Source of the DNA: Arthrobacter sp. zg-Y238 | GTDB taxonomy: Bacteria; Actinomycetota; Actinomycetes; Actinomycetales; Micrococcaceae | Reading direction: 5' to 3' | Assembly: GCF_024385525.1 (NCBI RefSeq) | Contig: NZ_JANFLU010000012.1 | Coordinates: 62,001 to 126,000 of the forward strand | DNA length: 64,000 nucleotides | Part shown: positions 1-64,000 of the stretch, piece after piece | Position numbering within the stretch: position 1 is the stretch's first letter | How the letters are laid out: every line of letters begins with the position of its first letter | Notes under the pieces: model-generated | Databases searched by the model: none | Told to the model about the DNA's origin: nothing | What the model saw: only the letters and a program-made list of their open reading frames with translations | Program-made: the position numbers and the translations under genes

Positions 1-181
1 CCACAGAGGACTCATCGGTGACATCGAGCTGGACGAACGTGCCGCCGAGTGCTTCGGCCGCTTCCCGCCCGCGGATTTCATCGCGCGCCCCCATCCAGAC
101 GGTATGCCCCGCCTCGAGGAGACGGCGTGCTGTTTCATAACCCAGGCCTTTGTTGGCGCCGGTAATCAGTGTTGTTGTCAT
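1..181 (-). CDS. Short-chain dehydrogenase/reductase, N-terminal part (cut by window edge)
   Basis: Only about 60 N-terminal residues lie in the window; the rest runs off the left edge. Reading leftward from the ATG at 181 the protein begins MTTTLITGANKGLGYETARR, which carries the TGxxxGxG dinucleotide-binding motif of classical SDRs in its first beta-alpha unit, followed by an acidic stretch (QLDVTDES) matching the usual adenine-ring contact. The catalytic Ser-Tyr-Lys lies outside the window, so the substrate cannot be judged. The gene is divergent from the XRE/MmyB-type regulator starting at 283. That is a common arrangement in actinobacteria, in which the regulator is assumed to control the neighbouring oxidoreductase. 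Confidence 0.9.
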   Translation of the reverse strand, partial: MTTTLITGANKGLGYETARRLLEAGHTVWMGARDEIRGREAAEALGGTFVQLDVTDESSV

Positions 182-282
182 GGCTTTAGTCTTGGCCCGC
201 TGCGGACTGATGTCGTGGCACGGGCCAGCATATGGACTGTCAGGGCCACCCAGAACCGGTTTGCGGCTGGCAGACTCTCTCC

Positions 283-1149
283 ATGCAGGATTCTGATTTG
301 GGTGCCATTCTCCGTTCCTGGCGTGACCGCCTGCAGCCGGCGGACGCGGGCCTGCCCGTCTACGGGTTCAGGCGGGCGCCGGGGCTGAAGCGGGAGGAGC
401 TGGCCCAGCTGGCAGGTGTCAGTGTTGACTACCTGGTGCGCCTTGAGCAGGGCCGTGCCCGCCGGCCCTCCGCCCAGGTGGCGGCGGCACTGGCACGTGC
501 GCTGCAGCTGAGCGACGCCGAACGCTCCCATCTCTTCGAGATTTCCGGGCTGCTTCCGCCCGGGCCCGGAGAAGTTCCGACGCATATCCCGCCCAGCGTG
601 CAGCGGTTGGTGGCGCGGCTCGGTGAAGTACCGGTGGCCGTATTCACTGCCGCCTGGGACCTGCTCTCCTTCAGTCCGCTGTGGGCGGCGCTTCTCGGGG
701 AGCCCGCCCCGCCCGACAAGGGCCGTCCCAATCTCCTGCGCTCGCACTTTGCCGGGAGAACGCTGGGCAGCAGCGGAATACGGATCATCTGTCCGGAGGG
801 CAGCCTGGAGATCTTTGAAGCCTCCCTGGTGTCGGACCTGCGCCGTGCTTACGGACGGTACCCGCATGACCACAGGGTGCAGGAGCTGATTGCTGATCTG
901 ACTGCGTCCAGTGAGCGTTTCCGTGCACTGTGGGACAGCGGAACCGTCAGCGAGCACCAGTCCGAAATGAAAGTGGTGCAGAACGCTGTCGTCGGGGATG
1001 TGGAGCTGGACTGCGACATTTTCACCGTGGCTGGCACGGACCTGCACATTGTCGCCTACACCGCCGCCGCCGGATCCGAAGCGGCAGGGAAACTCGATTT
1101 CCTGCGCGTCTCGGCTGTCGCGGCCACAGCACTTCCGCTGGGTGCGTGA
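283..1149 (+). CDS. XRE-family regulator with MmyB-like ligand-binding domain
   Basis: A 288-residue regulator. Residues about 1-75 form a helix-turn-helix of the XRE type (LKREELAQLAGVSVDYLVRL, then a run of Arg). The rest matches the MmyB-like ligand-binding domain, a PAS-like fold that in relatives binds a fatty-acid-like ligand; typical marks here are FTAAWDLLSFSPLWAALLG and the closing THIVAYTA-like strand (LHIVAYTAAAGS). The in-frame codon at 232 would add 17 residues without similarity. ATG 283 is preferred because the HTH family starts there, and CAGACT lies six bases upstream, a weak leaderless-type -10. It probably controls the divergent SDR. The ligand is unknown. Confidence 0.88.
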   Translation: MQDSDLGAILRSWRDRLQPADAGLPVYGFRRAPGLKREELAQLAGVSVDYLVRLEQGRARRPSAQVAAALARALQLSDAERSHLFEISGLLPPGPGEVPTHIPPSVQRLVARLGEVPVAVFTAAWDLLSFSPLWAALLGEPAPPDKGRPNLLRSHFAGRTLGSSGIRIICPEGSLEIFEASLVSDLRRAYGRYPHDHRVQELIADLTASSERFRALWDSGTVSEHQSEMKVVQNAVVGDVELDCDIFTVAGTDLHIVAYTAAAGSEAAGKLDFLRVSAVAATALPLGA

Positions 1150-1178
1150 CCGCTCCTTGCCCGACTGCGGTGCGGCTG

Positions 1179-2252
1179 TCACCATCCGCCGCGCGTAGGC
1201 GTGTGCCCCTTCCGCGCGTCGTCGGGCATGGCCATTTCGGCCCGCAGGCCCAGCAGCCGGATCGGCCGGCCGGGTTCGATGGCGCCGGAGAGATCCAGGG
1301 CCCGGGCGAGGACGTCCTCCCGGTCGAAGGTCTCCGGGATCTTCCGCGCATGCGTCTTTGTGGTGAACGGCGCGTACCGGACCTTGAGGGTCAGCCCGAT
1401 CACCGGCCGCCCTTCGGCCGCCACGTCCTTCAGGACCTGCGCGGTCAGCTCGCGGACGGCGTCGTTCACTTGGGCCGGCTCGGTGAGGTCCTGCTGGAAG
1501 GTGGTTTCCCGGCTGTGCCCGCGGGCCACCCACGGGGTGTCGTCCACAACGCTGCTGCCGTCCCCGCGCCCGAGTTCGTTGTACCAGGGGCCCATCTTCG
1601 GTCCGAACTCCGGAACCAGCGTCTGCGGATCGGCCGCGGCGAGCTCGGCAACAGTATTAATCCCCAGCTTCGCCAGCCGGCCGGAGATCTTGCTCCCGAC
1701 ACCCCACAGCTCCTTGGTGGGCCGCTCGCCCATGAAATCAAGCCAGTTCGCGGTGGTGAGGCGGAAGACGCCGGCGGGCTTGCCGAAGTCCGTGGCGTTT
1801 TTGGCACGGATCAGGGTGTCGCCGATGCCCACGCTGCAGTGCAGCTGCGTGCGTTCCAGGACGTCGGCCTGGAGCTGCCGGGCGTAGGATTCCGGATCTT
1901 CCGTCTCCACCCCCACGAAGGCCTCATCCCAGCCCAGGACCTGCACGACGGCGCCGGGCTGGGCGCGCAGGGTAGCCATCACCGCGTCCGACGCCTCGAG
2001 ATAGGCCTCGGCATCGACCGGCAGGATGACGGCGTCGGGCACCTTCCGGGCCGCGATCCGCAGCGGCATCCCGGACCCGACGCCGAACGTCCGGGCCTCG
2101 TAGGACGCGGTGGACACCACGGCGCGCTCGGTGGGGTCGCCGTGGCCGCCCACAATGATCGGCTTGCCGGCAAGTTCGGGCCGCCGGAGCACTTCGACGG
2201 CGGCGATGAACTGGTCGAGATCGACATGCAGCACCCAGGGGATAGCGTTCAC
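1179..2252 (-). CDS. dinB2: Y-family DNA polymerase, DinB2 type
   Basis: A 357-residue translesion polymerase starting at GTG 2252. The catalytic motifs are present: LHVDLDQFIAAVE (metal-binding Asp11, Asp13), STASYEARTFGVGSGM (finger-palm motif) and LGWDEAFVGVE (the second metal site, WDEA in place of the usual S-x-DE). Sequence style and the HVDLDQF motif place it with mycobacterial DinB2 rather than E. coli DinB. The steric-gate position, Phe13 in E. coli DinB, is Ile16 here; in M. smegmatis DinB2 it is Leu14, and that enzyme incorporates ribonucleotides. No C-terminal clamp-binding QLxLF motif is visible. It lies downstream of murJ on the same strand, 77 bases apart, so co-transcription is possible. 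The polymerase call is secure; the ribonucleotide property is inference. Confidence 0.93.
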   Translation of the reverse strand: MNAIPWVLHVDLDQFIAAVEVLRRPELAGKPIIVGGHGDPTERAVVSTASYEARTFGVGSGMPLRIAARKVPDAVILPVDAEAYLEASDAVMATLRAQPGAVVQVLGWDEAFVGVETEDPESYARQLQADVLERTQLHCSVGIGDTLIRAKNATDFGKPAGVFRLTTANWLDFMGERPTKELWGVGSKISGRLAKLGINTVAELAAADPQTLVPEFGPKMGPWYNELGRGDGSSVVDDTPWVARGHSRETTFQQDLTEPAQVNDAVRELTAQVLKDVAAEGRPVIGLTLKVRYAPFTTKTHARKIPETFDREDVLARALDLSGAIEPGRPIRLLGLRAEMAMPDDARKGHTPTRGGW

Positions 2253-2329
2253 GCGACCAGTGTGCCCTAACGAGCGCTGAGACGCACCGGCTTCCGCGCC
2301 GACCCGGTCACCGGGCGGCGGGCGGTCCG

Positions 2330-4042
2330 TTACCGGCCCCGCCGGACCAGCGCCTGCAGCGACCCGGCAAGCTGGCCCAACTCGGCCACCCGAAGCAGTT
2401 TCAGCATGCCCAAATACACGGCACCCATCACAACACCGCCGACGGCGAGCACCACAACGGCGTGGAACTTGGACTGCCAAAGGTACCCGCCGGCGTCGTA
2501 CCCGCCGAACGCCCAGGACACGGCCGTCCCGGCGAGGGCGGCGACAATGCCCGCAACCGCGAACCGGACGTGCGCATCGAAGATGTGCCCGGCACCGTAG
2601 GGGCCAATGGCCCGCGTGAGGAAGACATGACTGACGACGACGGCGATCACGTTGCCGAGGGAATAGGCGACGGCGAGCGTCGGCACAATGAACCGGGGAT
2701 CAAGCACGCCGGCAATAACGGCGAGAACCACCCCCACTCCGGACAGGATCAGCTGGATTTTCAGCGGCGTCTTCACGTCCTCTCCCGCATAGAACACCCG
2801 GCCGAGAAGGAAGTTGGCGCTCAAAAACGGGGCTCCTACGGCGAGGATGGCGATGATGATTCCGTTGAGGGCAGCGGCCCCGGGCGATTCGCTGAAGAGC
2901 ATTCCGAGCGGGCCGGCGAACGCCAGCAGGGCCGCCGCGCCGAACACCGTGGCCACACCGGTGAGGCGCAGCCCCTGGGACAGCACGGCGCGTACCTCCG
3001 GAAGGTTCCCGCCCGCATAGGCAGCGGAAAGCTGGTTGAACATCACCGTGGCCAGCGACAGGGCGATCACGGCATGCGGCAGCTGGTAGACCATGGCGCC
3101 GATGTCCAGGTTCGTCAGGCCCGCGATCCGGGCCGGGCGGCCCTGCTCGATGAGGGCTTGCCGGGCGTCGGAGGCGATGGTGGCAACGTAGAGATTGACG
3201 AAGTACAGGCCGTTGCCGAGGGCCATCGTGATGATCGTGACGGATGCCAGCCGGCCCGTGCGTCCAAGCCCCGTTCCACGCAGCCCGAACGTCGGCTTCA
3301 GGCCCAGTTTCAGGCGTCGAAGCGGGAGAAACAGCAGAAGCGCCTGAAGGGCGACACCGAGCGTCATGCCTCCCGCCAGCAGGACGGTATGCTCCGGCGT
3401 CCAGGTTTCGGGTTTATACCTTTCGGCCTGTTCGGCGCCCATCAGCGACAGGAACACCACCAGCGCGCCGATGGACACCAGGTTGTTCACCACGGGAGCC
3501 CACATGTACGGGCCGAAGGAGCCGTTGGCGTTCAGGATCTGGCCCAGTACGGCATACAACCCGTAGAAGAAGATCTGCGGCAGGCACCAGTAGGCGAACG
3601 CCGTGGCCAGGGTGAGGTTGCCGTCCGTGAAACGCGTTGCCGCCTCGATGATCACCGGCGCCGCCAGTGTCACCAGCACCGTGAGGACCAGCAGCGCCGC
3701 CACGGCGAGGGTCAGGATCCTGCTGACGTAGTCGGCGCCCCGGTCCGGTTGCCGGCTGGCCCGCACGATCTGGGGCACCAAAACGGCGTTGAACACACCG
3801 CCGGCGAGCATCAGGTAGATGAAGTTCGGCAGGGCGTTGGCGTAGGAAAACAGGTCCGACACCCCGGCCGAGGCGCCAATGGCAGTGGCGAGCAGCGCTG
3901 TCCGGACGAGGCCGAGTACCCGGGACACGACGGTGCCCGCTGCCATAACAGCGCTGGCCCGCGCTGCGGAAACACGGCCCGGGGCCGAAGGCGCGCCGGG
4001 GGCGGCATTTTCGGCGTTCCTAGCGGCGGCGGCTGAACTCAT
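2330..4042 (-). CDS. murJ: Lipid II flippase MurJ (MviN)
   Basis: A 570-residue integral membrane protein with about 14 hydrophobic segments, the usual number for MurJ of the MOP exporter superfamily. It flips undecaprenyl-PP-MurNAc(pentapeptide)-GlcNAc across the membrane for peptidoglycan synthesis. The first segment carries the diagnostic VVSRVLGLVRTALLATAIG, whose arginines line the central cavity in the E. coli protein. A hydrophilic Ala/Pro-rich N-terminus of about 30 residues precedes it. The gene follows the LTA-synthase-like gene by 38 bases on the same strand, making an envelope-biogenesis pair. No long cytoplasmic pseudokinase extension, as in mycobacterial MviN, is present. Confidence 0.95.
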   Translation of the reverse strand: MSSAAAARNAENAAPGAPSAPGRVSAARASAVMAAGTVVSRVLGLVRTALLATAIGASAGVSDLFSYANALPNFIYLMLAGGVFNAVLVPQIVRASRQPDRGADYVSRILTLAVAALLVLTVLVTLAAPVIIEAATRFTDGNLTLATAFAYWCLPQIFFYGLYAVLGQILNANGSFGPYMWAPVVNNLVSIGALVVFLSLMGAEQAERYKPETWTPEHTVLLAGGMTLGVALQALLLFLPLRRLKLGLKPTFGLRGTGLGRTGRLASVTIITMALGNGLYFVNLYVATIASDARQALIEQGRPARIAGLTNLDIGAMVYQLPHAVIALSLATVMFNQLSAAYAGGNLPEVRAVLSQGLRLTGVATVFGAAALLAFAGPLGMLFSESPGAAALNGIIIAILAVGAPFLSANFLLGRVFYAGEDVKTPLKIQLILSGVGVVLAVIAGVLDPRFIVPTLAVAYSLGNVIAVVVSHVFLTRAIGPYGAGHIFDAHVRFAVAGIVAALAGTAVSWAFGGYDAGGYLWQSKFHAVVVLAVGGVVMGAVYLGMLKLLRVAELGQLAGSLQALVRRGR

Positions 4043-4080
4043 GGAGGATATCGTCCCAGATGATCGCTCCGGCGCTCGCC

Positions 4081-5619
4081 CTACCGTCCGGCCCAGACCT
4101 CCGCGTAGAACTGCGGGGAAAGCGATTCCAGCAATTCGACGTAGGCCTCGCGCTCCATCGCCTGCGCCGATTCCGCAGGGATCTCGGAGGCGAAGGCGGA
4201 CACGCCCAGCCCGGCCTCATGATCCTTGAGGGTCAGGCCGGCCGCTTCCAGGATGGTCGGGTACATGTTCAACTGGTCGACGCCGGGGCGAAGCGTGCTG
4301 CCTGCCTGGCCCGGAACCCAGACCCGGTTGAAGATGGTGCGGTTGGTGTGATGGTCCAGCTGCTCGTGGAAAGCGTCGCCGGCACTCATGTGCTTGAGGT
4401 GGTCACCCATGATCACCACGGCGGTGTCCTCGAGGTACCCCTGCTGTTCCATGTAGTCGACGAAGCCGGCCACCTCCGTCATGGAGCAGGCGAACACGGA
4501 AGTCACGTTGTTTTCGGTGTCTACGTCGCAGTAGTCGTAGACATGCACCGGCTCGTGGGTGTCCAGCGTCAGCATGGAGAGGTTGAACGGCTGCCCGGTT
4601 TCCTTTGCCTCGGCATGCAGCCGGTCGACTTCGTCCTTGGCATGAGCCATGAGGCGTTCATCGCTCAGGCCCCAGTCCTTGCGGAAGTTCTCTTCCGGTT
4701 CCCCGGCGTCGCGCCAGTCGGAAAGGTCCTTCACCTCGGAGTAGCCGTGGGTGCCCAGGAATGTGTCCTTCGCAGCGAACGAGGCGTTGGCGCCGCCCAG
4801 GAACACATTCGTGTACCCCTGCTCTTCCAGGACATCGCCGAGGCAGGTTGACCCGGCCAGGTAAGTGTCGCCGTCGTCGTCGAGGTTGCTTGCGTCCTTG
4901 CTCTCCTCGGCCGAGCCCACACCCTTCAGGGGGATGCCGCACTGCGTCGAGACGAGGCCGGCCATGGTCCAGCCACCACCCTCGTACTGCTGGAAATTCT
5001 CCACGCTCTGCCAGCCGGCGGAGGCCTGGGTGACGCTCTTAAGGGGAACGAAAGCGTCCTTTTCGAAGAGCTGGTCATCCGCGAGGGTGCCCTCGCCGGA
5101 CTCCAGGTAAATGAGCACCAGGTTGCGCTTCTGCTCGGCCCCGGTGACGGTTGGCTCCACGTAGTAGTCGCCGATGTTGTACTTGGAGTTCGCTGCCTTG
5201 ATGTAATCGGCCATGCCCACCGTGCTGGCGAAGGCCGTGGTGCCGCCAATGACCAGTGCGCCCACCAGGACGGTGGAGACGGTGCGCATAATCCATGGTG
5301 AGCGGCGAGGGCTCGCGTCCTCCCCGTTGCGGCGCTTGCGGCGGCGGAAGTACTGCCAAAGGGCGATCCCGCCGGTGATGAGCAGGGGCAGGACGCCGAC
5401 CCCGAGGATGCCGAGCCAGACAATGCCCCCGCCCCCGCCGTCGGTCTCCACCGAGACGAGGTTCAGGAGCATCTGGCCGACGGAGATTTCGCCCCAGAAG
5501 AAACGGATGCCGAGGGCGGCAATAAGCAGCACAAGTCCAAGCCAGATCAGGACGTAGACCAGGACGCGTCCAACGACGACGCCGACCCGGCGGGTCACGT
5601 CAAGAATCTGGCCAGACAT
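4081..5619 (-). CDS. LTA-synthase-like membrane sulfatase/phosphoglycerol transferase
   Basis: A 512-residue alkaline-phosphatase-superfamily membrane enzyme. Three hydrophobic segments occupy the first 145 residues, followed by an extracellular catalytic domain. LTA-synthase-type metal ligands are recognisable: Glu in LVLIYLESGEGT, the nucleophile Thr in GGGWTMAGLVSTQCG, and Asp-His in VVIMGDHLKH, with a later His in HEQLDHHTNR. Such enzymes move glycerol-phosphate groups onto polymers or glycans outside the membrane. The start ATG 5619 has GAGG about nine bases upstream. It is first in a leftward set with murJ and dinB2. Whether it makes lipoteichoic acid, decorates a glycan or acts as a sulfatase cannot be told from sequence. 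Confidence 0.87.
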   Translation of the reverse strand: MSGQILDVTRRVGVVVGRVLVYVLIWLGLVLLIAALGIRFFWGEISVGQMLLNLVSVETDGGGGGIVWLGILGVGVLPLLITGGIALWQYFRRRKRRNGEDASPRRSPWIMRTVSTVLVGALVIGGTTAFASTVGMADYIKAANSKYNIGDYYVEPTVTGAEQKRNLVLIYLESGEGTLADDQLFEKDAFVPLKSVTQASAGWQSVENFQQYEGGGWTMAGLVSTQCGIPLKGVGSAEESKDASNLDDDGDTYLAGSTCLGDVLEEQGYTNVFLGGANASFAAKDTFLGTHGYSEVKDLSDWRDAGEPEENFRKDWGLSDERLMAHAKDEVDRLHAEAKETGQPFNLSMLTLDTHEPVHVYDYCDVDTENNVTSVFACSMTEVAGFVDYMEQQGYLEDTAVVIMGDHLKHMSAGDAFHEQLDHHTNRTIFNRVWVPGQAGSTLRPGVDQLNMYPTILEAAGLTLKDHEAGLGVSAFASEIPAESAQAMEREAYVELLESLSPQFYAEVWAGR

Positions 5620-5766
5620 GGAAATACCTCACGTTCCAGATGCCCGCCTTTTCGCCGAACACCCTTGACATCCAACCCGCTCACGGGGCCAAAGAAGAAT
5701 AGTACCGTCATGCTACCTGTTCAACCTTGGTTCATCCCTCAGGAACGGGCTGGACACCTCCGCGAG

Positions 5767-6801
5767 TTATGTACGGGATGAGGCGGTCTCGTGGGTCACT
5801 CGGATGAGGATCTTGCCCGTGGTTCCGTCCTCAACGGCGTCGTGCGCAGCAGCGGTCTCCTCGAGGGGGAACCAAGTGAGGGGGAGTCCCGCGGACTCAC
5901 CGACGGGCAGCGCGCCGTCCTGCAGTGCTGCGGTGATGTCCTCTGCCGCGGCGTGCTGGGCCTGTGTCCCGACCGTATATATAAGGACGCCCTGCCAGCG
6001 GACATTTTTCGCGAAGCTCGCAACGATCGGTGCCGTGAACTCTTCGCCGTTGTTGTTGGCGTAGTAGGCGATGCTGCCATGGTTGGCGATTACGTCCACA
6101 TCGAGGGCCGCGTTTTGGGTGGGGGATACCTCGACAATGTGGTCGACGCCGTCCGGGGCGATTTCGCGGATGCGGTCGGCCTCGGCGTCGTCCGGGTAGC
6201 GGACAATGTGGTGCGCTCCGGCAGCGGTGGCGAGCTCGGCCTTCGCGTCACTGCTGACCGTCGCGATCACGGTGGCGCCGGCCCAGACGGCGAACTGAAT
6301 GGCGGCATGGCCCACGGCTCCGGCGCCGCCCTGAACCAGGACGGTGCGGCCGGAGAGGGCGCCCGGGGCGAGCCGGGCCGGGCCGTGTTCGTGGACGGTG
6401 AGGGCGCGGTGCGCGGTCATCGCGGGGACGCCGAGGCTGGCGGCGACGTCAAAACCAATGCCTTCCGGAAGCCGTACGGCCCGGTCGGCGGGGAGGACAG
6501 TGAATTCCTGGGCGGTCCCGGTCGGTCGGCCGTGGGCGGCGAGGTAGATCCACACCCGGTCGCCCACCTGAAGGTCGGTCACGCCCTCGCCGACGGCGTC
6601 GACAATCCCGGCGCCGTCCTGGTTCGGCACCACTTCGGGGAAGGCCAGGCTGCTGCCGGCACGGGCCTTCCAGTCGGTGGGGTTCACGCCCGAAACGGCA
6701 ACGCGGACCCGCACTTCGCCGGCACCTGGGGCTGCGGCATCGCGGTCAACGAGGGAGAGGACGGACGAGGGGCCTGTGGCGGAGTACACGATTGCTTTCA
6801 T
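5767..6801 (-). CDS. NADPH:quinone oxidoreductase-type zinc-independent MDR protein
   Basis: A 344-residue medium-chain dehydrogenase/reductase. The N-terminal GroES-like domain begins MKAIVYSATGPSSVLSLVD and contains GVNPTDWKARAG. The Rossmann domain has VLVQGGAGAVGHAAIQFA, the AxxGxxG type seen in quinone oxidoreductases and zeta-crystallins. Cys/His zinc ligands of alcohol dehydrogenases are missing, so zinc-independent reduction of quinones or enones by NADPH is expected. The upstream in-frame start at 6891 would add 30 unconserved residues; ATG 6801 matches the family. The gene stands behind a small hypothetical gene, 53 bases apart. Confidence 0.9.
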   Translation of the reverse strand: MKAIVYSATGPSSVLSLVDRDAAAPGAGEVRVRVAVSGVNPTDWKARAGSSLAFPEVVPNQDGAGIVDAVGEGVTDLQVGDRVWIYLAAHGRPTGTAQEFTVLPADRAVRLPEGIGFDVAASLGVPAMTAHRALTVHEHGPARLAPGALSGRTVLVQGGAGAVGHAAIQFAVWAGATVIATVSSDAKAELATAAGAHHIVRYPDDAEADRIREIAPDGVDHIVEVSPTQNAALDVDVIANHGSIAYYANNNGEEFTAPIVASFAKNVRWQGVLIYTVGTQAQHAAAEDITAALQDGALPVGESAGLPLTWFPLEETAAAHDAVEDGTTGKILIRVTHETASSRT

Positions 6802-6854
6802 GGGCGGTACAAGAAACCGAGGCGGAGTTCTATTCCCCGTCGCGGCCAATCGGG

Positions 6855-7247
6855 TCAGGTGCTCGCCTGCGGCAACTGCTGTTGGCCCCAATAACTGCGG
6901 GCATCCGGACCGACGGCATCGTAGTCATCGCTGCCGAGGAAGCGCTCCTGTGCGTAAGGGGTGTCATTGGCGACGGTGGCAGCGTAGACCTTCAAGTCCC
7001 TTCGCTTGCGGTGCAGTTCCCGGGGACGGGATTCGCGAACATAGATCCCCGCCAGGGCGACCGCCTTGCTGATCAGCATGCTGGAACCGTCGGCTGGGCC
7101 AGGACCGTTGTAGAGGATCCAGCCTGCGACGGTAAGAACCTCCTCCAGCACCTCTTGGGGCGCTTCCCACGCCCACTGTGCAGCAGCGTCCTCACCATAC
7201 GAGAGCAGATCCGCAACGATGCTCACCCGCGACGTGCTCAGCGACAT
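6855..7247 (-). CDS. Hypothetical protein, 130 aa
   Basis: Not recognised as a named family. The ATG at 7247 has a strong Shine-Dalgarno (GGGGGAAG, six to eight bases upstream), which supports it as a real gene. The product is soluble, with no signal peptide or membrane segment. It is rich in Trp/Tyr near the middle (AAQWAWEAPQEVLEEVLTVA) and has a charged ESRPRELHRKRRDLKVYA segment before a Gln-rich tail. It sits between the small MT0933-like gene and the quinone oxidoreductase on the same strand. Confidence 0.65.
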   Translation of the reverse strand: MSLSTSRVSIVADLLSYGEDAAAQWAWEAPQEVLEEVLTVAGWILYNGPGPADGSSMLISKAVALAGIYVRESRPRELHRKRRDLKVYAATVANDTPYAQERFLGSDDYDAVGPDARSYWGQQQLPQAST

Positions 7248-7306
7248 TCTTCCCCCATTTCCCCCGACCCCCGGGTGTTAACCCGGTTCTGCAAAGCGTT
7301 CTGCGA

Positions 7307-7342
7307 AGAGCCGGACCGCCCCCGCGGGGACGGTCCGGCTCT
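7307..7342 (-). terminator. Hairpin terminator after the small MT0933-like gene
   Basis: Perfect 12-base arms (agagccggaccg at 7307-7318 and cggtccggctct at 7331-7342) lie just past the stop codon of the leftward gene ending at 7358. The loop is itself GC-rich and can extend the stem. The following U-tract in the leftward direction is weak. Confidence 0.6.
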
Positions 7343-7357
7343 GTTTGGCGACGGTTA

Positions 7358-7483
7358 CTACTTCTTGTCGTCCTTGTTTCCGTCGACGGCGTCCTTCGCC
7401 TTGTCTTTAGCCTGGTCAACCTTCTCCGGGTTGTCCTTGGCTGCGTCCTTTGCCTTATCTGCCATGCCGCCTAGATCTGCCAT
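7358..7483 (-). CDS. Small lysine/aspartate-rich protein, MT0933 antitoxin-like
   Basis: A 41-residue highly charged helix-forming protein beginning MADLGGMADKAKDAAKDN and built almost wholly of Lys, Asp and Ala with heptad-like spacing. It resembles the MT0933/Rv0909 family of putative small antitoxins, and more loosely CsbD-like stress proteins. ATG 7483 has GGAGGG about ten bases upstream, which favours it over the longer reading from 7540. No toxin gene of matching style lies beside it, so a toxin-antitoxin role is not supported by context. A hairpin terminator follows the stop. Confidence 0.6.
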   Translation of the reverse strand: MADLGGMADKAKDAAKDNPEKVDQAKDKAKDAVDGNKDDKK

Positions 7484-7717
7484 TGGATAATGCCTTCCCT
7501 CCGTGCGGTCCGGGGTCCACGCGGCCCCGGTTGGGTACACCCATCCTGCCCCACATTGGCAGGATGGAACCCGGGTGCAGGTGTTTTTTATTGGCTCTTT
7601 GCGGCGGGGCGGTGGTGTTGCGCCGCTAAGCCGGGCGTGTAGCGCTCCTGCTGTCGGATAAGCTACCTACCGCCGCGGCAAACATGCCGCGGAATCAGCC
7701 AGCTTTATGGGGGAAGC

Positions 7718-8266
7718 ATGTCCGAGAACGTGGCGCAGGACGCCAACTACAATCCTTACGCAGGAGTCCAGCCGGTAGCACCCGGAAACGCACCTGCACG
7801 TCCGATGACGGTGGAGATGGCCTTCTGGCTGCTGCTGGCAGCAGCGGCCCTGGTGCTCATCCGGATTCCGGTGGGAATCATGGCCGTGAATAAGGATGAC
7901 CATAAGTCCGAGATCGAAAGCTTCCTGGGCCCGGACAACGTTCCCATCTGGATCCGCAACGAAATCTCCGACTATGTCTGGGCAGGAGTCATCACCGCCG
8001 TCATCCTCGCGGCGATTGCCCTGCTGTCCCGGATGGGCTTTGGTTGGCCCCGGATAGTCCTTATCTTCGTGGTGATTTTCACCGCGCTGAACACGCGTGT
8101 GCAGTTCTTCGCAAGCGTCATCCCGGTGTACGAGACAGCTTGGGTGACGCTGGCATCCGTGCTCCTGTCGCTGGTCGCGGCGGTGCTGCTGTTCCTGGCG
8201 CCGTCCGGGGCATACTTCAAGTCGATGGGGCAGTACCGCAAAGGCAAGAAGGCCGTCCAGGCCTAG
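7718..8266 (+). CDS. Hypothetical four-helix membrane protein
   Basis: A 182-residue protein with a polar Asn/Pro/Ala-rich N-terminus of about 28 residues (YNPYAGVQPVAPGNAP, a form common in actinobacterial membrane proteins) and four hydrophobic segments near residues 34-54, 90-107, 112-128 and 142-165. A basic cytoplasmic tail (GQYRKGKKAVQA) closes it. ATG 7718 follows GGGGGAAGC, a strong ribosome-binding site. No family is recognised and no enzyme motif is visible. Confidence 0.75.
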   Translation: MSENVAQDANYNPYAGVQPVAPGNAPARPMTVEMAFWLLLAAAALVLIRIPVGIMAVNKDDHKSEIESFLGPDNVPIWIRNEISDYVWAGVITAVILAAIALLSRMGFGWPRIVLIFVVIFTALNTRVQFFASVIPVYETAWVTLASVLLSLVAAVLLFLAPSGAYFKSMGQYRKGKKAVQA

Positions 8267-8328
8267 TCTCCACATGCGTCCCCGCGGCCGGCAGCCCTGT
8301 TGGCTGACCGGCCGCCAGGGGCGCGACG

Positions 8329-8334
8329 TAGGCT
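8329..8334 (+). promoter_or_regulatory. Putative -10 (TAGGCT) for leaderless methyltransferase mRNA
   Basis: TAGGCT fits TANNNT and ends exactly six bases before ATG 8341, with no Shine-Dalgarno between. This predicts transcription starting at or next to the start codon. Confidence 0.55.
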
Positions 8335-8340
8335 GGAAAC

Positions 8341-8946
8341 ATGCGAAACGAAACTCTCTGGGAAGCAAAAAAGCGGCAGAATCCCGAGCATTCCGCCTGG
8401 TACATCTCGCGGTTCGAAGCCATGCGGGAGCAGGGCCAGGACCTCGACGGCGAAGCCCGGCTGATCGACGCGATGCTGCCGCGGGGAGCCCGGATCCTCG
8501 ACGCCGGCTGCGGTCCCGGCCGGGTGGGCGGGGAACTGGCGCGGCGCGGTCACACCGTTGTCGGCGTCGACGTCGATCCGGAACTTATCGACGCCGCCCG
8601 GCACGACTTCCCGGACCTGCAGTGGTTCGTGGGCGACCTGGCCGAGCTGGACCTGCCCGCCGAGGGCGTTCCCGAACCGTTCGACATGATTGTCTGCGCC
8701 GGCAACGTGATGACCTTCCTGGCACCGGGAACCGCCGTCGACGTCCTGACCCGGATGCGCGGGCACCTGGCAGCCGACGGCCGGATAGTTGTCGGGTTCG
8801 GCGGAAACCGCGGCTATGCGTTCCAGGCGTTCTTTGACGACGCCGCCGCGGCCGGGCTTGAGGTGCAGCAGCGGTTCTCCACGTGGGACCTGCGGCCGTT
8901 TACGCCCGAGTCGGACTTCCTGGTGGCGGTGCTGGGCCGCGCCTAA
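8341..8946 (+). CDS. SAM-dependent class I methyltransferase
   Basis: A 201-residue Rossmann methyltransferase. Motif I is ILDAGCGPGRVGGELARRG at about residues 52-70; the acidic end of beta-2 is VVGVDVDPELI, and motif II/III is WFVGDLAELDLP. The post-I strand FDMIVCAGNVMTFLAPG matches the methyltransferase-11/25 type. The N-terminal cap (YISRFEAMREQGQDLDGEA) and the ending FLVAVLGRA are typical of an actinobacterial group with unknown substrate. ATG 8341 lacks a Shine-Dalgarno but has TAGGCT six bases upstream, so a leaderless transcript is likely. Confidence 0.88.
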   Translation: MRNETLWEAKKRQNPEHSAWYISRFEAMREQGQDLDGEARLIDAMLPRGARILDAGCGPGRVGGELARRGHTVVGVDVDPELIDAARHDFPDLQWFVGDLAELDLPAEGVPEPFDMIVCAGNVMTFLAPGTAVDVLTRMRGHLAADGRIVVGFGGNRGYAFQAFFDDAAAAGLEVQQRFSTWDLRPFTPESDFLVAVLGRA

Positions 8947-9011
8947 ACCCGTTCCGACCCCGACGATGGAGAATAACGTCCATCAGCGAGTCGGCGGGAA
9001 GGCGGGGCATT

Positions 9012-9635
9012 GTGAATCTGGAAGAGGATCCGCAGCGGGCGTCACAACTATGCCTTGAGGCCCAGGCGCGTTTGACGCGTCGTGCCGCAGGCCTCTCAGA
9101 CACGGACGTGCTGGCGCCGAGCCGCTTGCCCGGCTGGACAGTGGGTCATGTGCTGACCCATCTGGCGCGGAACGCCGATGCCCACGCCCGCCGGCTGTCC
9201 GGCGCCCTCGAAGGGCACGATGTTCCGAGGTATCCCGGCGGCGCCGAACAGCGCGCCCGGGAGATCGAGGAGGGGGCCGGCCGGGCTGCCGCAGAAACCA
9301 TTGCGGATCTGAGCTCCAGCATGCTGCACCTCGAAAAGGTACTGAACCTTTCCGATGCTGCAGGATGGCCCAACGGGCACCTCATGGGCGACGACTCCTA
9401 CCGTGTGGCTGCCTGTCCGGCGCATCGGCTCCGCGAAGTCGAGATGCATCACGTGGATCTGGGGCTCGGCTATACGCCAGCGGACTGGCCCGAGGAATAC
9501 GTCGCGTGGGACCTGCCGGTGCTGCTTGCCACTGTTCCGGAACGGCTCGGGTCCCCTGCCGAGCAACGCAGCTTCATGGCGTGGCTGTCGGGCAGGGGAC
9601 CGCTGGCTCCGGACACGAAGCTGGCGGACTGGTGA
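9012..9635 (+). CDS. Maleylpyruvate isomerase-family (mycothiol-dependent, DinB-like fold) protein
   Basis: A 207-residue protein of the MDMPI N-terminal-domain family. Marks are PGWTVGHVLTHLARNAD, with a first metal His, and REVEMHHVDLGLGYTPADWP, with the Glu and His that complete the zinc site in the corynebacterial enzyme. The four-helix DinB-like fold uses mycothiol as cofactor, consistent with an actinobacterial host. No gentisate or maleylpyruvate genes are nearby, so a true isomerase role is unproven; detoxifying thiol transfer is equally possible. GTG 9012 is chosen because homology begins just after it and a purine-rich AAGGCGGGG lies upstream. Confidence 0.85.
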   Translation: MNLEEDPQRASQLCLEAQARLTRRAAGLSDTDVLAPSRLPGWTVGHVLTHLARNADAHARRLSGALEGHDVPRYPGGAEQRAREIEEGAGRAAAETIADLSSSMLHLEKVLNLSDAAGWPNGHLMGDDSYRVAACPAHRLREVEMHHVDLGLGYTPADWPEEYVAWDLPVLLATVPERLGSPAEQRSFMAWLSGRGPLAPDTKLADW

Positions 9636-9661
9636 ACCGGGCTCGGCGCGGGCGCCGGGAC

Positions 9662-10243
9662 CTAGGCCGCGGCGTCCATGGTGCCGAGAATCCGCATCCT
9701 CAGGTCCTCCGGGCCCACGTGCCGACTAATCAGGGACGTGGCTGCGGGATCGGCGCCGCGCAGGATCCCGAGCAGGAGATGTTCGGTCCCGATGTAACCG
9801 TCTTTCCGGGCCGTTGATTCGCGCAGGCTGTTGGTCAGCACGGCTTTCGCACCGTTGCTGAAGGGCCGGTGCCCGCCTTTGAGGGAGTCGAACAGGCGAC
9901 GGCGCCGCGGGGCGGAACCGGCCGCCGCGTCCAGGGCGCCTTCGCCGAATTGTGCGTCGATGGCGCGTCGCACTTCGTCCAGGTCGATACCGACGGATTC
10001 CAAGGCGGCGGCGTCGTCGTACCCGGAGTCCGCGCCCATGGCGCGAAGGTCCGCGCGCAGCTGCGCCGAGGTCAGTCCGGACTCGGCCAGCACGGATGCC
10101 AGTAGGGGAGTGGTGGCTTCAGCGGTGGACACGGTGCTGAGGAGTAGATGCATCGGAAGGATCTGCGTCGCCTCCAGGGTTTGGGCTTCTTCCTGTGCGG
10201 AGATGACGCTTTGACGGGCTTGCTGTGTAAACCGTTCAAACAT
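9662..10243 (-). CDS. Free-standing Clp N-terminal (ClpN) repeat protein
   Basis: A 193-residue protein carrying two Clp N-terminal repeats and no AAA+ ATPase. Repeat 1 begins MFERFTQQARQSVISAQEEA and has LPMHLLLSTV; repeat 2 has LTNSLRESTARKDGYIGTEH followed by LLLGIL. The conserved Glu-His-Leu-Leu-Leu-Gly-Ile-Leu motif marks ClpA/ClpC N-domains, which bind substrates or adaptors. A free copy could act as an adaptor or competitor for ClpC1. The gene starts four bases after the HTH gene's stop codon with no independent ribosome-binding site, so the two are translationally coupled. Confidence 0.87.
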   Translation of the reverse strand: MFERFTQQARQSVISAQEEAQTLEATQILPMHLLLSTVSTAEATTPLLASVLAESGLTSAQLRADLRAMGADSGYDDAAALESVGIDLDEVRRAIDAQFGEGALDAAAGSAPRRRRLFDSLKGGHRPFSNGAKAVLTNSLRESTARKDGYIGTEHLLLGILRGADPAATSLISRHVGPEDLRMRILGTMDAAA

Positions 10244-10247
10244 GGCT

Positions 10248-10463
10248 CTACTTCGCTTTCCGGTTGTATTTCTGGTGCACTGCCTGCTTGCTGATGCCGA
10301 GCTGGTCCGCTATCGCCTGCCAGGACCAGCCCTGCGCCCGGGCGTTGGCAACCTGCACGGCCTCAAGCTGGTCGCGCAGTCTGCCGAGGGCGACGACGGC
10401 GCGCAGCCCGGTGGCCGGATCGGGACTCGCCGCCGCGGCGGCCAAGGGGGAATGGTCTTCCAT
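10248..10463 (-). CDS. Small helix-turn-helix DNA-binding protein
   Basis: A 71-residue protein whose C-terminal half is a clear HTH: ARAQGWSWQAIADQLGISKQ followed by AVHQKYNRK. The N-terminal half is an amphipathic helix (ALGRLRDQLEAVQVANAR) likely to dimerise. The Trp-Gln-x-Ile-Ala-x-x-Leu-Gly-Ile-Ser-Lys-Gln-Ala-Val pattern is common in small actinobacterial regulators paired with ClpN proteins. ATG 10463 has TAGATT six bases upstream and no Shine-Dalgarno, suggesting a leaderless mRNA. It precedes and is coupled to the ClpN gene. Confidence 0.85.
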   Translation of the reverse strand: MEDHSPLAAAAASPDPATGLRAVVALGRLRDQLEAVQVANARAQGWSWQAIADQLGISKQAVHQKYNRKAK

Positions 10464-10469
10464 GCCGTC

Positions 10470-10475
10470 AATCTA
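10470..10475 (-). promoter_or_regulatory. Putative -10 (TAGATT) for HTH-clpN operon
   Basis: Read leftward, TAGATT ends six bases before ATG 10463. It is the TANNNT-plus-six arrangement seen at ten other starts in the window. Confidence 0.5.
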
Positions 10476-10572
10476 GATTGACGCGCTGGGGGAGTCAAGG
10501 GGTTAGCGGAACTGCTGGCGTCAGGACAAATGACTGTGTGCTTCTTTGGCGGGCTGCAATCGATTATGGTTA

Positions 10573-10599
10573 CCTGCGTCCTGCGTCCTGCGTCCTGCC
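10573..10599. repeat. 7-bp tandem repeat (CCTGCGT x3.8)
   Basis: Three exact copies of CCTGCGT followed by CCTGCC. It is short and slippage-prone, with no obvious function. Confidence 0.7.
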
Positions 10600-10822
10600 A
10601 TTCGCGTTCATTCTGGTGGGTCCGGTTGACGCCAGGGCAGCCCACCTAACCGGGGCTTCGCTGGCGTCGGTTTAGCTTGTGCGGGTTTGTTGATCGTGCC
10701 CGGCGATGCTGGAGCTGCGGGCAAGTAGTTGGGTGCGAAAGACGCGTATTCTGGTTTTTCTGACGGCTGTTTTCGGGCTGTTTTTCGGTCAGGAATGTCA
10801 GTGCGGGATGAAATCCTAAGAT

Positions 10823-12655
10823 ATGGATCAGCCTAGGAATACCGAACCACTCAGCGAAGAGCAGAGCGGTGAGAACCAGCGGCCGGCGGGGCGGGCTGGC
10901 GGCGGCGAGCAGCCCTGTCCTTCAGTCACTCTGGCTGTCTACCGGGCGGAACTGGCTGATACCTCCGCCGGCGGAGAGGCCGCGGCACGGCCCGACGACG
11001 ACCCTACCGGACCTACTGGAGCTACCGACCCTGCGTCCGCCGGCTCTGACCCTTCCTTCCATCCGGACCGCGCGGAGAATGCCGAGACCACTCCTGCCGA
11101 CGGAGCTGAGAGTCCTGCCGGTGCCTTCCCAGACGGATTTACCGGGACGTTGGCGCTGCAGAACCTTGAAGCCTTCGACGAGCAGATGGTTGGTGAGGCC
11201 TTGGTCCGGGTGGAGCATTTGATTTCCTGGGGGCAGGCGCAGCGGGCCCACCTTTTGAACCGGATGGAGCAAATCTTCCGGGACAACTTCTTCGACCCGT
11301 CGGAGCGGGATAAACCGGGGATCGCTTTCAGCCTCGCGGCGGCCGAATGTGCAGCCATTCTGAATGTTCCGCAGGTGACCGGTCAGCGGCTGCTGAGCGA
11401 GGCCGGGCAGCTGTGCGGTGCCCATACGGCGACCCTGGCCGGCTTGGAAGAGGGGCGGTTTTCGTACCAGCATGCGCAGGTGGTCCTGGAACAGTGCCAG
11501 AACGTTCCCGCCTCGAAACTGCCAGCGTTCGAAGCGGACCTGTTGAAGGCGGCAGAGGGTCAGACGCGGGCGCAGTTCTCGGCCAAGGCCCGGCGGCTGC
11601 GCGAAAAGAAGTTCCCGGAGACCGTCAGCAAACGGCACCTGACCGCTTTCGAGCAGCGCATGGTCACCTTGGACCGGGAAGAGGACGGCATGTCCTGCCT
11701 CTCAGCCCACCTCCGGGCCGCGGAAGCGCAGCAGATCTATACCGCTCTCAGCACTGCGGCCCGAGGCGAGCAGGCGGGAGGGGATTCCCGGACCACGGAC
11801 CAGCTGCGTGCGGATATTCTGTCGCAGCTGCTGATGGGCGGCAGCCGGGGACTTTTCGTGACGGCGGGAACCCGAGGCGAAGCCGGAACCCGATACGCGA
11901 CCGGAGTCCGACCCGGCACCGGCCACACCGGCCACACCGGCAATGACAATGGCGCAGCCGCCCGGGACGAGGACCGAACCGGCTTTGCCAGCGGCCCGGA
12001 GAACGACGGCGGACTGGAAAGCTACCCCGATATAGAGGCTAAGCCGGACATGGGATCAGGGCCGAATGAGGGAATCGTCCCTCGGACCGAAATCATGGTG
12101 CTGATCAGCGCCGAAACCCTCTTCGGAGCCGACGACCAGCCCGCCGAGCTGCACGGCTACGGCCCCATCAGCGCCGAAGAAGCCCGCAGGCTGGCCCGCA
12201 ACGCCGTGGGATGGGCCGGACTCGCCCAGGACCCAAACACCGGAGAAATCCTCGGGGTAGGACGGCGCCGAAAAGTCCCGGCAGGGCTTCGCCGTTGGCT
12301 CCGCGCCCGGGACGGAACCTGTAGGTTCCCCGGTTGCCGGGCCAGCACCGCGAACGCGGACATCGACCACACCGTCGATTGGGCGAAAGGCGGGCCTACG
12401 GACCACGGAAACCTGGAACACCTCTGCCGTCGGCACCATCGGTTTAAGACTCTGGGTTTCTGGAACGCGCGCCAAGCCACTCCCGGGGTGATCGAGTGGA
12501 CTTCGCCAACCGGACGGGTCTATCGGACCGAGCCCTTCTTGGAACTCGGTCCTCCGCCCCCGGCAGCCGAACAGGAAACGGACCCCCTCGATACCCGGCA
12601 GGCAATGGATTCCGGAGAGAAAGATGCCAGCCCAGCACCGATGCCGCCGTTCTAA
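10823..12655 (+). CDS. DUF222 / HNH endonuclease (13E12-repeat-like) protein
   Basis: A 610-residue protein of the DUF222-HNH family, which occurs in many copies in Arthrobacter and mycobacteria. Residues 1-95 are low-complexity and acidic. DUF222 spans about 100-350 (FDEQMVGEALVRVEHLISWG onward). An Ala/Gly/Thr-rich insert with GHTGHTG lies near 350-410. The HNH nuclease domain occupies about 485-550, with CRFPGC, DIDHTVDWAKGG, NLEHLCRRHHRFKT and the expected His-Asn-His order and zinc cysteines. The function is unproven; nuclease activity and mobility of family members have been suggested. The gene is intact and flanked by ordinary genes, without a target-site duplication that I can see. 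Confidence 0.88.
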   Translation: MDQPRNTEPLSEEQSGENQRPAGRAGGGEQPCPSVTLAVYRAELADTSAGGEAAARPDDDPTGPTGATDPASAGSDPSFHPDRAENAETTPADGAESPAGAFPDGFTGTLALQNLEAFDEQMVGEALVRVEHLISWGQAQRAHLLNRMEQIFRDNFFDPSERDKPGIAFSLAAAECAAILNVPQVTGQRLLSEAGQLCGAHTATLAGLEEGRFSYQHAQVVLEQCQNVPASKLPAFEADLLKAAEGQTRAQFSAKARRLREKKFPETVSKRHLTAFEQRMVTLDREEDGMSCLSAHLRAAEAQQIYTALSTAARGEQAGGDSRTTDQLRADILSQLLMGGSRGLFVTAGTRGEAGTRYATGVRPGTGHTGHTGNDNGAAARDEDRTGFASGPENDGGLESYPDIEAKPDMGSGPNEGIVPRTEIMVLISAETLFGADDQPAELHGYGPISAEEARRLARNAVGWAGLAQDPNTGEILGVGRRRKVPAGLRRWLRARDGTCRFPGCRASTANADIDHTVDWAKGGPTDHGNLEHLCRRHHRFKTLGFWNARQATPGVIEWTSPTGRVYRTEPFLELGPPPPAAEQETDPLDTRQAMDSGEKDASPAPMPPF

Positions 12656-12669
12656 GCACCGACCGGCGT

Positions 12670-12870
12670 CTAAGTGTCGTGACCGCTTGGAACGTGTACA
12701 CGGAGAAACTCGAGCATCACATCCGCGAGCTGTTCCGGTGCTTCCGAAGCTACGTGCATCCAGAGCTGCTTAGTGCCCCACGGCGTCGGGCTGCACGGAA
12801 GCGACAGGTTCCGCAACCAAAACTGGCTTTCAGGATTGTTCCACCCCGCAGGACTACGTAGCCTGCGCAT
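12670..12870 (-). pseudogene. Possible C-terminal remnant of an alpha/beta hydrolase
   Basis: A short leftward reading ends HVASEAPEQLADVMLEFLRV followed by a few polar residues. This resembles the closing catalytic-His region of alpha/beta hydrolases (H-x-x-x-E-x-P-E-x-x-A-x-x-x-x-x-F-L). No upstream hydrolase body exists in any frame, because the divergent rightward hydrolase begins at 12916. If real, it is a decayed fragment. The resemblance is short and could be chance. Confidence 0.22.
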
Positions 12871-12915
12871 ACGCTGATTTTCCGCCTAATCCAACGGAGC
12901 GCCGAAGGGGTCACC

Positions 12916-13743
12916 ATGAACGGTTCCACCACCCCGGATACGATCGTGCTGGTCCACGGGCTCTGGGTGACGCCCCGCAGCTGGGAAGGATGGAAAGCCC
13001 ACTATGAGGCGAAGGGATTCACCGTCGTGACGCCCGCTTATCCGGGCTTCGAGATAGAGGTTGAGGCACTGCGCGAAAACCCGGACGTGATCGCCGCGCT
13101 CACCGTACCGGAAACACTGGATTACCTCTCGGGCGTCATCGGGGACCTGCCCCGTCCGCCCATCATCATGGGCCACTCCTTCGGAGGGCTCCTGACCCAG
13201 ATGCTGCTGGCCCGCGGTTTGGGGGTTGCCGGTGCTGCCATCAACTCGGCGCCAACCGAAGGGGTGAGGGTTACCCCGCTGTCTCAGGCCCGCGCGCTCT
13301 TTCCCGCACTGAAGAACCCTGCCAACTTCCATAAAGCGGTGGGGTTCACCCCGGAGCAATGGCACTATGCCTTCACCAATACGCTGAGCCGGGAGGACTC
13401 CGACGCCGCCTACGAACGGTACGCTATTGCCGCTCCCGGAAACTGGGTGTGGGCGTACGGACTGCTTGCGAATTTTCAGCCGGGGCATCAGGAGACATGG
13501 GTGGATTACTCCACGGACAGGGCGCCGCTGCTGTTCATCGGAGGCAGCGAAGACCACATCATGCCCCCGTCGGTGAATAAATCCAACGCTAAACACTGGG
13601 CCAAATCGCCCGCCCTCACGGAGTATCACGAGTTTGACGGCCGAGCGCATTGGACCTGCGCCGAACCGGGGTGGGAAGAGGTGGCCGATTACGCGCTGGA
13701 CTGGACCCTCGGCCACGCGCAACCGCAGCCGTCTGCTCTCTAG
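12916..13743 (+). CDS. Alpha/beta-fold hydrolase
   Basis: A 275-residue hydrolase. The oxyanion motif VLVHGLWVTPRSWEGW is near the N-terminus, the nucleophile elbow is GHSFGG (residues about 92-97), the acid is likely Asp in FIGGSEDHIMPPS, and the catalytic His lies in FDGRAHWTCAEPGWEEVADY. The substrate is unknown; relatives include esterases and non-haem peroxidase-like hydrolases. ATG 12916 has an AAGGGG tract eight or nine bases upstream. A perfect hairpin terminator follows at 13789. Confidence 0.9.
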   Translation: MNGSTTPDTIVLVHGLWVTPRSWEGWKAHYEAKGFTVVTPAYPGFEIEVEALRENPDVIAALTVPETLDYLSGVIGDLPRPPIIMGHSFGGLLTQMLLARGLGVAGAAINSAPTEGVRVTPLSQARALFPALKNPANFHKAVGFTPEQWHYAFTNTLSREDSDAAYERYAIAAPGNWVWAYGLLANFQPGHQETWVDYSTDRAPLLFIGGSEDHIMPPSVNKSNAKHWAKSPALTEYHEFDGRAHWTCAEPGWEEVADYALDWTLGHAQPQPSAL

Positions 13744-13771
13744 GACGGACCAGGCTAGGACGGATCAGGCC
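13741..13771. repeat. Imperfect tandem duplication of a 16-base unit
   Basis: TAGGACGGACCAGGC is followed at once by TAGGACGGATCAGGC with one substitution, right after the hydrolase stop codon. The first copy includes that stop (TAG). Confidence 0.6.
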
Positions 13772-13788
13772 TAAGCGCCTTGACTGAG

Positions 13789-13816
13789 CATGAGGCCCGA
13801 TTTCTCGGGCCTCATG
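13789..13816 (+). terminator. Perfect 12-bp hairpin terminator
   Basis: Arms catgaggcccga (13789-13800) and tcgggcctcatg (13805-13816) are perfectly complementary with a TTTC loop. It lies between the convergent hydrolase and SDR genes. The trailing T-tract is weak, so efficiency is uncertain. Confidence 0.75.
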
Positions 13817-13890
13817 CCTTGTGATCAGCCCGCCGCGGATCAGCCCGCCGCGGAGCAGTCCGCCGCGGAGCAGCCATGCCTTGTGATCAG
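13814..13890. repeat. 15-bp tandem repeats flanked by ATGCCTTGTGATCAG direct repeats
   Basis: GATCAGCCCGCCGCG occurs twice (13823-13837, 13838-13852), followed by the variant GAGCAGTCCGCCGCG (13853-13867) and a partial fourth copy. The 15-mer ATGCCTTGTGATCAG stands on both sides (13814-13828 and 13876-13890). The right copy runs into the last codons of the leftward SDR gene. Confidence 0.75.
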
Positions 13891-14552
13891 TCCGCGCTGA
13901 TCTGGCGGCGGAAGGTGTCCCGACGGGTGTGGAGGTCCCAGAGGACGCCTGCGAGAACGTCGGGGTCCTTTTCCGGATCACCCTCGATGATGCGGCCGCC
14001 GATGATGAGCTGCGATACGTGGATGCCCTCCTCGCCGAGGACCTCATTGAGGAGCTGGGCGTAGGCGGCCTGTCCGGCGAACGCCACCGAGGTTCCGGTG
14101 ACCCCGCGTCCGGGCTTCACTGCTGATCCGCCGTTGACGAACAGGATGGTGCCTCGGCTTTCACCAAGGAACCGCATTCCGGGCAGCACCTGATGGACTG
14201 CGGCGACCGGCCCGTAGATGGAGAACTCAACAGGACCCTTGAGGTCCGCAACCGTCGTCTCAAGGACGGGCCGCATGAAGTCTTTCTGCGGAAGGGGGCT
14301 GTACTGCAGCACCTCTACGGGCCCGAGGGTTTCGGCCGCAGCCTCGAGGGCCGCGGCGATTGATTCCGGGTTGCGGACGTCGGCGGCGAAACCCCGGGCC
14401 GGAATCCCCGCCTTGCCGAGGTCTTCGGCAAGGGCATCCACCTTGGCCTGGCTTCGGGAGATCAGCGCAACGGAGAATCCCTCCGCACCGAAACGTCGAG
14501 CCACTGCGGCACCGAGGCCGCGTCCTGCACCAATGATCGCGATAGTAGTCAT
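13887..14552 (-). CDS. SDR-like Rossmann protein lacking the catalytic Tyr-Lys pair
   Basis: A 221-residue SDR-fold protein beginning MTTIAIIGAGRGLGAAVARR, with a good cofactor loop. The central strand carries VEVLQYSPLPQKDF instead of the usual NNAG, and the Ser strand is ILFVNGGSAVKPG. Where Y-x-x-x-K should follow, the sequence reads F-A-G-Q-A (SVAFAGQAAYAQLL), so both catalytic Tyr and Lys are missing. It may bind NAD(P) as a sensor or chaperone-like protein, or catalyse by another route. ATG 14552 is chosen over the TTG two codons earlier. It is convergent with the hydrolase. Confidence 0.82.
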   Translation of the reverse strand: MTTIAIIGAGRGLGAAVARRFGAEGFSVALISRSQAKVDALAEDLGKAGIPARGFAADVRNPESIAAALEAAAETLGPVEVLQYSPLPQKDFMRPVLETTVADLKGPVEFSIYGPVAAVHQVLPGMRFLGESRGTILFVNGGSAVKPGRGVTGTSVAFAGQAAYAQLLNEVLGEEGIHVSQLIIGGRIIEGDPEKDPDVLAGVLWDLHTRRDTFRRQISAD

Positions 14553-14633
14553 GGGCAAGCTAACTGGTTGGGGTGCCGAATAATTCCGGAGGTTTCCAGC
14601 CCCGGCACGGGGCCCGGCGTACAGAAGGCGTAC

Positions 14634-14677
14634 AAAAAAGGAACCGGTCCCGCTTTCACGGGAGCCGGTTCCTTTTT
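14634..14677 (-). terminator. Intrinsic terminator of the MFS efflux gene
   Basis: GGAACCGG-TCCCG and CGGGA-GCCGGTTCC form a long stem with one bulge around a CTTTCA loop. It is flanked by AAAAAA on the left and TTTTT on the right, so either direction has a U-tract. It lies 20 bases past the stop of the leftward MFS gene (14697). Confidence 0.85.
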
Positions 14678-14696
14678 CGCCAGGGATGGAGCCGCT

Positions 14697-16184
14697 TTAG
14701 CCGACGGGGGCTACCTCGGGGACCTTCAGCAGATCCTCCTTGGACGGACGGATCATGAAGTACCCGATCGGGGCAGCGAGGAACAGTGCGACGCCGGCCC
14801 AGATGAACGCCGTGGAGTAGCCGTTGACGAGCGCGTCGAGCTGCGCGGCAGGCTGGCCGCCGTTGCTGCTCATGTAGGAAGTGATGCCCGCCGTGTAAAC
14901 GGCGGTGAACAGTGCGGTGCCGATGGACCCGCCGATCTGCTGGGTGGCGGATACAGCGGCGCTGGCAACACCGGCGTCGTGCTCGTCAATGCCGGCCAGG
15001 GCCACGTTCTGCAGCGGCACGAAGATCATTGCGAGGCCGAAGCCCAGCAGCGCCAGTCCGGGGAGGACCTCCAGGGCATAGTTCCCCTCGACCGTGATGA
15101 AGGAGAGCCAGATCAGGCCGGCAGCACCGACGACCGGCCCTACGGTCATGGGCAGGCGTACGCCGGTGCGCGGCAGGAACTTGGACAGCACGCCCGCGCC
15201 GACGGTGATGGCGATGGTCATGGGCAGTGACGCGAGGCCGGACTTCAGCGGCGAGTAGCCCAGGACAATCTGGAAGTAGAAGATCAGGAACAGGATGCCG
15301 CCCAGCAGGGCAGCGCCGGTCAGGGTGGAGGTCAGGAACGCGCCGCCGCGGACTCGGTTGGTCAGCACACGCAGGGGCAGCAGCGGGTTGGAGACGCGGC
15401 TTTCCACGAACACGAAGAGTGCCAGGATCAGCACGCCGGCGGCGAGGAAGGCAATGGTTTCAAAGCGTGCCCAGCCGTTTTCGGCCTCGGAGAATCCGTA
15501 CACGAGCGAAGCCAGTCCGGCGACCACGAGAACGGCGCCAGGCAGGTCGTAGCGGGTGTTGCCGTGGGCCTTGCTCTCGCGGATCAGGGGCAGGCCGGCG
15601 GCCATGGCGACAATCGCGATGGGCACGTTGACCAGCAGGCACCAGTTCCAGCTGGCGTACTGCGTCAGGACGCCGCCAAGCAGCAGGCCGATGGCCGCGC
15701 CGCCGCCGCCAATGGCACCGTACACGGCGAAGGCCTTGATGCGGTCCTTGCCCGAGGGGAAGGTAATGGTCAGGATGGCGAGCGACGCCGGTGCGAGCAG
15801 TGCGGCGAAGGCGCCCTGCAGGCCGCGGGCCGTCAGGAGCATTTCGGTGCTTTCCGCGAAACCGCCGATGGCGGAAGCGACGGCAAAGCCCGCCATGCCC
15901 ACCATGAACGTGCGCTTGCGGCCCCAGTAATCGGCGATGCGGCCGCCGAGCAGCAGCAGCGAGCCGAAGGCCAGTGCGTAGATGGTGACCACCCAGGTGC
16001 GGTCGCCGTCGGACATCCCCAGTTCGCTCTGCGCATCCGGCAGGGCGATGTTCACGATGGTGCCGTCCAGGACCACCATCAGCTGGGCCAGCGCCAGGAC
16101 GGCCAGCAGCAGCCAGCGGTGCGGATGTGCCGAATGGTCTACGGCTGCGGCCCGGGGCAGGCCGGAAGGGGTGGTGCGGTCCAT
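14697..16184 (-). CDS. MFS multidrug efflux transporter, DHA2 (14-TMS) type
   Basis: A 495-residue permease with 14 hydrophobic segments. The DHA2 motif C-like LMVVLDGTIVNIALPDAQ in TMS1 and motif A GGRIADYWGRKRTFMVG after TMS2 identify the EmrB/QacA drug:proton antiporters. The divergent TetR gene and the palindrome in the 55-base gap indicate local repression and induction by a transported compound. A -10-like TAGGAT (leftward, 16199-16194) lies next to that palindrome. The substrate is unknown. Confidence 0.92.
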   Translation of the reverse strand: MDRTTPSGLPRAAAVDHSAHPHRWLLLAVLALAQLMVVLDGTIVNIALPDAQSELGMSDGDRTWVVTIYALAFGSLLLLGGRIADYWGRKRTFMVGMAGFAVASAIGGFAESTEMLLTARGLQGAFAALLAPASLAILTITFPSGKDRIKAFAVYGAIGGGGAAIGLLLGGVLTQYASWNWCLLVNVPIAIVAMAAGLPLIRESKAHGNTRYDLPGAVLVVAGLASLVYGFSEAENGWARFETIAFLAAGVLILALFVFVESRVSNPLLPLRVLTNRVRGGAFLTSTLTGAALLGGILFLIFYFQIVLGYSPLKSGLASLPMTIAITVGAGVLSKFLPRTGVRLPMTVGPVVGAAGLIWLSFITVEGNYALEVLPGLALLGFGLAMIFVPLQNVALAGIDEHDAGVASAAVSATQQIGGSIGTALFTAVYTAGITSYMSSNGGQPAAQLDALVNGYSTAFIWAGVALFLAAPIGYFMIRPSKEDLLKVPEVAPVG

Positions 16185-16203
16185 GAAGGTGAAATCCTAA
16201 TCA

Positions 16204-16219
16204 AACGAACTGGTTGGTT
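16204..16219. promoter_or_regulatory. TetR operator candidate AACNAAC-NN-GTTNGTT
   Basis: AACGAACTGGTTGGTT has half-site AAC-N-AAC mirrored by GTT-N-GTT with two central bases, twofold symmetric at all 12 specified positions. It sits between the divergent MFS and TetR genes. It overlaps the promoter region of the leftward gene and lies 20 bases before the TetR start. Confidence 0.65.
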
Positions 16220-16227
16220 GGCTTAGA

Positions 16228-16233
16228 TAGACT
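16228..16233 (+). promoter_or_regulatory. Putative -10 (TAGACT) for leaderless tetR mRNA
   Basis: TAGACT ends six bases before ATG 16240, directly beside the palindromic operator candidate, so the repressor would control its own promoter. Confidence 0.5.
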
Positions 16234-16239
16234 ACAGGT

Positions 16240-16830
16240 ATGAGAACCGACGGCGAAGCCACGCGGGCCAGGATCCTGGCTGCAGCACGAAAAGAGTTTG
16301 CACAGTATGGCTTGGCCGGTGCCCGGGTTGACCGTATTGCGGAAGAGGCACGCGCCAGCAAGGAACGTCTTTATGCGTATTTCGGCGGGAAGAGTGCCTT
16401 GTTCGCCGCAGTGCTGGCGGGAAACCTGCAGGAAACCACGGACAAGCTTCCACGGGATGCGCTGGATCTTCCCGGGTTCGTGGGCGCCCTCTACGACCAC
16501 GCGGCGCAGCACCCCGAGCATCTGCGCATGTTGGACTGGGCCCGGCTCGAGGGTGCGCCGGAAGTGCTCGCGCCCTCCAGCCGCCCGGGGCCGACGTCGG
16601 CCGATATTGCCGCCGCCCAGGCGCAGGGGATCATTGATCCTGCCTGGGATCCGGATGACCTGATGACTCTGCTTTTTTCGCTGGCCACCGCATGGGCGCA
16701 GTCCCCGGAACTGCTCTACACCGGCAGGACCGAGGATTCCGACGCCGCTCGCGAACGACGCCGGCAGGCCGCCATCGCTGCGGCCTGCCGGCTTCTTGCG
16801 CCTCCGAAGGAGGAGGCAATACCGTCCTAG
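16240..16830 (+). CDS. TetR-family repressor of the divergent efflux pump
   Basis: A 196-residue TetR protein. The HTH spans about residues 25-47, with AAARKEFAQYGLAGARVDRI then EEARASKERLYAYFGGKSAL, the family's Y-F-x-x-K-x-x-L ending. The C-terminal ligand domain has FVGALYDHAAQHPEHLRMLD, typical of the TetR_C_33 style. It is divergent from an MFS exporter with a shared palindrome. Its stop overlaps by four bases the stop of the convergent oxidoreductase. Confidence 0.92.
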   Translation: MRTDGEATRARILAAARKEFAQYGLAGARVDRIAEEARASKERLYAYFGGKSALFAAVLAGNLQETTDKLPRDALDLPGFVGALYDHAAQHPEHLRMLDWARLEGAPEVLAPSSRPGPTSADIAAAQAQGIIDPAWDPDDLMTLLFSLATAWAQSPELLYTGRTEDSDAARERRRQAAIAAACRLLAPPKEEAIPS

Positions 16831-18938
16831 AGCTCGGTGCTCACCTTCCAGGAGGAGTGGATGGCACCGTGGATGTAGTTCACCGCACCGGCGTCGCCGA
16901 CGACGTCGCAGGTGATGTCCGCGGCCCGCAGCTCGTCCGCCAGGGGTGAGGCTGACGTCGTCCCGTCCGCGTAGACCACCATGTCCGCGGGGGCGGAGAA
17001 GCTTTCCCCGCCGACGGTCCACTCGACGCTCTTCTCGGTGATCCGGGTGATCGAGGCGTTGCGGTGGATCTTCACGCCGTGCTTTTCGGATTCCTTGACT
17101 GCAGTCCAGCGGCGGGGCATGGCCAGCGGCAGGCCGAGCTGCTGCTTTTCATGCAGCAGCGTGACCCGGCGGCCGCGCTCGGCGAGGAACTCGGACAGCT
17201 CCAGGCCCACGAGCGAGCCGCCGATCACCACCACGTCCTTGCCCATGGGCAGCCAGACCTTGGTGAACTGGCGGACAAACTCCGGGCTCTTGGTCACGCC
17301 GGAGAGGCGGCCGAGCTTGCCCAGGGTGCTCAGCACCGCGCCGGCTTCCTCCGCGGTGGCGGTGCCGAGCATCATGGCACGCAGCGTGTCGCCGGTCTGT
17401 ACGATCGGCAGGTCGCCGCCGGGGAAGTCCGGCTTGGGACGGACAGCGCCGGTGGCCACGATCACGTGGTCCGGGTGCAGGGCCCGGATGGACTCCACCG
17501 TGGCCGGGGTGTTCAGCTTGACCGCAATGTTCAGCCGTTTAATTTCGGCCTTGAACCACTTCAGCAGGCGTTCGTTGTCCGGGGTGGTCATGGTGGAGAA
17601 CCACATGGTGCCGCCGAGGCGGTCCGACTTGTCCACCACGGTGACCCGGTGGCCGCGCTCGGTCAGGACCCGGGCGCTTTCCAGGCCCGCGGGGCCGGCG
17701 CCGACAACCACTACATGCTTGGTCGCGGACGCAGGCTTCAGCGGCAGCAGCGCCTCGTTGCCCAGTGCGGGGTTGACCGCGCAGAACGGGGTGTCGTCGA
17801 AGAAGTTCTCCGCGACGCAGAGGTAGCAGTTGATGCAGGGGCGGACCTGGTCGAACTTGCCGTCGCGCAGCTTGTTCGGCAGTTCCGGGTCGGCCAGCAG
17901 CTGGCGTCCCATGGCGGCGAAGTCGATCTGTCCGGCGGCCAGTGCCTTCTCGGAGACCTCCGGCAGCATCCGGCCGACGGCGATCACCGGAACCTTGACG
18001 TGCTTCTTGATCTCCGCGGCGTTCTTCAGGTAGGCACCCACTTTGTTGGGCAGCGGACCGTCGGTGAAGTTGTCGAACGGGTTGCGTCCCCAGCCGGTGA
18101 CGTGGATGGCGTCAGCCCCGGCCTGTTCGAACAGCTTGGATGCCTCGATCGCCTCGTCGAGGGTCAGGCCGCCCTCCTGTCCGTATTCCTCGCCGGCAAC
18201 GCGGACCAGGACGGCCAGGCGGTCGCCCACCCGCTTCTTCACGGCGCTGATGACCTCGCAGGCGAGCCGGGCCCGGTTTTCCAGGGAGCCGCCGTATTCA
18301 TCCGTGCGCAGGTTGTCCCGCTGGTTAAGGAAGACGCCGAGGATGTAGCCGTGCGCTACGTGGATTTCGATGGCGTCGGCGTCGGCTTTGGCAACGCGTT
18401 CGGCGGCGTCGGCCCAGGTGGAGACCAGCCAGGAAATGTCTTCGGCCGTCATCTCGTGGTACGCGGTCTGCTTGCCGGCGGTGGCGGCACCCATCTTGCC
18501 GAGCTCTTCGCGGGTGCTGTCCGCCAGTGCGGACATGTCATACGTGTAGTCCGGCAGGTTGGGTGCGAGCACCGGACGGTCGTTGGCGACGTCCACGCGG
18601 GCAACCTTGCCGTGGTGCGTGGACTGGATGCAGAGCTTGCTGCCGGCGGCGTGGACGGCATCGGCCAGTGCCTTCAGGCCGGGAATGTACTTGTCATCCG
18701 ACAATCCCGGTTCCTTCATGGACGCCGCGCCGTGCGGGAACGCGATGGCGCAGGCACCGGTGATGATCAGGCCGGCGCCTCCCGCGGCACGGGCCACGTA
18801 ATGGTCGATTTCGGGCTGTTCAATCTCGCCGTGCTCGGAGACATTCATGTCCATTGCCGGCAGGACGATTCGGTTGTGCGTTTCCATGGGGCCCATGCGC
18901 CCCGGGGCCATGAGGTGCGGGAAAGATTTGGTATTCAC
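16827..18938 (-). CDS. Old-yellow-enzyme/FAD fusion oxidoreductase (2,4-dienoyl-CoA reductase-like)
   Basis: A 703-residue enzyme of the FadH/trimethylamine-dehydrogenase group. Residues about 1-370 are an FMN TIM barrel with IEIHVAHGYILGVFLNQRDN and RTDEYGGSLENRARL. An iron-sulfur segment reads CINCYLC with a fourth Cys 12 positions on (CxxCxxCx11C), suited to one 4Fe-4S cluster. The remaining part is a two-dinucleotide-binding flavoprotein domain (VVVVGAGPAGLESARVL and VVVIGGSLVGLELSEFL). Electrons would run NAD(P)H-FAD-FeS-FMN to an enoyl or amine substrate. GTG 18938 has a strong TAAAAT six bases upstream. The substrate is not deducible. Confidence 0.9.
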   Translation of the reverse strand: MNTKSFPHLMAPGRMGPMETHNRIVLPAMDMNVSEHGEIEQPEIDHYVARAAGGAGLIITGACAIAFPHGAASMKEPGLSDDKYIPGLKALADAVHAAGSKLCIQSTHHGKVARVDVANDRPVLAPNLPDYTYDMSALADSTREELGKMGAATAGKQTAYHEMTAEDISWLVSTWADAAERVAKADADAIEIHVAHGYILGVFLNQRDNLRTDEYGGSLENRARLACEVISAVKKRVGDRLAVLVRVAGEEYGQEGGLTLDEAIEASKLFEQAGADAIHVTGWGRNPFDNFTDGPLPNKVGAYLKNAAEIKKHVKVPVIAVGRMLPEVSEKALAAGQIDFAAMGRQLLADPELPNKLRDGKFDQVRPCINCYLCVAENFFDDTPFCAVNPALGNEALLPLKPASATKHVVVVGAGPAGLESARVLTERGHRVTVVDKSDRLGGTMWFSTMTTPDNERLLKWFKAEIKRLNIAVKLNTPATVESIRALHPDHVIVATGAVRPKPDFPGGDLPIVQTGDTLRAMMLGTATAEEAGAVLSTLGKLGRLSGVTKSPEFVRQFTKVWLPMGKDVVVIGGSLVGLELSEFLAERGRRVTLLHEKQQLGLPLAMPRRWTAVKESEKHGVKIHRNASITRITEKSVEWTVGGESFSAPADMVVYADGTTSASPLADELRAADITCDVVGDAGAVNYIHGAIHSSWKVSTEL

Positions 18939-18944
18939 AGGGGT

Positions 18945-18950
18945 ATTTTA
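18945..18950 (-). promoter_or_regulatory. Putative -10 (TAAAAT) for leaderless oxidoreductase mRNA
   Basis: Read leftward, TAAAAT ends six bases before GTG 18938. It is the AT-richest of the leaderless -10 elements in this window. Confidence 0.6.
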
Positions 18951-19018
18951 GCCCGGTTGTGTACACCGTAAACGCACGGCCCGGCGGGCGTGGGGCGGCG
19001 GGTCGCCGGGCCTGCCGG

Positions 19019-20275
19019 TCAGGTGCGGCTCGCCCGAGGCGCTCCAATGCCCGGGTCAATCCGGAACGGTCCGGCGGCGGACGGGCGGACATCGAAGTCG
19101 AAAATGGACGTCGGGATGTACACGGTGGAACACGAGTTCGGGATGTCCACCACGCCGGACAGGCGGCCCTCGATGGGCGCGGCCCCGAGCAGCAGATAGG
19201 CCTGCTCGGGGCTGTAACCGAACTTTGTCAGGTAGTCGATCGCGTGCAGGCAGGCCCGCTGGTAGGACAGGTGCGAGTCAAGGTAGCGCTGCTCGCCGTC
19301 GAGCGTCACCGACGTGCCCGAAAAGGCGATCCACTCACTGAACTGCGGATCCACGTTGCCCGGCATAAAGACCGCATTCTCGGAGACGCCGTAGGTCTCC
19401 ATGCCGCCCTTGATGACGTCCACCCGGAGATCGATGAAGCCGCCCATCTCAATGGCACCGCAGAAGGTGATTTCGCCGTCGCCCTGGGAGAAGTGCAGGT
19501 CACCGACCGAAAGGTTCGCGCCGTCGACGAACACGGGGTAGAAGATCCGGCTGCCCTTGGACAGGTTCTTGATGTCCTGGTTTCCGCCGTTCTCCCGCGG
19601 CGGCGCGGTACGGGCGGCTTCTGCGCCCACCCGTTCCCACTGGTCCCGGGGCAGGCCCCCGAGGACGGCGTGCTCGGACTCCGGCGGCAGTGCCAGCGGT
19701 GGAACGCGGTGCGGGTCGGTGGCGATCAGGTCCCCTTCCCGCCGGTTCCACTTGGCGAGCAGGTCCGACGACGGCGCGGTTCCCATCAGTCCGGGATGGA
19801 TCAAGCCCGTGAAGGAGACGCCGGGAACGTGCCGGGAGGTGGCGGTCTGGCCGGTGAAGTCCCAGACGGCCTTGTAGGCGTCGGGGAACTGCTCGGTGAG
19901 GAACCCGCCGCCGTTCTCGCGGGCGAAGATTCCCGTGTAACCCCAGCCCTGTCCCGCCAGCGGGCCGGAGTCCTCCTGCGGAATAGGGCCGACGTCGAGA
20001 ATGTCCACCACCAGCAGGTCACCGGGACGGGCTCCCTCAACGGCGAACGGGCCGCTGAGCTTGTGCACGGTCAGCAGCGGAGCGTTGAGGATGTCTTCGG
20101 CGGAATCGTCGTTGACGATGGCTCCGTCGAACCACTCGCGGCAGTCCACCCGGAAAGCCTCGCCGGGCCGCAGCACCGCAACCGGAGGTATTTCGGGATG
20201 CCACCGGTTGTGCCCCAGCTTTTCCTGGTCCTCAAACTTCCTGGCGGAATCAAGTGGAAAGACGGCCTTGGGCAT
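19019..20275 (-). CDS. fmdA: Acetamidase/formamidase
   Basis: A 418-residue FmdA/AmdA-family amidase that hydrolyses formamide or acetamide to the acid and ammonia. Recognisable segments are GDLLVVDILDVGPIPQED, GWGYTGIFARENGGGFL, FTGLIHPGLMGTAPS, LSVGDLHFSQGDGEITFCGA and GYSPEQAYLLLGAAPIEGR, all characteristic. Length equals the family norm. ATG 20275 has AGAGGAG eight or nine bases upstream; the longer open reading to 20641 overlaps fmdB and is not coding. It follows fmdB by 35 bases in the same direction, the standard fmdB-fmdA pairing. Confidence 0.94.
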   Translation of the reverse strand: MPKAVFPLDSARKFEDQEKLGHNRWHPEIPPVAVLRPGEAFRVDCREWFDGAIVNDDSAEDILNAPLLTVHKLSGPFAVEGARPGDLLVVDILDVGPIPQEDSGPLAGQGWGYTGIFARENGGGFLTEQFPDAYKAVWDFTGQTATSRHVPGVSFTGLIHPGLMGTAPSSDLLAKWNRREGDLIATDPHRVPPLALPPESEHAVLGGLPRDQWERVGAEAARTAPPRENGGNQDIKNLSKGSRIFYPVFVDGANLSVGDLHFSQGDGEITFCGAIEMGGFIDLRVDVIKGGMETYGVSENAVFMPGNVDPQFSEWIAFSGTSVTLDGEQRYLDSHLSYQRACLHAIDYLTKFGYSPEQAYLLLGAAPIEGRLSGVVDIPNSCSTVYIPTSIFDFDVRPSAAGPFRIDPGIGAPRASRT

Positions 20276-20310
20276 GGCTTCTCCTCTAACGGGGCGGACT
20301 CGCGGCGGGT

Positions 20311-20619
20311 TTAGTCGGGGCGGGGCAGCTTTCGGTGGAGCGGATTGGTGGTGTTTCTGCCGGCCGGGCGGGTGCCGGGACCGGGGGAGCGGACGACGTC
20401 GGGCTCCGAGGCGCTGCGCTCGGTGGACTCGATCAGGCGGTACGCACTGGAGGAAGCGTGCGAGAGGTTGGGCGCAGTGAAGCGTCGCCGGGCGGGCGCC
20501 CCGCAGTCGGGGCAAGGGAGGGAAGCGGGCGCGGAGCCCATGCTCAGCCGGACCTCGAAGTCCGGGCAGATCGACCCTGCCGAACCACCGGCAGCACAGC
20601 GGTAGGCGTAGAGCGGCAT
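20311..20619 (-). CDS. fmdB: FmdB-family zinc-ribbon protein
   Basis: A 102-residue protein starting MPLYAYRC, the classic FmdB opening, with LPCPDCGAPARRRFTAPNLS supplying the second zinc knuckle. The first knuckle is degenerate: only one Cys in RCAAGG, with another in SICPDF. The C-terminal half is polar and disordered. FmdB proteins are proposed regulators of amidase genes. ATG 20619 has AAAGG upstream. It sits at the head of the fmdB-fmdA operon. Confidence 0.88.
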   Translation of the reverse strand: MPLYAYRCAAGGSAGSICPDFEVRLSMGSAPASLPCPDCGAPARRRFTAPNLSHASSSAYRLIESTERSASEPDVVRSPGPGTRPAGRNTTNPLHRKLPRPD

Positions 20620-21018
20620 GTCGAAAGCCTTTCGATTCCACGCGGGAGCGTCATGGACTGGAAATAGCGGTGCCGCTCCGGCTTGCCCGACAGCCTAGGG
20701 AGGGGGCTGGCGCGAGTCAACGGTAGGTGCGCGATGGCGATATTCGACCGGCTGGAATTGTTTCCGGGAATTATCAGAATGAATTATAAAGGGATATCAG
20801 CATTAGGACTTTCGCTATTTCTATCGATTGCATCGGTGAGTAACGCACAATACTTTCGTGGCGCAGGGCTATCCGTGGAGCATGGTTCGAGCCCTTGCGC
20901 TCGATTGGTCCTGCCGCGGCATTAGTGCTATGTGGGCGCTTCTGCGATTGATCGAGAGGGCACCGTTGCAATCCGTTATTTACTGTAAATGGCGCTTTAT
21001 GCCATAAAGTTTAGCGTT
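20620..21018. other. AT-rich intergenic region between fmdB and the BCCT gene
   Basis: About 400 bases without a supportable gene. Bases 20730-21018 are clearly poorer in GC than the surroundings (for example ATTATCAGAATGAATTATAA near 20775), which suggests a promoter or regulator-binding zone, or foreign DNA. Short open readings inside lack ribosome-binding sites and family resemblance. Confidence 0.5.
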
Positions 21019-22953
21019 ATGAATTCCGACTCTTCACCCCCAGGGCACGGCGCAGGCACCACCGACGGTTCAAGCGGGGCCGGGTCGCCGATGCGCAGAC
21101 CCGCCGGCCGCCCAGTTGAACGTGTGAAAAAAGCGCTGCGTACTGCTGCTTCCGCCCCGGCTCTTAGCCTCCATCCCGGGCTGGTCCCGGGCATCAGCGT
21201 TGAGGACACCGGGGTCAGCTATCCGACCCGGCGCGGTGTGTTCATTTTTGCCATGGCCATCTCTCTCGCCGTTCTGGCGTGGGCGATTTTTGCCCCCGGC
21301 AACCTGAGTTCCGTGGGCACCGGCATACAGGGCTGGGTGGTTGTGCATTTCGGCTGGCTGTTTAACGCCACCATGGTTGCAGCCGCGATCTTCATGCTGG
21401 TGGTCGGCTTCGGTCCGACCGGCAAGATCCGGCTGGGGGCCGACGACAGCACGCCGGAGTACTCCACGGCGTCCTGGATCTCCATGCTGTTCGCAGCTGG
21501 TCTGGGCATCGCGCTGATCTTCTACGGGCCGATGGAACCGCTCAGCCATTTCCTCTCCCCGCCGCCCTCGACTGATGCCGAGGCCGGCACCTCCGCCGCC
21601 ATCCTGCCGGCCATGGCGACCACCTTCCTGCACCAGGCCAGTCTCGCCTGGGTCATCTACGCCCTGGTGGGCGGCGCCCTGGCCTACGCCTCGTTCCGGC
21701 GCGGCCGGTTGCCGCTGATATCGTCGCTGTTTGAACCGGTCTTCCCCGACGGCAACAACCGGGTACTGGGAAAGATCATCGATGTTTCCGCCGTGCTGGT
21801 GACACTGTTCGGCACCGCGACCTCGCTGGGCATCGGCGCGCTCCAGATCCGCACCGGAGTCTCGATCATCACGGGCCAGGAGCTGGGCAACAGCTTCGTC
21901 GTCGTCGCCATCAGCCTCCTGACGGTAGTCTTCACCATTTCCGCGGTCGCCGGCATCAAGAGGGGCATCCGGCTGCTCTCCAACCTCAACATGACCCTGG
22001 TCATTCTGCTGACGCTCTTTGTCCTGCTGACCGGGCCGACGTTCTTCCTGCTCGATCTGCTGCCGGCCTCGCTCATCGCGTTTGTCGGCAACCTGCCGGA
22101 CATGCTGACCGTCTTCGCCGGCCAGGGCGCCGAGCAGGAGGCCTTCCTGACTGGCTGGACCACCCTGTACTGGGCCTGGTGGATCTCCTGGTCGCCGTTC
22201 GTGGGAATGTTCATCGCCAAGATCTCCAAGGGCCGCACCCTGCGCCAGTTCGTCACCGTCGTCGTCTTCGTTCCCTTGACCATCTCCATCTGCTGGTACA
22301 CGGTCTTCGGCGGCACCGCCATCTGGATGAACCGGAACGGGCAGGACCTGGCCGTGAAGGGCACCGGAGAGAACGTCATGTTCGATCTGCTGGCCAACCT
22401 GCCGTTCAGCTCCGTGACGCCCATCGTGTGCATGCTCGCGATTCTGGTCTTCTTTGTCACCGCCGCGGACTCGGCCGCCAACGTCATGGGCTCGATGTCC
22501 CAGTCGGGCCGGCCCGTGCCCTCGAAATCGGTGACCATCATCTGGTCGGCGGCACTCGGGCTGATCGCTATGTTCCTGCTGCTGGCCGGGGGCCGCAACG
22601 CCCTTTCGGGACTCCAGGCCATCATGGTGACCTGCGCCCTGCCGTTCACCATCATCCTCGTCGGCGTGATGGTCTCCTGGGCCAAGGACCTCCGCAACGA
22701 CCCGCTGATGATCCGGCGCCGGTATGCGCTGGAGGCCATCAGCGGCGGCGTGCGCCGCGGTATCGACGAGCACGGAGACGACTTCGTCTTCGGCACCGCG
22801 CACGTGCCGGAGGCCGAAGGCGCCGGCGCCGACTTTGAGAGCGACGATCCCGCCCTCACCGAGTGGTACACGGACAACGTGCAGGACCCGGACGTCGTGG
22901 AGGGCCCGGAGGAGGAACACTCGGGCAAGGCGAAAGCCGGCGCCGTCGACTAG
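21019..22953 (+). CDS. BCCT-family betaine/choline/carnitine transporter
   Basis: A 644-residue secondary transporter with about 12 membrane segments after a 70-residue polar N-terminus. The betaine-binding Trp motif of TMS8 is present as YWAWWISWSPFVGMFIAKIS, and TMS3 has FAAGLGIALIFYGPMEPL. The C-terminal tail of about 70 residues is strongly acidic (ESDDPALTEWY, EGPEEEHSGKAK); in BetP the tail is the osmosensor but is basic, so sensing here may differ. Import of glycine betaine or a related osmolyte with sodium is expected. ATG 21019 is preferred, though ATG 20989 is also open and neither has a good ribosome-binding site. Confidence 0.9.
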   Translation: MNSDSSPPGHGAGTTDGSSGAGSPMRRPAGRPVERVKKALRTAASAPALSLHPGLVPGISVEDTGVSYPTRRGVFIFAMAISLAVLAWAIFAPGNLSSVGTGIQGWVVVHFGWLFNATMVAAAIFMLVVGFGPTGKIRLGADDSTPEYSTASWISMLFAAGLGIALIFYGPMEPLSHFLSPPPSTDAEAGTSAAILPAMATTFLHQASLAWVIYALVGGALAYASFRRGRLPLISSLFEPVFPDGNNRVLGKIIDVSAVLVTLFGTATSLGIGALQIRTGVSIITGQELGNSFVVVAISLLTVVFTISAVAGIKRGIRLLSNLNMTLVILLTLFVLLTGPTFFLLDLLPASLIAFVGNLPDMLTVFAGQGAEQEAFLTGWTTLYWAWWISWSPFVGMFIAKISKGRTLRQFVTVVVFVPLTISICWYTVFGGTAIWMNRNGQDLAVKGTGENVMFDLLANLPFSSVTPIVCMLAILVFFVTAADSAANVMGSMSQSGRPVPSKSVTIIWSAALGLIAMFLLLAGGRNALSGLQAIMVTCALPFTIILVGVMVSWAKDLRNDPLMIRRRYALEAISGGVRRGIDEHGDDFVFGTAHVPEAEGAGADFESDDPALTEWYTDNVQDPDVVEGPEEEHSGKAKAGAVD

Positions 22954-22966
22954 CGCTCTTGCCTGG

Positions 22967-23995
22967 TTACTTCCCCACAAGCTCCGGATGGTGCAGCTTG
23001 GCCACCTGCGGGTGCGCCCGCAGCCAGCCCTTCAGGACATTGGCGCCGTAGGACGCCAGCATGGGGTTGTCCGGATCATCGGAAATACCGCGGGACTGCG
23101 CGGCCAGCTCGGCGGGAAGCTGCACGGGGTCGATCACCGTGTCCAGCCGCGGCGACCAGAAGAAGGGAATGGCGTAGCGGTCCACTCCGGGCGCCGGCGC
23201 CAGGACACGGTGGATGGTGGCGGAAAGGTAGCCCTGGGTGGCCACCTCGAGCATTTCGCCCAGGTTCACCACCAGTGCACCGGGGATGGGTTCCACCGGA
23301 AGCCAGGTATCGGACTCGTGCGGCTTCACTTCCAGGCCGCCCACCGAATCCTGCAGCAGCAGGGTGATGAAGCCGTAGTCGGCGTGGGCGCCCACGCCCT
23401 GGGTGCCGGCTTCCTTCACGACGCCGCCCACATAGTGGATGAGCTTGGCCATCCAGGCGGGGGTGTCCTCGAAGGGTTCGGTGAAGTGGTCCTCGGGCAG
23501 TTCCAGGGACACTGCGATGGCGCTGAGCAGCTCCGCACCCACCCAGCTCATGGCCTCCGCCCAGTCCATGGCGGTGGAGCGCAGTTCGGGCAGCACCTCG
23601 TCCGGGAACTGGTTGGGCCCCTGCACCAGCCAGTACGGCTGGTCCGCAGGATAGTCCGCCACGGGTGCGCGTTCCGGACCGAAGTCCACCTGCTCACGGG
23701 CATCGGGGCGGCCCTTGGTGATTTCGGTGCCGAGCCGGGTGTAGCCGCGGAAGTGCGGGGAATTGCGGTTGTCCAGGGCCAGCCGGTCCTCGAGCGGCAG
23801 GTCGAAGAACCGCTTCGTGACGTCGAACAGCTCCTCCACCCGGGCCTGCGCGGCGCCGTAGCCGACCAGCTGGAAGAAGCCGATCCGGTGCGTGGCGTCA
23901 CGCAGTTGGTCGATGAACTCGGGATTGAAGGAGCCGTCGGCATCGCGTGCCGTGCTCAGGTCCAGGACGGGAATTGACTCGGGAATAGCACTCAT
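22967..23995 (-). CDS. Isopenicillin-N-synthase-like 2OG-Fe(II) oxygenase
   Basis: A 342-residue non-haem iron dioxygenase. The DIOX_N region holds IPVLDLSTA and GFFQLVGYG. The iron ligands are His and Asp in GVGAHADYGFITLLLQD and His in SATIHRVLAP. The 2-oxoglutarate-binding Arg lies in DRYAIPFFWSPRLD, where the usual RxS is RYA. The family spans gibberellin-, flavonoid- and ethylene-type oxygenases, and bacterial members have varied substrates. TAGCTT stands six bases before ATG 23995, so the mRNA is probably leaderless. It is convergent with the BCCT gene, 13 bases apart. Confidence 0.88.
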   Translation of the reverse strand: MSAIPESIPVLDLSTARDADGSFNPEFIDQLRDATHRIGFFQLVGYGAAQARVEELFDVTKRFFDLPLEDRLALDNRNSPHFRGYTRLGTEITKGRPDAREQVDFGPERAPVADYPADQPYWLVQGPNQFPDEVLPELRSTAMDWAEAMSWVGAELLSAIAVSLELPEDHFTEPFEDTPAWMAKLIHYVGGVVKEAGTQGVGAHADYGFITLLLQDSVGGLEVKPHESDTWLPVEPIPGALVVNLGEMLEVATQGYLSATIHRVLAPAPGVDRYAIPFFWSPRLDTVIDPVQLPAELAAQSRGISDDPDNPMLASYGANVLKGWLRAHPQVAKLHHPELVGK

Positions 23996-24001
23996 AGCGG
24001 C

Positions 24002-24007
24002 AAGCTA
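24002..24007 (-). promoter_or_regulatory. Putative -10 (TAGCTT) for leaderless oxygenase mRNA
   Basis: Leftward TAGCTT ends six bases before ATG 23995, with no Shine-Dalgarno between. Confidence 0.5.
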
Positions 24008-24155
24008 TCACCGGGCCTGTCAAGTTCGAACCAAATATTACGAAGTGCTAGGAATCACGTCCCCGTGTTTCCTGCGAGTAGGCACGGAAGCCGGAATTGG
24101 GTATTCCGCTCGGAGATGGGATGCAATGGAAGCAGACCAATCGAAAGGGAGCTCC

Positions 24156-24692
24156 GTGGAGGACGACGCCGTGTATGACAACTCGTACGACAATACGAAC
24201 AACACCTTGTACGACATCCCCCTGACCATGCTGGACGGCACCGAAACCACCTTCGGAGAGCTGTTCCGCGGCAAGGCCGTGCTGGTGGTGAACGTTGCTT
24301 CGCGCTGCGGTTTTACCTCCCAGTACGAGGGGCTGCAGGCCCTCTACGAAACCTACGAGCACCGGAACTTCACCATCCTCGGCGTGCCCAGCAACTCCTT
24401 CGCCGGGCAGGAACCGGGCACCAACGAAGAGATTGCCGAGTTCTGTTCGCGGAACTTCGGCGTCACCTTCCCGCTGACCGCCAAGACAGACGTCAACGGA
24501 CCGAACCGGCACCCGCTCTACGCAGCCCTGACCCGGTTCCATGATGGCGAACTGGGCGACGATATCGGCTGGAACTTCGAGAAGTTCCTCATCACCGACA
24601 GCGGCGAGATTGTGGGCCGGTTCGCGTCCAAGATTGCGCCCGGGGCACCGGAAATCCAGGAATCCGTAGAAGCGGTCCTGCGCCTGGAGTAG
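24156..24692 (+). CDS. Glutathione-peroxidase-family thiol peroxidase
   Basis: A 178-residue thioredoxin-fold peroxidase. The peroxidatic Cys51 lies in NVASRCGFTSQYEGLQ, in place of selenocysteine. The Gln is in SNSFAGQEPGTNEEI and the Trp in IGWNFEKFLI, completing the catalytic triad. The usual FPCNQF reads VPSNSF, so the Cys at that place is absent. Such enzymes usually take electrons from thioredoxin or, in actinobacteria, possibly mycothiol/mycoredoxin. GTG 24156 follows AAAGGGAG at ideal spacing and is preferred; ATG 24126 is an alternative that adds ten residues. Confidence 0.92.
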   Translation: MEDDAVYDNSYDNTNNTLYDIPLTMLDGTETTFGELFRGKAVLVVNVASRCGFTSQYEGLQALYETYEHRNFTILGVPSNSFAGQEPGTNEEIAEFCSRNFGVTFPLTAKTDVNGPNRHPLYAALTRFHDGELGDDIGWNFEKFLITDSGEIVGRFASKIAPGAPEIQESVEAVLRLE

Positions 24693-24713
24693 GGCTCCAC
24701 CGCCGGGGGAGGG

Positions 24714-25613
24714 CTAGACGACGGCGGCGTCGTCCGCTGCTTCCCCGGCAGCCATCGCCACCCAGCGCTCAAAGTAGGCTGCACCGGCGTCGTCGTGGAT
24801 CAGGGACCCGGCCGTCAGCACCGGATAAGGCGTGGACGGGACCCCGTCCGCCGGCCGTACGTCCACGTGCGCGACGTCGTACCCCAGTGCGTGCAGTTCG
24901 TCGGCCATGGCGTAATCGGTGCGCGAATCGCCGACCGTCCGCCAGATCTGCGGAACCGGCGTGCCGTCCGCTTCGAGCAGGGACAGCGCGCGCCGGGCGC
25001 CCAGGTCCTTGCCCACTCCCATGGCTTCGATGTCGGTGGAGATGATGGTGGGATCAATGCGGAAGGCAACGGCTCCACGGGCGTCCGGGATGGCATGCTC
25101 CAAACGCCGGCCGCCCATTCCGGCCAGAGACATCTGTTCCAGTGCGTCCGCGTCGAAGCGGCGCTGGTCCGTGAGGTAGTCCGAGTTGTCCACCTGCAGG
25201 TGCTGCTCCACGGAGACCATGGCCAGCTTGGTTTCGTCGAAGAACATGGTCTCGGAGTACTTGGCGGCCACCAGGTCGCGGATGGCCTCGGCGTAGTCTC
25301 CGGGGACCTTCAGTTCGGGGTCCACCTGGGGCTGGTCCGAGCCGGTCCCGTCGAAGGAGAACCAGACGGCACCCTTTTCACACACGGCGTGCAGCCGCAC
25401 CCCCTCCGGCAGTCCCGCTGCCATCATCGGCTGCATGACCTGTTCGCGGATGAAGGCATCGGAACGGCCCGTATTGAAAATGACCGGCCAGCCTGCTGAT
25501 GCCAGGGTAACCAGGTGCCGGATGATGGAGGGGCGGACGCTCCGGGAGACGGGGCTGGCCACGGGGCCGTCGACGTCGAGCAGGAGACCGATTCGGGGAG
25601 CAGAGGTGTTCAC
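24714..25613 (-). CDS. HAD-superfamily phosphatase
   Basis: A 299-residue HAD hydrolase. Motif I is LLLDVDGPVASP (nucleophile Asp and acid Asp), motif II is the Thr/Ser in VIFNTGRSDAF, and motif III/IV is WRTVGDSRTDYAMADELHAL. The long cap between residues 60 and 230 gives the HAD-IIB (Cof/MPGP-like) look. The substrate is unknown; sugar phosphate is likely. GTG 25613 fits homology and has GATACT six bases upstream; ATG 25649 would add 12 residues. Confidence 0.83.
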   Translation of the reverse strand: MNTSAPRIGLLLDVDGPVASPVSRSVRPSIIRHLVTLASAGWPVIFNTGRSDAFIREQVMQPMMAAGLPEGVRLHAVCEKGAVWFSFDGTGSDQPQVDPELKVPGDYAEAIRDLVAAKYSETMFFDETKLAMVSVEQHLQVDNSDYLTDQRRFDADALEQMSLAGMGGRRLEHAIPDARGAVAFRIDPTIISTDIEAMGVGKDLGARRALSLLEADGTPVPQIWRTVGDSRTDYAMADELHALGYDVAHVDVRPADGVPSTPYPVLTAGSLIHDDAGAAYFERWVAMAAGEAADDAAVV

Positions 25614-25740
25614 CTCCCCAGTATCCCGTGTCCGCGCCGGGTACCGCATTTTCGTGTCTCGGGCGCAATCAGCGGCCTAATCGGGGCTTTTGCCTGCGGC
25701 GCGCCCGAGCACCGCTGTTTCTTTGGGTGCGGATGTTATC

Positions 25741-25746
25741 TACTCT
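25741..25746 (+). promoter_or_regulatory. Putative -10 (TACTCT) for leaderless operon mRNA
   Basis: TACTCT ends six bases before GTG 25753, the start of the small gene leading the LytR_C/PPTase operon. Confidence 0.55.
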
Positions 25747-25752
25747 GTACTA

Positions 25753-26052
25753 GTGATCTTCAAAGCTGTTGGCGACGTACGCCCCTACCCTGACCATGGA
25801 TACGTAACACCGAAGGACTGGGCAGCGGTACCTCCCCGGCAGGTTCGCCTGGATGAACTGGTGACCACGAAGGCCACACTGGACCTCGGCGCGCTGCTGG
25901 CCGAGGATTCCACCTTTTTCGGAGACCTGTTCCCGCACGTCGTCCAATGGAAGGGCACCATGTACCTTGAAGACGGATTGCACCGGGCCGTAAGGACGGC
26001 GTTGCACCAGCGGACCATACTGCACGCACGCGTGCTGGTCCTCGATGACTAA
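25753..26052 (+). CDS. Small conserved actinobacterial protein (annotated VapB-like in relatives)
   Basis: A 99-residue soluble protein beginning VIFKAVGDVRPYPDHG, with PPRQVRLDELVTTKATLDLG and WKGTMYLEDGLHRAVRTALH. Homologues in Arthrobacter are, as I recall, often labelled VapB-family antitoxin, but I see no ribbon-helix-helix or AbrB motif. No PIN-domain toxin is adjacent, so that label is doubtful. Its conserved partner is the LytR_C protein, whose start overlaps its last eight bases. GTG 25753 has TACTCT six bases upstream, indicating a leaderless operon. Confidence 0.8.
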   Translation: MIFKAVGDVRPYPDHGYVTPKDWAAVPPRQVRLDELVTTKATLDLGALLAEDSTFFGDLFPHVVQWKGTMYLEDGLHRAVRTALHQRTILHARVLVLDD

Positions 26053-26722
26053 AGAGCCCCCTGAGGGGCGGCACCGCGGCAACCCTGCGAAGAGTGATCC
26101 AAGGGAATGGCACGGGCACCGGATCATCACCGGAGGCGACCTCGGTGCGGTATTTGCACCGACCGACGAACCGGAGGTGGTCCGGCGTGCGAGACGGCGC
26201 CGGCGGCTGCATAATTCAGTGGTCGGGTTCCTGGCGTTGCTGCTCGTGCTGGCGGTGATCCTGGCACAGGGATTGATTTCGGGGTGGGTACGGCTGCCCA
26301 GCGCAGCACCCAGTACCTCTGCAGGTCCGGTGGACGAATGCCCGGCCGGGCCTTTTCCGTATCTGGACCCCGCCACCGTGACGGTCAATGTCTACAACGC
26401 GACGGCGTCCCCGGGCCTGGGCGGAACCGTCGGAAACGCCCTGAACGAGCGCGGCTTCCGGGTGGACCGGGTAGGCAACAGCAGCGTGAACCGTTCCGGC
26501 ATGACCGCGCTGGTGCTTTCCGGACCCTCCGGCCTCGCCGCCGCGTACACGCTGCAGCAGCACATTCCCGGCACGGACTACGTCCTGGACAAGCGGACGG
26601 ACGCATCGGTGGACGTGGTGATCGGCTCCGGATTCCAGGAACTTCTCCCGGCGGAACAGGCAGTAGCCGCGGGACCGGGTGCGCTGAGCTGTCCAGGCAC
26701 TTCGACGCCGGACGGGCAGTAA
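26045..26722 (+). CDS. LytR C-terminal-domain membrane protein
   Basis: A 225-residue protein. About 55 cytoplasmic residues, ending in a basic run (RRARRRRRLH), precede one membrane segment (VVGFLALLLVLAVILAQGLI). An extracytoplasmic LytR_C domain follows, with VTVNVYNATASPGLGGTVGN and GTDYVLDKRTDASVDVVIGS. LytR_C domains accompany wall-polymer ligases, but the LCP catalytic domain is absent here, so it may assist or regulate envelope assembly. It overlaps the preceding gene by eight bases and ends four bases before the PPTase GTG. Confidence 0.85.
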   Translation: MTKEPPEGRHRGNPAKSDPREWHGHRIITGGDLGAVFAPTDEPEVVRRARRRRRLHNSVVGFLALLLVLAVILAQGLISGWVRLPSAAPSTSAGPVDECPAGPFPYLDPATVTVNVYNATASPGLGGTVGNALNERGFRVDRVGNSSVNRSGMTALVLSGPSGLAAAYTLQQHIPGTDYVLDKRTDASVDVVIGSGFQELLPAEQAVAAGPGALSCPGTSTPDGQ

Positions 26723-26726
26723 CGCG

Positions 26727-27470
26727 GTGGGCCTGCCGCACAGTGAAACACGCGGGTTTGGAGACCAGCAGGAACTGGCGGAGGTGCAGCTGGCCGTCCG
26801 GCGGCTGGACGCAGTGGACCTTGGGACCGCGGCCAGCCTGGGAACCGCCGTACAGACACGGGCGAAGGGATTCCATCACGAGGAGGACCGCCGTCGTTTC
26901 CTTGCCGGGCGGGTGGCCGCCCGGTCCCTGGTGGCCGGGTACCTGCAGGCACCTGAGGACACGGTGACCGCGATGGCGCACTGTCCTGACTGTTTGCACG
27001 GCAATGACGGAAGCCACGGGGAGCCGCGCTATTTCATTGCGGGCAGGCCCATCCCGCTCAAAGTCAGTTTCAGCCGTTCCGGGAACTGGCTCGCGGCGGC
27101 GCTCGCACGGACGCGTGTGGGGGTGGATCTGGAAGACTCCGCCGCAGGGGCGTTCGCTGATACGGCGGTGGAGGACGTGATGGCCACCGGTGCGGAAAGG
27201 GCGGCCATCGCCGCCGTCGCGGTTCCGGACCGCCCCCGCCTGCGGGCGCAGATCTGGGTACGGAAGGAGGCCCTGCTGAAGGCGTCAGGCCAAGGGCTCC
27301 GGGTTGATCCGCGCAGTGTGGAAACGGATTCCGACGAACGGGCGCGGGAAAAGGGCCTCGGGTTCAGCGGGCTGCGCGCGTACGACGTCGAGCCGGAGCA
27401 GTTCGGACTGCCAGCCTCCTTTGCGTTGTCCTACGCCGTGGACGCGAGGGAGGCGGACGGGTTGGCTTAG
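26727..27470 (+). CDS. 4'-phosphopantetheinyl transferase (Sfp type)
   Basis: A 247-residue PPTase that moves phosphopantetheine from CoA to a carrier-protein serine. The signatures are VGVDLED (magnesium ligands) and IWVRKEALLKASGQGL (W-x-x-K-E-A), both typical of the Sfp/Gsp group that primes NRPS and PKS carriers. GTG 26727 starts four bases after the LytR_C stop. The NRPS-like gene with a carrier Ser lies 1.6 kb away, so this is its likely activating enzyme. It is convergent with, and overlaps by four bases, the first acyltransferase-like membrane gene. Confidence 0.9.
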   Translation: MGLPHSETRGFGDQQELAEVQLAVRRLDAVDLGTAASLGTAVQTRAKGFHHEEDRRRFLAGRVAARSLVAGYLQAPEDTVTAMAHCPDCLHGNDGSHGEPRYFIAGRPIPLKVSFSRSGNWLAAALARTRVGVDLEDSAAGAFADTAVEDVMATGAERAAIAAVAVPDRPRLRAQIWVRKEALLKASGQGLRVDPRSVETDSDERAREKGLGFSGLRAYDVEPEQFGLPASFALSYAVDAREADGLA

Positions 27471-28651
27471 GGGCCCCGGTGGGCGGAACGGGTGTCCGGG
27501 TGCCGCCGAAGGACGGACTCCCGCGCGGCAGCGGCGCCCCGGGAGACGAGTTTCTCCAACGGCCCCTGCTTTCTCGCAAGCTGCCAAATCACGGCGAAGA
27601 TTATGAATACGGTGATTTGCAGCCAGAGGGAGAATTCCGGGAGGTCGACCAGTGCTCCGGTGCCGAGGAAAAGCAGATGGGCGCAGTAGAGGGTAAGCGT
27701 CATCCGGCCGGGCGCGGACAGGAGGAGCAACGCCTTGCCTGCAAAGCGTGAGACCAGCAGCATGGCCCCGAGCACGCCGGCGGCAACTCCTATGGTGTGC
27801 AGCAGATCGAACGGTGTGGTGGTGTGCGGCGCGGCAATGGACAGCCACCACCAAGAGCTGGTGGGAAGGTACTCTTCGGTGCCCCACACCAGGATTTCCT
27901 GGAGATCACCTGTTCTTAGATCCGGCTCCGATGCCAGCAACCGGTCAAACCCGGGACCGGCAAGCAGCAGCTGGGAGCCGAGCCAGGCAGCCGCGGCAAG
28001 TGCGGAGCCGAACCCCAGCAACCCCAGCTGCACGCTGGGCCGATCCAGGCTCATCCTGCCGATAGCGAGCCCGGCGGCAATGTAGGCCAGCCACGGAATG
28101 GCGGGGTAGGTTCCGGTGAGCAAAAGCTGACTCAGGAAGACACCGGGTTCGGTGAGCACGGTAGTGAACGTGGGGTCGAACCCGGGCTCGGGGAGGTAAT
28201 CCCGCAGGCCCTGCATCAGGATAGGTCCCAGCAGTGCGAATCCCGCGGCGGCGACGAGCAGGGTCCGGGTCGATACTCCCAGCAGCGGGATTGCCAGCAG
28301 GAACATGGCGCCGTAGTACGCCAGGATGATGAAGGCGTCCATGTCCACGTAGGCGATGGCCAAGCCTAGGGTGGTGACCAGTCCTGCCCTTGCAGCCACG
28401 CTCCACCGGGCCGCAACCAGGAAATGTCCGCCTTCCGTCCTTGCCCTACGGGTAGTGAAGGCCAACGTAACCCCGGCCAGAAGAGCAAAGAGCGCTGCCG
28501 CCTTGCCGGCGAACAGCAGCCACGTCAGGGTCGGCTCGCCGTCTTCGCTAACGGCAGACAGGACATGGATCGCCATCATCCCGAAAAGCGCCAGCCCCCG
28601 CGCAGCGTCCACTCCGGACAGCCTGGGTCTCGATGTAGCTACTGAAGACAT
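27467..28651 (-). CDS. DUF1624/DUF418 acyltransferase-like membrane protein, copy 1
   Basis: A 394-residue membrane protein with about 10 hydrophobic segments. The opening SGVDAARGLALFGMMAIHVL is the heparan-alpha-glucosaminide N-acetyltransferase-like (DUF1624) signature; TLYCAHLLFLGTGAL and a closing basic segment resemble DUF418. These proteins are thought to move acyl groups across the membrane to an outer acceptor. It is clearly paralogous to the gene at 34075-35433 (shared PTLTWLLFAG, ALFALLAG, LLLTGTYPAIPWLAY-like segments). It diverges from the poly-lysine-synthetase-like gene across a 388-base region. Confidence 0.85.
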   Translation of the reverse strand: MSSVATSRPRLSGVDAARGLALFGMMAIHVLSAVSEDGEPTLTWLLFAGKAAALFALLAGVTLAFTTRRARTEGGHFLVAARWSVAARAGLVTTLGLAIAYVDMDAFIILAYYGAMFLLAIPLLGVSTRTLLVAAAGFALLGPILMQGLRDYLPEPGFDPTFTTVLTEPGVFLSQLLLTGTYPAIPWLAYIAAGLAIGRMSLDRPSVQLGLLGFGSALAAAAWLGSQLLLAGPGFDRLLASEPDLRTGDLQEILVWGTEEYLPTSSWWWLSIAAPHTTTPFDLLHTIGVAAGVLGAMLLVSRFAGKALLLLSAPGRMTLTLYCAHLLFLGTGALVDLPEFSLWLQITVFIIFAVIWQLARKQGPLEKLVSRGAAAARESVLRRHPDTRSAHRGP

Positions 28652-29039
28652 GCTCTAGATCCCATCGGCAGGTGTTATCCAGCGCCCTGTCGAGTGCCGG
28701 GGGTGGACCACACACAACCAACCGCTTCTGTCCGTAACCTATCGGAAACCTAAGCGCAGGCTGTGAAGCACCGGGCGCCATTTCTACCTGCGCCCTGCTT
28801 GCCTGTGCTGACGCGAGACGCCCGCGGAACGAATTCTAAGTTGAGTAGTGATCCGAGTAGCCGCGGAGGCGGGGGAGTAATTAACCCCGTACCGGATGGA
28901 CTCCTGCAGCTCTGGGGTACTCATGTGAATCCGCTGTGAATTTTCTAGGCTTCCCTGCATCGCCCCGGCCGTCGCCGGGCTCAGGTTGTGGTCCCTCGAC
29001 CACGGATATGAGATGTACCAGCAGGGAGAACTGCTTTCT
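28652..29039. other. Divergent control region of the poly-amino-acid locus
   Basis: About 390 bases between the acyltransferase-like gene and the NRPS-like gene, without a supportable ORF. It contains GGGGAGTAATTAACCCC near 28873 (an imperfect GGGG/CCCC-flanked AT core) and a TAGGCT -10-like element near 28948. It also contains a perfect GTGGTC-CCTC-GACCAC hairpin at 28988-29003, just ahead of the ribosome-binding site. Confidence 0.5.
28988..29003 (+). promoter_or_regulatory. GTGGTC/GACCAC inverted repeat upstream of the NRPS-like gene
   Basis: Six-base perfect arms with a CCTC loop stand 36 bases before ATG 29040. This could be an operator or a 5'-leader hairpin. Confidence 0.4.
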
Positions 29040-32000
29040 ATGAACACGCCCGAAAACCCGCAAGACGTGGCGGCACGACCATCAACCATCCAGCACTCTG
29101 CCGCCCTCGGCAGCAAGACCGCACCACCCCTTCCCGAAAGGGCACCATCAGCAGCAAGCCAGAATCCCGTTCCCGCGGAATTGGCGGTCTTTCACGGCGG
29201 CCGCACACCTGAGCAGCGCACCCTGGTCGACATCATCACCGAAACGGTCTCCGCCTATCCAGGCGCGCCCGCCATCGATGACGGAACCGTTTCCCTGAGC
29301 TACGCCGAACTTGAACTGCGGGTGCAGGCGCTCGCAAGGCGGCTGTGGGCCGGCGGCATCGGTGCCGGTGACCGGGTAGGAATCTATGTCCCCTCCGGAT
29401 CCGTGGACCTGTATATCGCCATTCTCGGTGTGTTGTACTCCGGGGCCGCCTATGTTCCGGTGGACACGGACGAACCGGCCGGCCGGGCGGAGACGGTGTG
29501 GGCCGAAGGCGGAGTCTGCGCGGTTATCGAAGCAGGGCTGGAGCTGAACCTGCTCCAGGGCGTCCCCAGCGGCGGGCACAGCCCCCAGCCGCACCCCGAG
29601 GACGATGCGTGGATCATCTTCACCTCCGGTTCCACGGGCAAGCCCAAGGGCGTGGCCGTGACCCACCGCTCCGCGGCTGCCCTGGTGGATGCCGAATCCT
29701 CGCTTTACTGCGTCAACGCCCCGCTTTCCCCGGGGGACCGGGTCCTGGCCGGCCTGTCGGTCAGTTTTGACGCCTCATGTGAGGAGATGTGGCTGGCATG
29801 GGCCCACGGTGCGTGCCTGGTTCCGGCCCCTCGTTCCGTGGTGCGGTCCGGAGCGGATCTCGGCCCCTGGCTGGTCGAACGGAGAATCACTGCCGTTTCA
29901 ACAGTGCCCACCCTTGCCGCGCACTGGTCCACCGAGACCCTTGACCGCGTGCGGCTGCTGATTTTCGGCGGTGAAGCCTGCCCGGAGGAGCTGGTCCGGC
30001 GGCTGGCTGCCCCCGGGCGGGAAGTCTGGAACACCTACGGCCCCACGGAAACCACGGTTATTGCCTGCGGTGCGCTTCTGGACGGACAGTCCACCGTCCG
30101 GATCGGACTGCCGCTGAACGGGTGGAGCCTCGCCGTCATCGGCGAAGAGGGGAACCCCGTGCGCTGGGGGGAAGTGGGTGAACTGGTCATCGGCGGTGTA
30201 GGTGTTTCGCGGTACCTCGACCCGGAGAAGGACGCCGAAAAATTCACCCCGCTTCCGGCCCTCGGGTGGGAACGGGCTTACTACAGCGGAGACCACGTCC
30301 GCGCAGACCAGGAAGGCCTCGTCTTTTTGGGGCGCGTGGATGAGCAGATCAAACTGGGCGGCCGGCGGATTGAGCTCGGCGAGATTGACGACGCCCTGAG
30401 CCGGCTGCCGGGCGTGGCCGCGGCTTCCGCCGCCGTCCATTCCACCCAGTCCGGAAACCGGGTGCTGGCTGGATATCTGGTCCCGGCGGCCGGGGCCACC
30501 CTGGACCTTGGCGCCGCACGGGCCCAGCTGGCACAGAACCTGCCGGCATCCATCGTCCCGTCGCTGGGAATCGTCGATGAGCTGCCGATGAAGGCCTCGG
30601 GGAAAGTGGACCGCAAGGCCCTGCCCTGGCCATTGCCGGTTAGGGAAACGCCGACCGACGTCCGGGTGGAGCTCAATGCCGATCTGCGTTGGCTGGGCCA
30701 GCGGTGGACCGATCTGCTGGGACCGCTGCCGTTGACCGAGGAAAGCGATTTCTTTGCCCTGGGCGGAGCGAGCCTGGCTGCAGCCCAATTGGTCTCTGCA
30801 CTGCGGGAACGTTATCCGAAGGTCTCGGTTGCCGATATCTACGAGCATCCGACGCTGAGCACGATGTCCGACCATTTGACGTCACTGCGCGACTCAACCC
30901 TGGACGTCCGTGAAACCCCCGAGTCGCCCTGGTGGCTGGGGCTGGTCCAGGCACCGCTGATCGTGGCCCTCTACGGGATCACGGGCCTGCGGTACGTCAC
31001 CGGTATCGCCATCGTGTGCATGGTGATGTTCCATGTGGTGGGCAGCCCCTGGACCCCGGATCCACCAGTAGTTCCCACCCTCGCGGCCTGGCTGGCCCTG
31101 TACAGCCTGCCGGCACGGATGGTGGCCGCGGTGGTGTCGAGCAGGTTGCTGCTCTTGGGAATAGGCCCCGGCATTTATCGGCGCGGCGGCAGCACCCACC
31201 TGAGGCTGTGGGCAGCGGAACGGATAGTGACGTACTGCAAGCTCGAGCCCATCATGGGATCCCCGATCGGCATTTGGTATGCCCGCCGGCTGGGCTGCAA
31301 CATCGGTGAAGGCGTGCACCTTGACGCCATGCCGCCCGTTACCGGTTTTGCGTCGATAGGCGACCGGTCCTCCATCGAATATGAAGTAGACCTGGCGGGC
31401 CACTGGATTGAAGGCGGACAACTCCACATCGGCCGCGTGCAGATCGGCGAAGACGTGCGGATCGGTGCACGGTCCACGCTGATGGGCGGGGCGAAAGTGG
31501 GCCGCGGAGCCGAAACGGAACCGGGGACCCTGGTTTCCGGGGAGATTCCCGCAAATGAACTGTGGGCGGGATCCCAGATGCGGAAGACCGGTAGCGCCGG
31601 AGCGGGGTGGCCCACGGAAGCAGCACCGACGTCGGAATCCCGCAGAGTACGGTTGCTCTACCCGGCTTCCCTGGGTGGCATCGCGTTGTTGAACCTCCTT
31701 TCCATAGCGCCCGGATCCGCCCTGATGCTGTGGCTGCTGAACGGGGTTTCCTCCTTCACGGACGCCTTGTGGATCCTGGCTGCCTGGGCACCGGTTTTCG
31801 TGGTGATTTCCATGCTGATGTTCCTCGCACTCACCGCCGCCGTGGTCCGCGGTACCGCCCGTCTAATGCCCGAAGGCATGCACCCGGCGGACGGCATGAC
31901 AGGCTGGGCGTCCTGGTTGAGCAACGTGATGCTTAGCCGGTCGCTCATTACGATGTATCCGATCTACGCCAGCGTGCTCACGCCGGTGTGGACGCGGCTC

Positions 32001-33095
32001 CTGGGAGCGAAGGTCGGGCGCCACGTGGAGATTTCCACCATGGAAACCGTCCCGCACCTGACACGGCTGGAGGACCGGACCTTCCTGGCGGACCACTCCA
32101 TGGTGTCCGCGCGGCGAGTGCGCCAGGGGTGGCTGCACCTCGGCCAGGCGAGTGTCGCGGAACAGTCCTTTGTGGGGAATTCGGCGATCGTCGGGCCGGA
32201 CACGCACGTTCCGGATAACTCCCTGATTGCGGTGCTTTCCTCAGTCCCCAAGAACATGCCGGCCGGTACTTCCTGGTTCGGGCGTCCGGCGGTGGAGCTT
32301 CCGCGGCCGGTGCAGGTGGGGGACACCGCACGGACCTACGATCCTCCCCGACGACTGCTGGTTGCCCGAAGCGCGGTTGAAGCATGCAGGATCCTGCCGG
32401 CGGTGATCACGGCCTGGCTGGCCCTGCTGACCGTCTGGGCATTGGCCGGACTGTACGACGCCTTCGGGTTCCTCACGGCCGTCCTGTGGTCCGGCCCGGT
32501 CCTCCTTCTGAGCGGGATCGCAGCAGCGCTCATTGCCGTCATGGCGAAGTGGCTGCTGGTGGGCCGTTTCGAGGCTTCGGAGCACCCGCTGTGGAGTTCG
32601 TTTGTCTGGCGGAATGAGCTGGCGGACGTGTTTTCGGAATCCCTGGCCGTTCCCGGCCTGGTGCGGATGAGTCTGGGCACCCCGATGCTCAACGCCTGGC
32701 TGCGCTGGATGGGTGCACGGATCGGCCGCAGCGTTTGGTGCGAAACGTGGTGGTTGCCGGAATTCGACCTGATACAGGTGGGCGACGGAGCGAGCATCAA
32801 CCGCGGCACGGTACTGCAGACGCACCTTTTCCATGACCGGATCATGCGCCTGGACGAAGTAACCCTGGGCGACGGTTCCACGCTGGGACCCAACAGCATC
32901 GTGCTGCCGGGCAGTGCCATCGAAGAGGGCGGCACCGTCGGAGGCTGCTCGTTGGTGATGCGCGGGGAAAGCGTCCCCGTGAACAGCGCCTGGTGCGGCA
33001 ACCCCTTGGCGCATTGGGGCCAGAGCCGCCCGATGGAACGCCGTGCCCGTCACCGCAAGTCGATTGAATACAAAACTGTAGGAGCAGGACTATGA
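29040..33095 (+). CDS. Epsilon-poly-L-lysine-synthetase-like membrane NRPS (Pls/PosA family)
   Basis: A 1351-residue single-module synthetase with the Pls architecture; Streptomyces Pls is 1319 residues. Adenylation domain, about 45-535: FTSGSTGKPKG (A3), NTYGPTETT (A5), YYSGDHVR (A7), MKASGKVDRKAL (A10, Lys522). Carrier domain, about 550-625: DFFALGGASLAAAQL with Ser578 as phosphopantetheine site. The C-terminal half has membrane segments near 634-668, 871-940 and 1117-1175, alternating with three left-handed beta-helix domains (about 768-850, 990-1090, 1225-1340). There is no condensation or thioesterase domain, as in Pls. Pocket residues read D244 A245 E248 S287 I308 G310 T332 V340 I341 K522, close to a lysine code. 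ATG 29040 has GGGAGA upstream. Lysine as substrate is inference. Confidence 0.9.
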   Translation: MNTPENPQDVAARPSTIQHSAALGSKTAPPLPERAPSAASQNPVPAELAVFHGGRTPEQRTLVDIITETVSAYPGAPAIDDGTVSLSYAELELRVQALARRLWAGGIGAGDRVGIYVPSGSVDLYIAILGVLYSGAAYVPVDTDEPAGRAETVWAEGGVCAVIEAGLELNLLQGVPSGGHSPQPHPEDDAWIIFTSGSTGKPKGVAVTHRSAAALVDAESSLYCVNAPLSPGDRVLAGLSVSFDASCEEMWLAWAHGACLVPAPRSVVRSGADLGPWLVERRITAVSTVPTLAAHWSTETLDRVRLLIFGGEACPEELVRRLAAPGREVWNTYGPTETTVIACGALLDGQSTVRIGLPLNGWSLAVIGEEGNPVRWGEVGELVIGGVGVSRYLDPEKDAEKFTPLPALGWERAYYSGDHVRADQEGLVFLGRVDEQIKLGGRRIELGEIDDALSRLPGVAAASAAVHSTQSGNRVLAGYLVPAAGATLDLGAARAQLAQNLPASIVPSLGIVDELPMKASGKVDRKALPWPLPVRETPTDVRVELNADLRWLGQRWTDLLGPLPLTEESDFFALGGASLAAAQLVSALRERYPKVSVADIYEHPTLSTMSDHLTSLRDSTLDVRETPESPWWLGLVQAPLIVALYGITGLRYVTGIAIVCMVMFHVVGSPWTPDPPVVPTLAAWLALYSLPARMVAAVVSSRLLLLGIGPGIYRRGGSTHLRLWAAERIVTYCKLEPIMGSPIGIWYARRLGCNIGEGVHLDAMPPVTGFASIGDRSSIEYEVDLAGHWIEGGQLHIGRVQIGEDVRIGARSTLMGGAKVGRGAETEPGTLVSGEIPANELWAGSQMRKTGSAGAGWPTEAAPTSESRRVRLLYPASLGGIALLNLLSIAPGSALMLWLLNGVSSFTDALWILAAWAPVFVVISMLMFLALTAAVVRGTARLMPEGMHPADGMTGWASWLSNVMLSRSLITMYPIYASVLTPVWTRLLGAKVGRHVEISTMETVPHLTRLEDRTFLADHSMVSARRVRQGWLHLGQASVAEQSFVGNSAIVGPDTHVPDNSLIAVLSSVPKNMPAGTSWFGRPAVELPRPVQVGDTARTYDPPRRLLVARSAVEACRILPAVITAWLALLTVWALAGLYDAFGFLTAVLWSGPVLLLSGIAAALIAVMAKWLLVGRFEASEHPLWSSFVWRNELADVFSESLAVPGLVRMSLGTPMLNAWLRWMGARIGRSVWCETWWLPEFDLIQVGDGASINRGTVLQTHLFHDRIMRLDEVTLGDGSTLGPNSIVLPGSAIEEGGTVGGCSLVMRGESVPVNSAWCGNPLAHWGQSRPMERRARHRKSIEYKTVGAGL

Positions 33096-34060
33096 GTACA
33101 ACTACGGGCAACACAGGAACAACGGTCTCCCGACAATTCGGCACCGTGCTCACCGCAATGGTCACGCCCATGGACGAGCGCGGCCAATTGGATCAGGCCG
33201 GCGCCGAGGAGCTGGCCCGATGGCTGCTGCGGACCGGTTGGAACGACGGTGTGGTGGTCAACGGCACCACCGGGGAGTCCTTCGCTACCTCGGACTGGGA
33301 AAAAGCGTCGATGATCCATTCGGCGAAACGGGTCACCGCGGGCACCGAACGGCGGGTTATCGCCGGGGTGGGCTCCACCGACACGCGGCACAGCATCGAG
33401 CTGGCCCGGGCTGCGGCAGAGCAGAAGGCAGACGGGCTGCTGGTGGTTGCCCCCTACTATTCACGCCCCACGCAAAAAGGCCTGCTGCGCCACTTCGAGG
33501 CCATTGCGGACAGCACCGACCTGCCGGTGATGCTTTACGACATCCCCGCCCGCACCGGCGTCGCAATTGCCCCCGAGACCTTGGTGGCGGCCGGCCGGCA
33601 TCCGAATATCGTGGCGGTGAAGGACGCCAAGGGAGATCTCGCCTCCTCATCCTGGGTCATGAAGCACAGCGAGCTGGTCTATTACTCGGGTGATGACGCA
33701 CTGAATCTGCCCCTGATGTCCGTTGGTGCTGTCGGCGTCGTCTCGGTGGTTGGACATGTCGCCGCTAACCGGCTGCGTGCCCTGACAGTCGCGTACCGGC
33801 AGGGCCGGGTGGATGACGCGCTGCGGATTCACCGTGACCTGCTGCCGATCTACACCGGTATGTTCCGGTGCCCCGGCGCAGCATCGGCCAAGGCGGCGCT
33901 TCGGAAACTGGGGCTGCCCGCCGGCCCCGTCAGGGGACCGCTGACCGACCTGAGCGAAGAGGAGACGGACCTGCTTGTGGCAGACCTCACCGCAGCGGGG
34001 TTGCCGACTACGCTTGCGTCCGGCCCCGCAGTCCCTGAAGCTCTGGCACGGGTGTATTGA
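33092..34060 (+). CDS. dapA: 4-hydroxy-tetrahydrodipicolinate synthase
   Basis: A 322-residue class I aldolase that condenses pyruvate with aspartate semialdehyde, the committed step to diaminopimelate and lysine. NGTTGES holds the Thr pair, Tyr149 in MLYDIPARTG the proton relay, and Lys177 in VAVKDAKGD the Schiff-base residue, so it looks active. Its ATG overlaps the NRPS-like stop (ATGA), giving translational coupling. Such placement in a biosynthetic operon suggests dedicated precursor supply, perhaps with altered lysine feedback. Whether a second housekeeping dapA exists lies outside the window. Confidence 0.94.
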   Translation: MSTTTGNTGTTVSRQFGTVLTAMVTPMDERGQLDQAGAEELARWLLRTGWNDGVVVNGTTGESFATSDWEKASMIHSAKRVTAGTERRVIAGVGSTDTRHSIELARAAAEQKADGLLVVAPYYSRPTQKGLLRHFEAIADSTDLPVMLYDIPARTGVAIAPETLVAAGRHPNIVAVKDAKGDLASSSWVMKHSELVYYSGDDALNLPLMSVGAVGVVSVVGHVAANRLRALTVAYRQGRVDDALRIHRDLLPIYTGMFRCPGAASAKAALRKLGLPAGPVRGPLTDLSEEETDLLVADLTAAGLPTTLASGPAVPEALARVY

Positions 34061-34074
34061 GCAAAGGGGGAAGC

Positions 34075-35433
34075 ATGAGCGGGTCGTCTCAGGCAGCGGT
34101 GGGCAAACGGCGAGTGACCGGTGTCGATGCTGCCCGGGGAGCGGCGTTGATTGCCATGATGGCGATCCACATCCTGCCCGCCTGGAATGAGGAGTTCGCC
34201 CCCACGCTCACCTGGCTTCTGTTCGCCGGCCGGGGAGCCGCGCTTTTTGCATTGCTCGCCGGGATATCGCTGGCTTTTATGTCCGGCGGCAAGCACCCTC
34301 CGCGGGGACGGAAGATGGCTGCCGCCCGTTATGGACTTGCGGTGCGCGCTGCCCTCATCACCGTCATCGGGCTGTTTCTCGGCTACCTCGCCGTCAACGC
34401 ACAGGTGATCCTCGTCTATTACGGCGTGATGTTCCTGCTCGCCCTTCCGCTGCTCGGGCTGCGTGTGCGGACCCTGCTCGTTCTTGCTGCGGGTATTGCC
34501 GCCGCCGCCCCTGTCCTGATGCAGGCCACCAGGGATTGGTTGCCGGACATGGGCGGGGTGGAACCCAACTTCTCCACGCTCGTTGAAGCCCCCGGCGGTG
34601 TCATTGGCCAGGTCCTTCTCTCCGGTACGTATCCCGCATTGCCTTGGATGGCGTACGTCTGCGTCGGACTGGCTATCGGCCGGCTGGACCTGGCCGAGCG
34701 GGCGGTGCAGATTCGGCTGCTGGTGGCCGGCGTCGCCCTTGCCCTTGCAACAGCCGTCCTTTCCGCCCTCATCCTCGGCCCCATCGGCGGGCGGCAACAG
34801 CTGGTGGACGCGACGTCGGAATGGACTTCTGCCCCGGAGGAAATCGTTGGGGACATCCTGATCTGGGGGCCGGACCCGGTGCTGCCGACGGATTCCTGGT
34901 GGTGGCTTGCCTCCTTGGCTCCCTATTCCAGTACGCCGCTGGTGCTGGCCAACACCATCGGCACCTCTGCCGCGTTCCTGGGGGTGCTGCTGCTGCTGGG
35001 CGGCGCCCGCGGGCGGTTCCTGTGGCCCTTGGCTCTGCTGGGAAAGATGACCTTGACCCTGTACTCCCTGCACCTGATCCTCTTGGCCACCGGCCTGCTG
35101 GCGGACCAGCCAGTGCCGGCAATGATTCTCCAGTTGGTCATCATTTCGGCCTTCGCCTCCATCTGGCTGCGGTATGCGGCCCAGGGGCCGCTGGAAAAGG
35201 GAGTTGCCGAAGCCTCGAAGTGGGCGCGGAACAAATACCTGGCGCGCCCGGGCGATCCGCGGGAGAGTCGGACGTCGTCGATAAATCCAGCGGCTGCGGG
35301 AACGACGACAGAGCCGCCTGCCCCGTCGTCGTCGGAACCGCGCGGAGTGGCGTACCCGCCCGCCCCGTCCTACCCGCCAGCTCCGCCGGTGCCGGAAGGC
35401 AGGGCCCGCCACCGAGCCCGTCAGCGCAGTTGA
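34075..35433 (+). CDS. DUF1624/DUF418 acyltransferase-like membrane protein, copy 2
   Basis: A 452-residue membrane protein with about 10 hydrophobic segments, starting at ATG 34075 after AAAGGGGGAAG. VTGVDAARGAALIAMMAIHI and PTLTWLLFAGRGAALFALLA match copy 1 at 27467-28651 almost segment for segment. An extra 65-residue Pro/Ser/Arg-rich C-terminal tail (YPPAPSYPPAPPVPE) is absent from copy 1. It lies 14 bases after dapA. In this setting it could acylate, release or export the polymer; none of this is shown by sequence alone. Confidence 0.86.
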   Translation: MSGSSQAAVGKRRVTGVDAARGAALIAMMAIHILPAWNEEFAPTLTWLLFAGRGAALFALLAGISLAFMSGGKHPPRGRKMAAARYGLAVRAALITVIGLFLGYLAVNAQVILVYYGVMFLLALPLLGLRVRTLLVLAAGIAAAAPVLMQATRDWLPDMGGVEPNFSTLVEAPGGVIGQVLLSGTYPALPWMAYVCVGLAIGRLDLAERAVQIRLLVAGVALALATAVLSALILGPIGGRQQLVDATSEWTSAPEEIVGDILIWGPDPVLPTDSWWWLASLAPYSSTPLVLANTIGTSAAFLGVLLLLGGARGRFLWPLALLGKMTLTLYSLHLILLATGLLADQPVPAMILQLVIISAFASIWLRYAAQGPLEKGVAEASKWARNKYLARPGDPRESRTSSINPAAAGTTTEPPAPSSSEPRGVAYPPAPSYPPAPPVPEGRARHRARQRS

Positions 35434-36578
35434 TGCTGTTGACTCATGCACGCCGTCTCGGGCTTGCGGCAGCTGCGGCGCTGCTTGCTGCCCTTTTAAT
35501 GCCTGCTCTGCCCGCGGCCGGCGCCGAGCAGGAGCACGACCCCTGTGCGAGGCTCAACGCGGGGGAAGTCCGCTACTCCGTCCGTGAAGCCAAGCGCGTC
35601 ACTTTCGCGACGGCGGAAAAATACGGGGCTACGGAAACCCGCCTCACCGGCTGCGTTTTCGAGGACGGGGCCTATGTACAGGAATGGCAGTCCTGGGGCT
35701 TCAGCGGCCGCAACGGCTTTGCACCCCCGGGCAGCATGTGGGAGAACACCTTGTATTCACCGACCGGGTCCTTCAGCTTCACCGAGGCGCTCGGCCGCAG
35801 CAACCCGGGCACGGAACTGGAATATCACGAGCTGAAACCCTCCTCCCGGTGGGGCGGGAAGCACGGGGAGAACTATAACCAGTACTTCGAAGGGGAAGGC
35901 GAAGGCGCAGACGAGAACCTTTGGCGGTACATGGAGCAGGGCCTCTATGAGCAGGCAGCCGTGATCAACTGGAACCGCCAGCCGGATATGCCGACCCGGC
36001 AGGGTGCCTCCTTCGCCATCTTCTTCCATGCCGGGTACGCGCCAACGTGGGGATGCATTTCCACGGACCTGGCCACGGTCACACGGTTGCTGCGCGGGGC
36101 CGTCCCGGGCGACCGCATCGTTATGGGGACCGTGGAGGACGTTTTCACAGCGTCCACTGCCGCTTCCGAAGCTGCCGCTGCCGCTGCGGCCAGGGCAGAA
36201 GAGAAGGCAGCGGCAGTCGAGCAAAGGCTGGAGACGCTGACTCACGTGCTGATGACCCTCGGCGTGCTGGCGGCTCTGGGGCTGCTGATTCGGCTCGCGT
36301 TCAAGCGGGCCGGGCGCCAACGGAAACCGCGGCGCTCTCCGCCGAGCGCTGACTCATTCGCCAAGACGGCGGCGTCGGACCGTCAGGCTGCGGCAAGGCC
36401 ACGGGCCCATACGGGGTGGTCCCCGCCGGCGGAAATCCCGCCGGCAGGCGCGTCCCTGCCGCGCGACCGACCGTTGGACCCGTCGCTCGATTCGTCGCTG
36501 GATTCGCCGTTGGATTCGCCGCTGGACAGTGAGCGTGAAAGGAAACCGCGGGAGGACGTTTCTTCGCGTAAGCCCTGA
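35433..36578 (+). CDS. Secreted L,D-transpeptidase-like protein with C-terminal membrane anchor
   Basis: A 381-residue protein. The signal peptide LGLAAAAALLAALLMPALPA is followed by an extracytoplasmic domain ending FFHAGYAPTWGCISTDLATV. This matches the YkuD active-site pattern H-x-G...S/T-x-GC, here with Thr-Trp-Gly-Cys. A coiled-coil-like Ala/Glu stretch, one membrane segment (LMTLGVLAALGLLIRLAF) and a long disordered tail with LDSP repeats follow. Its ATG overlaps the preceding stop (TGATG). Such enzymes form or exchange 3-3 peptidoglycan cross-links or attach amines to stem peptides, so attachment of an amine-rich polymer to the wall is an attractive but untested idea. Confidence 0.8.
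   Translation: MLLTHARRLGLAAAAALLAALLMPALPAAGAEQEHDPCARLNAGEVRYSVREAKRVTFATAEKYGATETRLTGCVFEDGAYVQEWQSWGFSGRNGFAPPGSMWENTLYSPTGSFSFTEALGRSNPGTELEYHELKPSSRWGGKHGENYNQYFEGEGEGADENLWRYMEQGLYEQAAVINWNRQPDMPTRQGASFAIFFHAGYAPTWGCISTDLATVTRLLRGAVPGDRIVMGTVEDVFTASTAASEAAAAAAARAEEKAAAVEQRLETLTHVLMTLGVLAALGLLIRLAFKRAGRQRKPRRSPPSADSFAKTAASDRQAAARPRAHTGWSPPAEIPPAGASLPRDRPLDPSLDSSLDSPLDSPLDSERERKPREDVSSRKP
36482..36530 (+). repeat. Degenerate 12-bp tandem repeat coding LDSP/LDSS
   Basis: Four successive 12-base units (variants of TCGCCGCTGGAT) encode the repeated tetrapeptide Leu-Asp-Ser-Pro/Ser in the C-terminal tail of the L,D-transpeptidase-like protein. Confidence 0.7.
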
Positions 36579-36596
36579 TGCGTTAGCGGTGTCGCT

Positions 36597-36602
36597 TAGA
36601 GT
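36597..36602 (+). promoter_or_regulatory. Putative -10 (TAGAGT) for small leaderless gene
   Basis: TAGAGT ends six bases before GTG 36609, supporting that small frame as a transcribed gene. Confidence 0.5.
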
Positions 36603-36608
36603 TTAAGG

Positions 36609-36809
36609 GTGAACCAGACACCTGCCGCCGAGGGGACAGCCTGGACGGACCCCGACGACGCAGCGGATGAGGGCAGGTTGCTGTACGAGGAACGCGCGGC
36701 CCTCCTCCCGGGGTTGTGGATGCCTCCGGCACCCGACTGGGAGGACCTGTCCGAAACGGACCGGCAGCGGTGGCGCCAATACGCCCAGGACGCGGAAAAC
36801 GACCTATAA
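36609..36809 (+). CDS. Small acidic hypothetical protein, 66 aa
   Basis: A 66-residue soluble protein rich in Asp, Glu and Trp (WMPPAPDWEDLSETDRQRWR). No family is recognised. Evidence for reality is the GTG with TAGAGT six bases upstream, an unbroken frame with normal actinobacterial third-position GC, and its fit between neighbours. It precedes the M1 peptidase by 57 bases and may share its mRNA. Confidence 0.6.
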   Translation: MNQTPAAEGTAWTDPDDAADEGRLLYEERAALLPGLWMPPAPDWEDLSETDRQRWRQYAQDAENDL

Positions 36810-36866
36810 GGCCGGTTCCGCACGCTACCCGTGGCGAAATCGCCGCGCCGTGTCAGGATGTCGGCC

Positions 36867-38219
36867 ATGTGGCAGACCGGATCCCACCGCCAACATCAGC
36901 ACCAGACGCCCGACCCGTATACGCCCGCGTCCGGCTCCACGGAGCTGAGCATCAACGAATATGACCTGACACTTGATTACGACGTCGGCCTCAACCGGCT
37001 GAAGGGGCAGGCGCGCCTTGCCGGCTCGGCCCTGGTCGACATTGAACAGCTCACCCTGGACCTGGACCGGCCGATACGGGTGGAAGAAGTGCTGCTTTGG
37101 TGCGCCGGAACTCCGGTGGACGTCCGTTCCTTCCGGCAGCGACGCGGCAAGCTGGCGATAACGCCCAGTCGGGACCTGAAGGCCGGTGACAGCTTTCGGC
37201 TGAGCATCCGGTACCGGGGCAAGCCACGCGCTGGCAACGGCCTGTGGGGCGATATCGGCTGGGAGGAATTGGCCGACGGCGCCCTCGTTGCGGGTCAGCC
37301 GACGGGGGCTCCGTCCTGGTTTCCCTGCAACGATCTGCCAGCGGACAAAGCGCGTTATCGGATCAGCGTGACGGTGGAGTCCGGCTACCGGGTGACGTGC
37401 AACGGAGAGCTGGTCTCCCACGAAGACCGCCGCGGCCGGGAGACCTGGGTCTTCGAACAGCCCGAGCCGATGTCTACCTACCTGGCGACGGTTCAGATTG
37501 GCCGGTACGAATGCCTGGATCTGCCGGGCGACGTACCGCAGTCCGTCGTCGCACCCCCGTCCCTGGCCGACCGGGCGCGGGCCGCGCTGTCCCGGCAGGA
37601 CGCCATGATGACGCTGTTTGCCTCCCGGTTCGGGCCCTATCCCTTCGGCCGGTACACGGTGGTGGTGACCGATGATGAGCTGGAAATCCCTTTGGAGGCG
37701 CAGTCGGTGTCCGTCTTCGGACGCAACCATCTGGGGCCGGCCTCGGCTTCGCTGGTGGCCCACGAACTCGCGCATCAGTGGTTCGGCAACTCGGTTACGG
37801 CCGGCAAGTGGCGGGATATCTGGCTGCACGAGGGCTTCGCAACCTACGCAGAGTGGATGTGGGCAGAGGCGGCCGACGGCGTCAGCAGCGACCAGCGGGC
37901 CGCGGTGGATCTGGAGTGGCTGCAGCATCAGCGGCAGGACCTGCAGTTGGCCGATCCCGGGCCGGCGGCCATGTTCGACGAACGGGTTTACCGGCGCGGA
38001 GCGTTGACCCTGCACATCCTGCGGCGCAGCGCCGGCGACGGGATCTTTTTCGAGCTGCTGCAGGAGTGGACGCAGAAGTACCGGCACAGTTGTGCCGGTA
38101 CCCGCGACTTTTTAGACCTCGTCGACAAGGCATATGCCTCCGCCGGTGTTTCGGCCAACGGCCTGCTGGGGCCGTGGTTGTTCGAGCCCTCGGTCCCGGA
38201 GGTTCCTTTCCGGGCCTAG
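36867..38219 (+). CDS. M1-family zinc aminopeptidase
   Basis: A 450-residue M1 metallopeptidase, shorter than PepN because the C-terminal helical domain is lacking. Zinc site: HELAHQWFGNSVT followed by the distal Glu in WLHEGFATYAEW. The GxMEN exopeptidase loop is not conserved; ELEIPLEAQSVSVF stands in its place, as in other short actinobacterial members. RVYRRGALTLHILRR supplies the catalytic-Tyr region. No signal peptide is seen, so it is probably cytoplasmic. Starts at 36831, 36858 and 36867 are possible; 36867 has AGGA eight bases upstream. Confidence 0.9.
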   Translation: MWQTGSHRQHQHQTPDPYTPASGSTELSINEYDLTLDYDVGLNRLKGQARLAGSALVDIEQLTLDLDRPIRVEEVLLWCAGTPVDVRSFRQRRGKLAITPSRDLKAGDSFRLSIRYRGKPRAGNGLWGDIGWEELADGALVAGQPTGAPSWFPCNDLPADKARYRISVTVESGYRVTCNGELVSHEDRRGRETWVFEQPEPMSTYLATVQIGRYECLDLPGDVPQSVVAPPSLADRARAALSRQDAMMTLFASRFGPYPFGRYTVVVTDDELEIPLEAQSVSVFGRNHLGPASASLVAHELAHQWFGNSVTAGKWRDIWLHEGFATYAEWMWAEAADGVSSDQRAAVDLEWLQHQRQDLQLADPGPAAMFDERVYRRGALTLHILRRSAGDGIFFELLQEWTQKYRHSCAGTRDFLDLVDKAYASAGVSANGLLGPWLFEPSVPEVPFRA

Positions 38220-38923
38220 CAGCCGTCCGGGCCGCAGGCCGGTCCGTCTGCTGACACCGGCGTCAAGTTCACCAGCGGATGGGATTCCTGCCACGCCTGT
38301 TCCAGGGCCGAGGAGAACAAGTCGGCAGGCTGCGCACCGGAAATGCCGTACTTGTCATCGAGCACGAAGAACGGGACGCCGCTGATCCCCAGCGACCGTG
38401 CCTGGGCAATGTCAGCATTGACGGCGTCGGCGTATTCGTCAGTGGCCAGTACGGCCTTCACCCGGTCCGCGGACAGCCCGATGCCGGTGCCGATCTGCAC
38501 CAGGTCGTCGGCGGACCCAATGTTCATGCCCTTTTCGAAGTGGGCCGAAAGCAGCGCTTCCTTGGCGGCGTCGGCGGTCTTGGGCCCGCCTTCCGCCTTG
38601 GCCAGGTGGATCAGGCGGTGGGCGGAGAAGCTGTTGGCCACTACGAGGGAGTCGTAGTCGTAGGACAGTCCCTCGCCGGCGGCCTGGACGGTTACCTGGT
38701 CCAGCATGCCGGCGAGCTGCTCGGGGTCGATGCCCTTGCGCTCGCTGAGGTACTCGACCTCGCTGCCGTCAAAGTGGTCGGGCAGGGACGGGTCCAGCTG
38801 GAAACTGTGCCAGTGGACTTCCACCTCGTCCCGGTGCGGGAATCGGGCGAGGGCTGCCTCGAAGCGGCGCTTGCCGATGTAGCACCACGGGCAGGCAATG
38901 TCGGACCAGATATCAATCTTCAT
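38216..38923 (-). CDS. DsbA-family (FrnE/HCCA-like) oxidoreductase
   Basis: A 235-residue thioredoxin-fold protein with an inserted helical domain. The active site CPWC is at residues 11-14 (IWSDIACPWCYIGKRRFEAA), and the cis-Pro lies in ISGVPFFVLDDKYGISGAQP. This is the cytoplasmic FrnE/2-hydroxychromene-2-carboxylate-isomerase-like group, acting in disulfide chemistry or stress tolerance; there is no signal peptide. A C-terminal CGPDGC adds a second Cys pair. ATG 38923 is the natural start; the reading to 38983 adds unconserved residues. It overlaps the M1 gene stop by four bases. Confidence 0.9.
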   Translation of the reverse strand: MKIDIWSDIACPWCYIGKRRFEAALARFPHRDEVEVHWHSFQLDPSLPDHFDGSEVEYLSERKGIDPEQLAGMLDQVTVQAAGEGLSYDYDSLVVANSFSAHRLIHLAKAEGGPKTADAAKEALLSAHFEKGMNIGSADDLVQIGTGIGLSADRVKAVLATDEYADAVNADIAQARSLGISGVPFFVLDDKYGISGAQPADLFSSALEQAWQESHPLVNLTPVSADGPACGPDGC

Positions 38924-39055
38924 ACCGGGTGCAACGCGCAAAGGGCCGGGAGCCATTCCCGCGGTGCCCAACGAATCGAGCACATGCGGTAATGATTCCC
39001 GGCCCTTGCTGAAGCGGATACTGAAGCGGTATCCGCCTCGCCGCCCCCCAAGCGG

Positions 39056-40687
39056 CTATGCCGTGGCCAGCTCCTGCGATTCATGCAGGAAGCGGGCGTA
39101 GGCAGGCACGGTGAGGAAGGTGGGGAAATGCTCCCCGCAGGCGACTTCCTCAAAGAGTTCGCGTGCGTCGTCGAAGCGGTCACCCTCGAAGCGCTGCAGG
39201 CCCGTGAACTCCTCGTCGAGCAGTTCCTCCACCCACTGGTGAGTCACTACGTCGCCCTCATCGGTCAGCGCGGAGCAGTGGATCCACTGCCAGATCTGCG
39301 AGCGGGAGATTTCCGCGGTGGCGGCGTCTTCCATCAGGTTGTTGATGGCGGCCGCACCGTTGCCCCGCAGCCAGGACTCGATGTAGCGGATGCCCACTTC
39401 GATGTTGCTGCGGATGCCGGCCTCGGTGATGACGCCGGGCGTGGAAGCGATGTCCAGCAGTGCCTTGTCGTTGGGCACCACGTCTTCGCGGGTCTTCTCC
39501 AGCTGGTTGGGCCGGTCGCCGAGCACCCCGTCGAACACCTCCATGGCCACGGGGACCAGGTCCGGGTGCGCCACCCACGATCCGTCGAAACCGTCGCCGG
39601 CCTCGCGGGTCTTGTCGGCGCGCACCTTCTCCATGGCGACGTCGTTGGCTGCGGCGTCCTTGCGGTTCGGGATGAAGGCGGCCATGCCGCCGATGGCGTG
39701 GGCACCGCGGCGGTGGCAGGCACGGACCAGCTGCTCGGTGTAGGAACGCATGAACGGTGCGGTCATGGTGACCATGTTGCGGTCCGGCAGCACGAACCGG
39801 GGTCCGCGGGTCCGGAAGTTCTTGATGACCGAGAAGATGTAGTCCCAGCGGCCGGCATTCAGGCCTGCAGCGTGGTCCCGCAGTTCGTAGAGGATTTCCT
39901 CCATCTCGAACGCGGCGGTGATGGTTTCGATCAGGACCGTGGCGCGGATGGTTCCCTGCGGGATGCCGAGCAGGTCCTGGGCCAGGACAAAGATGTCATT
40001 CCAGAGCCGCGCCTCGAGGTGGTTTTCAATCTTCGGCAGGTAGAAGTAGGGGCCGCGGCCCTGGGAGATCAGGCGCTGGGCGTTGTGGAAGAAGTACAGT
40101 CCGAAGTCCACGAGGCCGCCGGCAATCGGGGTGTTGTCCACCAGCATGTGCTTTTCCGGCAGGTGCCAGCCGCGGGGGCGCACCACGATGGTGGGCAGCT
40201 CGGTGAGGGAGGCACCCTTTACCCGGTATTCCTTGCCCTCCGGGGAGGTGAAGTCGATGCAGCGGTCCAGGGCGTCGCGCAGGTTCAACTGGCCGTTGAT
40301 CACGTTGGACCACGACGGCGTGGAGGAGTCCTCCATGTCCGCCAGCCACACCTTCGCGCCGGAGTTCAGGGCGTTGATGGTCATCTTCCGGTCCACCGGT
40401 CCGGTGATCTCCACCCGCCGGTCCTCCAGCCCGGGAGCCGTGGGGGCCACCTGCCAGGAGTCGTCCTCGCGGATGCTCCGGGTTTCGGGCAGGAACGTCG
40501 GGTCCGCACCGTTGGAAATCTGCGTCCGGCGGGTCTGACGCTGCTGAAGGAGTTCCTGCCGCCGGGTGGCCGTGGCCCGGTGCAGCGCCTTGACGAAGTC
40601 CAACGCCTGCGGGGTGAGGATTTCCTCCTGCCGCCGCACTACGGGAGCGGTGAGGGAAATGCCGTTCAGGGTGATCGGGTCATTCAT
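39056..40687 (-). CDS. aceB: Malate synthase A
   Basis: A 543-residue malate synthase, which joins glyoxylate with acetyl-CoA to give malate in the glyoxylate shunt. Family marks are AKVWLADMEDSSTPSW, YFYLPKIENHLEARLWND, IRATVLIETITAAFEMEEIL, GRWDYIFSVIKNFR and GGMAAFIPNRKDA; the Glu and Asp magnesium ligands lie in these. ATG 40687 follows CAAGGAGAACGCC, an ideal ribosome-binding site. It lies 90 bases downstream of aceA in the same direction, with room for its own promoter. Confidence 0.96.
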   Translation of the reverse strand: MNDPITLNGISLTAPVVRRQEEILTPQALDFVKALHRATATRRQELLQQRQTRRTQISNGADPTFLPETRSIREDDSWQVAPTAPGLEDRRVEITGPVDRKMTINALNSGAKVWLADMEDSSTPSWSNVINGQLNLRDALDRCIDFTSPEGKEYRVKGASLTELPTIVVRPRGWHLPEKHMLVDNTPIAGGLVDFGLYFFHNAQRLISQGRGPYFYLPKIENHLEARLWNDIFVLAQDLLGIPQGTIRATVLIETITAAFEMEEILYELRDHAAGLNAGRWDYIFSVIKNFRTRGPRFVLPDRNMVTMTAPFMRSYTEQLVRACHRRGAHAIGGMAAFIPNRKDAAANDVAMEKVRADKTREAGDGFDGSWVAHPDLVPVAMEVFDGVLGDRPNQLEKTREDVVPNDKALLDIASTPGVITEAGIRSNIEVGIRYIESWLRGNGAAAINNLMEDAATAEISRSQIWQWIHCSALTDEGDVVTHQWVEELLDEEFTGLQRFEGDRFDDARELFEEVACGEHFPTFLTVPAYARFLHESQELATA

Positions 40688-40777
40688 GGCGTTCTCCTTG
40701 TGGTCTTTCAAAACTGTGGCGGTGATGCCGCGGGGGCGCCGCTGCGGATGCAGCCGGCGCCCCCGCAGGACCGGGGT

Positions 40778-42076
<1,299 letters not shown>

Positions 42077-42160
42077 GCTTTTATCTCCTTGAAATCATTC
42101 ATTCGTTCCGGTCCGCTTCAAACCGGAATTCCTGCTGTGAACTAAGCCTGTGCCAACAAC

Positions 42161-42179
42161 AACCCCTCTTCTAGGGGTT
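42161..42179. promoter_or_regulatory. Inverted repeat AACCCCT-N5-AGGGGTT in the aceA-ramB control region
   Basis: Perfect seven-base arms around CTTCT, midway between the divergent aceA and ramB starts. It is a candidate operator, or a leader hairpin of aceA. It does not resemble the corynebacterial RamB motif that I recall. Confidence 0.5.
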
Positions 42180-42208
42180 TTCTATGGAAAGAAACGCAAT
42201 TCTTCGCG

Positions 42209-42214
42209 TAATCT
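42209..42214 (+). promoter_or_regulatory. Putative -10 (TAATCT) for leaderless ramB mRNA
   Basis: TAATCT ends six bases before GTG 42221, with no Shine-Dalgarno between. Confidence 0.55.
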
Positions 42215-42220
42215 GAAAAT

Positions 42221-43720
42221 GTGACGCCTACTACATGGAATAGACCCGCTCCTGACTCTCCGAAGGGCGGATTGGGGCCCGACGCCGAGCGCACGCTGGA
42301 CGTGATTAGCCTCGGCCGCCGCGTGCGGCACCTGCGCAAAGCCAAGGGCATGACGCTCGATGATCTGGGGGCCGCCGTCGGAACCGTGGCGTCCCAGCTG
42401 TCCCTGATCGAGAACGGCAAGCGCGAGCCGAAGCTCGGCATGATGCAGGCGCTGGCCGCTGCGCTGGATGTCAGCATCGATTCCCTGCTGGGCTCGGAGC
42501 CGCCGAGCCGGCGTGCCGCGCTGGAAATCGAACTCGAGCGGGCGCAGCGCGGCCCGCTCTACGCTTCCCTGGGCCTGCCCAAGGTGCGGATCGGTTCGCG
42601 GCTGCCCATCGACGTCCTCGAATCCCTGGTGGGGCTGCAGGCCGAACTGGAACGCCGGCTCAACGAGCAGGTAGCCACCCCCGAGGAAGCACGCCGGGCC
42701 AACGGCGAACTGCGGGCCATGATGCGCGAACGGAACAACTACTTCCCCGAATACGAGGCCGAGGCGCAGAAGGTGCTGGATTCGGTCGGGCACACGTCCG
42801 GCCCGCTGTCCCAGCACGTGATCGCCGATATTGCGGCGCACCTGGGCTTCAGCCTGCACCACGTCAACGACCTGCCGCACTCCACGCGCTCCGTCACCGA
42901 CCTGAAGAACCGGCGCATCTACCTGACCCAGTCACAGCGTTCGGACCACGATCCGCGGTCGGTGCTGCTGCAGGCACTGGGGCACTACGTGCTTCAGCAC
43001 CAGACGCCCAGCAGCTACGGGGAATTCCTGGGCCAGCGGGTCGCCACGAACTACTTCGCCGCCGCGCTGCTGCTGCCGGAGAAGGCCACGGTCGAGTTCC
43101 TGCAGCGGGCCAAGGCCGCCAAGGAAATTGCCGTGGAGGACATCCGTGACGCCTTCGCGGTGTCCTATGAAACCGCCGCACACCGGTTCACCAATCTCGC
43201 CACCGAGCATTTGGGCATTCCCACCCACTTCCAGAAGGTGCACGAGAGCGGCATTGTCTACAAGGCCTACGAGAACGACGGCGTGACGTTCCCTGCGGAC
43301 CACACCGGCGCCATTGAGGGCCAGCCGATCTGCCGGTACTGGACCTCCCGGGAAGTCTTTTCCGTACCGGACCAGTTCAGTGCGTTTAACCAGTACACCG
43401 ACACTCCGGCCGGCACCTACTGGTGCACGGCCCGCACGGAGCGCGGATCGGCCGGCAAGTTTTCGCTCAGCATCGGGGTGCCGTACCAGCACGTGAAGTG
43501 GTTCCGGGGCCGGGACACCACGGAACGTTCCAAATCCCGCTGTCCCGATCCGGACTGCTGCCGCACTCCTCCCGGGGAGCTGGCGTCGGAGTGGTCCGGC
43601 TTTGCCTGGCCCAGCGCACGGGCACATTCGCACCTGCTGGCTGCCCTGCCGCCCGGAGCCTTCCCCGGCGTGGACGAGACCGAGGTGTATTCATTCCTGC
43701 AGGCGCACTCGGAACAGTGA
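42221..43720 (+). CDS. ramB: RamB-like XRE/ScfR regulator of acetate metabolism
   Basis: A 499-residue regulator. HTH-XRE, about residues 30-85: LGRRVRHLRKAKGMTLDDLG and TVASQLSLIENGKREPKLGM. An IrrE-like region, about 200-310, contains ALGHYVLQHQTPSSYGEFLG, where the protease HExxH is not intact, so it is not a peptidase. The C-terminal ScfR (DUF2083) domain, with SRCPDPDCCRTPPG, is found in sensors of short-chain acyl-CoA. RamB of Corynebacterium represses aceA/aceB and acetate activation genes; its position divergent from aceA agrees. GTG 42221 has TAATCT six bases upstream. Confidence 0.9.
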   Translation: MTPTTWNRPAPDSPKGGLGPDAERTLDVISLGRRVRHLRKAKGMTLDDLGAAVGTVASQLSLIENGKREPKLGMMQALAAALDVSIDSLLGSEPPSRRAALEIELERAQRGPLYASLGLPKVRIGSRLPIDVLESLVGLQAELERRLNEQVATPEEARRANGELRAMMRERNNYFPEYEAEAQKVLDSVGHTSGPLSQHVIADIAAHLGFSLHHVNDLPHSTRSVTDLKNRRIYLTQSQRSDHDPRSVLLQALGHYVLQHQTPSSYGEFLGQRVATNYFAAALLLPEKATVEFLQRAKAAKEIAVEDIRDAFAVSYETAAHRFTNLATEHLGIPTHFQKVHESGIVYKAYENDGVTFPADHTGAIEGQPICRYWTSREVFSVPDQFSAFNQYTDTPAGTYWCTARTERGSAGKFSLSIGVPYQHVKWFRGRDTTERSKSRCPDPDCCRTPPGELASEWSGFAWPSARAHSHLLAALPPGAFPGVDETEVYSFLQAHSEQ

Positions 43721-43740
43721 CGCCACCACCGCACCGCCGT

Positions 43741-43746
43741 TAGGGT
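43741..43746 (+). promoter_or_regulatory. Putative -10 (TAGGGT) for leaderless glycosylase mRNA
   Basis: TAGGGT ends six bases before ATG 43753, although ramB ends only 21 bases earlier. The gene thus seems to have its own promoter. Confidence 0.5.
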
Positions 43747-43752
43747 AGGGCC

Positions 43753-44637
43753 ATGCCCGAGATGCCCGAAGTGCAGGGACTGGTTGATTACCTGCGGTCA
43801 AAGCTGCTCCCGCCCGATGCCCCCGCAATGGCGATCGACGACGTCGAAGTGCTGTCTTTCCCCGTACTGAAAACCGCTGCGGTGCCGCTGGAGGAGCTCT
43901 ACACGGGCCCCGTGTCCGACGTCGAACGCCGGGGGAAGTTCCTGGTGGTCACCGCCGGGGGAGTGCATTTGGTGATGCATCTGGCCAAGGCCGGCTGGCT
44001 GCGCTGGTCCGATGCGCTGAAGCCGGGACGGCTCCGGCCCGGCAGGGGAGCGATGGCCCTGCGCGTGAGGTTCGCAGCGGAGGACGGCTCCGCGCAACCC
44101 GGCTTTGACCTCACCGAGGCAGGAACCCGGAAATCGCTGGCGGTCTACGTTGTCCGGGACCTCGCGGACGTTCCGGGGATTGCCCGGCTGGGTCCCGAAG
44201 CGCTCGACGTCGACCCGGCGGCTTTCGCGGAGCTGGTCGCCTCCCATCACGGCCAGATCAAGGGACTGCTGCGGGACCAGGCGGTTATCGCAGGGATCGG
44301 GAATGCCTACAGCGACGAGATCCTCCATGCAGCACATCTGTCGCCGTTTGCTATCGGCGCCAAGCTCGGACCGGCCGAGGTGCAGCGGTTGTTCGAAGCC
44401 ATGGGCGCCGTCCTGGAATCCGCAATCGAGAATGCGGCCGGGCGTCCCGCGGCGGAATTGAAGGACTCCAAGCGGCAGGCCATGAGGGTGCATGCCCGGA
44501 CCGGTGAGCCCTGCCCGGTGTGCGGGGACACGGTCCGCGAGGTGGCCTTCGCGGATTCCTCCCTGCAGTACTGCCCCACCTGCCAGACCGGCGGCAAGCT
44601 GCTGGCGGACCGGAGGATGTCCCGCCTGCTGAAGTAG
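43753..44637 (+). CDS. Fpg/Nei-family DNA glycosylase/AP lyase
   Basis: A 294-residue bifunctional base-excision repair enzyme. It begins MPEMPEVQGL; after Met removal Pro2 is the Schiff-base nucleophile and Glu3 the general acid. The helix-two-turn-helix has LLRDQAVIAGIGNAYSDEIL, and the C-terminal zinc finger is CPVCGDTVREVAFADSSLQY then CPTC. The residues differ from canonical MutM (MPELPEVE), placing it in the actinobacterial Fpg-like side branch, so its lesion preference is open. A strong terminator follows. Confidence 0.92.
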   Translation: MPEMPEVQGLVDYLRSKLLPPDAPAMAIDDVEVLSFPVLKTAAVPLEELYTGPVSDVERRGKFLVVTAGGVHLVMHLAKAGWLRWSDALKPGRLRPGRGAMALRVRFAAEDGSAQPGFDLTEAGTRKSLAVYVVRDLADVPGIARLGPEALDVDPAAFAELVASHHGQIKGLLRDQAVIAGIGNAYSDEILHAAHLSPFAIGAKLGPAEVQRLFEAMGAVLESAIENAAGRPAAELKDSKRQAMRVHARTGEPCPVCGDTVREVAFADSSLQYCPTCQTGGKLLADRRMSRLLK

Positions 44638-44666
44638 TTTGGCGGCCGGCCTTCCGACCCAAAAAC

Positions 44667-44696
44667 AGCGGGCCCCGGATTTCTCCGGGGCCCGCT
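44667..44696. terminator. Bidirectional intrinsic terminator
   Basis: Perfect 13-base arms (AGCGGGCCCCGGA and TCCGGGGCCCGCT) with a four-base loop. It is preceded by AAAAAC and followed by GCTTTTAT. It serves the convergent glycosylase and protease genes. Confidence 0.88.
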
Positions 44697-44754
44697 GCTT
44701 TTATGGTGTGCTGCTTATCTTGCCGGTGTGTTTCCGTGCCAGGCCCATACGGGC

Positions 44755-47700
44755 TTAGCGGCAACCACCGTTGTTTTCCGTGTAGGTGTCCAGGCGGTGA
44801 ACGAAAGCCGCCATGGCTTCACGGGAAACCTTTTCACCCGGATGGTAGCTGCTGTCCGGGTAACCCGTAGACACGCCGGACGCCTTCATCCAGGAGATCT
44901 CCCGGTGGAACTGGTCGTTAGTCGGAACGTCCGTGAAGGATGCCGTGCCCGGAGCCTGGTAGCCCTTGGCAGCGTCGATCCCGCACTTGTCCCCGGCGAA
45001 CCGGTTCATGAAGGCAGCCATCGCGTCACGGTTGACCGGTGATACCGGGCGGAAGCTACCGTCCGGGTAACCGGTGCTGATGCCGGATTCGGCCATCCAC
45101 GAGATTTCCTTGTAGAACTGGGTGGTCGGAGTGACGTCCGTGAACGGCGACACGTCCGGCGCGTCGTAGTTCGGCGAACCCGCGAGACGGTACAGGAACG
45201 CTGCCATTGCGTCGCGGTTGATGGAACCGGCAGGACGGTAGGTGCCGTCTGCATAGCCGGTGGTCAGCCCCTGGTCAGCCATCCAGTTGATGTCCGATTC
45301 GAACATGGTGCCCGGAACATCCGGGAACCGAAGCGGAGCAACTTCCACCTGCGTGACCTGGTCCTTGACGCCCTGGGCGTTGTGGTGGTGCAGGAACAGC
45401 GCCTTGGCGTCCGTGGTGCTGGCCTGACGGTTGACCGTGAGGGTTGCTCCGTCCTCCTCCGCGTAGACGAAGGCAGCAGGGCTGGCGCTCTGGAACCAAA
45501 CGGCCGGCTGGGTGAGGTTGAACGGAATCCACGCGGTGGTGTCAACCGGAACCTCCTGGCCGGACTCATCCACGTTGATGGCGTTGGAGGTGGAGATGCG
45601 GTACTGGATCGGCTGTGACTTCGTGAGATCCAGGCCAAGGGAACCGGCCGGAATCGGCAGCGTCATCACGTTGGTGTCGAAGACGTTGCTGTCGACGTCG
45701 CCCACGGTACCGTTCACCGGGTAGGAGCCCGGGAGCGGGGTACCAAAAACGAGCTCTCCGTCGGCATCGACGCCCGTCACCGGAACAATGCGGAAGACGC
45801 TCTGGTCGAGTCCCGTGATCCGGGTGGTGATGGCCACGAAGTTGGGTACACCGTCGGAGTTGGTATCCAACTCGACCAGGATCGTGCTGTTGCCGCTGAT
45901 CGTGGCCCAGTTTTCCCAGGTGCTCAATCCGATGTTCAGGACAGCCGCGTTCAGGTTTGCGCTCCCTGCAGCAGCCAGTGCCGGAACGTTGGACGAAGCA
46001 CCGACGTTGCGCAGGTCAAGCCCGTAGAGGGAATCAAGGTCAAGATCGCTCCTACGCGGGCTTTCCTCGCCCAGCACCAGCGGCGTCATCATCGAAACGT
46101 AAGCCTCGCTGCCTTCACCCTGGTCCAGTCCGCGACCGGTGAAGGTGACGGAAGTGGCCAGGTCCGTTGCGCCGGCAAACGAGATCTTGGAGCTTGCCTG
46201 CATGTCGGACGTCGGCTTGGGTGCGGAGTAGACCGGCACCCGCAGGGCCGGCGATCCTTCGCTCGTCAGCTGGATGCGGCCCGATTCTTCGGCGATGTAC
46301 TGCCGCGCGATGGCGCCAGTACCCTGGGTCCGCTCGGCGGCCGGGTCGATCCGCTTCACCAGTGCGGTGGGATCCGCAATGCTGAGCGTGACCGGCACGG
46401 TGACAGTAGCGTTGGCAGGAACCTGCACGGGTGCAGTGCTGACGCTGATGCTGACGCCGGGCATGTCGGTTGCGGGCAGGTACTCGGGCGTGTACGTCTT
46501 CGGTGAATCGCCCTTGTTCTCAACCGTGATGGTGCGCGTGATCTCAACCGGATCCGCTCCGACTTCCAAGACGCCGAAGTTCATGGACGTCAGACGCGGG
46601 TTCTCTGCGTCGTAGGCCAGGACCTTTGTGCTCAGGGCGTCCAGGGCGTCAACGCGTCCGGATCCAACGCGGTTCGGCGCATGAACTACGCCTTCCCCGG
46701 CGAATACGTCGTGGGTCGCCGTGTTCATGATGATCGACTTGACCTCGTACGGGTTGTAATCCGTCGCGCCCACAACGAGTGCGGCAATACCCGCTACGTT
46801 CGGGGCAGCCATCGAGGTGCCGGACTTGATGGAGGCGCCGGTGCCGGTGCCAACCTGGGCGGACTTGATCTGCGTTCCCGGGGCGGCGACGTCGGGCTTG
46901 ATCACGCCGTTGGATCCGTGGACGCCGCGCGAGGAGCTGGCGTTCAGGGTGTCCAGCGCGCCGGACTGTCCGGTCACGCTGCCCACCAGCTCGGGAGCGA
47001 GCTGAATCTGCAGGGTCCCGGCCTCGGCGGCCGGCCGCAGCTGCTCGCTGGATTCGCGGGTGAACTGGAAGCCGGGGATCGCAGCGTTTCCGGCAATGCC
47101 GGCCGAGAAGCCGTTCAAAGTGGAGTCAAGGACGACGCCGGCGTAGCCTGCGGTTGCGGCGTTGTTCCAGCGGACGGCCGAACCGCATTCGCGGGTGGCC
47201 GCGTCCTCATCCCAGGTCAACCAGACCCATTTGCCCGCATTGGCGCCCGCGGGTTCCAGTGCGGCGCAACCGTCGGAGTTGCCGCCCTGCGGCCCCATCA
47301 CCACGGTTCCCGTAAGAGCAGCCTCGTCGGCGGAGGCGTAGTCGAAGCTGGAGGTGTACTGGCCCTTGGCGGTTCCTGCAGTCGGAGCCAGGATGCGTGC
47401 AGCGTCCAGGGTGGTCTGGGACCCGACACTGTTCGCCACGGTAAGTGCAGTCTCTGCACTGCCGGGGGAGCCGCCGATGTCGTAGATGTCGCCGGAGTTG
47501 CCCGACGACACGACCGAGAGGATGCCCTGGGCCGTGAGTGCGTTGACAATGTCGTTTTCGGGATCGTCATAGGCGGGGAAAGCGGAACCCAGGGACATGT
47601 TCACAACCTGGGCGCGGTCGCTGAAGTCGCCGTCGTCGTTCGGGTCCAGGACGTAGTCCAGGGCCTGGCCGACAACCTCGGAGGAGCCCACGCAACCGAA

Positions 47701-48669
47701 GACGCGGACGCTGACGAGCTTTGCGTTCGGCGCGGTGCCCGGGCCGATGCCCATGGCGTTCACCTGGTCGCCGGTGAGCGTGGAGTAGTCCCCGCTGAAT
47801 GTGGTTCCGTCAGCGTTGGTGCCGTAACCCGCCGCGGTTCCCGCGACGTGGGTGCCGTGGCTCCCGCAGTCCAGGGGGTTGGCATCCGGGACGGGGATGG
47901 GGCTGTACGTGGCGGGGTCCGAGGGATCTGCGTTGTAGGCGTCACCGACGAGGTCCCAGCCGCCCGCGAACTTCTCCGGGTCGTAAAGGCCTGAGTCTGC
48001 TGCCGGAATAGTGGGCGAAGCCTGCGCCGTCTCGAACGCTTCCTGGGTGCCCGGGCCGCCGAAGTCTGAGTGCGTGTAGTCCAGGCCGGTGTCGAGGACG
48101 GCAATGGTGACGCCCTCACCGGTCTGGGAACGCTGCACCCAGGAATCCACGGCACGGACATCGATATCCCCGCCCTTGTTGTCAAAGGTCTTGGGAACGA
48201 TGCCGGTGATCTTAACGACGTCGCCGCGTGCTGCCAGCGCCCTGATTGCCTCAGCGTCGCCGTTGATGGCAACACCCGGGATGCTGTTGGTGGTGGTGTA
48301 AAGAATGGACGAGGAAGCGGCCTGTGCAACTTCTTCGGCCTTAGTCTCGATGCCGCTGCGGATTTCCTGCACCTGGCCGGACTTGTTCAGCGGTTCAGCG
48401 AGTCCTTCGAGTACTTCGACGGGCTGGGTCTGTTCATAGGCGCCTTTGCCGCTGAACTGTACGAAAACCGAGACCGGGCCCTGCTTGGTTTTGAGATCCG
48501 GTGAGACCTTGAAATCAGGCGTAACCGTTTCGATTCCCCGAATGGTCGGTTCCTCGTTTGCGGTCCCCTCAGTGGCCGCAGCCGGTGCCCACATGCTGGA
48601 GGCGAGGGCAAGGCCGGCGACTGTTGCCAGCGCTGCCTTTCCTGCTCTCCGGTGGTTTGGATTGTTCAT
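44755..48669 (-). CDS. Secreted subtilisin-like (S8) protease with PA domain and three SLH repeats
   Basis: A 1304-residue exported protease. The signal peptide is about residues 1-33 (KAALATVAGLALASSMWAPA). An I9-type propeptide precedes the catalytic domain: Asp193 in IAVLDTGLDYTHSD, His271 in CGSHGTHVAGTAAGYG, Ser619 in SGTSMAAPNVAG. A PA-type insertion lies at about 430-560. Fibronectin-like beta domains follow. From about 1110 to the end come three repeats of the form FPDVPGTMFESDINWMADQG then GYADGTYRPAG, which are S-layer-homology-like wall-binding modules. ATG 48669 has GGGAGAAG upstream. It is divergent from a glycosyltransferase and a CsaB-like gene, which suggests a shared anchoring system. 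Confidence 0.94.
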   Translation of the reverse strand: MNNPNHRRAGKAALATVAGLALASSMWAPAAATEGTANEEPTIRGIETVTPDFKVSPDLKTKQGPVSVFVQFSGKGAYEQTQPVEVLEGLAEPLNKSGQVQEIRSGIETKAEEVAQAASSSILYTTTNSIPGVAINGDAEAIRALAARGDVVKITGIVPKTFDNKGGDIDVRAVDSWVQRSQTGEGVTIAVLDTGLDYTHSDFGGPGTQEAFETAQASPTIPAADSGLYDPEKFAGGWDLVGDAYNADPSDPATYSPIPVPDANPLDCGSHGTHVAGTAAGYGTNADGTTFSGDYSTLTGDQVNAMGIGPGTAPNAKLVSVRVFGCVGSSEVVGQALDYVLDPNDDGDFSDRAQVVNMSLGSAFPAYDDPENDIVNALTAQGILSVVSSGNSGDIYDIGGSPGSAETALTVANSVGSQTTLDAARILAPTAGTAKGQYTSSFDYASADEAALTGTVVMGPQGGNSDGCAALEPAGANAGKWVWLTWDEDAATRECGSAVRWNNAATAGYAGVVLDSTLNGFSAGIAGNAAIPGFQFTRESSEQLRPAAEAGTLQIQLAPELVGSVTGQSGALDTLNASSSRGVHGSNGVIKPDVAAPGTQIKSAQVGTGTGASIKSGTSMAAPNVAGIAALVVGATDYNPYEVKSIIMNTATHDVFAGEGVVHAPNRVGSGRVDALDALSTKVLAYDAENPRLTSMNFGVLEVGADPVEITRTITVENKGDSPKTYTPEYLPATDMPGVSISVSTAPVQVPANATVTVPVTLSIADPTALVKRIDPAAERTQGTGAIARQYIAEESGRIQLTSEGSPALRVPVYSAPKPTSDMQASSKISFAGATDLATSVTFTGRGLDQGEGSEAYVSMMTPLVLGEESPRRSDLDLDSLYGLDLRNVGASSNVPALAAAGSANLNAAVLNIGLSTWENWATISGNSTILVELDTNSDGVPNFVAITTRITGLDQSVFRIVPVTGVDADGELVFGTPLPGSYPVNGTVGDVDSNVFDTNVMTLPIPAGSLGLDLTKSQPIQYRISTSNAINVDESGQEVPVDTTAWIPFNLTQPAVWFQSASPAAFVYAEEDGATLTVNRQASTTDAKALFLHHHNAQGVKDQVTQVEVAPLRFPDVPGTMFESDINWMADQGLTTGYADGTYRPAGSINRDAMAAFLYRLAGSPNYDAPDVSPFTDVTPTTQFYKEISWMAESGISTGYPDGSFRPVSPVNRDAMAAFMNRFAGDKCGIDAAKGYQAPGTASFTDVPTNDQFHREISWMKASGVSTGYPDSSYHPGEKVSREAMAAFVHRLDTYTENNGGCR

Positions 48670-48838
48670 ACTTCTCCCTCAAAAGAGGCCGCCGGGGCCA
48701 GGGACAAGTACGGCAGTGAGTTCCGCAGAGTGACCGAGACCGGCGAACCTGGCAAAATGGATAGGCAGATCCGGTGCCTCAGAATGCAGTGACCCCCCAA
48801 AGAAGCGACCCCGAACGCTGCAGCACTGTTAGTAGAGT

Positions 48839-48858
48839 CATCCCTCCAAGGAGGGATG
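48839..48858. promoter_or_regulatory. Palindrome CATCCCTCC-AA-GGAGGGATG
   Basis: Perfect nine-base arms with two central bases, between the divergent protease and glycosyltransferase genes. This is a candidate binding site for a dimeric regulator. Confidence 0.55.
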
Positions 48859-48867
48859 TCAACGGTG

Positions 48868-48890
48868 TTACCCGTGTTACGCACGGGTAA
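48868..48890. promoter_or_regulatory. Inverted repeat TTACCCGTG-TTACG-CACGGGTAA
   Basis: Perfect nine-base arms with a five-base spacer, ten bases beyond the first palindrome. It could be a second operator or a leader hairpin of the rightward genes. Confidence 0.55.
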
Positions 48891-48960
48891 TTTGTGACGG
48901 GTCGGGTGCATAACCCTTCTTGGTAAGGTGGCCTGAAAGTTCGTCAAAGCTGGGAGCCAC

Positions 48961-49944
48961 GTGGTTTTAGATTCTGCCTCCGTCGGGATTGTTGTCAGGA
49001 CGCGGAACAGGCCGCTGTTTCTGGCCCGGGCCCTGGAGAATATCTTCTGTCAGAATTTCTCTGATTTCACTGTGGTCGTCGTCAACGACGGCGGCGCCCC
49101 GGCCGACGTCGAGCAAGTAGTTTCGGGCGTCCCGGATGAGTACCGGGAACGTATTACCGTGCTTCATCGGCCTGAAAGCCGAGGCATGGAAGCTGCCTCC
49201 AACGCGGGCATCCGGGCATGCTCAAGCACCTACATTGCCATCCATGATGATGACGATCTGTGGCATCCCGATTTCCTCAAGCGGACCGTGGATTGCCTGG
49301 AAGACACTGCTGCCGCAGGTGTCATGGTCCGGACAAACATCCGCTATGAACAGATGGCTGACGGAGATATCCGCGAAATCGACTCGGTTCCCTTCTGGCC
49401 TGACATGAAGCAGATTTCCCTCGGCTCCATGCTGCGGATCAACCAAGCCGTGCCCATTTCCTTTCTTTACCGGCGGTCCCTGCACGACGAGCTCGGGTAT
49501 TACGACGAGAGCCTCGAAGTGGTGGGCGACTGGGAATTCCATCTCCGGGTCCTGTCCCGGCATACCCTGGAATTCCTCGACGGCGAAACGCTGGCGTTCT
49601 GGTGCCAGCGTCCGGATGCATCCGGCGACAGTGCAAACAGCGTAAACAACAAGGCCGACGCGCATCGCCGTTTTGATGCCCGGGTCCGTGACGCCTACCT
49701 CCGCGAGGACATCTCCCGGCACGGTATGGGAAGCCTGCTGCACCTGACCAAGCTGCTGGCCCGGCAGGAAGAACTCCTGGATGAAAACCGCCGGCGGATG
49801 GAGGAGATGGAACATAGATTGAATGAGTCCCTCCTCCGGCTGGAAGATACGGTGGTGCGGCGGACCAGTCTCAGCAGCTCGGTCGGCCGGATGCGTTCGG
49901 CGGCCGGGCAGATCCGTTCCCTGATCGGCAGGGCGGGGAGGTGA
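48961..49944 (+). CDS. GT2-family glycosyltransferase
   Basis: A 327-residue GT-A fold transferase. The nucleotide-binding start is VGIVVRTRNRPLFLARALEN, the metal-binding acidic motif is YIAIHDDDDLWHPDFLKR (DxD type), and the acceptor region has ESLEVVGDWEFHLRVLSRHT with the catalytic-base-like ED/GD. The C-terminal 70 residues are a predicted coiled coil (LDENRRRMEEMEHRLNESLL). No membrane segment is present. GTG 48961 follows CTGGGAGCC. The following pyruvyl transferase gene starts at GTGA on its stop, so the two act together on a surface glycan. Confidence 0.9.
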   Translation: MVLDSASVGIVVRTRNRPLFLARALENIFCQNFSDFTVVVVNDGGAPADVEQVVSGVPDEYRERITVLHRPESRGMEAASNAGIRACSSTYIAIHDDDDLWHPDFLKRTVDCLEDTAAAGVMVRTNIRYEQMADGDIREIDSVPFWPDMKQISLGSMLRINQAVPISFLYRRSLHDELGYYDESLEVVGDWEFHLRVLSRHTLEFLDGETLAFWCQRPDASGDSANSVNNKADAHRRFDARVRDAYLREDISRHGMGSLLHLTKLLARQEELLDENRRRMEEMEHRLNESLLRLEDTVVRRTSLSSSVGRMRSAAGQIRSLIGRAGR

Positions 49945-51464
49945 CGCGGGTTGCCGTGTTGGCCGACGTCGGACAGCACGTTTACCACGTGGGAGACGAA
50001 GCCATGGGGCTCGCGGCTGCCGACGAGCTGGCCGGGCGCGGGTTCGACGTCGTCCTGCTTTCCCGGGACCCCGAACAGACGCAGGACGGCTACGGGCATC
50101 CCGCCGTATCGACTCTCGAGTTTCCCTGGAGTCCTGCTGAGCGCGAGGACTACCTGCGCCGCATCCAGGAGCATCTTGCCGGGTCGTCATCATTGCCGGA
50201 GTCGGATCCTGCCCTGGCGCTGAGGGAACAGCTGGCGTCAGTGGATGCCGTGCTGATTGCCGGCGGGGGGAACCTGAACTCGCGCTACGGGTGGCTCCTG
50301 TATGAGCGTGCCGCGGTGGCAGCCATTGCCCGTAGCCTCGGCAAACCCGTAGTGGTGTCCGGCCAGACACTCGGCCCGGTTTTGACAGCCCGGGACGCCC
50401 AGACACTGGCCGAAATGCTTCAAGGCGCCCAACTGGTCGGAGTCCGGGAATCCACTTCTGCCCGGATTGCCCTGGAACTGGGTGTGGAGGCAGCACACGG
50501 GTTGGATGATGCCTCGTTCCTCGCTGACCCGGCGCTGCCCGATGACGGCGGCCCCGCCGTGCCGCAGGACGCCGCTCGGCCCGTACCGCGCTATGAAGCT
50601 CCGGCGGGGGGCTACGTGGCAGTTACGTTTGCCCCGGGACGGGATGACGGCTTCCGGCGTGGGCTTGCGGCAGCACTGGATCAGCTGCACGCCAAAACGC
50701 AGCTGCCCGCTGTGTTCATTCCGCACATGGGTGTCCCCGGAAACATCGACGCCGACGCCGGCATGCATGCGGAAATCGCGGCACTGATGGCCACGCCTGC
50801 CGTCCTGGTGCCGGTCGTGGCCGCCCGTGAGGCTGCCCGGCTCACACGGGGTGCGTCCCTTGTAGTGACCACCCGCTACCACCCGGCGGTGTTTGCGCTT
50901 TCGGCCGGTGTTGCCGCCGTGGCGTTGTCCGTGGAGGCCTACTCCGATGCCCGCCTGCGGGGCGCCCTGGAGAACTGGGGAATGGCTGATTTTGTGCTGT
51001 CGCTTCCCGCACTGCAGCAGGGCCTGCTGGAAGAGGCGCTGCTGGAAGCATGGGAACGGCGTGCCGAAACAGCGAAGCACCTGAAGGCAGTGCTGGATTC
51101 CCGTACCCGCGACGCAGGCATCTGGTGGGATCGGGTGGCTGCCGTGCTGCAGGCCGATACTGCGGCAGCGCCGAACGTTGCTGGGTTGCCGGGGACACCG
51201 GGCCTGTCGCCGAGTGCCCGGCTGGAAGGCCGCGGGGAGTGGGTGGCGGCGGAGACTGCGCTGCGCCGGCAGTTCTACCCGCAGTCCCTCCTGGCAGCAC
51301 GGCTGGCCGCGGAGGACGAACGGGTGCAGTCCTTTACCGCTCCTATCGACCGTGCCCTGGAGCAGGAGCAGGCGGCGCACCAGCGGTTGGCGGGCAGCAG
51401 GACCGTGCAGACCGCTTTGGGGTTGCACAGTTCCTTGTCGAAGTTCCGCCGCGGCCGCGCCTAA
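49941..51464 (+). CDS. Polysaccharide pyruvyl transferase family protein (CsaB-like)
   Basis: A 507-residue protein of the polysaccharide pyruvyl transferase family, GT-B-like in fold. Marks are HVGDEAMGLAAADELAGRGF at the start, VDAVLIAGGGNLNSRYGWLL, KPVVVSGQTLGPVL and SLVVTTRYHPAVFALSAGVA. CsaB adds ketal-pyruvate to the secondary wall polymer that SLH domains bind. An extra C-terminal region of about 110 residues carries a coiled-coil-like segment. GTG 49941 overlaps the glycosyltransferase stop. The SLH-bearing protease is divergently encoded 290 bases upstream of the pair. Confidence 0.88.
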   Translation: MTRVAVLADVGQHVYHVGDEAMGLAAADELAGRGFDVVLLSRDPEQTQDGYGHPAVSTLEFPWSPAEREDYLRRIQEHLAGSSSLPESDPALALREQLASVDAVLIAGGGNLNSRYGWLLYERAAVAAIARSLGKPVVVSGQTLGPVLTARDAQTLAEMLQGAQLVGVRESTSARIALELGVEAAHGLDDASFLADPALPDDGGPAVPQDAARPVPRYEAPAGGYVAVTFAPGRDDGFRRGLAAALDQLHAKTQLPAVFIPHMGVPGNIDADAGMHAEIAALMATPAVLVPVVAAREAARLTRGASLVVTTRYHPAVFALSAGVAAVALSVEAYSDARLRGALENWGMADFVLSLPALQQGLLEEALLEAWERRAETAKHLKAVLDSRTRDAGIWWDRVAAVLQADTAAAPNVAGLPGTPGLSPSARLEGRGEWVAAETALRRQFYPQSLLAARLAAEDERVQSFTAPIDRALEQEQAAHQRLAGSRTVQTALGLHSSLSKFRRGRA

Positions 51465-51484
51465 GCGGCAGGCGGGTGCATGGA

Positions 51485-51545
51485 AAGCGCCGCGTACCTT
51501 CCGCCGCTGTCATGGACGACAGAGGGCAGAAGGGACGCGGCGCTT
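51485..51545. terminator. Possible branched terminator between convergent genes
   Basis: Eleven-base arms AAGCGCCGCGT (51485-51495) and ACGCGGCGCTT (51535-51545) enclose a smaller CTGTC/GACAG hairpin. There is no T-tract, so activity is uncertain. Confidence 0.4.
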
Positions 51546-51555
51546 CGGCTGAAAC

Positions 51556-52401
51556 CTAGAGGGCCGGGCCCTGACCGGCGTTGCCCTGCCACAGCGCATC
51601 AAACGGTGCGTTGGAGGAAACGCGGTTGCGGATACCTTCGGTGACGAAGGCCTTTGCCGTCTTGGCCGCTTCCAGAGGCGTTGCCCCCTTGCCCAGTTCG
51701 GCAGTGATGGCCGCTGCGAGGGTGCAACCGGCACCGCTGACAGCCACCTCGCCTACCTTGGGTGCCCGCAGGACCTCCATGGTTTCACCGTCGTAGAAGA
51801 CGTCGACGGCGTCGTCGCCTTCCAGCCGGACCCCGCCCTTGGCCAGCACTACGGCTCCGCTGGCTTCATGGATGCGGCGGGCTGCTTCCTGCAGGTCTTC
51901 CACGGTCTCAATGGAGTCCATGCCGGACAGTGACATGGACTCGAAGTGGTTGGGGGTGACGAAGGTGGCCAGGGGGAGGATCTGGGCCTTGAGCGCCTTG
52001 TCGGTGTCCAGTGCTGCGCCGGGCTCCTGGCCCTTGCAGATGAGCACCGGGTCCAGCACGAGGTTCTTCCAGTCCTGGGACTGCAGCGCCTTGGCGACGA
52101 CGTCGATGGTTGCCGGGGTGCCGAGCATGCCGATCTTGACCGTGTCGAGGTCATAGGCGGTCATGATGGCTTCGAGCTGGTCGGTAATGACCTGCGGGTC
52201 CACCGGGACGAACCGGTGGTTCCACGAATCATTGGGATCGAAGGACACAATGCAGGTCAGGGCGGTGATGCCGTAGACGCCGAGTTCCTGGAAGGTCTTC
52301 AGATCGGCCTGGGCGCCGGCGCCGCCGGTGGCTTCGGAACCTGCGATGGTCAGCGTGACGGCCGGGGCTGAGGCCGCAGAAGTGGATGTGTTTGCAGACA
52401 T
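51556..52401 (-). CDS. pdxK: Pyridoxal/pyridoxine kinase, ThiD-like PdxK type
   Basis: A 281-residue ribokinase-fold kinase. LTIAGSEATGGAGAQADLKT, TCIVSFDPNDSWNHRFVP and VLDPVLICKGQEPG match Bacillus PdxK (formerly ThiD2) better than true ThiD. The catalytic motif is VAVSGAGCTLAAAITAEL, with Cys in place of Asp as in the PdxK side branch. It phosphorylates B6 vitamers, possibly also HMP. ATG 52401 has GGAAGATGGA upstream. No other thiamine genes lie near, which favours the B6 role. Confidence 0.88.
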   Translation of the reverse strand: MSANTSTSAASAPAVTLTIAGSEATGGAGAQADLKTFQELGVYGITALTCIVSFDPNDSWNHRFVPVDPQVITDQLEAIMTAYDLDTVKIGMLGTPATIDVVAKALQSQDWKNLVLDPVLICKGQEPGAALDTDKALKAQILPLATFVTPNHFESMSLSGMDSIETVEDLQEAARRIHEASGAVVLAKGGVRLEGDDAVDVFYDGETMEVLRAPKVGEVAVSGAGCTLAAAITAELGKGATPLEAAKTAKAFVTEGIRNRVSSNAPFDALWQGNAGQGPAL

Positions 52402-52494
52402 GGGTCCATCTTCCACCCAAAACGGCGGAACCGGCCACCCTTGCAAGACGCGCTGTTACGGCGCGCCGTCGTCGTCCCCCGCCGCCGCTGCGGG

Positions 52495-53148
52495 CTAACC
52501 GTCCCGGCGGACCCCTCGGAGCAGGCGGACTATGTCTTCCAGGATGTTCCGGACCACCGGGAGTCGGGACAGGATCACGAGTTTGGCCACCAGCGGGGCC
52601 AGATTCGCGGCCAGCCGGTGGGACCTGCGCTGGCCGGGGGAACGGTCATACACCCAGAAGAAGGTGATCCCCATATGCATCAGCCAGAGCAGTTCGGGCA
52701 GGTCGTTGCGGATGGCCACGGGCGGCTGCGGCCGGGCGGTGGATACCGCCTGCCGGAACATCGCGATGGATTTCCCCCGCCCGACGGCGCCGTCCTCCCT
52801 GCGGTTCGGCGACATGGCGTCGCGCAGGAAATGCGTGCCGAAGGCGTGGTACGGCTCCATGGTGGTCAGGCCCGTGGACAGAATGACCGCCAGGTTCTCG
52901 CCCAGGTTGTGGCCCTCCCGGATCTGCGGCAGCGCAAGCGAGCGGTGTTCGTCCTGGAGGGATCGGTATAGCTCGTGGAGGAGGTCATCCTTGGAACGGA
53001 AATAGTAATAGGCGTTGCCTACCGAAACGTTTGCCTCCTGCGCGACGGCGCGCATGGTGGTCTTTTCGTAGCCCTGTGAGGCGAAGAGGCGCAGCGCGGT
53101 GTCGATGAGGAGCCGGCGCGTCTGTTCGCTCTTGGCGATGACGGCCAA
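52495..53148 (-). CDS. TetR-family regulator
   Basis: A 217-residue TetR protein. HTH: DTALRLFASQGYEKTTMRAV then VSVGNAYYYFRSKDDLLHEL. The C-terminal domain has a conserved Trp-rich patch (LPELLWLMHMGITFFWVYD), typical of a group whose ligand is not known to me. TTG 53148 follows GGGAGC at good spacing. It sits upstream of pdxK on the same strand (93 bases) and 191 bases from the divergent queuine transporter gene. Its target is unclear. Confidence 0.9.
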   Translation of the reverse strand: MAVIAKSEQTRRLLIDTALRLFASQGYEKTTMRAVAQEANVSVGNAYYYFRSKDDLLHELYRSLQDEHRSLALPQIREGHNLGENLAVILSTGLTTMEPYHAFGTHFLRDAMSPNRREDGAVGRGKSIAMFRQAVSTARPQPPVAIRNDLPELLWLMHMGITFFWVYDRSPGQRRSHRLAANLAPLVAKLVILSRLPVVRNILEDIVRLLRGVRRDG

Positions 53149-53339
53149 TGATGCTCCCTTTGCAGTAATTCCAGCGTTTAGTAGACCATTCTTTTGAACG
53201 TGTTCAAAATAGGGCGCGCGGCAGGAACTGACCGGGCATGGCAGAATGGAGGCGGTCCAATCGGGCCGCCCGGGGCAGCGGGCACAGTGCTAATACAGCC
53301 GGCGAAAGCCAGGCGAACCACTACCGGAACGGAAATGCC

Positions 53340-54074
53340 ATGGATGCACAGCCACGGGCAGCTGTGAAAACTGCTGCAACTTATGCCTCCCGCGGGAGCT
53401 CGCAGTACGACCTGATCCTCACCCTGATGTGCGTGGTCATCGTCATTTCGAATATCGGCGCCACCAAGGGCGTGCAGTTTTCCCTTCCCGGCGGCTGGGA
53501 CATTGTCACCGACGGCGGGTTCTTCCTCTTTCCGCTCGCGTACATCCTCGGCGACGTGGTCAGCGAGGTTTACGGCTTCAAAGCAGCCCGCCGGGCCATC
53601 TTCACCGGCTTTGCAATGGCACTTCTCGCCGTCGCGAGTTTCGCGGTAATCATTGCCCTGCCTGGATTCACGGATGCCTACGGGCTGGAGAAGCAGGCTG
53701 CACTGGAAGTGGCACTCGGTCCGGTCTGGCAGATTGTGCTTGCGAGCCTGCTGGGGTTCCTGGCCGGCCAGCTGCTGAACTCAATGGTGCTGGTGCGGAT
53801 GAAGGAGCGGTTCCGCGAGAAGGCGCTGGCCGGGCGGCTGATGGTGTCCACCGGTGTGGGGGAGTTTGCGGACACCCTGATCTTCTGCGCCATTGCGGCT
53901 CCGGTCATCGGGATTACCGACGCCGGCGGGTTCTTCAACTACGTCCTGTTCGGCTTCCTCTACAAGACGCTCATCGAGTACCTTTTTGTGCCGGTCACCG
54001 CGCTGGTTATCCGGGTCATCAAGAAGCGCGAACCCAGCTACGTGCCGGCTGAGCTGGAGCCTGTCGCGGCGTAG
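53340..54074 (+). CDS. yhhQ: Queuosine precursor transporter (YhhQ/VUT family)
   Basis: A 244-residue membrane protein with about six hydrophobic segments. Family motifs are VIVISNIGATKGVQF, DGGFFLFPLAYILGDVVSEV then YGFKAARRAIFTGF, and VGEFADTLIFCAIAAP. YhhQ imports preQ0/preQ1 or queuine. With tgt 600 bases away it supports salvage-based queuosine modification of tRNA. ATG 53340 is preferred; the longer reading from 53238 adds unconserved residues. The preceding 60 bases can fold (see findings). Confidence 0.9.
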   Translation: MDAQPRAAVKTAATYASRGSSQYDLILTLMCVVIVISNIGATKGVQFSLPGGWDIVTDGGFFLFPLAYILGDVVSEVYGFKAARRAIFTGFAMALLAVASFAVIIALPGFTDAYGLEKQAALEVALGPVWQIVLASLLGFLAGQLLNSMVLVRMKERFREKALAGRLMVSTGVGEFADTLIFCAIAAPVIGITDAGGFFNYVLFGFLYKTLIEYLFVPVTALVIRVIKKREPSYVPAELEPVAA

Positions 54075-54175
54075 GGGCGGGATGCCCGTCAGGTCACCGG
54101 GCGAAATCCCTGCCCAGGTGTGCAAAGGTGGGGGAACGCCAGCGTTTCACTTCCCCAGTACGGCAGGAGACAAAC

Positions 54176-54379
54176 ATGAGCAATCCAGTCCCGAACCCCG
54201 GTGCCAAGGCAGTAGATGAAAATCTTGCCGGAACCGCGGAGGAATTCAACGATGAAGTCACCAAGGCGATGATCGACGACGCCCAGGAGAAGGATTCGAG
54301 CCCCGGAGACGAAGAACGCGATGCGCAGCCCGCCTTGGAAGAGGATGAATCGACCCAGGCTAAGCCGGACAATTCCTAG
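54176..54379 (+). CDS. Small acidic hypothetical protein, 67 aa
   Basis: A 67-residue, very acidic protein (EEFNDEVTKAMIDDAQEKDS and EEDESTQAKPDNS), predicted mostly disordered. It starts at ATG 54176 with GGAGA seven bases upstream. No family is known. It is followed 48 bases on by a second acidic small protein on the same strand. Confidence 0.62.
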   Translation: MSNPVPNPGAKAVDENLAGTAEEFNDEVTKAMIDDAQEKDSSPGDEERDAQPALEEDESTQAKPDNS

Positions 54380-54427
54380 CAGCTCGGCTCTCTGCAGAAT
54401 CCACTCGATACACAACAGGAGGACAGT

Positions 54428-54652
54428 GTGCCCGAGGACAAAGATTTCGAACACAACGAAACCAAGGCCGAAGAACAGCTCCAGATTGTAGATCCGCCGG
54501 AACCGGGCGACGAAGAGGCCGGACAGCAGCAGGCCGGGCACGCAGACGGCTCACCCACCGGAGGCCCGGAAGATCCCACTGCCGAAGAGCAGAACGTCAC
54601 CGGAGAACCGGACGACCAGCAGAACGAATCGCTGCCGCGGACCTGGAACTAG
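54428..54652 (+). CDS. Small acidic disordered hypothetical protein, 74 aa
   Basis: A 74-residue protein rich in Glu, Asp, Gln, Pro and Gly (EPGDEEAGQQQAGHADGSPT), with no hydrophobic core, so probably disordered. GTG 54428 follows AGGAGGACA, a strong ribosome-binding site, the best evidence that it is translated. The function is unknown. It is the partner of the preceding acidic small gene. Confidence 0.62.
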   Translation: MPEDKDFEHNETKAEEQLQIVDPPEPGDEEAGQQQAGHADGSPTGGPEDPTAEEQNVTGEPDDQQNESLPRTWN

Positions 54653-54662
54653 GGAGTCTGCA

Positions 54663-56035
<1,373 letters not shown>

Positions 56036-56158
56036 TTATTCAGCCCTGTGCTTTGCCGGGGATAGGTTGGATGGGCGGAATTCAAAGCCGGCCTCCAGCC
56101 GCCGGAACATCCCACATTCCTCCTATGCCTACGGCCCGAAAGGCAGAGGTCACCAGCG

Positions 56159-57205
56159 TTGACGCACCTGCAGGAAATGTTCAAGATCGCTCCGGCGAAC
56201 AATGACCACCACGCAGCCATCCGGTGCGCCATCGGCCTGGGGGTGCCGCTTTTCCTCGTGCTTTTCCTGGGGCGGATCGACCTCGCCATTTTCGCGACTT
56301 TCGGTGCCTTCACCGGGATCTACGGCAGGAATGAACCGCACCGCCAGCGGCTGGGCCATCAGGTCCGCGCGGGGACACTTATGCTGGCCGTCATCCTGGC
56401 CGCAGCGCTGTGTGCCCGGCTGGACCTGGATGACTGGGGAACCGTCATCGGCACGACGGCGGTCGCCGGGCTGGGGACCATAGCCACTGGCTTCTGGCGG
56501 CTGCGCCCCGTGGGCTCCCTGTTCCACATCTTCGCCTTCGCCGCGATCTCTTCGGTCCCGAACCAGCCCCCGCTCTGGCAGGGGATGCTTGCGGCCGTCC
56601 TAACGGTGGCGTTCTCCATCCTGCTGGGCCTGTCCGGGATGCTCGTGCAGAAGTACCGCACGCCATGGAAGCCGCCCGAACGGCTGGAGTTCACGCCGGC
56701 CCAGCGCCGCATCATCTACATTGACGGGCTGCAGTATGCGGTGGCGGCAGTGCTGGCAGGCTCCATCGCCACCCTGCTGGGAATCGGCCACAACTACTGG
56801 GCTATGGTCGCCGCGACGGTTCCCCTGATCGGCGCAACAGTGCGGCACCGGGTCCACCGCGGCCTGCAACGCATCCTGGGCACGTTCGGCGGCCTCTTGC
56901 TGACAGCGCTGATCCTGCTTCCGGGCCTGGAGCCCTGGCAGATGGTCCTGGTCATTGCCGCCTGCCAGTTCGGGGCCGAAATGTTCATTGCCCGGCAATA
57001 CGCGCTGGCCCAGGTGGTGGTCACTCCGCTGGCGCTGGTCAGCACGGAGCTGGCCCACCCGAGCAACCCGTTGGAACTGCTCCGGGACCGCGGCATCGAA
57101 ACGCTGATCGGCGCCGTCGTCGGCATGGCCGTGGTGGGAGCCGTACATCTACGGCAGAAGCAGCTGCACCGGCAGCGGGAGTCCGCTAGCCGCGGACGGC
57201 AATAA
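56159..57205 (+). CDS. FUSC-family inner-membrane protein (aromatic-acid exporter-like)
   Basis: A 348-residue protein with two sets of four to six hydrophobic segments, the FUSC duplication seen in aromatic-acid/fusaric-acid exporters. Characteristic pieces are LAIFATFGAFTGIYGRNEPH and HNYWAMVAATVPLIGATVRH, then HRGLQRILGTFGG. The large periplasmic domain of AaeB is absent, as in Gram-positives. TTG 56159 has AGAGG upstream; ATG 56177 is an alternative. It overlaps the convergent gene by 20 bases. Confidence 0.85.
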   Translation: MTHLQEMFKIAPANNDHHAAIRCAIGLGVPLFLVLFLGRIDLAIFATFGAFTGIYGRNEPHRQRLGHQVRAGTLMLAVILAAALCARLDLDDWGTVIGTTAVAGLGTIATGFWRLRPVGSLFHIFAFAAISSVPNQPPLWQGMLAAVLTVAFSILLGLSGMLVQKYRTPWKPPERLEFTPAQRRIIYIDGLQYAVAAVLAGSIATLLGIGHNYWAMVAATVPLIGATVRHRVHRGLQRILGTFGGLLLTALILLPGLEPWQMVLVIAACQFGAEMFIARQYALAQVVVTPLALVSTELAHPSNPLELLRDRGIETLIGAVVGMAVVGAVHLRQKQLHRQRESASRGRQ

Positions 57206-58052
57206 GCTCGGTGCGGATGCGCCGGTCGAGCTCGGCGTCGGACAGCGTCTGGGAACCGCCGTGGGAGCGCAGGTAGAGCAGGGCGTTCAGGCGCAGGATC
57301 CGCCACTCCCGCTCGCTGGCGTCTTTTCCGGCCTCGGCAGCCCGGTGAATCTCGCGGTCGTACAGGTTGGGTTCGTTCAGCTGCCGCTGCAGCAGCTCGG
57401 CGGCCAGCTTGGCCTTCATCGGGTCCGTCTCGGAAGTATCCGCCGCACGCACGGCATGGCTGTACGCCGCCGCGCTTTCGGCATCCCCGGCCTCATGGGT
57501 GATGTGCGCCGCGAGGGCCAAAGCGCCCTGGATCCAGTTCCACCGGCCGAAGTTCCCATCAAAGGGAAGCCCGGTGATGACGTTGCAGACCTTCAGGGCA
57601 TTTTCGGCGTCGCCCAGATCGATGAAGAGAATGTGCGCCAAATCTCGGACATCCTGCAGATGACTGCCGGATTTCACGTTCAAACCACGCTCCAAACGCG
57701 CGGCAATCTCCTGTACGGCGGAGTTTTCCGGGTGGGCGGCAGCGGCGTCGGCAATGATTTCGGCCGCGTTGTCTTCCTCCGAAGGCACCTGCCGAACGGC
57801 GTCCGACGGCGCGCCCTCGGGAGCCGGAGCCTGAACCCGGACGGCGGATCCGTAGGCCAGCCGGAGCGAGGTTCCGTCATCCAATTTAGCGATGACCAGC
57901 GCCGGAACACCGAAATCATCGGCCTCCACGCTGGTTCCGGCTACCGGAGCCAGTGGTTCTGCAGCACCCTCACCCGGGACAAGGATCTGTCCGGGGGCAA
58001 GCAGTTCCGCATTGACCCGGAACGCGTACGTTTCCGGCAGGCTCTCAGACAT
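57186..58052 (-). CDS. Hypothetical protein (DUF6707-like), 288 aa
   Basis: A soluble 288-residue protein. The first 70 residues are beta-rich (LVIAKLDDGTSLRLAYGSAV). An acidic Ala-rich linker precedes an all-helical second half with TPR-like segments (DLGDAENALKVCNVITGLPF and WNWIQGALALAAHITHEAGD). I cannot assign a reaction; protein-protein binding is likely from the helical repeats. ATG 58052 follows GAAGGAATC. It precedes no obvious partner. Confidence 0.75.
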   Translation of the reverse strand: MSESLPETYAFRVNAELLAPGQILVPGEGAAEPLAPVAGTSVEADDFGVPALVIAKLDDGTSLRLAYGSAVRVQAPAPEGAPSDAVRQVPSEEDNAAEIIADAAAAHPENSAVQEIAARLERGLNVKSGSHLQDVRDLAHILFIDLGDAENALKVCNVITGLPFDGNFGRWNWIQGALALAAHITHEAGDAESAAAYSHAVRAADTSETDPMKAKLAAELLQRQLNEPNLYDREIHRAAEAGKDASEREWRILRLNALLYLRSHGGSQTLSDAELDRRIRTELIAVRG

Positions 58053-58124
58053 GACGATTCCTTCGTGGTTGGACCTCGGCTCCCCAGAACCTCCAGTATA
58101 TAAAGCTTGTCAGCGGCGCCCTTG

Positions 58125-58664
58125 TCAGCGTCCCCAGCCGGCCGAGGCCAGTGCCTGGCGCAGCAGGTCCCCGCGGCCGCCCGAAAATTCGGCGTAGATC
58201 GCGGGGCTGAGTGCCTCATCCGGAGTCAGCCAGGACAGTTCCAGTGCATCCTGGCGGGGATTGCACTCACCGGTCACGGGAATCAGATAGGCAAGCGCCA
58301 CGGCATGCTGGCGTTCATCCGTCAGCCCGCTCTGGGAGGGGGAAGGGAAGTACTCGGCGACGGCGAACGGCACCAGGGTGGGCGGCAGCTGCGGCAGCGC
58401 CATCGGCCCAAGATCCTTCTCCAGGTTGCGCAGCAGGGCGCCGCGGATGGTTTCGCGGTACAGCACCCGGCCCGAAACGAAGGAACGCACCATCTGCCCT
58501 TCCGGGGTCGCCTGCAGCAGCAGCCCAACCTCGGTGACATAGCCCAGCGGGTCACACCGCACGGGCACGGCCTCGACGTAAACCATGGGCAGACGCTGCC
58601 GGGCCTCGTAGAGATCTTCCTCGGAGAGCCAGCCTGGATACGGGTCAGGAGTACGAACGTTCAT
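58125..58664 (-). CDS. Nudix-like (DUF4916) protein
   Basis: A 179-residue protein of the actinobacterial NUDIX-hydrolase-like group. The core strands LPMVYVEAVPVRCDPLGYVT and EVGLLLQATPEGQMVRSFVS, with GRVLYRETIRGALLRNLEKD standing where the Nudix box would be. The box G-x5-E-x7-R-E-x-x-E-E is not intact, so hydrolase activity is doubtful. Leftward TAGAAC six bases before ATG 58664 is a weak leaderless -10. Confidence 0.78.
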   Translation of the reverse strand: MNVRTPDPYPGWLSEEDLYEARQRLPMVYVEAVPVRCDPLGYVTEVGLLLQATPEGQMVRSFVSGRVLYRETIRGALLRNLEKDLGPMALPQLPPTLVPFAVAEYFPSPSQSGLTDERQHAVALAYLIPVTGECNPRQDALELSWLTPDEALSPAIYAEFSGGRGDLLRQALASAGWGR

Positions 58665-58767
58665 AGCAGTGTTCTACCTCAAAGGTGCCGTGCCAGTCAC
58701 ACGGCACGCTACGCTTCGGCCATCGGCTGAACCGGCCCGGACCCTTTCAGCCCGGCAGGTGCTTCCC

Positions 58768-58773
58768 TAGACT
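58768..58773 (+). promoter_or_regulatory. Putative -10 (TAGACT) for leaderless ydeI-like mRNA
   Basis: TAGACT ends six bases before ATG 58780, with no Shine-Dalgarno between. Confidence 0.5.
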
Positions 58774-58779
58774 TGGGCT

Positions 58780-59406
58780 ATGACACGGGACCTCCCGGAG
58801 CTTCTCCTGCCCGATGCCGGGGCCTGGCGGGAGTGGCTGGAGCAAAATTACGGGTTATCCGGCGGCGTCCGTCTGGTGCTGGGGAAGAAGGGCGGAAACG
58901 TCACCCGGTTGACTTACCGCGAGGCCCTCGACGAAGCGCTCTGCTTCGGCTGGATCGATGCCCAGGCTGACCGGCGCGACGAGGAAAGCTACCTGCAGCG
59001 GTTTCAGCCGCGCGGTCCGCGCAGCATCTGGTCGCTGCGGAACGTCGGCTACATCAACCGGCTGGAAGCGGAAGGACGAATGCATCCGGCCGGCCGGGAC
59101 GCCGTGCTCAGCGCCAAGGTGGACGGCCGCTGGGATGCCGCCTACGCCGGATCGGCAACAGCGGAAATCCCGGAGGACCTGCGCGCGGCCATCGCCGCCG
59201 TTCCCGCAGCCCAGGAAATGTTCGACGTGCTGACGTCGCAGAACCGGTTCGCCATGTACTTCCGGCTTAAAGGCCTCAAGACGCAGGCGGCCCGCGAGCG
59301 CCGGATCGCAGACTATGTGCAGATGCTCAGCGAACACCGCGCCCCCTACCCGCAGAAACGGAAGCCGTCGCTTCCGCCGGCGGTTGAGGGGACGCCGAAG
59401 GACTAA
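58780..59406 (+). CDS. YdeI/OmpD-associated-family protein
   Basis: A 208-residue protein with the YdeI signature: WREWLEQNYGLSGGVRLVLG, LTYREALDEALCFGWIDAQA and RFQPRGPRSIWSLRNVGYIN. The C-terminal domain has YFRLKGLKTQAARERRIADY, the OmdA/bacteriocin-protection helical part. Biochemical function is unproven; relatives are linked to resistance to antimicrobial peptides. ATG 58780 has TAGACT six bases upstream. Confidence 0.9.
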   Translation: MTRDLPELLLPDAGAWREWLEQNYGLSGGVRLVLGKKGGNVTRLTYREALDEALCFGWIDAQADRRDEESYLQRFQPRGPRSIWSLRNVGYINRLEAEGRMHPAGRDAVLSAKVDGRWDAAYAGSATAEIPEDLRAAIAAVPAAQEMFDVLTSQNRFAMYFRLKGLKTQAARERRIADYVQMLSEHRAPYPQKRKPSLPPAVEGTPKD

Positions 59407-59480
59407 TCGCAGCCGGGTCGGCTGCCACGATTTCCCCGGAAACCTGTCCGTCCGTCAGAATCCCGCCCCAGGAGGTCCAC

Positions 59481-60353
59481 ATGTGCCGACTCTTTGGTAT
59501 GCATGCCGGGAAGGATCCGGTCCGGGCTACGTTCTGGCTCCTTACGGCCCCGGACAGCTTGGCCCGGCAGAGCCATAAGGAAGCGGACGGCTTCGGGATC
59601 GGCACCTTCACTCCTGACGGCAGCCCGGTGGTCGATAAAGCGCCCATCGCTGCGTATGAGGATGTGCAGTACGCCCAGGAGGCCCGGGACCTGGAAAGCA
59701 CCACCTTCCTGGCGCACGTGCGTTACGCCAGCACCGGCGGGGACACGGACGTTAACACGCACCCCTTCGAGCAGGACAGCCGTCTCCTGGCCCACAACGG
59801 GGTGGTGGAGGACCTGGACAAGCTCGATGACCGGCTGCGCCAGCTGGAGATGTACCACCTGGTCAAGGGCGAAACGGACAGTGAACGGGTCTTCGCGCTG
59901 ATCACCGGCGCAGCGAGGGTGAACGGCGGCGACGTTTCCGCAGCCATCGCGTCCACGCTGACCTGGATAGCGCAGAACCTGCGGCTGTACGCGGTGAACA
60001 TCATCCTCACCACCGCCACCGACCTGTGGGCCGTCCGCTACCCGGACACCCATCCGCTGTACGTCCTGCAGCAGGGGCCGCGGGGTCCGGTGGGGGAGAA
60101 GCGGAGCAACCGGATCAGTGTCCACAGCGACCAGATACGCCAGGAGAAGCGGCCGGAAGTCCTGGTGGCCACCGAAAAGATGGACGCCAACCCTAACTGG
60201 CGGCTGCTGGACTCCGGCGAAATGCTGCATGTGGACAGCGAACTCAATGTCCGGCGCACGTTTCCGCTCCCGCAGCACCCGCAGCACCTGATCACGCTGG
60301 CGGACCTGGACCCGGCAGCGGCGGCGTCGCAGCACCCGCTCAAGACGGGTTGA
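59481..60353 (+). CDS. Class II glutamine amidotransferase
   Basis: A 290-residue Ntn-hydrolase-type amidotransferase of the YafJ/EgtC-like group. Cys2 (MCRLFGMHAG) is the nucleophile after Met removal. FLAHVRYASTGGDTDVNTHP and LLAHNGVVEDLDKL complete the glutaminase site. No synthase domain is attached, and no ergothioneine genes are adjacent, so the partner is unknown. ATG 59481 follows AGGAGGTCC, an ideal ribosome-binding site. Confidence 0.9.
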   Translation: MCRLFGMHAGKDPVRATFWLLTAPDSLARQSHKEADGFGIGTFTPDGSPVVDKAPIAAYEDVQYAQEARDLESTTFLAHVRYASTGGDTDVNTHPFEQDSRLLAHNGVVEDLDKLDDRLRQLEMYHLVKGETDSERVFALITGAARVNGGDVSAAIASTLTWIAQNLRLYAVNIILTTATDLWAVRYPDTHPLYVLQQGPRGPVGEKRSNRISVHSDQIRQEKRPEVLVATEKMDANPNWRLLDSGEMLHVDSELNVRRTFPLPQHPQHLITLADLDPAAAASQHPLKTG

Positions 60354-60362
60354 CGCTGTGCC

Positions 60363-61493
60363 TCAGGTGAGGTCCGCCCCGGCCCGCTGCACCCGCGCCG
60401 ACGCTTCCAGGACCATCCAGGCTTGCAGCTGGGTGGAAAGCCCGACGGCGGTGCCGCCCGGGTAGGACACGGCGGCCGGTTCCAGCGGCTTGGCGGAGAA
60501 GAGGATCCAGTCTGCCCGTTTGCTGCGCCCCTCCCACAGGGCCTGCGCCGTAGCTTCCACCAGGGCGGCAGCCGTCCGCCGGGAAGGTTCCGGCAGGGCG
60601 GGGGACACGGCGGCCTGGGCCAGGTACCGCGCCAGGATTCCCGTGAATAGCCCGCCGTCGCCGGTGCCGTGGGTGCGCAGCACACGCGAGGTGCCGCCGT
60701 CGTCGGTCAGGTGGGTGTCGACGGCGCGCACCAGTTCCTCAGCGCGGGTGAGATTGGCACTGCCGCCGAGCTCGAGCAGGGCACCCAGGGCAGGCCCCTG
60801 GTTGTACGTGAATACGGTGCGCTCCAGCTGTGGACGGCCCCGGACCACCTTGACCCCGTCCAGGTACAGTCCGGTTTTCGGATCCAGCACGGTGGCGTTG
60901 AGCCAATCCACCAGCTGCTGAGCCCGGTCCCGCGACCCGGTGCGGACAAAATGCAGGGCAGCGGGAGCGGTGGCCGGAGTGTTCTTGAAGTTACGGTCCT
61001 TGTTCCAGTAGATGCCGCCGCCCAGTTCCGGAGTGTGGGCGGACTCCAGCGCTGCGTTCAGGGCGGAGAGGATTTTCCGGTAGGGGCGCTGCCGGTCCCG
61101 CGCTCCGGACAAAGAGTTCAGCCGGCCGACCGCCAGGGCCAGCCACGCCATGTCGTCGTAGAAACGGTTGGTGTAGTGCATCCGGTTCCGCAGCCCGATG
61201 GTCCGGACCAGCGCCGGTGCCAGGTCCGCAGCTGAGGGATGCTCCGGTCCGCGGAACGGGGTGCCGGTGCGGCGTTCGCGCAGGCCGGCGTCGATCAGGG
61301 CATCGAGATAGTGTGCCTGCCACCAGTAATGCCAGGGCTGGCGCAGCTGCTGCAGCCGGGAAGCCGGATGGCTGGTGGCCGCCAGATGGGTCCCGGGCAA
61401 CCCGGCCAACGAACGGCCAAATGCAGCGCTCACGGTGCGGGCGGCAGCCTCGGCGCGGTCGTCGGCGTCCAAGGCGGAATCCTCATAAAGCAT
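60363..61493 (-). CDS. Glycoside hydrolase family 76 protein (alpha-1,6-mannanase-like)
   Basis: A 376-residue (alpha/alpha)6 barrel enzyme. The adjacent catalytic Asp pair lies in NRFYDDMAWLALAVGRL; GGGIYWNKDRNFKNTPA and ERTVFTYNQGPALGALLELG match GH76. Family members cut alpha-1,6-mannan backbones such as those of fungal walls or mycobacterial lipomannan. No signal peptide or membrane segment is visible, suggesting a cytoplasmic role in glycan turnover. ATG 61493 has TAGGGT six bases upstream (leaderless). Confidence 0.9.
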   Translation of the reverse strand: MLYEDSALDADDRAEAAARTVSAAFGRSLAGLPGTHLAATSHPASRLQQLRQPWHYWWQAHYLDALIDAGLRERRTGTPFRGPEHPSAADLAPALVRTIGLRNRMHYTNRFYDDMAWLALAVGRLNSLSGARDRQRPYRKILSALNAALESAHTPELGGGIYWNKDRNFKNTPATAPAALHFVRTGSRDRAQQLVDWLNATVLDPKTGLYLDGVKVVRGRPQLERTVFTYNQGPALGALLELGGSANLTRAEELVRAVDTHLTDDGGTSRVLRTHGTGDGGLFTGILARYLAQAAVSPALPEPSRRTAAALVEATAQALWEGRSKRADWILFSAKPLEPAAVSYPGGTAVGLSTQLQAWMVLEASARVQRAGADLT

Positions 61494-61499
61494 GCGCCA

Positions 61500-61505
61500 A
61501 CCCTA
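61500..61505 (-). promoter_or_regulatory. Putative -10 (TAGGGT) for leaderless GH76 mRNA
   Basis: Leftward TAGGGT ends six bases before ATG 61493. Confidence 0.5.
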
Positions 61506-61610
61506 TGCCAGCCGCCGAAGATGCGGCACCGGCCAACGCACAGTAGGCTCGGATACTGCCGGTGTGACATAGACGACACTGCCGGTGAGTAAATCTGCCA
61601 GGAGGAACGC

Positions 61611-62384
61611 ATGGACATCGCAGGCGCATCGGCCATAGTCACAGGGGGAGCGTCCGGACTCGGGCGGGCGACGGCGCGGAGGCTGTACGACGCCGGCGCC
61701 TCCGTTGTGTTGGTGGACCTGCCGCAGTCCGAAGGCCTTGCCTATGCAGCGGAACTGGGGGACAACGCCCGGTTCGTGCCCGGCGACGTAACCAACCCGG
61801 AACAGATGCAGGCCGCCGTCGAAGCAGCCATGGCTGCAGGACCGCTCCGGGTGGCCGTGAACTGCGCGGGCATTGCAACGCCGGGGAAGGTGCTGGGCCG
61901 CGACGGCGTCCTTCCGCTGGAGGACTTCGCCCGTGTGGTCAGCGTGAACCTGATCGGCACCTTCAACGTCACCCGGCTCGCCGCCGCTGCCATGGCCGAA
62001 ACGGATCCGGTCACCGCCAACGGCACCGAGGAACGCGGCGTCATCATCAACACAGCCTCCGTTGCCGCCTTTGACGGCCAGATCGGCCAGCCCGCCTACT
62101 CGGCGTCCAAGGGCGGCGTGGCCGCGATGACGCTCCCGCTGGCGCGTGAGCTGGCCCGCCACCTGATCCGGGTGGTCACCATCGCGCCGGGCATCTTCGA
62201 AACACCCATGATGGCGGGACTGCCGCAGGCCGCCCAGGATTCCCTGGCCGCGCAGGTGCCGCACCCTTCGCGCCTGGGCCGGGCCACGGAATACGCCTCC
62301 CTTGCCGCCCACATCATTGAAAACCAGATGCTTAACGGCGAGACGATCCGCTTGGACGGCGCCATCCGGATGGGACCGCGCTGA
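61611..62384 (+). CDS. SDR-family 3-hydroxyacyl-CoA dehydrogenase (HSD17B10-like)
   Basis: A 257-residue classical [23 protein letters not shown] (cofactor), [14 protein letters not shown], Ser in [20 protein letters not shown] and the Tyr-x-x-x-Lys in [13 protein letters not shown]. Sequence style matches type II 3-hydroxyacyl-CoA dehydrogenase, which oxidises short/branched 3-hydroxyacyl-CoA. It is followed by an acyl-CoA dehydrogenase six bases away, forming a beta-oxidation pair. ATG 61611 follows AGGAGGAAC. Confidence 0.92.
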
Positions 62385-62389
62385 CCTTG

Positions 62390-63610
62390 ATGAGTACCCC
62401 CGCACCACTGCACCAACTGCCCGATGCTGATTTCTACGGTTTCGAAGACCTGCTCAGCGACACCGAGAAAACCAAGCTTGCCGAACTGCGGCGCTTCCTC
62501 GCCGAGGAAGTGCTGCCGCACGCCGTGGACTGGTGGAACGAGGCGCGTTTCCCTTCCGACCTCCTGCCGAAGCTGGCACAGCTGGAACTTTCCACGCCTG
62601 TCCAGCAGGGATACTCGCCGCTGTTCGCCGGTCTGGTGATCGCGGAAATGACCCGCGCCGACACCTCGCTCGCCACGTTCTTCATGGTCCACCACGACCT
62701 GTTTGTCGAAGCGCTGCACATCTTCGGCTCCGAGGAGCAGAAATCCCGGCTGCTCGACGACGCCCGTGCGCTGCGGATTACCGGTGCCTTCGCACTGACC
62801 GAGCCGGAACACGGTTCCGATGTTGCCGGCGGCATGTCCACCACCGCAGTGCGCGACGGCGACACCTGGGTGCTCAACGGCGCCAAACGCTGGATCGGCA
62901 ACGGTACTTTCTGCGACTACATGGTCCTGTGGGCCCGGGAGCCGGAAACCGGACACACCCGCGGTTTCCTGCTCGACGCGAACCTGCCCGGAGTAACCCG
63001 GACCCGGATCGAGAACAAGACAGCACTGCGCACCGTGCAGAATGCGGACATCGTGCTGACGGACGTCCGGGTTCCCGCCGCGGACCTGCTCGCCGGAGTG
63101 GAAAGCTTCGACGACACCAAGCAGCTGCTGCAGGGCTCGCGGATCATGGTCGGCTGGCAGGCGGTGGGAGCGCAGCTGGCCACGTTCGACGTCGCCCGTG
63201 CCTACGCCGTCGAACGCCTGCAGTTCGGCCGTCCGCTGGCAGCCTTCCAGCTGATCCAACAGCAGCTGGTGCAGATCCTCGGTAATGCGGTGGCCAGTAC
63301 CGGAATGCTGGCCCGGGTCACCGAGCTCGAACACGGGGGCTACCCCGTAGCGGGTAACGAAGCGCCCGCCGCCGGTGCAGCCCCCGGAGATATGGCACGG
63401 GCTGCCCTGGCGAAGTCCTACGCGAGCGCCAGGATGCGCGAAAGCGTGGCGTTGGGCCGCAGCATCCTGGGCGGCAACGGGATTGTCACCGACTACCGGA
63501 TGGCCAAGATATTCGCCGATGCCGAGGCCATCTACACGTATGAAGGCACCTATGAGATCAACACGCTGATTGTCGGGCGGGACATCACCGGGGTGTCTGC
63601 GCTGCGTTAG
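62390..63610 (+). CDS. Acyl-CoA dehydrogenase (glutaryl-CoA dehydrogenase-like)
   Basis: A 406-residue FAD enzyme. ITGAFALTEPEHGSDVAGGM binds flavin/substrate, VLNGAKRWIGNGTFCDYMVL is the mid-domain, and QFGRPLAAFQLIQQQL and RSILGGNGIVTDYRMAKIFA the C-terminal helices. The catalytic Glu lies in YEGTYEINTLIVGRDITG, the position used by glutaryl-CoA dehydrogenase. The usual Arg of decarboxylating members cannot be judged by eye, so glutaryl- versus branched-acyl-CoA is open. ATG 62390 is translationally linked to the SDR stop. Confidence 0.92.
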   Translation: MSTPAPLHQLPDADFYGFEDLLSDTEKTKLAELRRFLAEEVLPHAVDWWNEARFPSDLLPKLAQLELSTPVQQGYSPLFAGLVIAEMTRADTSLATFFMVHHDLFVEALHIFGSEEQKSRLLDDARALRITGAFALTEPEHGSDVAGGMSTTAVRDGDTWVLNGAKRWIGNGTFCDYMVLWAREPETGHTRGFLLDANLPGVTRTRIENKTALRTVQNADIVLTDVRVPAADLLAGVESFDDTKQLLQGSRIMVGWQAVGAQLATFDVARAYAVERLQFGRPLAAFQLIQQQLVQILGNAVASTGMLARVTELEHGGYPVAGNEAPAAGAAPGDMARAALAKSYASARMRESVALGRSILGGNGIVTDYRMAKIFADAEAIYTYEGTYEINTLIVGRDITGVSALR

Positions 63611-63794
63611 GGCTGCTGGGCTGGGGGCCTCTGGCCCCTGCGGGGACTGGAACGGCGGCAACGAAATTTCCGCGCTCGCAGAGCTCGCAGGAAATATTAA
63701 AGCCGCCTTCCTCCAGGCCCCTCCGGTGCGTTTCCCTCCGGAGCCAGTCCAGGCCCCTCCGGTTTGTCCGGATCCCTGCGGTTTGTCCGGCCCC

Positions 63795-63846
63795 CCCGCG
63801 GTTTGTCCGGATCCCCGCGTTGCGCGGCGCAGGGATTGCCACAAAC
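63795..63846. repeat. 52-bp direct repeat, copy 1
   Basis: CCCGCGGTTTGTCCGGATCC then a CCCGCG/CGCAGGG-centred hairpin and ATTGCCACAAAC. It is identical to copy 2 except for one base (C for T in the hairpin arm). Confidence 0.9.
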
Positions 63847-63948
63847 TGCAGGGTTTCCGCCTGCGGGGTGGCCCCTTGCGGAGCTCCGCGTGCCGCCTTC
63901 CGGCGAGCGTCCTTCGAGGACCCACGTCGCCGTCCGTTCCGAGTGTTT

Positions 63949-64000
63949 CCCGCGGTTTGTCCGGATCCCTGCGTTGCGCGGCGCAGGGATTGCCACAAAC
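63949..64000. repeat. 52-bp direct repeat, copy 2 (runs to window edge)
   Basis: Same 52 bases as copy 1 with CCCTGCG instead of CCCCGCG, restoring perfect pairing with CGCAGGG. It may continue beyond the window. Confidence 0.9.

What the first reader, a model, noticed from the sequence alone, without database searches (positions are those of the whole stretch)
26727..36578. Candidate epsilon-poly-lysine (or related cationic homopolymer) locus in a Micrococcaceae-like genome
A Pls-type NRPS (adenylation, carrier Ser578, three membrane-embedded beta-helix domains, no thioesterase) is coupled to dapA, an acyltransferase-like membrane protein and an L,D-transpeptidase-like protein, with a PPTase 1.6 kb upstream. 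Pls architecture is established in Streptomyces. The combination with precursor enzyme, membrane acyltransferase pair and wall enzyme is what looks new. It suggests a polymer made at the membrane and then modified or attached outside.
Basis: partly seen in the sequence, partly recalled or inferred. Interest (0 to 1): 0.88.

Follow-up and report, generated by a model that had tools for sequence, protein, structure and literature searches.

The report
Polylysine synthetase paired with membrane acetyltransferases
This Arthrobacter-type bacterium carries a seven-gene unit predicted to build epsilon-poly-lysine at its membrane, and it belongs to a branch of such enzymes whose usual partner is a membrane protein built like human lysosomal N-acetyltransferase, so the polymer may be chemically capped, and perhaps tied to the wall, once outside the cell.

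The parts
26727..27470 (+). Sfp-type 4'-phosphopantetheinyl transferase (PPT), expected to load the Pls carrier domain
   Evidence: PF01648 44.9 bits, cut-off 25; found in all 12 pls+ genomes and as one weak hit (G004) among 17 pls- genomes of the genus; one other ACPS-family gene in the genome, at C5
27467..28651 (-). TmAT1 (called HGS1 in the scripts): HGSNAT-type transmembrane acyltransferase, divergent from pls
   Evidence: PF07786 51 bits, cut-off 22; one clade of 12 divergent copies, 12 of 12 with DxxRx10H
28652..29039 (.). intergenic region between TmAT1 and pls, expected to hold divergent promoters
   Evidence: gene layout; aligned start region fits ATG 29040
29040..33095 (+). pls: epsilon-poly-L-lysine synthetase, 1351 aa (longest ORF 28986-33095)
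   Evidence: TIGR02353 577.9 bits, cut-off 423.1; carrier Ser578
29241..30623 (+). adenylation domain, pocket D-A-E-S-I-G-T-V-I-K
   Evidence: 7wew, 614 bits; code
30690..30878 (+). carrier (thiolation) domain, GGASLAA
   Evidence: PF00550 42.1 bits; motif
30978..33005 (+). Pls/PosA terminal domain: membrane regions with hexapeptide-repeat domains
   Evidence: TIGR02353 residues 665-1340; hydropathy
33092..34060 (+). dapA: 4-hydroxy-tetrahydrodipicolinate synthase, first committed step towards lysine; ATG overlaps the pls stop
   Evidence: TIGR00674 253 bits, cut-off 206; catalytic T,T,Y,Y,R,K present; two further PF00701 genes in the genome, the stronger at C16
34057..35433 (+). TmAT2 (HGS2): HGSNAT-type transmembrane acyltransferase, TTG 34057 or ATG 34075
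35433..36578 (+). L,D-transpeptidase-like protein: N-terminal signal-like segment, YkuD-fold domain with His199 and Cys208, C-terminal hydrophobic segment
36858..38219 (+). M1-family zinc aminopeptidase (HELAH), of the family that sits behind pls in other actinobacteria (PldII-like)
   Evidence: PF01433, PF17900; HExxH; same 12 of 29 genomes as full-length Pls

Best explanation
A seven-gene unit makes epsilon-poly-L-lysine and processes it outside the membrane. The PPTase loads the Pls carrier; DapA raises lysine supply; Pls adenylates L-lysine and its membrane domain joins residues through the epsilon-amine and exports the chain. One or both HGSNAT-type TmATs then pass acyl groups, most likely acetyl from cytosolic acetyl-CoA, across the membrane onto free amines of the polymer. 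This neutralises or tunes it, taking the place that the PldII-type peptidase holds in other actinobacteria. The M1 peptidase trims or recycles chains. The L,D-transpeptidase-like enzyme works on the wall the polymer passes through. Shown here: gene content, lysine-type pocket, intact DapA catalytic set, HGSNAT and YkuD folds (predicted models), operon overlap, inheritance as a block, lineage-wide pls-TmAT pairing. Inferred: the product, acylation of the polymer, each enzyme's substrate.
Against: I know of no product from a Pls of this clade. TmAT relatives are common without pls: 220 of 295 family genomes have one at E 1e-6, including a third copy beside the housekeeping dapA in this genome, and the usual TmAT acceptors are carbohydrates (PMC12423673, passage), so the acceptor could be a wall glycan. 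MAG contig L070 has neither TmAT nor M1. In L276 the TmAT lies on the other side of pls. dapA is missing in 12 of 39 and LDT in 15 of 39 TmAT-type loci. The window M1 protein shows no hydrophobic segment, whereas PldII is reported outside the membrane (PMC9223678, passage).
Confidence: 0.5

Rival explanations
1. Plain epsilon-poly-lysine antibiotic cluster plus self-protection: the polymer stays unmodified and cationic, and the TmATs and LDT-like enzyme alter the producer's own wall glycans and peptide bridges so that the polycation binds less, while the M1 peptidase degrades what remains.
For: PldII is described as degrading epsilon-PL and as postulated self-protection (PMC8117764, PMC9223678); TmAT relatives act mostly on carbohydrates (PMC12423673, passage); the LDT-like protein has relatives with LGFP repeats.
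Against: Self-protection genes need not lie in the pls operon in nearly every genome of the clade; 10 of 39 loci are pls-TmAT with no other block gene found in the flanks held, up to about 9 kb; the closest fold is an N-acetyltransferase.
Confidence: 0.3
2. Wall-anchored polymer: the LDT-like enzyme joins an amine of the polylysine chain to peptidoglycan stem peptides, as E. coli LDTs join the lysine of Braun's lipoprotein (recalled), giving a coat rather than a secreted antibiotic.
For: YkuD fold with signal-like segment, C-terminal hydrophobic segment and conserved His and Cys; in the genus it was found only with pls: 9 of 9 pls+ and 0 of 15 pls- genomes sampled.
Against: Absent in 15 of 39 TmAT-type loci; relatives stand alone away from pls; the motif spacing is short and best fold matches include cell-shape proteins Csd6 and Pgp2, which I recall as hydrolases, so it may cut rather than join.
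Confidence: 0.15
3. Pls makes a different polymer (for example of ornithine or a beta-amino acid) and dapA is unrelated to supply.
For: One pocket residue differs from 7wew (Ile for Val), and PosA shows that the family makes other polymers (PMC10522769).
Against: The pocket has the Ala that marks lysine enzymes, not the Met of PosA (PMC10522769); all 119 readable rows have DAESIGT[VI][VI]K; no aminomutase among the block proteins scanned.
Confidence: 0.04
4. Chance neighbourhood of unrelated genes.
For: TmAT and LDT families also occur elsewhere in these genomes.
Against: Block is present or absent as a unit with empty sites, full-length Pls and M1 in identical sets of 12 of 29 genomes, close or overlapping genes.
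Confidence: 0.01

Closest known systems
epsilon-poly-L-lysine synthetase Pls of Streptomyces albulus with PldII
   Same: A-T-terminal membrane domain architecture, lysine pocket 9 of 10 against 7wew, an M1-type peptidase in the unit
   Different: Peptidase is not directly behind pls; dapA, two TmATs, LDT-like gene and PPTase are added; the window lies in another part of the Pls tree than the Streptomyces rows (S. albulus itself not in it)
Pls of Corynebacterium variabile and predicted Pls of Arthrobacter, Brevibacterium and others (PMC8117764)
   Same: Lysine pocket; same group of bacteria
   Different: That paper describes the C. variabile gene with a peptidase gene; TmAT, dapA and LDT-like partners are not mentioned in the parts read (1-3 of 4)
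PosA, delta-poly-L-ornithine synthetase of Acinetobacter baumannii (PMC10522769)
   Same: Same protein family
   Different: Pocket Met instead of Ala; single-gene operon
Human HGSNAT and the TmAT superfamily (PMC11357348, PMC12423673)
   Different: 15% identity; carries the AT3-type His where HGSNAT has Asn; no extra luminal domain (452 aa); acceptor unknown
YkuD-family L,D-transpeptidases
   Different: Only 8 residues between His199 and Cys208, shorter than the classical motif (recalled); no Pfam YkuD hit for the window protein

Membership tests
Pls / epsilon-poly-L-lysine synthetase | A and T domains followed by Pls/PosA terminal domain, no C or TE domain | tested here: met
Pls / epsilon-poly-L-lysine synthetase | lysine-type substrate pocket | tested here: met
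   DAESIGTVIK; 9 of 10 as 7wew, read from the alignment
Pls / epsilon-poly-L-lysine synthetase | peptidase gene translationally coupled to pls | tested here: not met
   M1 gene is in the unit but starts 3.8 kb after the pls stop; dapA is coupled instead
Pls / epsilon-poly-L-lysine synthetase | product is epsilon-linked poly-L-lysine | not testable with these tools
   needs expression and mass spectrometry
TmAT superfamily (HGSNAT/YeiB branch) | HGSNAT fold | tested here: met
TmAT superfamily (HGSNAT/YeiB branch) | DxxR in TM1 and a His or Asn further along | tested here: met
   DxxRx10H in 39 of 39 downstream and 12 of 12 divergent copies
TmAT superfamily (HGSNAT/YeiB branch) | acyl-CoA-dependent transfer to an amine outside the membrane | not testable with these tools
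   biochemistry needed
YkuD L,D-transpeptidase | YkuD fold | tested here: met
YkuD L,D-transpeptidase | PF03734 above gathering score | tested here: not met
   window protein has no hit; 2 of 8 family members scanned pass, L185 and L189
YkuD L,D-transpeptidase | classical His to Cys spacing of the active-site motif (recalled) | tested here: not met
   H199 and C208 with 8 residues between them
DHDPS (DapA) | catalytic Thr, Thr, Tyr, Tyr, Arg, Lys | tested here: met
   TTYYRK in the window and in 25 of 27 pls-linked rows (residue list recalled)
PldII-type epsilon-PL peptidase | M1 zinc motif, same family as pls-adjacent peptidases | tested here: met
   HELAH; 42-52% identity to the M1 proteins of loci without TmAT
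PldII-type epsilon-PL peptidase | located outside the membrane | tested here: inconclusive
   no hydrophobic segment by simple hydropathy
PldII-type epsilon-PL peptidase | cuts epsilon-poly-lysine | not testable with these tools
   enzyme assay needed; the S. albulus PldII sequence itself was not compared

The most novel reading that the evidence does not exclude
Bacteria of this Pls clade make a new class of natural polymer: N-acetylated (or otherwise N-acylated) epsilon-poly-lysine, built by an NRPS, capped from outside by an HGSNAT-type enzyme, and in Arthrobacter joined to peptidoglycan by a dedicated L,D-transpeptidase, as a nonribosomal wall polymer rather than an antibiotic.
Probability: 0.13. 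Interest if true: 0.88.

Novelty: new variant of a known kind. Interest (0 to 1): 0.6.

Why it matters
Epsilon-poly-lysine is an industrial food preservative, yet its natural role is poorly understood. If a whole lineage of synthetases is paired with an N-acyltransferase, its product would escape assays that look for free cationic polymer. The pairing predicts acylated isopeptide polymers with tunable charge, gives bacterial HGSNAT relatives a testable substrate, and offers a defined seven-gene unit with natural empty sites for genetics. (That C. variabile gave no epsilon-PL in culture, PMC8117764, is no evidence here: its gene was described with a peptidase and its Pls protein was not detected in those cells.)

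Tried and rejected
Non-lysine substrate: rejected on the pocket code. Recent duplication of the housekeeping dapA-TmAT pair as origin of the cluster pair: the housekeeping TmATs form their own clade and the two DapA groups separate, although support for the pls DapA group is modest (77). Horizontal island by composition: GC is 64.7-67.2% across the block; no tRNA in the window. LDT substrate from its stand-alone relatives: their neighbours gave no hint. Plasmids: 47 records with a Pls terminal domain, highest listed identity 48.6%, 30 of 47 listed, no neighbourhood read. Promoter conservation upstream of pls: nothing convincing. PDB sequence search with the TmAT profile gave one chance hit, with the LDT profile only two weak PS1 chains.

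More divergent Pls hits were not examined except L233 and L236, which came in through their TmAT. From 121 Pls rows, 2 fragments without a code (one is L073) and 7 repeats were removed, leaving 112. In one search, L264 is the same place as L156. In the TmAT tree starts are approximate; 6 of 17 stand-alone copies and 2 of 2 beside the 28% Pls lack DxxRx10H as called, several because the called start is late; L240 is a very long branch. Gene calls come from a home-made GC-frame caller. In one search the start nearest the upstream stop was chosen, which favours overlap. The Pls trees are FastTree, drawn with a midpoint root, with some long branches (L116, L139, L244, L276-L278).

Full report
What is there. 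The window carries a compact block at 26727-38219. In order: an Sfp-type phosphopantetheinyl transferase (PF01648), a divergent HGSNAT-type membrane protein (TmAT1), the synthetase pls, dapA, a second HGSNAT-type protein (TmAT2), an L,D-transpeptidase-like protein and an M1 peptidase. pls, dapA, TmAT2 and the LDT-like gene have overlapping stop and start codons: ATGA at 33092-33095, TTG 34057 before the dapA stop, and TGATG at 35431-35435. The genome belongs to the same genus as Arthrobacter pullicola: a contig of genome G012 has the same length as an A. pullicola record (inference).

The synthetase. It scores 577.9 bits against TIGR02353 (cut-off 423.1), and Pfam finds no condensation or thioesterase domain. 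Its A domain's best match among PDB sequences is epsilon-poly-L-lysine synthase 7wew, 614 bits, which PMC10522769 uses as the epsilon-PL synthetase structure. The ten pocket residues are DAESIGTVIK, against DAESIGTVVK read from the 7wew alignment. Over 121 rows (window plus 120 loci) the codes are DAESIGTVVK 78, DAESIGTVIK 39, DAESIGTIIK 2, and 2 fragments without a code. PosA, which uses ornithine, has Met where lysine enzymes have Ala (PMC10522769, parts 1-3 of 8 and passages). I take L-lysine as the substrate with about 95% confidence.

The unit and its borders. In 29 genomes of the genus, full-length Pls (68% identity or more) is in 12; the other 17 have only the general adenylating-enzyme matches. 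The M1 peptidase is in exactly the same 12 at E 1e-20, and the PPTase in those 12 plus one weak hit in G004. The LDT-like protein was found in 9 of 24 genus genomes sampled, all 9 pls+ and none of 15 pls-; the other three pls+ genomes have it at their pls locus. In four pls-negative sister genomes (L217-L220) the upstream flank gene CEI is directly followed by the downstream DsbA-like gene, so the seven genes are missing as one piece. In two more distant pls- genomes the flanks are rearranged (L221, L222).

Two lineages of Pls. A tree of 112 Pls rows splits 40 to 72 (FastTree, unrooted). On the window's side, 39 of 40 have a TmAT in the locus; the exception is L070, a MAG contig that begins 391 bases before its match. 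On the other side none of 72 has a TmAT, not even at E 1e-5 (a few loci have short flanks), and 64 have an M1 peptidase. Among the 39, 27 also have dapA, 24 an LDT-like gene, 19 an M1 gene and 14 a PPTase, and 10 have the TmAT alone, within the flanks held. In 38 loci (the 39 less the window) the gap from pls to the next gene is -29 to +49 bases, with a possible overlapping start in 24 (the nearest start was chosen). Two checks on loci not used in that tree: 29 loci from an order-wide search, the best matches of 119 positive genomes among 396, have M1 downstream in 27 and TmAT in 2 (one, L264, repeats L156), and those two fall on the TmAT side. Both enlarged trees need one change between TmAT and M1-only partners. 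The TmAT side contains Arthrobacter, Zafaria, Paeniglutamicibacter, Nesterenkonia, Citricoccus, Kocuria and some Corynebacterium.

What is known and what is new. Pls in coryneform bacteria including Arthrobacter, with lysine pockets, was reported in 2021, and the C. variabile gene made epsilon-PL in S. coelicolor (PMC8117764, parts 1-3 of 4). I found the TmAT partnership in none of the papers listed by the searches, of which I opened six (passages or parts only; the rest seen as listings). Most subscription papers are not held, so this is not proof of novelty. I file the locus as a new variant of the Pls kind.

Confidence. Pls makes a lysine isopeptide polymer: about 0.9. The seven genes are one functional unit: about 0.9. 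A TmAT acts on the polymer: about 0.5. The LDT-like enzyme attaches the polymer to the wall: about 0.15. All product statements are inference.

Noticed in passing
L214:6898-9117 (G000:C16), also L215, L216, L241: The housekeeping dapA has a divergent HGSNAT-type gene directly beside it, also in pls-negative relatives and another genus; dapA-TmAT adjacency thus occurs in two separate places.
   Followed up: partly
L064 (Paeniglutamicibacter antarcticus W2), same contig as L178: Two Pls synthetases (63% and 49% identical to the window's; the second not placed in a tree) lie head to head with the LDT-like gene between them and an M1 gene behind the second.
   Followed up: no
L233 and L236, about 1-5.8 kb: A TmAT sits beside a 28%-identical Pls homologue with pocket code DFECLSVVTK; in L233 the TmAT has Asn in place of the motif His, as in human HGSNAT.
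   Followed up: partly
L181-L196: Stand-alone relatives of the LDT-like protein, some with LGFP or FG-GAP repeats, a group of likely wall-associated YkuD proteins.
   Followed up: partly
window 44755-48594 (-): Large subtilase (S8) with three S-layer homology domains near the block.
   Followed up: no
window 25861-26052 (+): Small VapB-like protein (PF23719) next to the CEI-like gene, 94-100% identical in the six pls-negative genus loci inspected.
   Followed up: no
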